This document shows positions 1 to 33,061 of a DNA stretch of 33,061 nucleotides, piece after piece. Made by a program: the position numbers and the translations under genes. This DNA comes from Ramlibacter sp. (GTDB lineage Bacteria > Pseudomonadota > Gammaproteobacteria > Burkholderiales > Burkholderiaceae_C): NCBI GenBank assembly GCA_019449555.1, contig JAGRPN010000438.1, positions 1 through 33,061 of the forward strand, written 5' to 3'. The stretch's first letter is position 1; every line of letters starts with the position of its first letter. The notes beneath the pieces are model-generated. The model was not told where the DNA came from, searched no databases, and saw only the letters and a list, made by a program, of their open reading frames with translations.

Positions 1-3000
1 AGTTGCGATTTCGCCGAGGGTGATCTGCCCGTTTCCGGACGTCGTCGCCAAAGCGGACAGCACCGCGTTGCCGCCAACACCGCCCGCCGACACGGAGCTG
101 TCCCCGCCCCAGCTGCCGATGTAGCTCGTCACTGCAATATTGCCGCCGGTGGAAGTCAGAGCGACTTCGCCGCCGGCTCCCGCCGTACTCGCGTTATCCA
201 CGCCCCCGCTGGTGTCAATCGCAAAGCCGCTGATGTTCTTGCCCGCGGTAATTTCGACTCTGCCGGCAGTGAGGTTGCCAACCGGGCCCACCAGCACGCC
301 GCCGCTAGTGGAGATGGCATTGAATGCGACGTCGCCGCTGGGAGCGCTCAAAGACACGGCACCGGCCTTGCCGCCGATCCCGTAGCCAGGCATCGCATCA
401 ACGTCCGTCACGCCGATGCTGCCGGCTGAAGAACTCAGCGACACGAGCCCACCGTTGCTGGCCGCCAGCGCAGAGTTCGAGTTGGCACCGCCGCTGGCCG
501 ACAAGACACCACCGATGCCGACGTCGGTCTGCGCCGAAATGGCGATGGAACCCGCGCCTCCGCCGCTGCCTAGATAGGCATTCCCGCCGTTGGCTGCCAC
601 GTTCCCAGACACTGCGACGCTGCCGGTTGGCGCGGTCAATTGCACGGCACCACCGGGACCCCCGTCGCTGCCGTAGCCTCCCGTGGCACTTACGCTCCCA
701 TTCAGGACGATCTTGCCGCCCGAGGAATGGATGCTCACGCCGCCGGCTGCACCACCGGTGCCGTCGCTGCTGGTGCCCGTCGCGTCGGCAGATTCGACGA
801 TGATGTCGCCGCCCGCAACAATGTTGATGTTGCCGCCATTGCTGACGAATTCAGCGGACGCGAGCGCGCCGCCCACGATCTTGCCGCCGGCGTTCACGTT
901 GATGGCGGTGCCCTGCGTGCTCACCTGCGCCCAACCGTTGACGTTGATATCGCCGCCCGCTTTGAGCACCACGCCGGTGGCGCCGCTGAGCATCGGGTCG
1001 TTGTCGACGGGGAATGTGATGTCCTTGCCGGCATCGACCGTCAACAGACCGCCCGAGGTCAAGCTGCTGCCGTTAAAGAGCACGTTCCCGCCGGCAGCGG
1101 TCTTTAGGGTCACGTCGCCACCGGGCGCGTCGATCCAGTTCTCCACGGTCAGGTCGCCCGACGTGGTTTCGAGATAGATCTTGCCGCCGCTGGTGACCCC
1201 GTCGGCGCTGAGCGGACTGCCGATGGGCAGGTTCACAGAGCCCACCGTCAGCGCTTGGGCGTTCTTGAAACTGAAGTCCTTTCCGCTTCCGCTCGAGCCC
1301 GCCAGTGTTCCGACCAGGTTGTTTGCCGTCAGAGTGACGGAGCCCGCGTCGGCGGCCGCAATCAAGCTCACTACCTGGATGGCCCCGCTGTTTTGCACGA
1401 TGTTGCCAGTAGCCGAATGGAGATGCAGGTTACCGCTGGCTACGCCGGCGTTCACGCCGCTCAAATTCGCATTGAGGACGATATCTTTGTCCGCGTCCAG
1501 AGCCAGCGTGTTCGCGGTTGACCAGGTCACCGGGCTATTGACTGTGATCTGGCCGCCCATCGGGCCGCTAGTGCCGGCACTGGTGTTCACAATAACGTTG
1601 GAGAAAAGCAGCTGACTAGCCAAGTCCACCGGAGCAATGACCGATGATGGGGAGCCGTCGCCCTCGAAAGTGATTGGGCCGGGGGGGGTTCCGCTGTAGA
1701 GGACCGTCGTGGAGCCATCCGCGATGGTGATGTCATTGGGGTCCAGCAGCAGCGACCCGGTGGCGCCATTAGGGGCCGTGAGATCGGCGCGGCCGGCGAA
1801 ACGCAGATACTTCTTGCCTGAGACTTCCGCGAATCCGCCGTCTCCGGACTGCGCGCCGCCGCGCGCCGAAATGCCGCCTTGGAATGACGTCACATCGTCC
1901 GACCACACCACCACCGTCCCGCCATTGCCGCTGTCGGTCGCATTCGCCTTGATCATTGCGCCGCTCTCGACGGTCGTCTGCTGCGCGTTTGCGACGCGCG
2001 AATCCTTGCCTTGCCAGCCGCCGCCGATCAGCGCCTCGCCGCCGCCTTGCGGGCCGCTGACGTCGATGACCGCGCCGCTGCGCAGCACCACCTTGCTGGC
2101 GGTAGCATGCACCTGGCCACCGAGCTCAGCGCGGCTGGCCTGGACGGTGCCGGCCACATCTGCCACGTCCATCGCCTTGAGCACGACCTTGCCGCCCTCG
2201 GTGCTCACGCCCGTCGCTTGGATCAGGCCGCTGTGTTTGAGCTGGCCGGCGAAGATGCCGACGGCGTCGCCTCGCAGCGTGCCGAGGTTCACGGCCTGGT
2301 CGGAGGGCGCCTGCAGTTCCAGCCGGATGCCTTCCAGCCCGCGGCCGGTGAGTTCGACCTTCTGGCCGGCGGCCAGCAAGGTCGCCCCGTCGGGCGCCTG
2401 CACGAGCGCATTGGCGCCGACCTGCACGTTCGGCGCGATCAGTACCACGTCGCCACTGCGCGCGAGGATGCGGCCATCGACATTGAGCGGCCCCGCCGCC
2501 GATCCGTCGCCGAACACCAACCGCCCCGCCAGCGCGTCCGCATCACTCATGCGCAGGGTCGAGGCGGTGAAGGCGGCCGTGTCCACCACGGCCCCGGCGC
2601 CCACAGCGATGCCCGAGGGGTTGACCAGGACGAGCCGTCCGTTGGACGACAACGTCCCGAAAATGGCCGATGGGTCGTTTCCCAGCACGCGGTTGATCGA
2701 CGTGCTGGTGGCAGTGGGCTGGTTAAATCTCGTGGTGCTGCCGGCCGGGACCGAAAAACTCTGCCAGTTGATCGCCGAGTGGTTGGTGCCGGGCCCATTC
2801 TGGGTCGTGACGAGCAGCGAATTGCCTTGCTGCACCAGGCTGGCCTGGCCGTGAATGACCTGCGCGCCCGCCGGTTGGGCCGATCCGTTTTGCGGAATCG
2901 CCACAAAAGCCGTCGCGATCGCGAGCGCCGCGCTGGCGGGCCGGAAGCCGGCGGCCACCGGGCTGGCGGTTGGGCGCGGAAAGCGCGGATCGATTGCAGG

Positions 3001-3042
3001 CGATCGGGCCCGGCTGCTCGCCGGCACTGCCTTGTTTGTCAT
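1..3042 (-). CDS. Two-partner-secretion exoprotein, filamentous haemagglutinin N-terminal domain (3' end outside window)
   Basis: This is the N-terminal 1014 codons of a very large secreted TpsA-like protein; I read every codon and found no stop down to base 1. The ATG at 3042 is the first after an in-frame TGA at 3060-3058. An extended signal peptide of about 55 residues precedes the TPS domain (about residues 57-300), which carries NRVLG (117-121) and the NPSG form (141-144) of the NPNG motif. Residues 376-440 hold the family block GGTVVVWSD ... GDGGFAEVSGK ... LLLDPNDITI. Beyond that it is Gly/Ala/Ser-rich beta-helix-like sequence with many GG turns. The family is exported by a TpsB/Omp85 pore, which is not in this window. 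Likely role is adhesion or biofilm (inference). A run of eight C bases on the coding strand lies at codons 452-454. Confidence 0.9.
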   Translation of the reverse strand, partial: MTNKAVPASSRARSPAIDPRFPRPTASPVAAGFRPASAALAIATAFVAIPQNGSAQPAGAQVIHGQASLVQQGNSLLVTTQNGPGTNHSAINWQSFSVPAGSTTRFNQPTATSTSINRVLGNDPSAIFGTLSSNGRLVLVNPSGIAVGAGAVVDTAAFTASTLRMSDADALAGRLVFGDGSAAGPLNVDGRILARSGDVVLIAPNVQVGANALVQAPDGATLLAAGQKVELTGRGLEGIRLELQAPSDQAVNLGTLRGDAVGIFAGQLKHSGLIQATGVSTEGGKVVLKAMDVADVAGTVQASRAELGGQVHATASKVVLRSGAVIDVSGPQGGGEALIGGGWQGKDSRVANAQQTTVESGAMIKANATDSGNGGTVVVWSDDVTSFQGGISARGGAQSGDGGFAEVSGKKYLRFAGRADLTAPNGATGSLLLDPNDITIADGSTTVLYSGTPPGPITFEGDGSPSSVIAPVDLASQLLFSNVIVNTSAGTSGPMGGQITVNSPVTWSTANTLALDADKDIVLNANLSGVNAGVASGNLHLHSATGNIVQNSGAIQVVSLIAAADAGSVTLTANNLVGTLAGSSGSGKDFSFKNAQALTVGSVNLPIGSPLSADGVTSGGKIYLETTSGDLTVENWIDAPGGDVTLKTAAGGNVLFNGSSLTSGGLLTVDAGKDITFPVDNDPMLSGATGVVLKAGGDINVNGWAQVSTQGTAINVNAGGKIVGGALASAEFVSNGGNINIVAGGDIIVESADATGTSSDGTGGAAGGVSIHSSGGKIVLNGSVSATGGYGSDGGPGGAVQLTAPTGSVAVSGNVAANGGNAYLGSGGGAGSIAISAQTDVGIGGVLSASGGANSNSALAASNGGLVSLSSSAGSIGVTDVDAMPGYGIGGKAGAVSLSAPSGDVAFNAISTSGGVLVGPVGNLTAGRVEITAGKNISGFAIDTSGGVDNASTAGAGGEVALTSTGGNIAVTSYIGSWGGDSSVSAGGVGGNAVLSALATTSGNGQITLGEIAT

Positions 3043-3120
3043 GATGGAAGGCTCACGTCACTTTCGGAAAGTCGCCTCCCTTCCGGCTTCTTTCGCTGGG
3101 CCCCTATGAACAGCAGTAGG

Positions 3121-3126
3121 CTTATA
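3121..3126 (-). promoter_or_regulatory. Possible -10 element for the exoprotein gene
   Basis: The minus strand reads TATAAG here, about 80 bases before the exoprotein ATG, in the 282-base gap between the exoprotein and the divergent glycosyltransferase. No good -35 box lies at the right distance, so this is only a candidate. I see no other clear signal in the gap. Confidence 0.2.
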
Positions 3127-3324
3127 GTTGTGTTCAACGGTAGCACAGCAGTAACAGGGGCGCAACTTGCTTCAGGTGCAGAAAGTGCTGCTTTCCGAGG
3201 GTCCAGGCCGTTGTGCTGGAAATATCACAAAGATGGCGGCTGGCTCGGGGTGCCAACCGTGCAATAGTTCCGCCAGCCTGCCGTGGCTGGACAAGCTCGG
3301 CCATCCCCAGCAACATTTCCCCCC

Positions 3325-4290
3325 ATGAGAATGTTCATCAGCATCGCGTCGTACTGCGATCCCGTCCTTGGCTTTACGGTAGCGCGCGCACTGGCGCATG
3401 CGCGCTGGCCCGAGCGGCTGCACTTCGGCGTGGTCGACCAGAGCCCTGCGGCCTCGCCCCATCCCTTGCCGGACGTCGGTCCGGCCCGCCTGAGCTACGT
3501 GCGCATCGATCCCTTGTATGCGCGCGGGCCGTGCTGGGCCCGCTCGCTCGCGATGTCGCTGTACGACGGCGAGCACTGGTTCTTCCAGATCGACTCGCAC
3601 ATGGACTTCGACCAGTACTGGGACGAGCGTCTCATCGCCTGTGCCATGGGGCTGTTGCCGGGGCGCCCCGGCGTCGTGCTATCGGCTTACCCGAACGCTT
3701 TTGTGTTCGAGAACAACCAGGTGATCCGCCGGCCGGCGACCGACAAGGTGCTGGCCCATGTGGTGAAACCCGGCAGCAATTTCGAGCCGGACCACCCGGT
3801 GCTCGGGTTTGAGGCGCATCCGGTCGATCGGGAAGAGGCCGTGCCGGGCTTTCACGTAGGCGCCGGATGCCTGTTCGCCCCGGGGCCGTTCGTGCAGACG
3901 TTTCCGTACGATCCGTGGTTCTACTTCCACGGCGAAGAGCAGGCGCTGGCGGCGCGCATCTTCACCCACGGTTGGGACATCTTTCACATGGCGGGCCAGC
4001 CCGTTTACCACCTGTACAACAACAACGAGTCCGGCGCGCCGCCGCGCCCCATGCATTGGGACGCATCGCATGACAGCCAGCGCCAGCAGAACTGGTGGAC
4101 GCTGGAACAGCGTTCGCGGATGCGCCTGGCCGCGCTGCTGGCGGGCGAACCGCTGGGCGCGTATGCGTTGGGCCATGCACGCTCGATGGCCGACTACGCC
4201 GCTTTCAGCGGCATAGACTACGCTGCGCGAACCATCGCGCCGCAGGCGTTCCAACCATTGACGATGGCCGCCGGCACTCAGCCCGCCTGA
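3325..4290 (+). CDS. GlcNAc-type glycosyltransferase (PF11397-like)
   Basis: A 321-residue protein with the opening of the Glycosyltransferase (GlcNAc) family: MFISIASYCDP, followed by RWPERLHFGVVDQ. The DxH-type metal/sugar-nucleotide site is visible as FFQIDSHMDF near residue 90, and the family's second block appears as FHGEEQALAARIFTHGWDIF near residue 210. Such enzymes transfer a sugar, classically GlcNAc, from a nucleotide sugar to a protein or polysaccharide; the acceptor here is unknown. ATG 3325 is chosen because family homology begins at the next residues; an upstream in-frame codon at 3283 would add 14 unlikely residues. It is divergent from the exoprotein gene and overlaps the 3' end of udg by 13 bases, tail to tail. 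Confidence 0.75.
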   Translation: MRMFISIASYCDPVLGFTVARALAHARWPERLHFGVVDQSPAASPHPLPDVGPARLSYVRIDPLYARGPCWARSLAMSLYDGEHWFFQIDSHMDFDQYWDERLIACAMGLLPGRPGVVLSAYPNAFVFENNQVIRRPATDKVLAHVVKPGSNFEPDHPVLGFEAHPVDREEAVPGFHVGAGCLFAPGPFVQTFPYDPWFYFHGEEQALAARIFTHGWDIFHMAGQPVYHLYNNNESGAPPRPMHWDASHDSQRQQNWWTLEQRSRMRLAALLAGEPLGAYALGHARSMADYAAFSGIDYAARTIAPQAFQPLTMAAGTQPA

Positions 4291-5072
4291 GCGCTCGCCA
4301 CTTCCCGCGCCAGGCACAGATCCGCCCAGGCCTTGGCCTTGTCGGGCAGGTTGCGCAGCAGGTACGCGGGGTGGTAGGTCACCACGAGGGGCACCCCGAG
4401 GTAGTGGTGGACGCGACCGCGCAATTTGCCGATCGGCTCGGTGGTGCCCAACAGCGATTGGACGGCGAATCGGCCCATCGCCAGGATGATCCGGGGCTGC
4501 AGCAGCTCCACTTGCCGGCGCAGGAAAGGCTCGCACTGGGCCACTTCTTCAGGCTGCGGATTGCGGTTGCCGGGCGGGCGGCACTTCAGCACGTTCGCGA
4601 TGTACACCCCATTGCGCCGGCGGTCGAGGCCGAGCGCCTTGAGCATGTTGTCCAGCAGCTTGCCGGCCTGCCCGACGAAGGGCTCGCCCTGCAGGTCTTC
4701 GTTCTCGCCCGGCGCTTCGCCCACGATGAGCCAATCGGCCTGCCGGTCGCCGACCCCGAACACGGTGTTGTGCCGGCTCGAGCACAGTGAGCACGCCCGG
4801 CAACTCGCAACCGCCTGCGCGAGTTCGTCCCATCCCATGAGCTCGACGCCCTGCGCACGCGCCTCAGCCGAAGCCGGGCGCAATGGCACCGCGGCTGGTT
4901 CTTGAACAACACCTGGTGGGTGCCGCACGCCTGCCGCGGCTCGGCCGGCGGATTGCGCCGGGGGAGCAGGCGGCGCAGCCGCGCCGACATCGCCCGACGT
5001 CGGCGGTGCGACCACCCGCACGCCCATTTCCGCCAGCATGGCGCGCCGGCGCTCGTCGAGTTGCAGGCTCAT
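4278..5072 (-). CDS. udg: Uracil-DNA glycosylase, family 4 (Fe-S)
   Basis: This 264-residue enzyme removes uracil from DNA as the first step of base-excision repair. The iron-sulphur cysteines of family 4 are present: CRAC-SLC (C91, C94, C97), C164 in VLKCRPPGNRNP and C180, 15 residues later. The active-site block GEAPGENEDLQGEPFVGQAG (119-137) and the HPAYLLR motif (H234) are intact. Residues 23-75 are a Pro/Ala-rich, probably disordered N-terminal extension before the catalytic domain. The start ATG at 5072 overlaps the rimI stop as ATGA, so it is the last gene of a coupled tsaB-rimI-udg unit. An upstream-extended reading to 5483 exists but runs through rimI and is a shadow. Confidence 0.93.
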   Translation of the reverse strand: MSLQLDERRRAMLAEMGVRVVAPPTSGDVGAAAPPAPPAQSAGRAAAGVRHPPGVVQEPAAVPLRPASAEARAQGVELMGWDELAQAVASCRACSLCSSRHNTVFGVGDRQADWLIVGEAPGENEDLQGEPFVGQAGKLLDNMLKALGLDRRRNGVYIANVLKCRPPGNRNPQPEEVAQCEPFLRRQVELLQPRIILAMGRFAVQSLLGTTEPIGKLRGRVHHYLGVPLVVTYHPAYLLRNLPDKAKAWADLCLAREVASAQAG

Positions 5073-5536
5073 AGCTTCAGGCTCATCACGACGGCATCCT
5101 CGCGCCGCCCATGGGCCGCGGGATAGTAGCTCTTGCGCTCGCCGACGCGCCGGTAGCCGTGCTCCTCGTAGATCCGCTGCGCACGCGTGTTGCTCGCGCG
5201 CACTTCGAGCCACAGCCATTGCGCCCCTTGGCCGCGCGACCACAGTGCCAGCGCGTCGAGCATGACCCGGGCCCAGCCCTGGCGCTGATGCGCGGGCGTC
5301 ACGGTGATATTGAGCAAGTGGACCTCGTCCACGCCTTTCATGGCCACGAAATACCCGAGCACGAGGCCGTCGGCTTCGAGCACCTGCGCCTGGTAACCGG
5401 AGCGTAGCGAGTCCACGAAATTGCCGCGTGTCCAGGGATGGTCGTAGGCCTGCCGCTCGATGGCGACGACCTCGTCCAGCCACGCTTCGGTCATCGGCTG
5501 GAACTGCGCCTCGACGGCTTTGAAAACGGCACTCAT
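5069..5536 (-). CDS. rimI: Ribosomal protein S18-alanine N-acetyltransferase
   Basis: A 155-residue GNAT acetyltransferase that uses acetyl-CoA to acetylate the N-terminal alanine of ribosomal protein bS18. The acetyl-CoA loop is seen in VTPAHQRQGWARVML (about 79-93), preceded by the beta-strand VHLLNITV, and the C-terminal part NTRAQRIYEEHGYRRVGERKSYY is characteristic of RimI, as is the EDAVVMSL ending. The start overlaps the tsaB stop by ATGA, and the stop overlaps the udg start the same way, so all three are probably translated from one message. The tsaB-rimI neighbourhood is common in proteobacteria and supports RimI over a generic GNAT. Confidence 0.92.
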   Translation of the reverse strand: MSAVFKAVEAQFQPMTEAWLDEVVAIERQAYDHPWTRGNFVDSLRSGYQAQVLEADGLVLGYFVAMKGVDEVHLLNITVTPAHQRQGWARVMLDALALWSRGQGAQWLWLEVRASNTRAQRIYEEHGYRRVGERKSYYPAAHGRREDAVVMSLKL

Positions 5537-6264
5537 GGTCTGGCGGGCAAGGCGGCGCGCAAGGCGGCCCGTTCGTCGGTTGTTTGGGCGACTTTATCGC
5601 GAATGTAGAGGGGCAGGGCGTGGGCGGCTGGGCCAGCCTGGCCGGCGGCGATCAGGGCCGGCGCGAGGCTCAGCAGCGCGCTCGCGGTGGGCATCGCTTC
5701 CACGCAGGCTGCGGCGCGCGGCAAGCGAGCACCGTAGGCGGTGAAGGCGTTGCCCGCGAGCACCCAGCCGTGCGGCACGAGCAGCGCCTCGGGCGCCGCG
5801 AGGCCGAAATCGCCTTGCTGCCGCCAGCCGCCGCCCTCGTACGCATAAGCGGCCCAATAGATTTCGTCCATCCGCGCATCGAGCACGGCCACCACGCGCG
5901 TCGCGCCGTGCGAGAGCCGAGCCTGCTCCGCGATAGCCAGCAAAGTAGGCACCGGCAGCACCGGTACGCCCGCACCGAAGCCCAGCCCCTGCGCCACCGA
6001 GCAGGCCGTGCGCAAGCCGGTGAAGGAGCCCGGGCCGCGGCCGAAGACGATCGCATCGAGTTCCCGCAGCCGCAGGCCGGCTTGCGACAGCAGCTGCTCG
6101 ATGGCGGGAATGAGTGCGGCGGACGCCTGTGCGCCGCCGGCCGCTTCGTGCACCAATGTCACGGCCGGCCCCGGCCCGCCGCTTTGGACGGCGGCGGACA
6201 AGATGTCGGTGCTGGTATCGAAGGCGAGCAGGTTCAAGCAACGGACTTTCGGGGAACCCGTCAT
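5533..6264 (-). CDS. tsaB: tRNA t6A37 threonylcarbamoyltransferase complex subunit TsaB
   Basis: A 243-residue ASKHA-fold protein, the scaffold partner of TsaD in transfer of the threonylcarbamoyl group to A37 of ANN-decoding tRNAs. Diagnostic blocks are LLAFDTSTD near the N-terminus and FGRGPGSFTGLRTACSVAQGL. The ATG at 6264 is the first in this reading frame close to the homology, but it lies inside an inverted repeat; family members usually begin just before LLAFDTS, so a TTG at 6237 is a real alternative. It leads the coupled tsaB-rimI-udg unit and is divergent from dacB with only 25 bases between start codons. The TsaC-type partner (sua5) lies at 10269-11264. Confidence 0.92.
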   Translation of the reverse strand: MTGSPKVRCLNLLAFDTSTDILSAAVQSGGPGPAVTLVHEAAGGAQASAALIPAIEQLLSQAGLRLRELDAIVFGRGPGSFTGLRTACSVAQGLGFGAGVPVLPVPTLLAIAEQARLSHGATRVVAVLDARMDEIYWAAYAYEGGGWRQQGDFGLAAPEALLVPHGWVLAGNAFTAYGARLPRAAACVEAMPTASALLSLAPALIAAGQAGPAAHALPLYIRDKVAQTTDERAALRAALPARP

Positions 6265-6283
6265 TATCGAGGGGCTCGATAAT
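6263..6283. promoter_or_regulatory. Perfect 9+9 inverted repeat between tsaB and dacB
   Basis: ATTATCGAG and CTCGATAAT face each other across GGG. Each strand carries GATAAT, a -10-like hexamer, at its outgoing end; on the minus strand it runs into the tsaB ATG, and on the plus strand it ends 6 bases before the dacB ATG. -35 matches are poor on both sides. It may be an operator or a pair of overlapping divergent promoters; function is inferred only from symmetry and position. Confidence 0.45.
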
Positions 6284-6289
6284 CGCCGC

Positions 6290-7684
6290 ATGCCCCTGCT
6301 CTGCCGCCTTGCCTGCTGGCTGTTCGCCGCGACCGCACTGCCGGTGTTCGCGCAGGGCCTGCCACCTGAAGTGGACGCGGCGCTCGCCCGCGCCAGGTTG
6401 CCGCGCGACGCCGTCTCGCTGCTGGTGGTCGATGCCGAGGGCCGGGCGCCGCCGCGTCTCAGCCACCGCGCATCCGTGCCCGTCAACCCGGCATCGATCG
6501 CGAAGCTCGCAACGACTTTCGCCGGGCTGGAACTGCTGGGGCCGGCCTTCACCTGGAGCACGCCGGTCTACGTCGAAGGGCCGGTGCGCGATGGCACGCT
6601 GCAAGGCAACCTCTACATCAAGGGACAGGGCGATCCCAAACTGGTCGCCGAGCGCCTGTGGCTGTTGCTGCGCCGCGTCCAGGGCCTGGGAATCCGCTCG
6701 ATCGCCGGCGACATCGTGCTGGACCACAGCGCATTCGAAACCGTGGCGCGCGACCCTGGCGCGTTCGACGATGAGCCGCTTCGCCCCTATAACGCCGCGC
6801 CCGACGCGCTGCTCCTGAATTACAAGGCACTGGTCATGACCTTCACCCCGCTCGGCGGGCAGGCGCAGATCCAGGTGGAGCCGCCAATGGCCGGACTGGC
6901 CGTGCCGGCGAGCGTCGCGTTGTCGGCCGCGGCCTGCGGCGATTGGCGCGGGGGCCTGAAGGCCGATTTCAGCGACGCCTCGCGCATCCGTTTCGCGGGC
7001 GCCTACCCGGCGGCTTGCGGCGAAAGAATCTGGCCGGTCGCCTATGCCGATCCGGGGAGCTACGCCACGCGCGCCGTCGCCGGCCTGTGGCATCACATGG
7101 GCGGCAGCCTCGGCGGGCAGGTGCGTTCGGGGATCGTGCCGGCCGGGATGGTTCCCGCGTTCGAATCGAAGTCGCCGACGCTGGCCGAGGTCATTCGCGA
7201 TATCAACAAATTCAGCAACAACGTCATGGCGCAGCAGCTGTTCCTCACCCTGAGCCTGCAGCAAAACGGCACCGGCACGCTAGACGGCTCGCGCGCCGCG
7301 CTGCAGCAGTGGTGGCGCGACCGCTTCGCCGACCCCGAGCCGCCGGTCTTCGTCAACGGGTCGGGCTTGTCGCGGGGCGAACGCATCACGGCCCGGCAAT
7401 TGGGCCGCCTGTTGCAGGCGGCCTGGGCTTCGCCCTTCATGCCCGAACTGGCCTCTTCCCTGCCATTGACCGGCATCGACGGCACGATGCGGCGGGCGCG
7501 CGGCAGCATCGGGCTCGCGCACCTGAAGACGGGCAGCTTGCGCGACGTGGCCGGCGTGGCGGGATATGTCCACGGCGCCAGCGGCAAACGTTACGTGCTG
7601 GTGGCCATCGCGAACCATCCGCAGGCGAATGCGGTACGGCCGGCCATCGAAGCGCTGATCGACTGGGCCGCACGCGACCTCTGA
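6290..7684 (+). CDS. dacB: D-alanyl-D-alanine carboxypeptidase/endopeptidase PBP4 (peptidase S13)
   Basis: A 464-residue periplasmic penicillin-binding protein that trims or opens peptide bridges in peptidoglycan. It has a signal peptide (about residues 1-21, ending VFAQ) and all three active-site motifs in order: SIAK (S69, K72), SNN (S309) and KTG (413-415). The large insert between the first two motifs (about residues 80-290) is typical of class C PBPs of family S13. ATG 6290 is chosen because the signal sequence begins there; the longer frame back to 6008 lies inside tsaB. No ribosome site is obvious and the possible -10 ends 6 bases upstream, so the message might be leaderless. A SemiSWEET gene starts 6 bases after the stop. 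Confidence 0.93.
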   Translation: MPLLCRLACWLFAATALPVFAQGLPPEVDAALARARLPRDAVSLLVVDAEGRAPPRLSHRASVPVNPASIAKLATTFAGLELLGPAFTWSTPVYVEGPVRDGTLQGNLYIKGQGDPKLVAERLWLLLRRVQGLGIRSIAGDIVLDHSAFETVARDPGAFDDEPLRPYNAAPDALLLNYKALVMTFTPLGGQAQIQVEPPMAGLAVPASVALSAAACGDWRGGLKADFSDASRIRFAGAYPAACGERIWPVAYADPGSYATRAVAGLWHHMGGSLGGQVRSGIVPAGMVPAFESKSPTLAEVIRDINKFSNNVMAQQLFLTLSLQQNGTGTLDGSRAALQQWWRDRFADPEPPVFVNGSGLSRGERITARQLGRLLQAAWASPFMPELASSLPLTGIDGTMRRARGSIGLAHLKTGSLRDVAGVAGYVHGASGKRYVLVAIANHPQANAVRPAIEALIDWAARDL

Positions 7685-7690
7685 ACGCCG

Positions 7691-7945
7691 ATGCCCTGGC
7701 CCGAAGTCATCGGCTACCTCGCCGCGGCCCTCACCACTTGCAGCTTCGTGCCGCAAGCGTGGCACACCTTCAGGACACGCGACGTCAGCGGCATCTCGCT
7801 GGGCATGTACTGCGTGTTCGCCTGCGGCGTCGGCTTGTGGCTGGCATACGGCGTGTTGCTGTCCGCCTGGCCGATCGTCGTGGCCAATGCCGTCACGCTC
7901 GGGTTGGCCCTCGCGATCCTCGCGATGAAATTGCGCTACCGGTAA
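7691..7945 (+). CDS. SemiSWEET sugar transporter (PQ-loop/MtN3 family)
   Basis: An 84-residue membrane protein made of three hydrophobic helices (about 5-23, 37-58 and 62-80), the size of a bacterial SemiSWEET, which dimerises to form one sugar-translocating pore. The PQ motif is at residues 21-22 (TCSFVPQAW), followed by the family's TRDVSGISLGMY. Substrate is probably a small sugar but cannot be read from sequence. It begins 6 bases downstream of dacB and is probably cotranscribed. A 7-bp hairpin (CCGGCTG/CAGCCGG, 7967-7991) follows the gene without a T run. Confidence 0.88.
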   Translation: MPWPEVIGYLAAALTTCSFVPQAWHTFRTRDVSGISLGMYCVFACGVGLWLAYGVLLSAWPIVVANAVTLGLALAILAMKLRYR

Positions 7946-8047
7946 CGCGAGGCAAACGCTTCTCGACCGGCTGGCAATCCCGTGCAGCCGGCTGCCTGCA
8001 TGATTAAGATCGAGCAGAACCAGGAATGTTTCACAGGGAGAGCACAT

Positions 8048-9196
8048 ATGGGAATCATCAGATCGAGGCTGGCAAGCCTAGTCGCGGCCATTGCGTTGGT
8101 CGCCTGCGGCGGCGGGGGTTCAGGCGGTGGCTTTGGCTCGATGGTGTCGTTCGGCGACAGCCTGAGCGACGTAGGCACCTACAGGGTCGGAACGATCGCG
8201 GCGCTCGGCGGCGGCAAATGGACAGTCAACAGCAGCACGGCGCAGAACTGGACTGAATTGGTGTCCGCCAAGGTGGGCGCCGGCGCGCCGTGCGCCGCCC
8301 AGACCGGGCTGCTGGTCAACATCCCCGGCTTCACCGGCGCGCCTGTCACCGACGTGCCGGGCTGCCGCAATTACGCGCAAGGCGGTTCGCGCGTGAGCAA
8401 TCCCTTTTCGCTCAACTCAGCCACGCTGCAGGCACCCCCGTTCAACCAGATCAATCTCGGGGTGATGGCGGAGCCGGTTGCGACGCAGATGAGCAAGCAT
8501 TTGCTCAATGTCGGCAGCTACACGGGTAACGAGCTGGTGACGGTCCTGGCGGGCGGCAATGACCTGTTCATGAATCTCGCGGGTGTCGACAGCGCTCAAG
8601 CGGGTGGCTCCGCCGCCGTCGGCGCTGCCATCGCGGCAGGCTGGCCAGCGCAAGTCCAGGCTGCAGTAGCGCCCGGTGGGGCGGCGGCTGTCGATGCGGC
8701 GATCAACGCTGCTGGCGCGGGGATGGCGCAGGCCGGCAGCGAACTGGCGAGTCTGGTCAGGACCCAAGTGCTGGACAAGGGTGCGCGCTATGTGGTGGTC
8801 ATCAACCTGTCTGATGCGAGCCGAACCCCGTTCGGGCTGAGCCAGAACGCGCCGACCCGCGCCCTGATCGATACGCTGGTGACGACCTTCAATTCCCAGC
8901 TCCAGACCGGCTTGAACGGGACGCCGGTCGTGCTGGTGGACGCGTACGCGCAGCTGCGCGATGAAACCGCCAACCCTGCGAAGCACGGCCTGACGAACAC
9001 GACGGATCCCGCCTGCAGCACCACCTCGCCCGCGAATCCGCTGCAGGGGTCGTCGCTCGGCTGCACGGCCGCCAGCACCGTAGCCGCCGACACCAGCACG
9101 TATCTGTTCGCCGATAGCGTTCACCTCACACCGCTGGGCTACCGCTTGTTGGCGGAGCAGGTGATGGCTCGAATGGCTGCCGTAGGCTGGATCTAG
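8048..9196 (+). CDS. SGNH/GDSL-family esterase lipoprotein, catalytic residues intact
   Basis: A 382-residue secreted lipoprotein: the signal peptide ends in the lipobox LVAC (C20), followed by a Gly-rich linker. The SGNH hydrolase blocks are complete: FGDSLSDVG (nucleophile S38), YAQGGSRV, AGGNDLF (N171) and ADSVHLTPLGY (D356, H359). The family includes esterases, lipases and lecithinase-like enzymes; the substrate is not evident. ATG 8048 is supported by AGGGAG about 10 bases upstream and by the signal peptide starting there; an earlier in-frame start at 7982 would spoil it. It converges on a paralogous lipoprotein gene at 9264-10217 across a shared terminator. Confidence 0.9.
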   Translation: MGIIRSRLASLVAAIALVACGGGGSGGGFGSMVSFGDSLSDVGTYRVGTIAALGGGKWTVNSSTAQNWTELVSAKVGAGAPCAAQTGLLVNIPGFTGAPVTDVPGCRNYAQGGSRVSNPFSLNSATLQAPPFNQINLGVMAEPVATQMSKHLLNVGSYTGNELVTVLAGGNDLFMNLAGVDSAQAGGSAAVGAAIAAGWPAQVQAAVAPGGAAAVDAAINAAGAGMAQAGSELASLVRTQVLDKGARYVVVINLSDASRTPFGLSQNAPTRALIDTLVTTFNSQLQTGLNGTPVVLVDAYAQLRDETANPAKHGLTNTTDPACSTTSPANPLQGSSLGCTAASTVAADTSTYLFADSVHLTPLGYRLLAEQVMARMAAVGWI

Positions 9197-9217
9197 CGCT
9201 CGCGCCGATGCTGCTCG

Positions 9218-9251
9218 CAAACAAAAAGCGCCCGAGGGCGCTTTTTGTTTG
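9218..9251. terminator. Bidirectional rho-independent terminator
   Basis: A 16-base arm CAAACAAAAAGCGCCC and its exact complement GGGCGCTTTTTGTTTG, separated by GA, form a strong hairpin. Because the lower stem is A on one side and T on the other, it gives a T run in both directions and can end transcripts of both convergent SGNH genes. Confidence 0.9.
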
Positions 9252-9263
9252 TGCGTCTGCCGA

Positions 9264-10217
9264 TCACCAGCGGGCGCGGATTCTCTGGTACGCGTAATCG
9301 CCGAACTTGCGGTGGCCGGTGGGCGCCGGGTAGATGCGGTCCGCAAACAAGTACTGCGTGTAGGTCGCACCCGCCACCAGCGTGCCCGTCGTGCACAGCG
9401 CGGAGTTCACCTGGCCGGCGCCGGTGCCGATGCCCGGCCCCGAATCGACCGACGTGCAGACGATGTCCGTCGCATTCGTCAGCTCGTAGGAAGGCGGGCT
9501 GGCAATCATCAGGTTGAAAAGCAGCGCCGCATCCACGTAGAGCACATTCGCGCCGAGGTCCACGATCGACAGCAGCAGCTGGTCGTTGAACCTGCCGCTC
9601 GCATCCGAGAGGCGGCTGGTCTGGCCGGTGGACACGGCCCACGGCGACTTGCTCAGGTCGTATGTGCCCACCACCACGACATGCGCGGCGCCCGCCTGGA
9701 CCAGCCGGCGCACCTGGCCGCCCAGGTCGCGGCCCGCCTGCTTCACGTTCGCGATCATCTGTTCGGCGCTCTCGGCCCCGGAGTTCACCTTGGCGACCTC
9801 GGCCACGATGTCGGCGATCCCGCCGTTGATGATCACCAGGTCGGTCGGGGCGATGGCGTTGCCGGCGAGAAACGTATCGACCTGCTCCGTGACGGTCGGC
9901 GTGGCGCTGTTGCCCGCCGCGTCGGGCTTGAGGGTGATGCGGGCGTTGCCGGTCGCAAACGAAGTGCCGCCCGCCACCTTCGAGGCGAGCGGCAGCCCGA
10001 AGCTGGCGGCGACCTGCTGCGACCACACGTTGACCGATCCGTCGTTGACCGTGTAGCGCGAACCGCCCTGCCCGAGGTCGCTGAAACCGTCGCCGAACGC
10101 AAGGATGCGCGTGGGCGTCAGCTGCGACTCGATCGTGCCCGAGCCGCAGGCGGCCAGCCACAGCGCCGGGACGGCGGCCAGCGCCAGGACGGCACGGCGC
10201 ATCCATTGAGATGACAT
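9264..10217 (-). CDS. SGNH-fold lipoprotein lacking catalytic residues (probable pseudoenzyme)
   Basis: A 317-residue lipoprotein with lipobox LAAC (C24) and the overall layout of the SGNH protein encoded opposite it. Each catalytic position has changed: block I reads FGDGFSDLG, with Gly44 where the nucleophilic Ser should be; the GGND block reads NGGIADI (131-137) with no Asn; and the DxxH block reads ADRIYPAPTGH, with Tyr296 for His. The coding DNA at all three sites is clear and the frame is open, so this is not decay by frameshift. ATG 10217 is chosen over 10229 because GGAG lies 6 bases before it. Probable role is a binding or structural surface lipoprotein (inference). Confidence 0.85.
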   Translation of the reverse strand: MSSQWMRRAVLALAAVPALWLAACGSGTIESQLTPTRILAFGDGFSDLGQGGSRYTVNDGSVNVWSQQVAASFGLPLASKVAGGTSFATGNARITLKPDAAGNSATPTVTEQVDTFLAGNAIAPTDLVIINGGIADIVAEVAKVNSGAESAEQMIANVKQAGRDLGGQVRRLVQAGAAHVVVVGTYDLSKSPWAVSTGQTSRLSDASGRFNDQLLLSIVDLGANVLYVDAALLFNLMIASPPSYELTNATDIVCTSVDSGPGIGTGAGQVNSALCTTGTLVAGATYTQYLFADRIYPAPTGHRKFGDYAYQRIRARW

Positions 10218-10268
10218 GAATTTCTCCAAGTGGGAACTGGAATGTAGTTTAACGAGGGCGGCGGGCCC

Positions 10269-11264
10269 TCATCCCGCCGAGGCCCTTTGCAGTCGATCGC
10301 GCACGCCTTCCCATTGCGGATCGTCGGGCGGTGTCTCGACCCAGATCAGCCGCACGCCTTGCGCGTCGAATTCGCGCAGCACCGCGAACAGCTGGCGTGC
10401 GGTTTCCGCGGCATCGTCGGGCATTCGCCGGCGCAGCAGCTTGTCGGACGGCGTGCGCACGATGGCGCGCGAGTAGATCGCGATGCCGCTGGCGTCCTGT
10501 CCGAGCAGGTCCAGCGCCGTCTGCAGCGCCTGCGCATCCATCAGCCGCACCCGCGCGTTGGGCGCGTAGTGCGACTCCAGCGTGCCCGAGGCGCGCGGCG
10601 CCTGCTGCGCCAATTCGCCCGGGGATCGCAGCGCTTCGCCACTGGCCGCCTCCACCTGCTCGCGCGTGAGCACGCCGGGCCGCAGCAGCACCGGCACGCC
10701 GCGGGTGCAGTCCACGATCGTCGATTCGATGCCGATGCGGCAGGGCCCCCCGTCCAGGACCGGCAGTGCGTCGCCGAACTCCGCGCTCACGTGATCGGCC
10801 GTCGTGGGGCTGACGCGACCGAACTTGTTGGCGCTGGGCGCGGCCAGTCCGTGCACCGGCGGCGTCGCCCTCGCGCAGGCAAGCAGCAGCGCGTGCGCGA
10901 CGGGATGGGCCGGGCAGCGCAAGCCGATGGTGTCGTGCCCGCCGGCCGCCGCGGCGGCCACGCCCTCGCGCCGCTTCAGGATCAGCGTCAACGGGCCCGG
11001 CCAGAGCGCCGATATGAGTTTTTGCGCGAAGGCCGGCACATCCGACGCGAACGCCGTCACGGCCGACGCATCGGGCACGTGCACGATCAGCGGGTGGTCG
11101 CTCGGGCGCCCCTTGGCGGCGAAGATCTTCGCCACGGCGGCGTCGCTGCCGGCGTCGGCGCCCAGGCCGTATACCGTTTCCGTCGGGAAAGCGACCAGCT
11201 CACCGGCCGCAAGCGCACGGGCGGCCTCCTCGATCGCTGCCGGGGAACTGCCGTCGAGGATCAT
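10269..11264 (-). CDS. sua5: L-threonylcarbamoyladenylate synthase, Sua5 type
   Basis: A 331-residue enzyme that makes threonylcarbamoyl-AMP from threonine, bicarbonate and ATP, the first step of t6A37 tRNA modification. The YrdC-fold catalytic domain fills about residues 1-200, with FPTETVYGLGADA (26-38), KGRPSDHPLIVHV and PSANKFGRVSPTTADHV. The remaining 130 residues match the extra C-terminal domain that separates long Sua5 proteins from short TsaC. It follows purK by 13 bases on the same strand and is the last gene of a purE-purK-sua5 unit. It supplies substrate for the TsaBD complex, whose TsaB is encoded at 5533-6264. Confidence 0.93.
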   Translation of the reverse strand: MILDGSSPAAIEEAARALAAGELVAFPTETVYGLGADAGSDAAVAKIFAAKGRPSDHPLIVHVPDASAVTAFASDVPAFAQKLISALWPGPLTLILKRREGVAAAAAGGHDTIGLRCPAHPVAHALLLACARATPPVHGLAAPSANKFGRVSPTTADHVSAEFGDALPVLDGGPCRIGIESTIVDCTRGVPVLLRPGVLTREQVEAASGEALRSPGELAQQAPRASGTLESHYAPNARVRLMDAQALQTALDLLGQDASGIAIYSRAIVRTPSDKLLRRRMPDDAAETARQLFAVLREFDAQGVRLIWVETPPDDPQWEGVRDRLQRASAG

Positions 11265-11277
11265 GGGCCGAGGCGCA

Positions 11278-12435
11278 TCAGAACGGCCCGATGCCCAGCA
11301 GGCCCGCCGCCTTGGCCGCCGTCGCGCGCACCGACTCCACGTCGGGCCCGGTGACGGTGAGATGGCCCATCTTGCGGCCCGGGCGGGCGCTCAATTTGCC
11401 GTACAGGTGCAGGTGCGCGCCGGGCAGGGCCAGCACTTCATTCCACGGCGGGGTGGTTTCCTTCTCGCCACGCGCGAACCACAAGTCGCCCAGCAGGTTC
11501 AGCATGACGGCCGGGCTGTGCTGCCGCGGCGCGACCAGCGGCAAGCCCGCCAAGGTGCGCACCTGCAGCTCGAATTGCGAAATGTCGCAGGCCTCGATGC
11601 TGTAGTGGCCGCTGTTGTGCGGCCGCGGCGCGATCTCGTTCACCACCAGCGCGCCATCTTCCAGGATGAAGAATTCGACGCACAGCACCCCGATGTAGCG
11701 CAGGCCCTCGGCGATCGCTCGAGCGGCAGCGATCGCCTCGCGCTCCCTTGCCGGCGGCAGCGCGCCTGCGTACACCTGCGTCACGGCCAGGATCCCGCCG
11801 CGGTGCAGGTTCAATTGCGGCGGCAGGTGCACCACGTTGCCGTCGTGGCTGCGCGCGACGATCACCGAGCACTCGGCGGCCAGCGGCAGCAATTTTTCCA
11901 GCACGCAGGGGACCTGCTTGAGCTCTTCCCATGCTCTTGCCAACTCCTCGCGCGTCGTCACCCGCACCTGGCCCTTGCCGTCGTAGCCAAGGCGCGAGGT
12001 TTTCAGCACGCCGGGCAGCAAGTCATCGCCGACGGCTTCGAGCTGCTCCGGGGTTTCGACGAGCGCATACGGCGCGCAGCGCACGCCGCAGCGCACGAAG
12101 TGGGCTTTTTCCTGGCCGCGATGCTGCGCGACGGCAACCGCCTCCGCGCCCGGCGCGACCGGCCGGTGCGCGCCGAGCGTCACCAGCGCGTTCGCCGGCA
12201 CGTTCTCGAACTCGGTCGTGATCGCGGCGCTGCGCTGCATCAATTGCGCGAGCCCCTGCTCGTCAAGGTAGCCGGTCTGGATGTGGTAGTGGCTCACCAG
12301 CCCGGCCGGGCTGGCAGGGTCGGGGTCCAGCACCGCCGTGAAATACCCCATGCGCTGCGCTGCGTGGACGAACATGCGGCCCAGTTGCCCGCCGCCCATC
12401 ACGCCCAGCGTGGCCCCCGGCAGGATGACCGTCAT
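11278..12435 (-). CDS. purK: 5-(carboxyamino)imidazole ribonucleotide synthase
   Basis: A 385-residue ATP-grasp enzyme that carboxylates AIR with ATP and bicarbonate to N5-CAIR in purine synthesis. It opens with the family start LPGATLGVMGGGQLGRMF, and has TEFENVPANAL, the ATP-grasp strand KTSRLGYDGKGQVRV, the ECSVIVARSHDG segment and the metal-binding NEIAPRPHNSGHYSIEAC block. Length is as expected. Its ATG overlaps the purE stop by ATGA, so PurE and PurK, which act in sequence, are translationally coupled. Confidence 0.96.
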   Translation of the reverse strand: MTVILPGATLGVMGGGQLGRMFVHAAQRMGYFTAVLDPDPASPAGLVSHYHIQTGYLDEQGLAQLMQRSAAITTEFENVPANALVTLGAHRPVAPGAEAVAVAQHRGQEKAHFVRCGVRCAPYALVETPEQLEAVGDDLLPGVLKTSRLGYDGKGQVRVTTREELARAWEELKQVPCVLEKLLPLAAECSVIVARSHDGNVVHLPPQLNLHRGGILAVTQVYAGALPPAREREAIAAARAIAEGLRYIGVLCVEFFILEDGALVVNEIAPRPHNSGHYSIEACDISQFELQVRTLAGLPLVAPRQHSPAVMLNLLGDLWFARGEKETTPPWNEVLALPGAHLHLYGKLSARPGRKMGHLTVTGPDVESVRATAAKAAGLLGIGPF

Positions 12436-12956
12436 TGCGGCTCCGCCCCGCGCCGGGCAGGCGCTGGCGCGTCGGGCAAGCTCATCTGGCGCGCCGCCTC
12501 AGTCTGCCGGGCCCGGAAAGCTTCGAGCTTGGAGCGCAATGCCGCATCCGTGTTGGCCAGCATGGCCACGGCGAACAGCGCGGCGTTCGCCGCTCCGGCG
12601 GCGCCGATCGCGAACGTGGCGACCGGCACGCCCTTGGGCATCTGGACGATGCTGTGCAGTGAGTCCACGCCCTGCAGGTGCTGGCTGGGAACCGGCACAC
12701 CCAGGATCGGAACGGTCGTCTTGGCGGCCAGCATGCCCGGCAGGTGGGCGGCCCCGCCGGCGCCGGCAATGATGGCTTTGAGGCCGCGGCCAGCCGCGCT
12801 TTGCGCGTACGCGAACATGTCGTCGGGCATGCGGTGGGCGGATACGACGCGGGCTTCATGCGCGATGCCGAATTCCTGGAGAATCGCAACTGCGTGCTGC
12901 AAGGTGTCCCAGTCGCTGCTGGACCCCATCACCACGCCAACCTGAATCGAGCTCAT
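12432..12956 (-). CDS. purE: N5-carboxyaminoimidazole ribonucleotide mutase
   Basis: A 174-residue class I PurE that moves the carboxyl group of N5-CAIR to carbon 4, giving CAIR. The substrate-binding MGSSSDW (10-16), the SAHRMP loop with catalytic His41, and AGAGGAAHLPGM and GVPVPSQHLQGVDSL are all present. The last 15 residues are a Pro/Ala/Arg-rich tail not needed for the fold. GGGAG sits 8 bases before the ATG. It is first in purE-purK-sua5 and divergent from cnoX; the 50-base gap contains a probable promoter. Confidence 0.96.
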   Translation of the reverse strand: MSSIQVGVVMGSSSDWDTLQHAVAILQEFGIAHEARVVSAHRMPDDMFAYAQSAAGRGLKAIIAGAGGAAHLPGMLAAKTTVPILGVPVPSQHLQGVDSLHSIVQMPKGVPVATFAIGAAGAANAALFAVAMLANTDAALRSKLEAFRARQTEAARQMSLPDAPAPARRGAEPQ

Positions 12957-12970
12957 TGGACGCTCCCAAA

Positions 12971-12993
12971 GGTTGAATTTTACGGTTTCAACC
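12971..12993. promoter_or_regulatory. purE promoter region with inverted repeat
   Basis: GGTTGAA (12971-12977) and TTCAACC (12987-12993) form an inverted repeat in the purE-cnoX gap. On the minus strand it overlaps TAAAAT (12982-12977), a good -10 that would start purE transcription about 14 bases before its ATG. No strong -35 is visible. The repeat could be an operator; it does not resemble the enterobacterial PurR box. Confidence 0.4.
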
Positions 12994-13006
12994 TGAGTTG
13001 CCCCTC

Positions 13007-13903
13007 ATGATCGACGTCACCCTGGAAAACTTCGAAAGCGAGGTCATTGCCGCCTCGATGACCCAACCCGTGCTGGTGGACTTCTGGGCGCCCTGGTGCG
13101 GCCCGTGCAAGGTGATCGGCCCGCTGCTGGAAAAGCTCGAGGTCGATTACGGCGGGCGCTTCAAGCTGGTCAAGATCGACTCGGACCAGGAGCAGCAACT
13201 CGCCGGCGCCTTCGGCGTCCGCAGCATTCCAACCTGCGTCCTGCTGATGAATGGCCAGCCGGTGGATGGCTTCATGGGGGCCGTGCCCGAGGGCAAGATC
13301 CGCGAATTCCTCGACAAGCACGTGCCGCCGGCCGGTGCCCAAGCGGAAGAAGAAATCGTGGAAGAGGAGCCGCTGGACGCGAGTCCCGCGGCGCAACTCG
13401 AAAAACTCCAGCACGCGGTCGCCACCGACCCGGCCAACGACGATGCCCGCTTCCAATACGTCAAGGCCTTGTTGCTGGCCGGCCGGACCGATGACGCCAA
13501 GGTGGCGTTCGCGCCCGTGATCGGCAAGACCGCTGCCGTGCGGCGCCTCGATTCCCTGCAGAAGGTGATGGATGCGCTGGACTTCGCGGCGGCCGGGCCG
13601 GACGCATCGCGGATGGCCGAGCTCGACGGGCGCATCGGGAAGAACAAGCGTGACTTCGAGGCCCGCTTCGGCCGGGCGCGGCTATTGATGGCCCAGCAGC
13701 GCTGGACCGATGCGATGGACGAGCTGCTGGAGATCCTGATGCGCGACAAGGCCTGGCACGAAGACCTGGCGCGCAAGACCTATATCGCGATCCTGGACAT
13801 CATCGAGCCGCCCAAGCCCAAGGTCGCCGAAGGCCAGATCCCGCCGGACGACCCGACGGTGGCTACCTATCGGCGGCGCCTTTCGAGCGTTGTATTGAGC
13901 TAA
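13007..13903 (+). CDS. cnoX: Thioredoxin-fold/TPR co-chaperone CnoX (YbbN family)
   Basis: A 298-residue protein with an N-terminal thioredoxin domain (about 1-105) and a C-terminal TPR-like helical region (about 125-290), the arrangement of CnoX/YbbN, which protects proteins under oxidative stress and hands them to GroEL or DnaK. The redox motif is a complete WCGPC (C31, C34), unlike E. coli YbbN, so it could also act as a disulphide reductase. The cis-Pro loop is SIPT. An acidic linker (EEEIVEEE) joins the domains. ATG 13007 is preferred over TTG 12998 because the family starts at MIDVTL; no strong ribosome site is present. Confidence 0.9.
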   Translation: MIDVTLENFESEVIAASMTQPVLVDFWAPWCGPCKVIGPLLEKLEVDYGGRFKLVKIDSDQEQQLAGAFGVRSIPTCVLLMNGQPVDGFMGAVPEGKIREFLDKHVPPAGAQAEEEIVEEEPLDASPAAQLEKLQHAVATDPANDDARFQYVKALLLAGRTDDAKVAFAPVIGKTAAVRRLDSLQKVMDALDFAAAGPDASRMAELDGRIGKNKRDFEARFGRARLLMAQQRWTDAMDELLEILMRDKAWHEDLARKTYIAILDIIEPPKPKVAEGQIPPDDPTVATYRRRLSSVVLS

Positions 13904-13937
13904 CGGAGCACGGGGTTTCGTAGGACTCCGGAGTCGC

Positions 13938-14843
13938 TCACGCCGTCAACCGCTGCAACGCCTCGCGGTATTTGGCGGCGGTCTTTTCGATCACGTCCTG
14001 CGGCAGCCGCGGCGCGGGCGGCGTCTTGTCCCACGGCTTGCCGTTGATGCGCACCTGCTCCAGCCAGTCGCGCACGAACTGCTTGTCGAAGCTGGGCGGA
14101 TTCGCGCCGCTGCGATACGCCTCGTCATAGCCTTCCACCGGCCAGTAGCGCGACGAGTCCGGGGTCAGGACTTCGTCCATCAGCAGCAGGGCGCCGGCCT
14201 CGTCGAGCCCGAACTCGAACTTGGTGTCGGCGATGATCATTCCCTTGGCCAGGGCGATCGCGGCGGCTTCCCGATAAAGCGCGATGCTGACGTCGCGGAT
14301 CCGGGCGGCCAGCTCGGGGCCGACCAGTTCCACCACGCGCTCGTACGTGATGTTCTCGTCGTGGTGGCCGGCTTCGGCCTTGGCCGCCGGCGTGAAGATC
14401 GGCTGCGGCAATGGGCCGGCGTTCTTCAAGCCTGCCGGCAGTTTCACGCCGCAGATCGCCTGCGACGCCTGGTACTCCTTCCAGCCGCTGCCCGCCAGAT
14501 AGCCGCGCACGACCGCTTCGACCGGGATCGGCTTCAGCCGTTTGACCAGCATCGAGCGCCCCGCGACCTGCGACACTTCGGCCGGCGTGACCACGCTCTC
14601 GGGCGCCTGGCCGGTGAGGTGATTGGGGCACAGATGCGCCAGCTTGCCGAACCAGAACAGCGCCATGCGCGTGAGGATCTCCCCCTTGCCCGGGATCGGC
14701 TCGCCCATGATCACGTCGAAGGCCGACAGCCGGTCGCTGGCGACCATGAGGATGCGGTCGGTGCCGACAGCGTAGTTGTCGCGCACCTTGCCGCGCGCGA
14801 GCAGCGGCAGGGACATGAGGGAGGAGGTGTGCAGGGCGGTCAT
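13938..14843 (-). CDS. purC: Phosphoribosylaminoimidazole-succinocarboxamide synthase
   Basis: A 301-residue SAICAR synthase that joins aspartate to CAIR using ATP, the step after PurE. Motifs visible are [54 protein letters not shown] and [13 protein letters not shown]. The length fits the longer, yeast-like form common in betaproteobacteria rather than the 237-residue E. coli form. ATG 14843 is 17 bases after a terminator-type hairpin, so expression depends on read-through from fba or a promoter upstream of the hairpin. It ends 34 bases from the convergent cnoX stop. Confidence 0.95.
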
Positions 14844-14860
14844 GGCGAGCTCAAAGCAAA

Positions 14861-14885
14861 GGGCCCGTTGAAAACCAACGGGCCC
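14861..14885 (-). terminator. Hairpin terminator/attenuator between fba and purC
   Basis: GGGCCCGTTG and CAACGGGCCC form a 10-bp stem with a 5-base loop. On the minus strand it is followed by TTTGCTTT, giving a rho-independent terminator 17 bases after the fba stop. It is unusual that it ends only 17 bases before the purC start codon. Confidence 0.75.
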
Positions 14886-14901
14886 CCGGATTATCGCAAG
14901 C

Positions 14902-15966
14902 TCAGCGAACGACCTGCGCCAGTTCGCCCTTCGCGTATCTGGACGCCATCGCCTGCAGGTTCTGGCCCTTGATCTTGCCGGCCTGGCCCTCGCAGCCGAA
15001 CTGGAGGTAGCGCTGCTTGCAAATCTGCTTGGCCGCCTCACGGGCCGGCTTCATCCAGTCGCGCATATCGAACTTTTCGGGGTTCTCGGCCATGAACTTG
15101 CGCACGGCGCCCGTCATCGCCAGCCGGATGTCGGTGTCGATGTTGACCTTGCGCACGCCGAACTTGATCGCATGCTGGATTTCCTCCACCGGCACGCCGT
15201 AGGTTTCCTTCATGTTGCCGCCGTACTGGCGGATGATCGCCAGCAGCTCCTGCGGCACGCTGGAGCTGCCGTGCATCACCAGGTGGGTGTTGGGAATGCG
15301 GCGGTTGATTTCCTTGATGCGATCGATTGCCAGGATGTCGCCGGTGGGCTTGCGGGTGAACTTGTAGGCGCCGTGGCTGGTGCCGATGGCGATGGCCAGG
15401 GCGTCCAGCTGCGTCTTCTTGACGAAGTCGGCCGCCTGCTCGGGGTCGGTGAGCAATTGCTCGCGCGTCATGGTCGCTTCGGTGCCGTGGCCGTCTTCCT
15501 TGTCGCCGCGCATCGTTTCCAGGCTGCCCAGGCAGCCCAGCTCGCCCTCGACCGTGACGCCGACCTTGTGCGCCATGTCCACCACCTTGCGGGTGACGTC
15601 GACGTTGTAATCGTAGCTGGCGATGGTCTTGCCGTCGGCCTGCAGCGAGCCGTCCATCATGACCGAGGAGAAACCCAGGTTGATCGCGCCCTGGCAGACG
15701 TCCGGGCTCTGGCCGTGATCCTGGTGCATCACCAGCGGGATGTTCGGATAGGCTTCGATCGCCGCCTGGATCAGGTGCTTGATAAAAGCTTCGCCAGCAT
15801 ATTTGCGCGCGCCGGCGCTGGCCTGCAGGATCACCGGCGCGCCGGTTTCCTTGGCCGCTTCCATCACGGCTTGGACCTGCTCGAGGTTGTTGACGTTGAA
15901 GGCCGGGATGCCGTAGCCGTTTTCGGCGGCATGGTCCAGCAGTTCGCGCATGGAGACGAGAGGCAT
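14902..15966 (-). CDS. fba: Fructose-bisphosphate aldolase, class II
   Basis: A 354-residue zinc aldolase that interconverts fructose 1,6-bisphosphate with dihydroxyacetone phosphate and glyceraldehyde 3-phosphate. The zinc and substrate blocks are clear: [37 protein letters not shown] and [11 protein letters not shown]. Length equals the Calvin-type (CbbA/FbaA) class IIB enzyme of Burkholderiales. ATG 15966 is chosen because GGAG lies 8 bases upstream and [10 protein letters not shown] is the family start; an upstream in-frame start at 16020 has no support. It lies between pyk and purC on the same strand. Confidence 0.96.
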
Positions 15967-16027
15967 GATGTGCTCCGATCGGTTGATGGGTTGGGGGGCC
16001 GCTGGAACCCCGAAGGTCACTGAGCGA

Positions 16028-16033
16028 ATTTTA
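16028..16033 (-). promoter_or_regulatory. Possible -10 element for fba
   Basis: The minus strand reads GGCTAAAATTC with TAAAAT at this position, about 62 bases before the fba start in the 147-base pyk-fba gap. The -35 region is not close to consensus. I see no clear terminator for pyk in the same gap. Confidence 0.35.
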
Positions 16034-16113
16034 GCCGCTGCCTCCCGGGCGAGAGCCGGTTTCGCGCACCAATGATGACTGTCGAGCTACTTCGCGCTCG
16101 CGCCGCCGGGCCG

Positions 16114-17547
16114 CTACACCGCGCGGCAGATCTTCAGCATGTTGGTGCCGCCGGGCGCGCCCATCGGTTCGCCGGCGGTGATCGCGTAGATGTCGCCGCT
16201 GCCGACGATGCCGCGCTTCTTCAGGTAGCCCTCGGCCTCGGCCAGCGCGGTGTCGCGCTCCGCGCTCTGGTCCATGAGGAGCGGCCGCACGTTGCGGTAC
16301 AAGGCCATCTTGCGCTGGGTCGCGAGCTTGGGCGTCAGCGCATAGATCGGGATATGGATGCGGTGGCGGCTCATCCACAACGGCGTCGAGCCCGAGTCGG
16401 TCAGCGCGACGATCGCCTTGCAGCCAAGGTGGTGGGCCGTGAACAACGCGCCCATGGCGATCGACTGGTCGATGCGCCCGAACGTCATGCCGGTGAAGTC
16501 GGCGTCCAGCTTGACGTCCTCGGCCTTTTCCGCTTCCAGGCAGATATTGGCCATCTCGACGATGGTCTCCAGCGGGAAGCGGCCGGCCGCGGTCTCGGCG
16601 CTGAGCATCACCGCGTCGGTCCCGTCCAGCACCGCATTGGCGACGTCGCTCACCTCGGCCCGCGTGGGCACCGGGTTGGCGATCATGGACTCCATCATCT
16701 GCGTCGCCGTGATCACGACACGGTCGTGCTCGCGCGCGAGGCGGATCATCCTTTTCTGCAAGGCCGGAACCGCCGCGTTGCCGACTTCGATCGCCAGATC
16801 GCCGCGCGCGACCATGATCGCATCGCTCGCCTTCAGGATGGATTCGAGGTTGGGAATGGCCTCGGCCCGCTCGATCTTCGCGATGAGGCCGGGTTTGTGG
16901 CGATACTCCGCCCCCGCCACGTTGCACAGCTGGCGCGCCATTTCCATGTCGGTGGCATTCTTGGGGAAACTCACGGCCACGAAATCCGCCTGGAAGCTCA
17001 TCGCCGTGCGGATGTCTTCCATGTCCTTGGCCGTGAGCGCCGGCGCCGTCAGGCCGCCGCCCTTCTTGTTGATGCCCTTGTTGTTGGACAGCTCGCCGCC
17101 CTGTTTGACGGTGGTGCGCACCTGCTCGCCGCGCACCGAATCCACCGTGAGCACGACCAGCCCGTCATTGAGCAGCAACAGGTCGCCGGCCTTCACGTCG
17201 CGCGGCAGTTCCTTGTAGTCGAGGCCGACGCCCTTGTCGTCGCCGGGCTCCACGCGTGAGGCGTCCAGCACGAACTTCGCGCCGGTTTCCAGCTTCACCT
17301 TGCCCTCGGCGAATTTGCCGACGCGTATCTTCGGTCCCTGCAGGTCCGCCATGATCGCCACCTCGCGCCCGGCGCGTTGGGCCGCCGCGCGCACGAGGGC
17401 GGCGCGGTCGATGTGGTCCTGCGACGTGCCGTGACTGAAGTTCAGCCGCACCACGTTAACACCGGCACGGATCATCTGCTCGAGCAGTGCGGGGTCGCTC
17501 GAGGCGGGGCCGAGGGTGGCAACGATCTTGGTGGCGCGACGGGCCAT
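16114..17547 (-). CDS. pyk: Pyruvate kinase
   Basis: A 477-residue glycolytic enzyme converting phosphoenolpyruvate and ADP to pyruvate and ATP. Seen are the start TKIVATLGPASSD, the substrate-binding RLNFSHG (34-40), the catalytic-lysine strand ending IAKIERAEAI, MVARGDLAIEVG, the TATQMMESMI signature and DAVMLSAETAAGRFP. The C-terminal allosteric domain is complete (GDIYAITAGEPMGAPGGTN). AGGAGAG directly upstream of the ATG is a strong ribosome site. The gene follows the qseC-like gene by 43 bases on the same strand; in related genomes it usually follows pgk. Confidence 0.96.
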   Translation of the reverse strand: MARRATKIVATLGPASSDPALLEQMIRAGVNVVRLNFSHGTSQDHIDRAALVRAAAQRAGREVAIMADLQGPKIRVGKFAEGKVKLETGAKFVLDASRVEPGDDKGVGLDYKELPRDVKAGDLLLLNDGLVVLTVDSVRGEQVRTTVKQGGELSNNKGINKKGGGLTAPALTAKDMEDIRTAMSFQADFVAVSFPKNATDMEMARQLCNVAGAEYRHKPGLIAKIERAEAIPNLESILKASDAIMVARGDLAIEVGNAAVPALQKRMIRLAREHDRVVITATQMMESMIANPVPTRAEVSDVANAVLDGTDAVMLSAETAAGRFPLETIVEMANICLEAEKAEDVKLDADFTGMTFGRIDQSIAMGALFTAHHLGCKAIVALTDSGSTPLWMSRHRIHIPIYALTPKLATQRKMALYRNVRPLLMDQSAERDTALAEAEGYLKKRGIVGSGDIYAITAGEPMGAPGGTNMLKICRAV

Positions 17548-17590
17548 GAACTCTCCTGTAACTAAGTTTCTGATCTTCGCACGGAACCGG

Positions 17591-19009
17591 TTACAGGCGA
17601 GTTACCAAAGGCGTGTGTTGCGAGCAATTCAGTTTTGCCTGCGCCGACATTCCGGACGAGGCACCCGCAGGCAAACTGATCTCCACGGCCAAGCCGCCGA
17701 GTTGCCCGGAGCGCCCGATCCGCACCTGTGCCTGATGCGCGTCGGCGACTCGGCGCACGATCGACCAGCCGAGCCCGCTGCCCTCCTCGCCGCTGCCGAG
17801 AATGCGGAAGAAGCGTTCGCCGAGCCGCTGCGCATCTGCAGCGCCGAGACCAGGGCCGCCGTCTTCGACCTGCAGCGACACGCGGTCGCCCCGCGCGAGG
17901 ACGCTGATGCGCAGCTTCGCGCCCGGCGGGCTGTAGCGGATCGCGTTGTCCACGAGGTTGCGCACCAGCACCGCCAGCAGTACCGGATCGCCGCGCACCG
18001 GGCAGTCCGGGTCGGCGTCCAGCTCGATTTCCTGCCGCTTCGCGATCGCACTCGCCGCGGTTTCGGAAACGACCTGCCGAACGAGCGCGGCAAGCTCGAT
18101 GGGAACGAGGTCCGGCACGGCACCGGCGTCGAGCCGCGACAGCGTCAACAATTGCTCTACCAGCCGCGTGGCCCGGTCGCAGCCTTGCAGCGTGGCCAGC
18201 AGCGCATGGCGCCGCTGCGCGTCGTCGCTCTCCGCCAGCGCGACCTGGGCCTGCGCGCGGATCGCGGCGATCGGCGTGCGCAGCTCATGCGCGGCATCGG
18301 ACGTGAAGCGCCGCTCCGAATCCATCATGCGGGCGATGCGCCCGAACAGGGCGTTCAGTGCATCGAGCATGGGAACCATCTCGGATGGCGGGCTGTCGAG
18401 GGTGACCGGCTCGAGGGCTTGCGGCTGGCGTTCGGCCAGCGTGCGCCCGAGCTTGCGCAGCGGCGCGACGCCGCTGTAGACGGCCCACCACAACGCGAGC
18501 GCCAACAGGGGCAAGGCGGCCAGCATGGGCGCCAGCGAGCTGCGCAGCACGGCCCACAGGATCGAGCCCCGGGAGTCGACCCGCTCGCTCACGTAAACCT
18601 GCACGTCGTGCTCCGCGCCCTCGGCCGCGAACACGCGCCAGGCGATGCCGGCCACCTTCACGGTCGTGAAGCCGGGCTTGAACGGCCTGCCGCTTTCCGT
18701 CATCGGCAGGTCAGGCGCGTTCGGCGAACGCAGCGCAAGCCGCCCCTCGTGAAACAGCTGGAACGCCACTTTCGGTGCATAGCGATGCAAGATCGGCGCG
18801 TCGGCGGCATCGCTGCCTTCACCGACGTCGCGCGCCTGCTGCACGACGAGCAGCGCCGCGGCTTGCGCCAGATGCCCGTCCAGCAGCTCGTCGATTTCAT
18901 GCCGCGCGTCGACCCACGTGAACGCCGCCGCGGCCAGCCACACACCGGTCACTACACCAAGCACCAGCACCAGCAGGCGCCGTTGCAGCGAAGCCGGCAG
19001 CAGCTTCAT
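17591..19009 (-). CDS. QseC-like sensor histidine kinase
   Basis: A 472-residue membrane kinase. Transmembrane helices lie at about 11-31 and 160-180 with a periplasmic sensor region of about 125 residues between, then a short HAMP-like link. The H box is SDAAHELRTP with phospho-acceptor H241; the ATPase domain has NLVDNAIRYSP (N355), VEDGGPGLG (G1) and GSGLGWSIVRRV (G2). This arrangement matches the QseC/PmrB branch. The ATG overlaps the regulator's stop as ATGA, so the pair is coupled. Context, downstream of three haem-protein genes, suggests it senses a redox or metal-related signal, but the sensor domain does not tell which. Confidence 0.92.
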   Translation of the reverse strand: MKLLPASLQRRLLVLVLGVVTGVWLAAAAFTWVDARHEIDELLDGHLAQAAALLVVQQARDVGEGSDAADAPILHRYAPKVAFQLFHEGRLALRSPNAPDLPMTESGRPFKPGFTTVKVAGIAWRVFAAEGAEHDVQVYVSERVDSRGSILWAVLRSSLAPMLAALPLLALALWWAVYSGVAPLRKLGRTLAERQPQALEPVTLDSPPSEMVPMLDALNALFGRIARMMDSERRFTSDAAHELRTPIAAIRAQAQVALAESDDAQRRHALLATLQGCDRATRLVEQLLTLSRLDAGAVPDLVPIELAALVRQVVSETAASAIAKRQEIELDADPDCPVRGDPVLLAVLVRNLVDNAIRYSPPGAKLRISVLARGDRVSLQVEDGGPGLGAADAQRLGERFFRILGSGEEGSGLGWSIVRRVADAHQAQVRIGRSGQLGGLAVEISLPAGASSGMSAQAKLNCSQHTPLVTRL

Positions 19010-19677
19010 GGACGAGGGCTCTCGCGCGCCACCATGTAGCCCACGCCGCGCACCGTCTGGATCAGTGCGTTGCCCAGCTTGCGCCGCAAATGATGGATGT
19101 GCACCTCCACCGTGTTGCTTTCGACCTCGCGGCCCCAGCTGTACAGGCGCTGCTCCAGCTGCTCGCGCGTCATCACGCGTCCGGCGTTGAGCATCAGCGC
19201 GTGCAGCAGGTCGAATTCGCGCGCGGCCAACACCACCGGCACGCCCGCCTTCACCACCGATCGCGCCGCCGGGTCGAGCACCACGTCCTGCGCCGTGAGG
19301 CATTCCTGGGGCTGACCGTGGGCGCGGCGCACCAGCGCGCGCAGGCGTGCGGCCAGCTCGTTCAGGTCGATCGGCTTGACCACGTAGTCGTCCGCCCCCA
19401 GATCGAGTCCGCGGATGCGGTCGGGAATCGCGTCACGGGCAGTCAGCACGAGCACGGGTGTGGTGATCCCTGCGCGGCGGACCTCGGCGAGCACCTGCAT
19501 GCCGTCTTTCAGCGGCAGTCCAATGTCCAGCACGGCGGCCGCGTACGGTTCGGCGCGCAGCTCGCGCTGGGCCGCTTCGCCGTCGCGCACCCAATCCACG
19601 TGGAATCCGAGCTGGCGCAGGCCGGCGCGCAAGCCGTCGCCCAGCAACGGATCGTCCTCGGCCAGCAGGATGCGCAT
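19006..19677 (-). CDS. QseB-like response regulator (OmpR/PhoB family)
   Basis: A 223-residue two-component regulator with a receiver domain (1-115; acidic pair D8-D9, phosphorylated D51 in VLDIGLP, LVLTARD and the VVKPI lysine) and a winged-helix DNA-binding domain (about 125-220; REFDLLHALM, EVESNTVEVHIHHLRRKLG, VRGVGYM). ATG 19677 is chosen because the domain begins at MRILLAEDD; a start ten codons earlier is unlikely. It lies 26 bases after the cytochrome b561 stop. Its QseB/PmrA-type recognition region fits the tandem TTAA hexamers at 21354-21392 upstream of the operon, suggesting self-regulation (inference). Confidence 0.93.
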   Translation of the reverse strand: MRILLAEDDPLLGDGLRAGLRQLGFHVDWVRDGEAAQRELRAEPYAAAVLDIGLPLKDGMQVLAEVRRAGITTPVLVLTARDAIPDRIRGLDLGADDYVVKPIDLNELAARLRALVRRAHGQPQECLTAQDVVLDPAARSVVKAGVPVVLAAREFDLLHALMLNAGRVMTREQLEQRLYSWGREVESNTVEVHIHHLRRKLGNALIQTVRGVGYMVARESPRP

Positions 19678-19703
19678 GCCCGGATTATCCGCGCCGCACG
19701 CGC

Positions 19704-20444
19704 TCAATCGTCATCGCGATCGTGGTCCCGCTCTGCGTGCCGATGCTGGGTCCCCGGCGCCGCCTGCGTCAGCTCGAAGCCGCCCGGGGCCTGCTGCCAC
19801 TGGAAGGTCCAGAAGCCGAGGACCGCGAGCACCATCACGGCCGCCACGCTGCGCCATGCACGGCGAGTGGCCTCGTGCGGCGGCGCGGCCTTGCGTCCCG
19901 TGATCATCGCGCGCACCAGGTTCTCGCGATGCAGCCAGCTGCCCACCAGCACGCCCGCCACGTGAATTCCGACCACTGCCAGCATGACGCTCGCGATCGC
20001 CTCGTGCGTTTTCCCCAGCCAACGACCGCCCAGGTCGGCGTAGTTGGCCCAGCCGGTGGCGGTGACGGCGAATGCGAGCAGCAACAGAGCCACGATCGCG
20101 ATTGCGCCGGCGGGATTGTGTCCGGTGTGGTGGTCCGGCCGGCCGCGCAGCGCGTTGGCGAGATAACGCGCCGCTGCGGACGGCCCGCGGACGAAACTGG
20201 AAAAGCGGGCGTGCCGCGGGCCCACGAGGCCCCAGACGATTCGAAATGCCAGCAGGCCCGCCATCGTGAAGCCGAGCGTGACGTGGACCAGGTGCCAGCG
20301 GTCGCTCTCGGCCGTGAGCCACGCGCCCGCGAAGCTGATCACCATCAGCCAGTGAAAAATGCGCACCGGTGCGTCCCACACCAGTACCTTGGCTCGCGCG
20401 GGTGCCGCATCGGCCTCAACGCGGGATTCGGACGTCGTGCTCAT
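19704..20444 (-). CDS. Cytochrome b561-type membrane protein
   Basis: A 246-residue dihaem cytochrome b of the Ni-hydrogenase/b561 fold (PF01292-like). After a short cytoplasmic stretch come VWDAPVRIFHWLM, HLVHVTLGFTMAGLLAFRIVWGLVG, a helix around AIAIVALLLLAFAVTATGW, and KTHEAIASVMLAVVGIHVAGV; the paired histidines on these helices are the expected haem ligands. A last hydrophobic segment (VAAVMVLAVLGFW) and a His/Asp-rich tail (HRHAERDHDRDDD) follow. AAGGAG lies 7 bases before ATG 20444, which is inside the dhc gene (29-base overlap). In the SHP system this protein is thought to pass electrons from the membrane to the dihaem cytochrome. Confidence 0.9.
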   Translation of the reverse strand: MSTTSESRVEADAAPARAKVLVWDAPVRIFHWLMVISFAGAWLTAESDRWHLVHVTLGFTMAGLLAFRIVWGLVGPRHARFSSFVRGPSAAARYLANALRGRPDHHTGHNPAGAIAIVALLLLAFAVTATGWANYADLGGRWLGKTHEAIASVMLAVVGIHVAGVLVGSWLHRENLVRAMITGRKAAPPHEATRRAWRSVAAVMVLAVLGFWTFQWQQAPGGFELTQAAPGTQHRHAERDHDRDDD

Positions 20445-20904
20445 TGAATTCTCCTTGATCGGCCCGCGCATGGCAGGCATTGCAGTTGGCCGCGCTCTTC
20501 ACAGCGGGCGATTTCCAGGTGGCCGCCGCGATTTCGTCGTGCTTGCGGACGAACCAGGCGGAACGGGTGATGCGGTCCTCGGGCGGCTGCTCGCGGACCC
20601 GCTTGTAGCTGCCGGCGTTGGCGGCGAGCCAGGCGGAAAGCTCCTTGACGGCAGCAGCATCCGTCGAGGCGTCGGTTCCGAAGTGGCGCTGCAGATTGGC
20701 CACCACGCGCTGCCAGGAAGCGCCCGGCAACAGCGCCGGTGGATAAGCGACATGGCAGGCCCCGCATTCCTGCCGGTACTGCGGCAGCAGCGGAACGCGC
20801 GTTGCGTGCTTGCCGTCGTCGGCGAACGCCGCGCCGGCCACGGCCAAGGTCGCGAGCACCGCGCAGAGCGCGCGCCGCGGGTCGATGCGAATGTGGGAGT
20901 TCAT
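20416..20904 (-). CDS. dhc: Dihaem cytochrome c (DHC)
   Basis: A 162-residue periplasmic cytochrome with a signal peptide ending AGAAFA (about 28) and two haem-binding motifs, CGACH (47-51) and CNACH (141-145). Further histidines, H74 in LQRHFG and H122 in VRKHDE, are candidate sixth ligands, as in the DHC family. DHC is the known redox partner of sphaeroides haem protein. GGAG lies 6 bases upstream of ATG 20904. The gene starts 10 bases after the shp stop, and its last 29 bases overlap the start of the cytochrome b gene in another frame, which argues for tight co-expression. Confidence 0.9.
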   Translation of the reverse strand: MNSHIRIDPRRALCAVLATLAVAGAAFADDGKHATRVPLLPQYRQECGACHVAYPPALLPGASWQRVVANLQRHFGTDASTDAAAVKELSAWLAANAGSYKRVREQPPEDRITRSAWFVRKHDEIAAATWKSPAVKSAANCNACHARADQGEFNEHDVRIPR

Positions 20905-20914
20905 CGCTCGCTCC

Positions 20915-21319
20915 TCAGGGCTTGAGCGTGAGCAGCCACGCCAGGACATCGGCCTTCTCGGCGGCGCTGCATTCCCGGCCGATCACGTCATTGCAGTTGC
21001 GGCGAAACCATTTTTCTGTTTTCACCGGGTCGGTGAACCGCTCCGGATTGAAGGCCGGCGCCATGGGCGCGATCGTCCTGCCCGTGGACGCGTGCCTGCC
21101 GGGCTGCGTGGGCGGCACGCCGTGGCAGGTGGCGCAGCTCCATTCGCGCCCGTGCCGGCTGGTGAACAACTGGCGGCCGCGTTCGGCGACGGGCGGTGCG
21201 CCGGCCTGGGCGCTGTAGCCGGCCAGCAGCTGCGCCGGTTCGGCGGCCGGCGCGGTGGCCGGGATCAGGCTCGCCGCGGTGGCAAGCAGCGCGGCGATGG
21301 GTGGAACAAGCACGTTCAT
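20915..21319 (-). CDS. shp: Sphaeroides haem protein (SHP)/DUF1924 cytochrome c
   Basis: A 134-residue single-haem c-type cytochrome with a signal peptide of about 26 residues (ATAPAA). One CATCH motif lies at 62-66. The C-terminal part, RFTDPVKTEKWFRRNCNDV then IGRECSAAEKADVLAWL, closely matches Rhodobacter SHP from memory: there an Asn in the RNCN segment is the sixth haem ligand that leaves when oxygen or nitric oxide binds, and two cysteines form a disulphide. The equivalents here would be N108 and C109-C117. AAGGAGTT before the ATG is a strong ribosome site. It is the first gene of shp-dhc-cytochrome b-qseB-qseC. Confidence 0.88.
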   Translation of the reverse strand: MNVLVPPIAALLATAASLIPATAPAAEPAQLLAGYSAQAGAPPVAERGRQLFTSRHGREWSCATCHGVPPTQPGRHASTGRTIAPMAPAFNPERFTDPVKTEKWFRRNCNDVIGRECSAAEKADVLAWLLTLKP

Positions 21320-21353
21320 GGCAACTCCTTGGCCGCCATGGTCCGAATCGCCG

Positions 21354-21392
21354 CTTAGCGTTTTCTTAACGCGCTGCTAAGGCGCTCTTAAG
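21354..21392. promoter_or_regulatory. Tandem QseB/PmrA-type operator, four hexamers at 11-bp spacing
   Basis: The plus strand reads CTTAGC-N5-CTTAAC-N5-GCTAAG-N5-CTTAAG, with hexamers starting at 21354, 21365, 21376 and 21387. PmrA/QseB-family regulators bind direct repeats of CTTAAG-like hexamers separated by 5 bp, one helical turn apart. The array lies 35 bases upstream of shp on one side and about 47 bases upstream of the small ORF at 21440 on the other. Binding by the QseB-like protein of the same operon is inferred. Confidence 0.7.
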
Positions 21393-21439
21393 GTCGTGTC
21401 CCCAGCATGAGAGCATCCAAATCAACCCGGACGCACGCA

Positions 21440-21604
21440 ATGGACGCTTCCCTTCTCGCCTTCATCCGCCAATTCATCGGCGTGATCGCCGCGTCGGCCC
21501 TGCCCGTCGTGTTCGCCGCGTTCGTGTCGATCCCGTATACGCTGCAGGCGCAGCCCGGCGCGCTGCACGGCGCCGATCCCGCCGCTGAACGGCACTTCAC
21601 CTGA
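21440..21604 (+). CDS. Small membrane peptide, unknown function
   Basis: A 54-residue peptide with one hydrophobic helix (about residues 5-31, LAFIRQFIGVIAASALPVVF) and a short polar tail. I do not recognise a named family. It is judged real because it has a clear membrane segment, fills the gap between the shp operon and pgk, and faces the shp operon across the tandem operator. An in-frame ATG at 21407 would add 11 basic residues; 21440 is preferred because the hydrophobic segment follows it, but neither has a strong ribosome site. It may belong to the same regulon as the haem proteins (inference). Confidence 0.55.
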   Translation: MDASLLAFIRQFIGVIAASALPVVFAAFVSIPYTLQAQPGALHGADPAAERHFT

Positions 21605-21618
21605 AGCCCGCGCGCGCG

Positions 21619-21633
21619 GCGCCCGAAGGGCGC
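21619..21633. terminator. Possible hairpin between small ORF and pgk
   Basis: GCGCCC-GAA-GGGCGC forms a 6-bp GC stem between the convergent small ORF and pgk. There is no T run on either side, so termination here is weakly supported. Confidence 0.3.
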
Positions 21634-21643
21634 TCACGCGTGC

Positions 21644-22837
21644 TCAGCCGTTCGCGCGCCGCTGCAGGATCTCGAACGCCGGCAGCGTCGTGCCTTCCCG
21701 CACCTCGAGGAAGGCGCCGCCGCCGGTGGAGATGTAGCCGATGTCCTGCTCGATGCCGTATTTGGCGATCGCGGCCAGGGTATCGCCGCCGCCCGCGATG
21801 CTGAACGCCTTCGATTGCGCAATCGCGCGCGCGATCGTTTCCGTGCCCTTGGCGAACGCGTCGAATTCGAACACGCCGACCGGGCCGTTCCACACGATCG
21901 TGCCAGCCGACTTGAGCTGCTCGGCCAGCCTGCGCGCGGTCTGTGGCCCGATGTCGAGGATGAGGTCGTCGTCGGCCACCTGGGCGGCCGCCTTCACCGA
22001 CGCCGGCGCGTCCGCCGCGAACGTCTTGGCCGTGACGACGTCGGTGGGAATCGGCACGTCGGCGCCGCGCGCCTTCATCGCCTCGATCACTGCGCGCGCC
22101 TCGGCGACGAGGTCGGCCTCCGCCAGCGACTTGCCGATCTTCAGGCCGGCGGCGAGCATGAAGGTGTTCGCGATGCCGCCGCCGACGATCAATTGGTCCA
22201 CGTTCCTGGCCAGCGCCTTGAGGATCGTGAGCTTGGTCGACACCTTCGAGCCGGCGACGATCGCGACCAGCGGCCGCTTGGGATGCGCCAGCGCCTTGGT
22301 GATGGCATCGATCTCGGCGGCCAGCAGCGGCCCGGCGCAGGCGATCTTCGCGAATTGCGCGATGCCGTAGGTGGAAGCCTCGGCCCGGTGCGCGGTGCCG
22401 AACGCGTCGTGCACGAAGATGTCGCACAGCGCCGCCATCTTGCGGGCCAGCTCGGGGTCGTTCTTCTTCTCGCCCTTGTTGAGGCGGCAGTTTTCCAGCA
22501 GCACCAGCTGGCCGGGCTCCACCTTGACGCCGTCCACCCAGTTGGCGACCAGCGGCACTTCGCGCCCGAGTAATTCAGCGAGCCGCCGCGCGACCGGCGC
22601 CAGCGAATCCTCGGGCTTGAACTGGCCTTCGGTGGGCCGCCCGAGATGGGAGGTGACCATCACGGCGGCGCCCGCGTCCAGCGCCATCTGGATGCACGGC
22701 ACCGAGGCGCGGATGCGGGTGTCTTCGGTGATGTTGCCGGCATCGTCCTGCGGGACGTTCAAGTCGGCACGGATGAAGACGCGTTGCCCTTTGGCCTTGC
22801 CTTGGGCACAGAGATCGGTGAAGCGCAGGACGTTCAT
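21644..22837 (-). CDS. pgk: Phosphoglycerate kinase
   Basis: A 397-residue enzyme that transfers phosphate between 1,3-bisphosphoglycerate and ADP in glycolysis. Visible blocks are [73 protein letters not shown] and the C-terminal nucleotide site [10 protein letters not shown] with [12 protein letters not shown] 22837 matches the family start; an extended frame to 23032 runs into azlD. No strong ribosome site is seen. It is followed by the haem-protein module instead of pyk. TAGAAT on the minus strand at 22872-22867 is a possible -10. Confidence 0.96.
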
Positions 22838-22910
22838 GGTGTGGTCGGGTCGGCGAAGAAACTTCGATTCTAGGAGGGCCCCAGTGTCGAGCAGCGCTGC
22901 GCCGCTCGCA

Positions 22911-23249
22911 CTACCAGCCGAGAACGAGATGAAGCGGCAAGTACACGGCCATGCCCGCGATGATCGTGAGCAGCACGCTGCGGCGCCAGAAGTACAGCAG
23001 CGCGCCCGCCGGTGCGGCGAACAGGCGCGCATCGTGCCAGCTGGCCACCAGATGGCCGCCCGACATCACGATCTCGGGCGCGATCACGCCGGCCAGCGCG
23101 GCCACCGGCGCGTATTGAAGCGCGCGCTCCGCCCAGTGCGGCAGGCTCCAGGGCCGGTCCAGGATGAAAAAGAAACAACGGGTGAGCACCGTGACGCCGG
23201 CCAGGCCGACGATCACCGCCATCGTCCAGGGATCGGCCGGCGCGGTCAT
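22911..23249 (-). CDS. azlD: AzlD-family branched-chain amino acid exporter subunit
   Basis: A 112-residue protein with about four hydrophobic helices ([69 protein letters not shown]), the small partner of AzlC in a two-part exporter for branched-chain or related amino acids. ATG 23249 fits the family length; a longer frame to 23357 overlaps azlC. It follows the azlC stop by 31 bases on the same strand. Confidence 0.88.
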
Positions 23250-23280
23250 GCGGGAAGCTCCAGGCCGGCCAGCACCGCGC

Positions 23281-24015
23281 TCATGCCGGGCGCCTCGCGA
23301 CGCGCGCGACGCTCTTGTCGAGCCAGAAACTCGCCAGCACCGCGACGGCGATCGCAACCACGATGTTGAGCTTCAGCGGCAACGCGTACGCCGCCACCGC
23401 CGCCGCTCCGGCGAGCACGGCGGATAAAAGGCGCAGCGGCGTGGTCGCCAGCGAGCAGAGAATGCCGATCAGGCACAGCACCCCGGCGAAGCCGAGGCCC
23501 CAGGCGCTGGGAACCAGATTGCCCAGCGCGACGCCCGCCACGCCCGATGTCATCCAGCTGGCCCAGGTGACGAAGTAGTTGCCCGACAGATAGGCCTCCT
23601 GCTCGGCATGCTGGGCGGGCGCCGCACCGGGCTGCGGGAAGCGGCGCGTGAACAGCGCATAGGTCAGATCCGCCGTGAGGTAGCCGTTCACGAGCCGGCG
23701 CCAGCGGGGCAGGTGCATCAGGTAAGGCCGCAGGTGCAGGCTGAACACCACGAATCGCAAGTTCACGCAGAACCCCGTGGCCAGGATCACCCAGGCCGGC
23801 GCGGCCGCGACGATCAGCGGAATGGCCGCGAGCTGCGAGCTGCCGGCGTAGACGAGGAAGGTCATGGCGAGCGCCTCGACCACGCTCATGCCCGACTTGA
23901 CCATGGCCACACCCGCCATCAGGCCCCAGGCGGCAATGCCGGTGGCCAGCGGCGCCATGTCGCGCGCGCCCTCCCGGAATGCGGGATGGCCGTAGTTGGA
24001 ACGGAGGAAGAACAC
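23281..24015 (-). CDS. azlC: AzlC-family amino acid exporter
   Basis: A 244-residue membrane protein of the LIV-E/AzlC family, which exports branched-chain amino acids together with AzlD. The opening FREGARDMAPLATGIAAWGLMAGVAMV, the VYAGSSQLAAIPLI segment, and ILATGFCVNLRFVVFSLHLRPYL are typical. Several more hydrophobic helices follow. The start codon is GTG at 24015, which shares one base with the fmt stop (TAGTG), so translation is probably coupled to fmt. The exported amino acid cannot be told from sequence. Confidence 0.9.
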   Translation of the reverse strand: MFFLRSNYGHPAFREGARDMAPLATGIAAWGLMAGVAMVKSGMSVVEALAMTFLVYAGSSQLAAIPLIVAAAPAWVILATGFCVNLRFVVFSLHLRPYLMHLPRWRRLVNGYLTADLTYALFTRRFPQPGAAPAQHAEQEAYLSGNYFVTWASWMTSGVAGVALGNLVPSAWGLGFAGVLCLIGILCSLATTPLRLLSAVLAGAAAVAAYALPLKLNIVVAIAVAVLASFWLDKSVARVARRPA

Positions 24016-24980
24016 TAGGGCGGCAGCTCGAACATCATGCCGGGCTTCACGTCGAAACCCCGCAGGAAGTCTGCCACAGCCAGCCTCTTGCCGCCCGCAC
24101 GCTGCAGCTGCGCGATGCGCAGGACGCCCTCGCCGCAGCGCACGTCGATGCCGGCGGCACCGACGGCGATGACCCGCCCGGGTTTCGCCTCGCTATGGCT
24201 CACGCTTACCGGCTCGGCCCGCCACAACTTCACCGTCTCGCCTGACAGCATGCTGCTCGCGCCGGGAAACGGATCGAATGCACGGATGCGGCGGGCAATC
24301 ACGTCCGCCGGTTGCGACCAGTCGATCGCCGCCTCGGCCTTGTCGATCTTGTGCGCGTACGTCACGCCCGCCTCGGGCTGCCCGACGGGATGCAGAGCGC
24401 CGCACGCCGCCAGCTCCAGCGCTTTGACGATCAGCCGCCCGCCGACTCCGGCCAACTTGTCGTGCAGCGAGCCGGTCGTCTCCTGGCCGGTGATGCCGAC
24501 CGGCTCGGCCAGCAGCGTCGGCCCGGTGTCCAGGCCGGCGTCCATCTGCATGATGGTCACCCCGGACTGCGCGTCGCCCGCTTCGATGGCGCGGTGGACC
24601 GGCGCCGCGCCGCGCCAGCGCGGCAACAGCGACGCGTGGATGTTGAGGCAGCCCAGGCGCGGGACATCGAGCACCCACTGCGGCAGGATCAACCCATACG
24701 CGGCCACGACCATCGCGTCGGCTCGGGCCTGCTCGATCGCGGTCTTCGCCGCGGCCGCGTCCTCGGCGTATTTGCCATCGAGCCGCAGGCTGCGGGGCTG
24801 CGCCAGCGGCATCCCGTGTTCGAGCGCGGACAGCTTCACTGGGGAAGCCTGCAATTTCATGCCACGGCCCGCGGGGCGGTCCGGCTGCGTCAACACCAGC
24901 GCAATGGAAACGCCGGCTCGATGCAGATGCTCCAGCGCCACGCGAGCGAAGTGGGGGGTGCCCGCGAAGATGATGCGCAT
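24015..24980 (-). CDS. fmt: Methionyl-tRNA formyltransferase
   Basis: A 321-residue enzyme that formylates initiator Met-tRNA with 10-formyl-THF. The N-terminal catalytic domain has [10 protein letters not shown] (3-12), the THF and catalytic region [15 protein letters not shown] (N113, H115) and D151 in GLDTGP; the smaller C-terminal tRNA-binding domain follows from about residue 210. ATG 24980 agrees with the family start. It belongs to def - BamE-like lipoprotein - fmt - azlC - azlD; the def-fmt pair lies divergent from dprA in many proteobacteria. Confidence 0.96.
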
Positions 24981-25023
24981 GGGATCAGCGGCGATGGCGC
25001 GGTGGCCGGGAGTTCCGCCCGCC

Positions 25024-25524
25024 TCAGCTCCGGTCGTTGGGTGCGTTGATGAATTCCATCCCGGGATGGGCGCGTTGCACGACGTTGCGTTCGTCCAGGT
25101 AGATCCAGTAGAACATGTCGCTGTTCTGCACATCGCGCCAGCGGTAGGTCATGATCGGGCCGCGCCAGCTCGCCACGCCATCGACCCATGCGGGGCGGCC
25201 GAATTCGCGCTCCACGTCGTCGCGCGTCCACGTGCCGGGCACGATGCGGTTGAAACTGGCTTGCGTCAATACCTGGCGCGCCTGCACGACCCTGCCCGCG
25301 GCGTCCAGGTCCACCATCCACGCGTACTGCCCCACCGGCTGCATAGAGTATTGAAGTCGCTCGCCGGTGGGCAGCCGCACGACGCGCTGCGGTTGCCCCA
25401 TGCGCGCAAGCACGGCGTCCCGAGGGGTGCCCGGCGCGATCTGGAAAGAGTTGAACGGATTGCCGGCGCAGCCGGCCAGCAGTGCGGCCAGGCCGGCCAG
25501 CAGCAGCGTGCGCAATCCGGTCAT
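25024..25524 (-). CDS. Outer-membrane lipoprotein with two BamE-like repeats
   Basis: A 166-residue lipoprotein; the signal peptide ends LLAGC, making C19 the lipidated residue. The mature part has two similar halves. One begins [17 protein letters not shown] and ends [16 protein letters not shown]; the other begins [18 protein letters not shown] and ends [14 protein letters not shown]. Each resembles the small SmpA/BamE fold (PGT followed by an EVxxxxGxP-type helix and a hairpin). AGGAGAA lies 8 bases before ATG 25524. It sits between def and fmt. A role in envelope assembly is possible by fold only; I do not call it BamE. Confidence 0.8.
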
Positions 25525-25552
25525 GACGCGATTCTCCTGGTGCGCCGGTGCT

Positions 25553-26065
25553 TCAGGCCCGGACCGTTTCACGCCGCGCCTTCAGCATCTTGGTCTTGAT
25601 GCGATTGCGCTTGAGCGGCGACAGGTACTCCACGAACACCTTGCCCAACAGGTGGTCCATCTCGTGCTGGACGCACACGGCCAGCACGCCTTGCGCTTCG
25701 ATCGTGCGCGAGCGGCCGTCGCGGTCCAGCGCCGTGACCCGCACCGCGGCGGCGCGTTCGACGCCGTCGTAAATGCCCGGCACCGACAGGCAGCCTTCGT
25801 CGCTCACCTGCTTCTCGGGGCTGGCCCAGACGATCTCGGGGTTGATCAGCACCAGCGGCGAATTGCGGTGCTCGGAGATGTCGATCACGATCAGCCGCTC
25901 GTGCACGTCGACCTGCGTCGCCGCCAGGCCGATGCCGCTCGCGTCGTACATGGTTTCGAGCATGTCGCCGATCAGGTTCCTGATGCGCGCGTCCACCGCC
26001 TGCACCGGTTTGGCCACCGTGTGCAGCTTGGGATCCGGGTAATAAAGAAGCGGAAGAAGTGCCAT
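25553..26065 (-). CDS. def: Peptide deformylase
   Basis: A 170-residue metalloenzyme that removes the N-formyl group from new proteins. All three motifs are present: GIGLAATQV (44-52, Q51), EGCLSVPG (90-97, metal ligand C92) and QHEMDHLLG (133-141, H134, E135, H138). It is first in the def-lipoprotein-fmt unit, acting at the opposite end of the formyl-methionine cycle from Fmt, and is divergent from the LysM gene with 203 bases between them. Confidence 0.96.
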
Positions 26066-26268
26066 TGGTTAGTGAAGATCGGCCGCAATGCGTTAACGCC
26101 CCAATCAGGCTTTTCGCGGGCGCAGGTGTCGCTATTTTCGCTACTTTTGCCTTTTCCGGCACGGCACCAGCGCCATAAACGTTGCCCAATCAAGGGCTTG
26201 AGCGCAGAATCGCCAGTACTTTGTCAAGACTTTCGACTGCATCGGCCCCGCCGACGGTCGCGGCCACA
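26066..26268. other. Divergent def/LysM intergenic region
   Basis: This 203-base gap must hold promoters for both divergent units. It has several AT-richer patches (for example CGCTATTTTCGCTACTTTTG near 26130) but I could not identify a -35/-10 pair with confidence on either strand. Confidence 0.4.
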
Positions 26269-27534
26269 ATGCACCAAAACAGCTGTCCCCCGACCATCGC
26301 CCCGCGCCGGCCGTCCGGCCTGCCGGGTACGCAGGCCCTGAGCGCTTGGGCGGCGCTGACCGCCCTGGCCGCCGGGCTGGTCGCGGCGCCTGCGCTCGCG
26401 CAGAACTTCCCGATCACGCCGGCCCAGCGCGCCACGGCGCAGCAGGTCGCGCAAGCCGGCGTGCCGCTGGCGGAACTCGCTGCCAACGCGCCGGAAGAAT
26501 ACACGGTCAAGCGCGGCGACACCTTGTGGGCCATTTCGGGCCTGTTCCTCAAGAGCCCCTGGCGCTGGCCAGAGCTCTGGGGCATGAATCTGCAGGACGT
26601 GCGCAACCCGCACCGGATCTATCCCGGCCAGCAGCTGGTGCTGGAAAAGACGGACGGACGCGCCAGGCTGCGGCTGCGCCAGTCGGCCGAGGCCGGCGGG
26701 CAGCCCATCGAAACCGTGCGGGTTTCACCGCGCACCCGCGTCGAGGCGCTGCCGGACACGTCGCTGCCGACGCTGCAGACGCACCTGATCGAGCCGTTCC
26801 TGGCCGAGCCGGTCATCATCGACGAGGCAGCCCTGTTGGCGGCGCCCCGGATCGTGGCTGCACCCGAGAGCCGCGTGCTGATCACGCGCGGCGACCGTGC
26901 CTATGCCAAGGGCCTCGCCAGCGCCCCGCTGAGGCAGCGGGTGGCGGGCCGTACCGACGATTACCGCGTGTTCCGCAATGCGCAGCCGCTGAAGGATCCC
27001 GTCACCCGCGCCATCCTGGGCTATGAGGCGCAGTATCTCGGCAAGGCGGTGCTGGTTCGCAGCGAAGGCTCGGAACTCGTGAAGACGAGCAGCGGCGGCC
27101 AGCAGGACCTGTCCGTGCCCGCGACGATCGACATCGTGTCGGCGAAGGAAGAAATGCGCGTCGGCGACCGCCTGCTGCCCGAGCCGCCGCGCCAATTCCT
27201 GAGCTACGCGCCGCACGCGCCCGCCGGGCCGATGGACGGCACCATCGTTTCGGTCTATGGCAATGCGGTGGCCATCGCCGGCCAGAGCCAGGTCGTGGTG
27301 ATCAACAAGGGCACGGCCGACGGCATCGAGATGGGCCATGTGCTGGCGATCCTGAAACAGGGCGAGCGCCGGGTGGATACCTCGCAACCGGGCGAGCGCA
27401 CGGATATCAAGTTGCCCAACGAGCGCAACGGACTGCTGATGGTGTTTCGGCCGTTCGACACGCTCTCCTATGCGCTGATCCTCGAGATCAGCGATACGGT
27501 GCAGATTGGCGATCGCGTCGCCAATCCGCGCTAG
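26269..27534 (+). CDS. LysM peptidoglycan-binding protein
   Basis: A 421-residue exported protein. A long signal peptide (about 1-45, ending APALAQ) is followed by one LysM domain (about 77-127: EYTVKRGDTLWAISGLFL ... NPHRIYPGQQLVL), which binds glycan chains of peptidoglycan. The remaining 290 residues form a conserved but unnamed region found after LysM in betaproteobacterial proteins encoded upstream of dprA. ATG 26269 is chosen because the signal peptide starts there; a TTG-start extension to 26182 has no support. dprA begins 13 bases after the stop. Its exact role in the envelope is unknown. Confidence 0.85.
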   Translation: MHQNSCPPTIAPRRPSGLPGTQALSAWAALTALAAGLVAAPALAQNFPITPAQRATAQQVAQAGVPLAELAANAPEEYTVKRGDTLWAISGLFLKSPWRWPELWGMNLQDVRNPHRIYPGQQLVLEKTDGRARLRLRQSAEAGGQPIETVRVSPRTRVEALPDTSLPTLQTHLIEPFLAEPVIIDEAALLAAPRIVAAPESRVLITRGDRAYAKGLASAPLRQRVAGRTDDYRVFRNAQPLKDPVTRAILGYEAQYLGKAVLVRSEGSELVKTSSGGQQDLSVPATIDIVSAKEEMRVGDRLLPEPPRQFLSYAPHAPAGPMDGTIVSVYGNAVAIAGQSQVVVINKGTADGIEMGHVLAILKQGERRVDTSQPGERTDIKLPNERNGLLMVFRPFDTLSYALILEISDTVQIGDRVANPR

Positions 27535-27547
27535 CCAGCGGCCGCGG

Positions 27548-28684
27548 ATGGGGCGCGAAGAACTCGCCGCCTGGTTCCGCCTCGACCTCACGCCGGGCAT
27601 CGGTAGCATCGCAGCGCGGCGCCTGCTGGCCGCCTTCGGGTTGCCGGACAACGTTTTCATCCAACCGGCCGAGGCGCTCGCTCAACTGGTCAGCTCCGAG
27701 CAGGCGCAGGCGCTGCGCCGCGAGCCGGAGGGATGGGCGGCCGCCGTGGACGCCGCATGGCAGTGGCTCCAGGAAGCAACGGCCGCCGGCGAGCGCCGCA
27801 TCCTCACGCTGGCCGACGACGAGTATCCGCAGGGGCAGCTGAACATCGCAGATCCGCCCCTCATGCTGTACGTCGTGGGTCAAGTGCGATCGCCCTGGCC
27901 CGCGGCGGTCGCGGTGGTGGGCAGCCGCAATCCGACGCCGCAGGGGTTGGCGAACGCGCGGCAGTTTTCACGCAGCTTCGCGCAGGCGGGCCTCACGGTG
28001 GTGTCGGGGCTGGCGCTCGGTGTCGACGGGGCCGCTCACGAAGGCGCTCTGGAAGGTGCCGCCCCCGGGCGCGTGGCAACGATCGCGGTGGTCGGCACCG
28101 GGCTCGATCGCGTGTATCCGAGCCAGCACCTGGAACTCGCGCAGCGCATCGCGCGGGATGGGTTGCTGGTGAGCGAGTACCCGCTCGGCACGCCGCCCCT
28201 GGCGCCCAATTTCCCGAAACGCAATCGCATCATCGCGGCGCTCAGCCAGGGCACCCTGGTCGTGGAGGCCGCGCTGCGATCCGGGTCGCTCATCACGGCC
28301 CGGCAAGCGGCCGAACAGGGCAAGGACGTGTTCGCGATACCCGGCTCGATTCACGCGCCGCAATCGCGCGGTTGCCACGCGTTGCTCAAGCAAGGCGCCA
28401 AGCTCGTCGAATCGGCACAGGATGTGCTCGAGGAGCTCTCGCTGCCCGGGAGCCGGGTCGCGGCCGCCGCAGCGCAGACGACGGACGAGCCGGCGCATTC
28501 GGGACGGCCGGAAGACGCCAGCGTGCTGGCCGCTCTCGGCTTCGATCCGGTGAGCCTCGACGCGCTGGTGGCGCGCACCGGTATCGCGCCGTCCCACCTG
28601 CAAGCCAGGCTGCTCGAACTCGAACTGGAAGGCGAAGTGGCGCGACTTCCGGGCGGCTTGTTCCAGCGCGTCGGAACTGCCTGA
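27548..28684 (+). CDS. dprA: DNA-processing protein DprA
   Basis: A 378-residue protein that binds incoming single-stranded DNA during transformation and loads RecA. The N-terminal helical region (1-85) has LTPGIGSIAARRLL; the Rossmann-like core has VVGSRNPTPQG (from G125), VSGLALGVDGAAHEGAL, VVGTGLDRVYP, FPKRNRIIAALS and SGSLITARQAAEQGKDVFAIPG. A winged-helix DML1-like domain closes the protein (about 315-378). ATG 27548 gives the normal length. Its presence says nothing by itself about natural competence, as dprA is widespread. Confidence 0.95.
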   Translation: MGREELAAWFRLDLTPGIGSIAARRLLAAFGLPDNVFIQPAEALAQLVSSEQAQALRREPEGWAAAVDAAWQWLQEATAAGERRILTLADDEYPQGQLNIADPPLMLYVVGQVRSPWPAAVAVVGSRNPTPQGLANARQFSRSFAQAGLTVVSGLALGVDGAAHEGALEGAAPGRVATIAVVGTGLDRVYPSQHLELAQRIARDGLLVSEYPLGTPPLAPNFPKRNRIIAALSQGTLVVEAALRSGSLITARQAAEQGKDVFAIPGSIHAPQSRGCHALLKQGAKLVESAQDVLEELSLPGSRVAAAAAQTTDEPAHSGRPEDASVLAALGFDPVSLDALVARTGIAPSHLQARLLELELEGEVARLPGGLFQRVGTA

Positions 28685-28747
28685 GGCGCGTACGCAACAC
28701 ACTGGCCAGACGCATCTCGGCGACGGCATTCTGGGCTATATTGGGGC

Positions 28748-29245
28748 ATGTTTGAAGTGCTCGTTTTCGTGTACGAACACTACTGGCGCGGCGATGCTTG
28801 TCCCGAGCTGCAGCAATTGGGGCGCAAGCTCAGCGCGCATGGCTTCGAGCCCGAAGAAATCCACGACGCGCTGGTGTGGCTCGATGGTCTCCATCTCGCG
28901 GCTCAGAGCGCTCGCGTGGTCGATGGTGCATCCGCCGAGGCAGCCGCGCCGTCCATCCAGCCGGTGCAGTCGGCGACCAGCCTGCGGGTCTATTCGGTCG
29001 CGGAGCAGGACCATCTTGGAGCGCAGTGCCTGGGGTTCGTCTCGTTTCTCGAATCTTCCGGCGTGCTGCCGGCCGCCATGCGCGAGATCGTGATGGATCG
29101 CGCCATGGCCGCGCCGGGGGACCCGGTGTCCCTGGACGACCTGAAGATCATCGTGTTGATGGTGTACTGGAGTTTCGGCGAAGAGCCCGACGCGCTCGTG
29201 CTCGACGAGCTTTGCGATCCCGCCGACGGGCGTTTGCCGCACTGA
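28748..29245 (+). CDS. smg: Smg/DUF494 family protein
   Basis: A 165-residue acidic protein of the Smg family (DUF494), of unknown function, often encoded after dprA and before topA. The opening MFEVLVFVYEHYW and the segment SLRVYSVAEQDHLGAQCLGFVSFLESSGVL, together with the terminal EEPDALVLDELCDP, are family features. topA does not follow here: a terminator and an oppositely oriented gene come next. Confidence 0.9.
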   Translation: MFEVLVFVYEHYWRGDACPELQQLGRKLSAHGFEPEEIHDALVWLDGLHLAAQSARVVDGASAEAAAPSIQPVQSATSLRVYSVAEQDHLGAQCLGFVSFLESSGVLPAAMREIVMDRAMAAPGDPVSLDDLKIIVLMVYWSFGEEPDALVLDELCDPADGRLPH

Positions 29246-29253
29246 CTGACGAA

Positions 29254-29278
29254 ACAAGGGCCGCTCAGCGGCCCTTGT
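29254..29278. terminator. Terminator between smg and the DUF1631 gene
   Basis: ACAAGGGCCGC and GCGGCCCTTGT form an 11-bp stem with a TCA loop, 9 bases after the smg stop. ACTTTTCC follows on the plus strand and GTTTC on the minus strand, so it may serve both convergent genes, better for smg. Confidence 0.8.
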
Positions 29279-29296
29279 ACTTTTCCTTGCGGGTTC

Positions 29297-31885
29297 TTAC
29301 TGAAGCAGTCGTTCGGGGTTGGCGTCGAGCTTGGCGAGGGCGTCGCGCGTCGCACGCACCGTGAGCGCTTCCTCTTCGGCGGGCAGCAACAGCCCGGCTT
29401 GCAGGTACGCCGCCAGCCGGCGCGCCTGGATCAGGTAGCTGCGGCCGCCGGGCGCGGCAAACAGGTGGAGCTGCTTGCGCTGGCTGCGCCAGGCGTATTG
29501 CACCTGGGTCCGGTTGCCGTTGTGGTCGAGGGAGAACCAGTTGCCCAACTGCAGTTCGCCCGCCCAGCCCAGCATGGCCGCACTGGGGCGCGAGCCGCCG
29601 TCGGCCACCACCTCGATCGACGACGCATCGATGCCCAGCATCAGCTCGAGACGTTCGGCGTCGAGCGGCATGTCGGTCGACGCGTCTTCTGAAACGAAGT
29701 CCTCGAGATGGGCCAGGCGGTTGGCCATCGCCTCGATCTTCGCGTGCGGGATCGATTCCGTCTGGGACAGGAACGCATCTGCCAATGTGGCGCCGATGAC
29801 CTTGATGTGGCCTTCCTGCGCCTTGCCTTCGATGCCCACCAGCGTCATGCCCTGGCGCAGCCGCTGCAGCAACCGGGGCAGGTCCCGGATCACGCGGGCC
29901 CGCTCCTCCCGGTTGGGCTTTGCGCTGGCCGCCCAGACGAGGTCCGAGGCCGAAGTCTTCAGCGCCAGCGTATCCTCGTGCTGCGAGCCGTTCTTGACTG
30001 CCGACAGGGCCAGCACTTCAGCCCAGACTTTGAAAAGGAATTCGCGGATTTCATCGCGCACCGGCATGTCCGCCAGCATGCTGCGCAGCTCGATGGTGTA
30101 CTGGATCGCCAGCGTTTCCTTCTCTTCGACCTGCTGCGCGAGGCTGACCAGGCGCTGCGTGGGAGCCTGGTCGGTGAGGAATTTCGACAGGAACTTCTGG
30201 AATTCCTCGTACACCAGCTGGAATACGCGGCGCCCCGTTTCCGGATACTGCTCGATCACCTGCACCACGCGCTTGATCTCGGTCTCCAGCGCGGTGCCGT
30301 TGATCCCGCTGGCGTCGAACCCCATCACGCAGGAGCCCATTCGGTCGATCAGCTGGCGGGCGGGATGCTCCAGCGAGCCGAAGAACTCAGGCTCGGCGAT
30401 GGCGACCCTCAGCACCGGCATCTGCAGCCGGGCGAACCATACGCGCACCGACGGCGGAATCCGTTCTTCCGCGAGGATGCTCTGGAACATGAGCGCCACG
30501 ATTTCGATCGTGGCCTTCTCCGCCGAGGTGGTGGCCTTTTTCTTGAGCTCGCCGGTGCGGCGGCGCAGGTCCACGGCAACCTGCTGGACGGCGGCGGCAT
30601 CGTAGATGAAGTCGTCCTGGCTCGCCGTCCCCGCGCCCCGGGTCGCCTGGACCATCGTGGCTTGTTGGGACAGCGCTTCCGCCAGTGCGGGCGAGGGCCG
30701 TGTGGCGGGCGGCCCGTCGAAGCCGGCGACCCGCTCCGTCAGAAGGCGCTTCAATTGCCCCAGCACGCCGGTGGCGCGCATGCGCGCGCGGGCCAGCGGC
30801 GGGCTGGATGTCATCAAGCGCGTCTCGTCGGCAACACCGCCCCCGCGCTGCCCGCCGGAATCGGGCGCCGGTGCGCCGCTTGCGCCCTGGCCGGGACCAA
30901 ACTGCTGATGCGGGCCGGGCTGGTGCTTGCCGCCCTGGTTGAAACCGCCCGCCTGGCCATAACCGGCTTGTGGGCCCGAGCCGCCGTAGCCGCCGCCGTG
31001 AGACCCATGGCCGCCCTGCGCGCCGGAGCCGGCTTGGCCTTCGTATCCGCCTGGCGTGCCATAACCGCTTTGTCCACCGCTGGCACCACCGGCACCGGTA
31101 TCACGATAACCGCCCGCTCCGCCTCCGCGCGGACCCGAGCCGCCGCCAGCGCCGTCTTCAGCACTCCCCGCCTCGCCTGGCGGTGTTTCGGCAGCTCCGC
31201 GATCCTGCGCTCGGCCGGGGCCCGCGGCTGTCGCGCCTCGCTTCACCCGTTTGCTCAAGTCGATGTCGCGCATCACGCCCTGGGCGACCAGGAACTCGTT
31301 GACCAGCCGATACGCGTCGGGCACATGCTCCAGGATGTGCCGCTGAATGACGTCCTGCACCATCGTCCAGACCCCGCGGGAGAGTTCGGCATTGCCCCAC
31401 TGCTCTACCATCAATTGCGAGAGTGCTTCCGCGCGCAAGACGTCCGTGGCGGCGAGCTCGTCACCGCCCTCGAGGTGTTGCATCCGCACGCGAAGGTCGT
31501 TCAGCTCCCACGTGGCCTTTTCCTGGATGGCGAGGGCCAGTCGCGAGGACAGTATCTTGCGTTCGACCACCTCATCGCCGATCAACTCCAGGCTGGCGGC
31601 CTCGAGCCTGACGCGCGCGGGCGCGATGGGAGGGACGATCGCCTGCCGCCAGGCCTTGGCGACCGCCTGCGCCCAGGCTTGCCCTTTGCGGTCGAAGTCC
31701 ATCATGGCATCGCGGCGGTCGTACATCTCCCGCGAACTGGGGCTGGAGTCCACCAGCTCGCCCAGACGGGCGCGGATCGCCTGCACCATCGGCGCAAGCG
31801 CGCCTTCCGCCCGCGCAACGAACTGCTCGCGTGCCTGGCGCGCGATCTGCGCGCCGGAGCCCTGGGGCAGTTGGTGAGAGTTCAC
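29297..31885 (-). CDS. DUF1631 protein with Gly-rich disordered centre
   Basis: An 862-residue cytoplasmic protein matching the DUF1631 family, whose function is unknown to me. An alpha-helical N-terminal part (about 1-215) and a larger C-terminal part (about 351-862) flank a low-complexity segment (221-350) rich in Gly, Gln, Tyr, Ser and Pro with GGY, GYG and HGG units. The C-terminal region includes MFQSILAEERIPPSVRVWFARLQ and ends in a domain beginning LQLGNWFSLDHNGNRTQVQYAW that resembles a small beta-barrel such as PilZ, though I cannot confirm this. The gene converges on smg and ends the strand switch from secDF, lying 9 bases downstream of secF. Confidence 0.85.
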   Translation of the reverse strand: MNSHQLPQGSGAQIARQAREQFVARAEGALAPMVQAIRARLGELVDSSPSSREMYDRRDAMMDFDRKGQAWAQAVAKAWRQAIVPPIAPARVRLEAASLELIGDEVVERKILSSRLALAIQEKATWELNDLRVRMQHLEGGDELAATDVLRAEALSQLMVEQWGNAELSRGVWTMVQDVIQRHILEHVPDAYRLVNEFLVAQGVMRDIDLSKRVKRGATAAGPGRAQDRGAAETPPGEAGSAEDGAGGGSGPRGGGAGGYRDTGAGGASGGQSGYGTPGGYEGQAGSGAQGGHGSHGGGYGGSGPQAGYGQAGGFNQGGKHQPGPHQQFGPGQGASGAPAPDSGGQRGGGVADETRLMTSSPPLARARMRATGVLGQLKRLLTERVAGFDGPPATRPSPALAEALSQQATMVQATRGAGTASQDDFIYDAAAVQQVAVDLRRRTGELKKKATTSAEKATIEIVALMFQSILAEERIPPSVRVWFARLQMPVLRVAIAEPEFFGSLEHPARQLIDRMGSCVMGFDASGINGTALETEIKRVVQVIEQYPETGRRVFQLVYEEFQKFLSKFLTDQAPTQRLVSLAQQVEEKETLAIQYTIELRSMLADMPVRDEIREFLFKVWAEVLALSAVKNGSQHEDTLALKTSASDLVWAASAKPNREERARVIRDLPRLLQRLRQGMTLVGIEGKAQEGHIKVIGATLADAFLSQTESIPHAKIEAMANRLAHLEDFVSEDASTDMPLDAERLELMLGIDASSIEVVADGGSRPSAAMLGWAGELQLGNWFSLDHNGNRTQVQYAWRSQRKQLHLFAAPGGRSYLIQARRLAAYLQAGLLLPAEEEALTVRATRDALAKLDANPERLLQ

Positions 31886-31894
31886 CGGGTCACC

Positions 31895-32851
31895 CTAAAC
31901 GGTGGCACCCGCGTTGGGGTCATTGGGGTCCTCGTCCTTGCGGGCCGCGGACGACTTGACCAGGTCCTCACGTTTGATGCCGAGCCACATCGCGATGGCG
32001 GCGGCAACGAACACGGAGGAGTAGATGCCAAACAGGATGCCGATGGTCAGCGCGAGCGCGAAGTGGTGCAGCGTCGGGCCGCCGAACAGCAGCATCGACA
32101 GCACCATCGCCTGCGTGCAGCCGTGGGTGATGATGGTGCGGCTGATGGTGGACGTAATCGCGCTGTCGATGATCTGCACCGTGTTCATCTTGCGGTAGCG
32201 GCGGAAGTTCTCCCGGATCCGGTCGAAGATCACCACCGACTCGTTGACGGAATAACCCAGCACCGCCAGCACCGCGGCCAGCACCGCCAGCGAGAACTCC
32301 CACTGGAAAAACGCGAAGAAGCCCAGGATGATGATCACGTCGTGCAGGTTGGCGATGATGGCCGCCACGGCGAACTTCCACTCGAAGCGGAACGCCAGGT
32401 AGATCATGATGCCGGCCACGACCATGCCCAGCGCCTTCAGGCCGTCGGTGGCGAGTTCCTCGCCGACCTGCGGCCCGACGAACTCCGTGCGCCGCAGGCT
32501 GACGCCCGGGTCGGTGGCCTTCAGCGTCGACAGCACCTTCTCGCTTTGCTGGGCCGAACTGACGCCCTTCTGGGCAGGCAGCCGGATGATGACGTCGCGC
32601 GACGTGCCGAAGTTCTGCACCAGCACGTCGGCGAAGCCGAGGGCGGAAACCGTGCGCCGGACCTTCTCGACGTCGGCGGGCTGCGAATAGGTCACTTCCA
32701 TCACCGTCCCGCCGGTGAACTCCACCGACAGGTGCAACCCCCGGTGGAACAGGAAGAACACCGCGGCCGCGAACGTGAGGAACGAGATCACGTTGAAGAT
32801 CAACGCGTTCTCCATGAACGGGATGTCCCGGCGAATCTTAAAAAACTCCAC
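31895..32851 (-). CDS. secF: Protein translocase subunit SecF
   Basis: A 318-residue inner-membrane protein of the SecDF complex, which uses the proton gradient to help pull proteins through SecYEG. It has the expected first helix, the P4-domain motif LSVEFTGGTVMEV, a periplasmic domain, and five further helices including LHDVIIILGFF, LGYSVNESVVIFDRIREN and the ISRTIITHGCTQ segment. The start codon is GTG at 32851. A charged tail (KSSAARKDEDPNDPN) closes it. secD lies 93 bases upstream on the same strand. Confidence 0.96.
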   Translation of the reverse strand: MEFFKIRRDIPFMENALIFNVISFLTFAAAVFFLFHRGLHLSVEFTGGTVMEVTYSQPADVEKVRRTVSALGFADVLVQNFGTSRDVIIRLPAQKGVSSAQQSEKVLSTLKATDPGVSLRRTEFVGPQVGEELATDGLKALGMVVAGIMIYLAFRFEWKFAVAAIIANLHDVIIILGFFAFFQWEFSLAVLAAVLAVLGYSVNESVVIFDRIRENFRRYRKMNTVQIIDSAITSTISRTIITHGCTQAMVLSMLLFGGPTLHHFALALTIGILFGIYSSVFVAAAIAMWLGIKREDLVKSSAARKDEDPNDPNAGATV

Positions 32852-32944
32852 TGCTTTGCCTTTCCGGAGTTCTTCAGCGAAAACTCGTATGCGCTCGCGC
32901 TGTGATGCTGGAGCTGAAAAATTCCATTTTTTCGACCGGTTCCC

Positions 32945-33061
32945 TCACTCGGCCTTCGTCGTGGCGCCGGCGCTGTCCGGCCGCCACACGGTGCCGATCG
33001 AAACGGTCTTGAGTTTCTTCTTGCGGCCGTACCAGAGGTTCACCAGGCCGCGCGAGAAGAA
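32945..33061 (-). CDS. secD: Protein translocase subunit SecD, C-terminal end only
   Basis: The last 38 codons of secD enter from the right edge: FFSRGLVNLWYGRKKKLKTV then SIGTVWRP, a sequence typical of the SecD C-terminus in Burkholderiales, ending AGATTKAE and TGA at 32947-32945. The rest of the gene is outside the window. Confidence 0.9.
   Translation of the reverse strand, partial: FFSRGLVNLWYGRKKKLKTVSIGTVWRPDSAGATTKAE

Follow-up and report, generated by a model that had tools for sequence, protein, structure and literature searches.

The window analysed here is a stretch of 33,061 nucleotides from Ramlibacter sp. On its reverse strand it carries an operon of shp, dhc, a cytochrome b gene, a QseB-like regulator gene and a QseC-like kinase gene. 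A ladder of four hexamers lies upstream, followed by a small divergent gene, referred to here as P54 (Table 1). The sequence-only reading had described the five operon genes as a tightly packed and partly overlapping redox module, and both the family matches and the coordinates bear this out: the cytochrome b gene overlaps dhc by 29 bp, and the sensor kinase gene overlaps the regulator gene by 4 bp.

Table 1. Features of the shp region, numbered from the first letter of the window
Feature	Position	Strand	Description
shp, sphaeroides haem protein (SHP), 134 aa	20915..21319	-	PF09086, E 1.5e-38, 131.5 bits (cut-off 22.5)
dhc, dihaem cytochrome c (DHC), 162 aa	20416..20904	-	PF09626, E 1.4e-37; matches solved DHCs 3u99, 2fw5, 2fwt
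Membrane cytochrome b561-type protein, 246 aa	19704..20444	-	PF01292, E 5e-26
QseB/PmrA-like response regulator, 223 aa	19006..19677	-	best NCBIfam match QseB
QseC-like sensor kinase, 472 aa	17591..19009	-	PF08521, PF00512, PF02518; best NCBIfam match QseC
Hexamer CTTAAG	21392-21387	-	first of four
Hexamer CTTAGC	21381-21376	-	second of four
Hexamer GTTAAG	21370-21365	-	third of four
Hexamer GCTAAG	21359-21354	-	fourth of four
shp box GTTAAG-aaaac-GCTAAG (shp-proximal pair)	21354..21370	-	PWM 18.4
P54 box GCTAAG-gcgct-CTTAAG (distal pair)	21376..21392	+	PWM 17.0 on +, 9.1 on -
-10-like hexamer GACCAT	21338..21343	-	10 bp past shp box; N-A-N-N-N-T pattern
-10-like hexamer CAGCAT	21403..21408	+	10 bp past P54 box; N-A-N-N-N-T pattern
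P54 gene, 54 aa, divergent from shp	21440..21604	+	homologues in related genomes

The shp product has one CxxCH motif and a signal-like N terminus, and it is assigned to SHP by its match to the DUF1924/SHP fold family. Residues 27-130 match the Rb. sphaeroides SHP 1dw0 (E 5e-34), and the stretch RNCN-VIGR-C is conserved in a gap-free alignment. Asn88 of the Rb. sphaeroides protein, which we take to be the sixth haem ligand, falls to this stretch, so that the assignment also agrees with the Asn ligand. The response regulator reaches 256.2 bits against QseB (NF007663), under the equivalog cut-off of 345, and 243 bits against PmrA, under 330. It is therefore classed as QseB/PmrA-like rather than as a QseB ortholog. 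Among solved structures it comes closest to the BasR/PmrA chains 8jo2 and 4s04, with which it shares NT-EVHIH-LR-K-G in the recognition-helix region; these profile scores and structure matches support the PmrA/QseB nature proposed for it earlier. Likewise, the sensor kinase scores 310.8 bits against QseC (NF007664), under the equivalog cut-off of 475, and is classed as QseC-like, not as an ortholog.

The four hexamers upstream of shp follow one another in steps of exactly 11 bp. At this period the ladder matches CTTAAG at 19 of 24 positions, the top score of the 33-kb window, whereas the best ladders at the other periods from 7 to 16 reach 14 to 16 matches. None of 300 shuffled windows, which approximately keep the dinucleotide content, reached 19 (maximum 17), and the ladder is not a product of chance. 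A strict search for TTAA-N7-TTAA across the window found nothing. The sequence-only reading had spoken of four TTAA-type hexamers exactly 11 bp apart: the spacing stands, but TTAA itself occurs in just two of them. Both the proximal and the distal pair form a direct-repeat box, that is, hexamers of the (C/G)(T/C)TAA(G/T) type, five bases apart and head to tail. As scored with a position weight matrix (PWM) built from 88 sites of the same shp clusters that it then describes, the two pairs point in opposite directions, the proximal one toward shp and the distal one toward the P54 gene.

Conservation of the box was followed in 94 loci with strong matches (E <= 8e-34) besides the window, shorter and weaker ones being left out, and in a further 60 loci added to these. 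The two-hexamer core box is kept in 88 of the 89 shp clusters that have a QseB-type regulator (82/82 co-directional, 6/7 divergent), so the hexamer spacing is retained, not lost, in related shp promoters. With a fixed consensus, which requires no training, spacing 11 was found in 45 of 58 clusters, and each of the remaining spacings between 7 and 17 in 1 to 6 of 58. Retraining the PWM at other gaps has no discriminating power, since models with neighbouring gaps converge on the identical 17 bp (gaps 2-6, 8 and 9 yield 83-88/89, the same sites via a register shift), and the fixed-consensus count is therefore relied on. Boxes above the same threshold, on either strand, also occur before 20 of 36 shp clusters without a regulator seen nearby, and before 18 of the 28 that have a different, divergent regulator. 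The earlier assignment of the repeats to the PmrA/QseB type is upheld by their agreement with the PmrA box and by this conservation. That the regulator controls the operon in which it is encoded, as had been supposed, is likewise suggested, since the box precedes 88 of the 89 QseB-type clusters.

A single membrane helix is predicted for P54 at residues 3-35 (AlphaFold2), with block pLDDT values of 91-98 up to residue 30. The family consensus is MxxxLxxFxRQFxGVVxAxLxPVVLxAFxSIPxTLGGHPGE..HMT, from which the window protein departs at two nearly invariant residues (Q for H38, F for M53). The window protein matches no Pfam or NCBIfam family, even when matches with E up to 10 are admitted; 21 members run against the family profiles gave weak single or double matches only (best PF05151, E 0.0038), and membership of a known family was rejected for want of a usable match. 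A search for P54 on plasmids returned no match. By its conservation among relatives, P54 is a real family, apparently unannotated. The interval marked in the sequence-only reading ends at 21604, exactly at the end of the P54 gene, which that reading had missed.

Apart from the window, 17 loci have P54 next to shp in divergent orientation; the count omits L329, a duplicate, and L204, in which P54 lacks this arrangement. An own box precedes 17 of these 18 divergent P54 genes and starts 64-77 bp ahead of the ATG, an arrangement seen in 0.3% of random segments. The N-A-N-N-N-T pattern lies 10 bp past the P54 box in 17/18 divergent loci, and 10 bp past the shp box in 18/18. Moreover, in each of the 22 intact P54 copies examined, next to shp or elsewhere, the top-scoring site within 150 bp upstream reaches 8.4 or more; of 1040 random segments of 150 bp, 3.0% reach 9.

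P54 also follows SHP in its distribution. Homologues occur in 21 of 250 genomes of the family, one of them (G604) weak, with two stops and no SHP. At E < 1e-6, 20 of the 250 are P54-positive and all 20 are SHP-positive, compared with 83 SHP-positive genomes overall. The hypergeometric P is 5e-11 by genome and 1e-7 by genus (17/17), both values being inflated by kinship; the test omitted G414 and G575 (weak SHP matches) as well as G604, and counted the G447 copy, which has an in-frame stop. Among sampled SHP genomes, P54 is present in 20 of 80 from the family (including one weak match and one copy interrupted by a stop) and in 2 of 80 from the rest of the order; the samples comprise 80 of 83 (without G000, G562 and G424) and 80 of 85 genomes, respectively. 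P54 genes are also found away from shp.

Taken together, a divergent promoter fired by one QseB-like regulator, with two back-to-back boxes serving the SHP electron chain and P54, is in our judgement quite probable. Gene content, box conservation and orientation, the distance to the -10, and the P54 family together with its SHP co-occurrence are all read from sequence; regulator binding, activation and protein function are what we infer from them. The four hexamers would constitute two head-to-tail QseB/PmrA-type boxes between two divergent transcription units, each box taking up a single dimer of the phosphorylated regulator (19677-19006). With its end 10 bp ahead of its own -10-like hexamer, each box would take the usual place of the -35, so that binding should recruit RNA polymerase by class II activation, which is known for PhoB and PmrA. 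Since both promoters would recruit polymerase in this way, a single signal through the QseC-like kinase could raise both units: shp, dhc and cytochrome b with the regulator and kinase, which amounts to positive feedback, and P54, a putative 54-residue single-helix membrane protein. P54 is most likely an accessory of the SHP system.

What this accessory does may be connected with metals. A gene for a MamB/FieF-like metal exporter comes after P54 in 7 of 17 divergent cases, as a raw count; nine duplicate loci had been removed, and of 230 loci the 204 with 1.8 kb or more of upstream sequence were used. The exporters of L170 and L353 belong to the CDF family (TIGR01297, 236 and 231 bits, cut-off 82). 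Among the CDF exporters MamB, MamM and FieF they are nearest MamB (205 and 204 bits, well under the MamB equivalog cut-off of 350). In the window, no such exporter follows P54. A search near shp with Caballeronia plasmid seeds for CDF, multicopper oxidase, small copper protein, CopC and CopD found at least one of the first three in 12 of 155 loci (CDF genes in 9, the oxidase in 3, the copper protein in 2); CopC and CopD were absent at the same cut-off. The metal link is a speculative lead. Because the divergent unit of several relatives also carries a MamB/FieF-like cation exporter, metal-linked redox stress may be the signal or the task. The SHP chain and the P54/iron-type CDF exporter could then be two arms of a QseB divergon, with P54 as a new membrane component tied to the SHP system and SHP serving periplasmic redox defence or metal redox under metal stress, not quorum sensing. 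We hold this extended reading only tentatively and think it rather unlikely as a whole; if true, it would outline an answer to what SHP, an oxygen-binding cytochrome c known for decades, does.

Alternatively, P54 could be a feedback peptide acting on the QseC-like kinase, as MgrB, a small membrane regulator, acts on PhoQ. MgrB-type regulators have about 50 residues and one membrane helix, and their gene is driven by a response regulator. P54 resembles this precedent in size, in its single helix and, judging by the box, in its putative control by the same regulator. It differs in that it tracks the presence of SHP and, in some relatives, heads a CDF exporter operon, the exporter succession described above. 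In addition, five P54 genomes have shp beside a regulator of another type, and a strict tie of P54 to QseBC is unsupported. The box type follows the regulator type only partly, because P54 is preceded by TTCA-type boxes in G559, G632, G448 and G633, and by a TTAAG-type box in G522. On balance, a feedback role seems unlikely.

Somewhat less likely still is occupation of the boxes by a paralogous regulator instead of the operon's own. Elsewhere the genome encodes a further QseBC-like pair that has a near-identical box, and TTAAG-N6-CTAAG boxes of the same type precede this second QseB-like gene and a DegP-like gene (contig C191). However, the box is kept nearly everywhere that the regulator travels with shp, in the co-directional and divergent clusters counted above. 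Since these outside boxes exist and the divergent P54 gene belongs to the set, the module is not self-contained, contrary to the sequence-only reading.

That reading had also proposed that two dimers bind cooperatively side by side on 21392-21354, as one four-site operator for shp. The exact 11-bp register in the window favours this, as do the all-forward four-hexamer arrays present in 8 of the 88 clusters other than that of the window (five come from a single family). Nevertheless, the distal pair scores 9.1 toward shp against 17.0 away from it, has its own -10-like hexamer and faces a conserved divergent gene. Furthermore, four shp clusters and one cassette relic of the same genus have the proximal pair alone before shp, its 17 bp being identical in the congener locus L360 and the relic L364, and congeners without an adjoining P54 gene also lack the distal pair. 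Across the 18 divergent loci, the spacing from shp box to P54 box varies from 22 to 206 bp, with an 11-bp phase in 3. On account of opposite orientation, free spacing and absence in congeners, the cooperative operator was rejected for the window and is very improbable. A phased four-site array can thus be mistaken for a single operator. In the window, the 11-bp register that runs through the four hexamers might nevertheless aid cooperation. Finally, that the 54-codon frame is no gene and the distal pair a chance relic is hardly credible: P54 lacks a Pfam or NCBIfam family and its members give weak, scattered matches, but a spurious frame is rejected by a conserved family with 17 further divergent copies, many distant ones, and retained box and -10 placement.

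For SHP, discovered in Rb. sphaeroides, a literature search turned up no description of an operator, of a partner gene under shared control or of a signal that could be tested; the proposed divergent promoter and P54 give a testable lead on its role. What appears to be new here is a candidate operator for the shp operon, conserved across the order, and a protein, P54, apparently tied to SHP by gene order, box and co-occurrence. The operon itself has been in print as the SK2 class of SHP operons with a QseC-type sensor (Meyer, Kyndt and Cusanovich 2010, PMC2909971), which has the same five genes in a single operon as the window. In the available part of that paper, the regulators are called likely to control SHP, a divergent promoter is proposed for SK1 clusters, and four species or strains are named in which CzcD metal transporters lie close to SHP; the same part holds no box, P54 gene or QseB-type divergent promoter. 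For Salmonella PreA/PreB (QseB/QseC), the available text of PMC2653508 describes a QseB that activates its own operon, divergent neighbours and the cytochrome b561 STM1253 (30-fold, one array). It leaves PreA binding sites for future work and names no SHP or DHC; the regulon resembles what is proposed for the window in that a QseB-type regulator acts on the operon encoding it, on genes divergent from it and on a cytochrome b561. The boxes match the verified PmrA box, for instance that of K. pneumoniae pbgP, CTTAAT-N5-CCTAAG, which, in the part of PMC3973317 available, one activated dimer binds. It shares with the window boxes the head-to-tail hexamers five bases apart, and the recognition-helix region of the window regulator matches PmrA 4s04/8jo2; unlike pbgP, the window has two such boxes, back to back over a putative divergent promoter.

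Four hexamers in 11-bp steps precede shp, the first gene of the shp-dhc-cytochrome b-regulator-kinase cassette, which encodes the SHP haem protein (PF09086). The ladder matches CTTAAG at 19 of 24 positions, a value reached by 0 of 300 window shuffles, and the array pointed out in the sequence-only reading is real. Under a trained box model, the proximal pair scores 18.4 in the shp direction, whereas the distal pair scores 17.0 pointing away from shp and 9.1 pointing toward it. On that far side lies the divergent gene of a small protein, P54.

Features between the cassette and P54 in the window
Feature	Position	Strand	Detail
Cassette	21319-17591	-	
Hexamers CTTAAG, CTTAGC, GTTAAG, GCTAAG	21392-21354	-	11 bp steps
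Proximal pair (shp box)	21354-21370	-	
Distal pair (P54 box)	21376-21392	+	
P54 gene	21440-21604	+	encodes 54 residues

Conservation of the core pair was assessed in two surveys. In the order, 399 genomes were searched, 107 had a PF09086 match, and 94 strong shp loci were fetched; in the family, 250 genomes gave 60 further loci, for a total of 155 including the window. Among the first 95 loci, a fixed consensus requiring at least 10 of 12 matches was present at spacing 11 in 45 of 58 QseB-type clusters, against 1 to 6 of them for each remaining spacing between 7 and 17. Clusters without a QseB-type regulator gave 12 of 37 at spacing 11 and 0 to 4 elsewhere. The trained model, (C/G)TTAAG-N5-C(T/C)TAA(G/T), was built on the same loci that it scores and recovers the pair in 88 of the 89 QseB-type clusters of the larger set, L107 being the sole miss; the expected hexamer spacing is thus kept before related shp genes. 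Where no regulator is in view, 20 of 36 clusters also have an over-threshold box on either strand, as do 18 of the 28 that have a different divergent regulator. Models retrained with other gaps converged on the same sites. Because of this self-training, these additional boxes, and this convergence, the count made with the fixed consensus is the better control.

A divergent P54 gene adjoins shp at 18 loci including the window, and 17 of these have a box that scores at least 8 and starts 64 to 77 bp ahead of the P54 start codon, against 0.3% of 4000 random segments with such a score. The single failing locus, L278, also has the weakest P54 match. Exactly 10 bp past the box, the pattern N-A-N-N-N-T occurs at 17 of 18 loci on the P54 side and at all 18 on the shp side. 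P54 copies distant from shp carry a box as well: in each of 22 intact copies, adjacent to shp or not, the best score in the 150 bp upstream is 8.4 or more (a score of 9 is reached by 3.0% of 1040 random segments of that length), and 14 of these boxes begin 61 to 68 bp ahead of the start codon. The comparison shows two predicted boxes that point opposite ways, each lying 10 bp from a -10-like hexamer and ahead of a conserved unit. Neither the box nor P54 turned up in searches of the open PMC literature.

Box-to-box distances are 22 (window), 26, 30 (six loci), 33 (two), 34 (two), 35, 40, 45, 47, 194, and 206 bp; at 3 of the 18 loci the distance is divisible by 11. This variability argues that the phasing in the window is accidental spacing or at most a local refinement, and the ladder thus reads as two putatively independent boxes. 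The earlier proposal of one four-site operator on shp is not supported for the window, as the distal pair faces away, the distance varies, and congeners carry the proximal pair alone. In four of these (L360-L363) the shp cluster lies at other chromosomal places with no P54 beside shp. In the window the cassette is flanked by genes that we take to be pgk (upstream) and pyk (downstream). Between pgk and pyk, the congener locus L364 (G639, 1972-2349) retains a cassette relic reduced to the shp box, the start of shp, and the end of the kinase gene, again with the proximal pair alone and no adjoining P54; in three further congeners (L365-L367), pgk adjoins pyk and the cassette is absent.

Two or more extra in-register hexamers occur in 9 of 89 QseB-type clusters, the window among them. 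The other eight read all-forward in 11-bp steps before shp and lie outside the window's family (L087, L100, L101, L111, and L125, from one family; L059, L112, and L120); these arrays are genuine candidates for two-dimer tandem operators. At L104, L113, and L117, where shp faces another divergent regulator, TGAAC-type and TTCA-type hexamers stand in 11-bp steps, the first two reversed and the last two forward, which suggests a similar two-way layout with a different regulator. Upstream of shp in two Aquabacterium MAGs (L274, L275) there are three hexamers in 11-bp steps, the middle one belonging both to the shp box, read forward, and to a box in reverse orientation that faces a gene of the CDF cation exporter family.

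P54 has no matching family in Pfam or NCBIfam. Homologues exist, and the consensus of ten aligned is MxxxLxxFxRQFxGVVxAxLxPVVLxAFxSIPxTLGGHPGE...HMT. The AlphaFold2 model is one high-confidence helix (residues 3-35) with a loose tail. Alignment searches found P54 in 21 of 250 family genomes and 5 of 398 genomes of the order, two of the five from other families. With a broader alignment, 20 of the 80 SHP-positive genomes of the family gave a match (one is weak, and one copy carries a stop), as did 2 of 80 taken from elsewhere in the order. When named genomes were scanned by SHP alignment, with 80 loci kept out of more than 80 matching, further divergent P54 genes came up in records of Polaromonas, Herbaspirillum, Collimonas, Noviherbaspirillum, Rubrivivax, and Rhizobacter, among others. 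G522 (L350) has duplicate P54 genes with boxes about 5.3 kb apart (6133-6337 and 11403-11607), G323 (L351, 3668-4202) has a partial extra copy, and the copies in G447 and G512 (L252, L257) contain in-frame stops.

All 20 P54 genomes (E < 1e-6) fall among the 83 SHP genomes of the 250 in the family (hypergeometric P 5e-11), and all 17 P54 genera are SHP-positive against 60 of 141 genera (P 1e-7); these P values are optimistic, since the genomes are related. G447 is counted although its copy has a stop, and G604, a weak match with two stops and no SHP, is excluded. The regulator adjoining shp is of another type in five P54 genomes. P54 thus tracks SHP more than it tracks QseBC, which speaks for an accessory role rather than for kinase feedback.

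At 7 of 17 divergent P54 loci, a CDF gene comes after P54 in the same orientation, no more than 172 bp away, and at 9 more loci it is directly divergent from shp with no P54 (counts from the 204 shp loci whose upstream sequence was long enough). Stand-alone P54 genes in G457 and G512 also lead a CDF gene. Pfam and NCBIfam both place the exporter in the CDF family; it comes closest to MamB, MamM, and FieF, with scores under their cut-offs. Eight plasmid records match the shp-dhc-cytb-regulator-kinase cassette; copper genes precede shp on Caballeronia zhejiangensis plasmid p3 (L368), a CDF gene lies beside the cassette on C. grimmiae plasmid p2 (L369), and both have a box before shp. Meyer and co-workers had already recorded CzcD in the vicinity of SHP for four species or strains (PMC2909971). 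The metal link stays a lead because the window has no exporter beside P54, the neighbour counts are raw, and the window P54 has Q at H38 and F at M53, both nearly invariant in relatives. The signal and job of the SHP system are speculative.

SHP residues 27-130 align to the solved Rb. sphaeroides SHP (1dw0), and DHC matches solved DHC structures. The nearest solved structures to the regulator are PmrA/BasR chains 8jo2 and 4s04. The top NCBIfam models are QseB for the regulator and QseC for the kinase, both scoring under the equivalog cut-offs, and they are therefore named QseB/PmrA-like and QseC-like. A second such pair on contig C191 of the same genome (L156, about 1501; L157, about 1501) is a possible source of cross-talk; a same-type box precedes its regulator and another precedes a DegP/HtrA-like protease gene.

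One regulator dimer per predicted box would stand in for the -35 element and activate transcription, and the regulator encoded in the operon would provide positive feedback. The hexamer-N5-hexamer form of the core pair is common to the verified PmrA box CTTAAT-N5-CCTAAG, which is of the same kind (PMC3973317). In Salmonella, QseB (PreA) switches on not only its own operon but also neighbouring genes and one for a cytochrome b561 (PMC2653508), which makes it a useful precedent.
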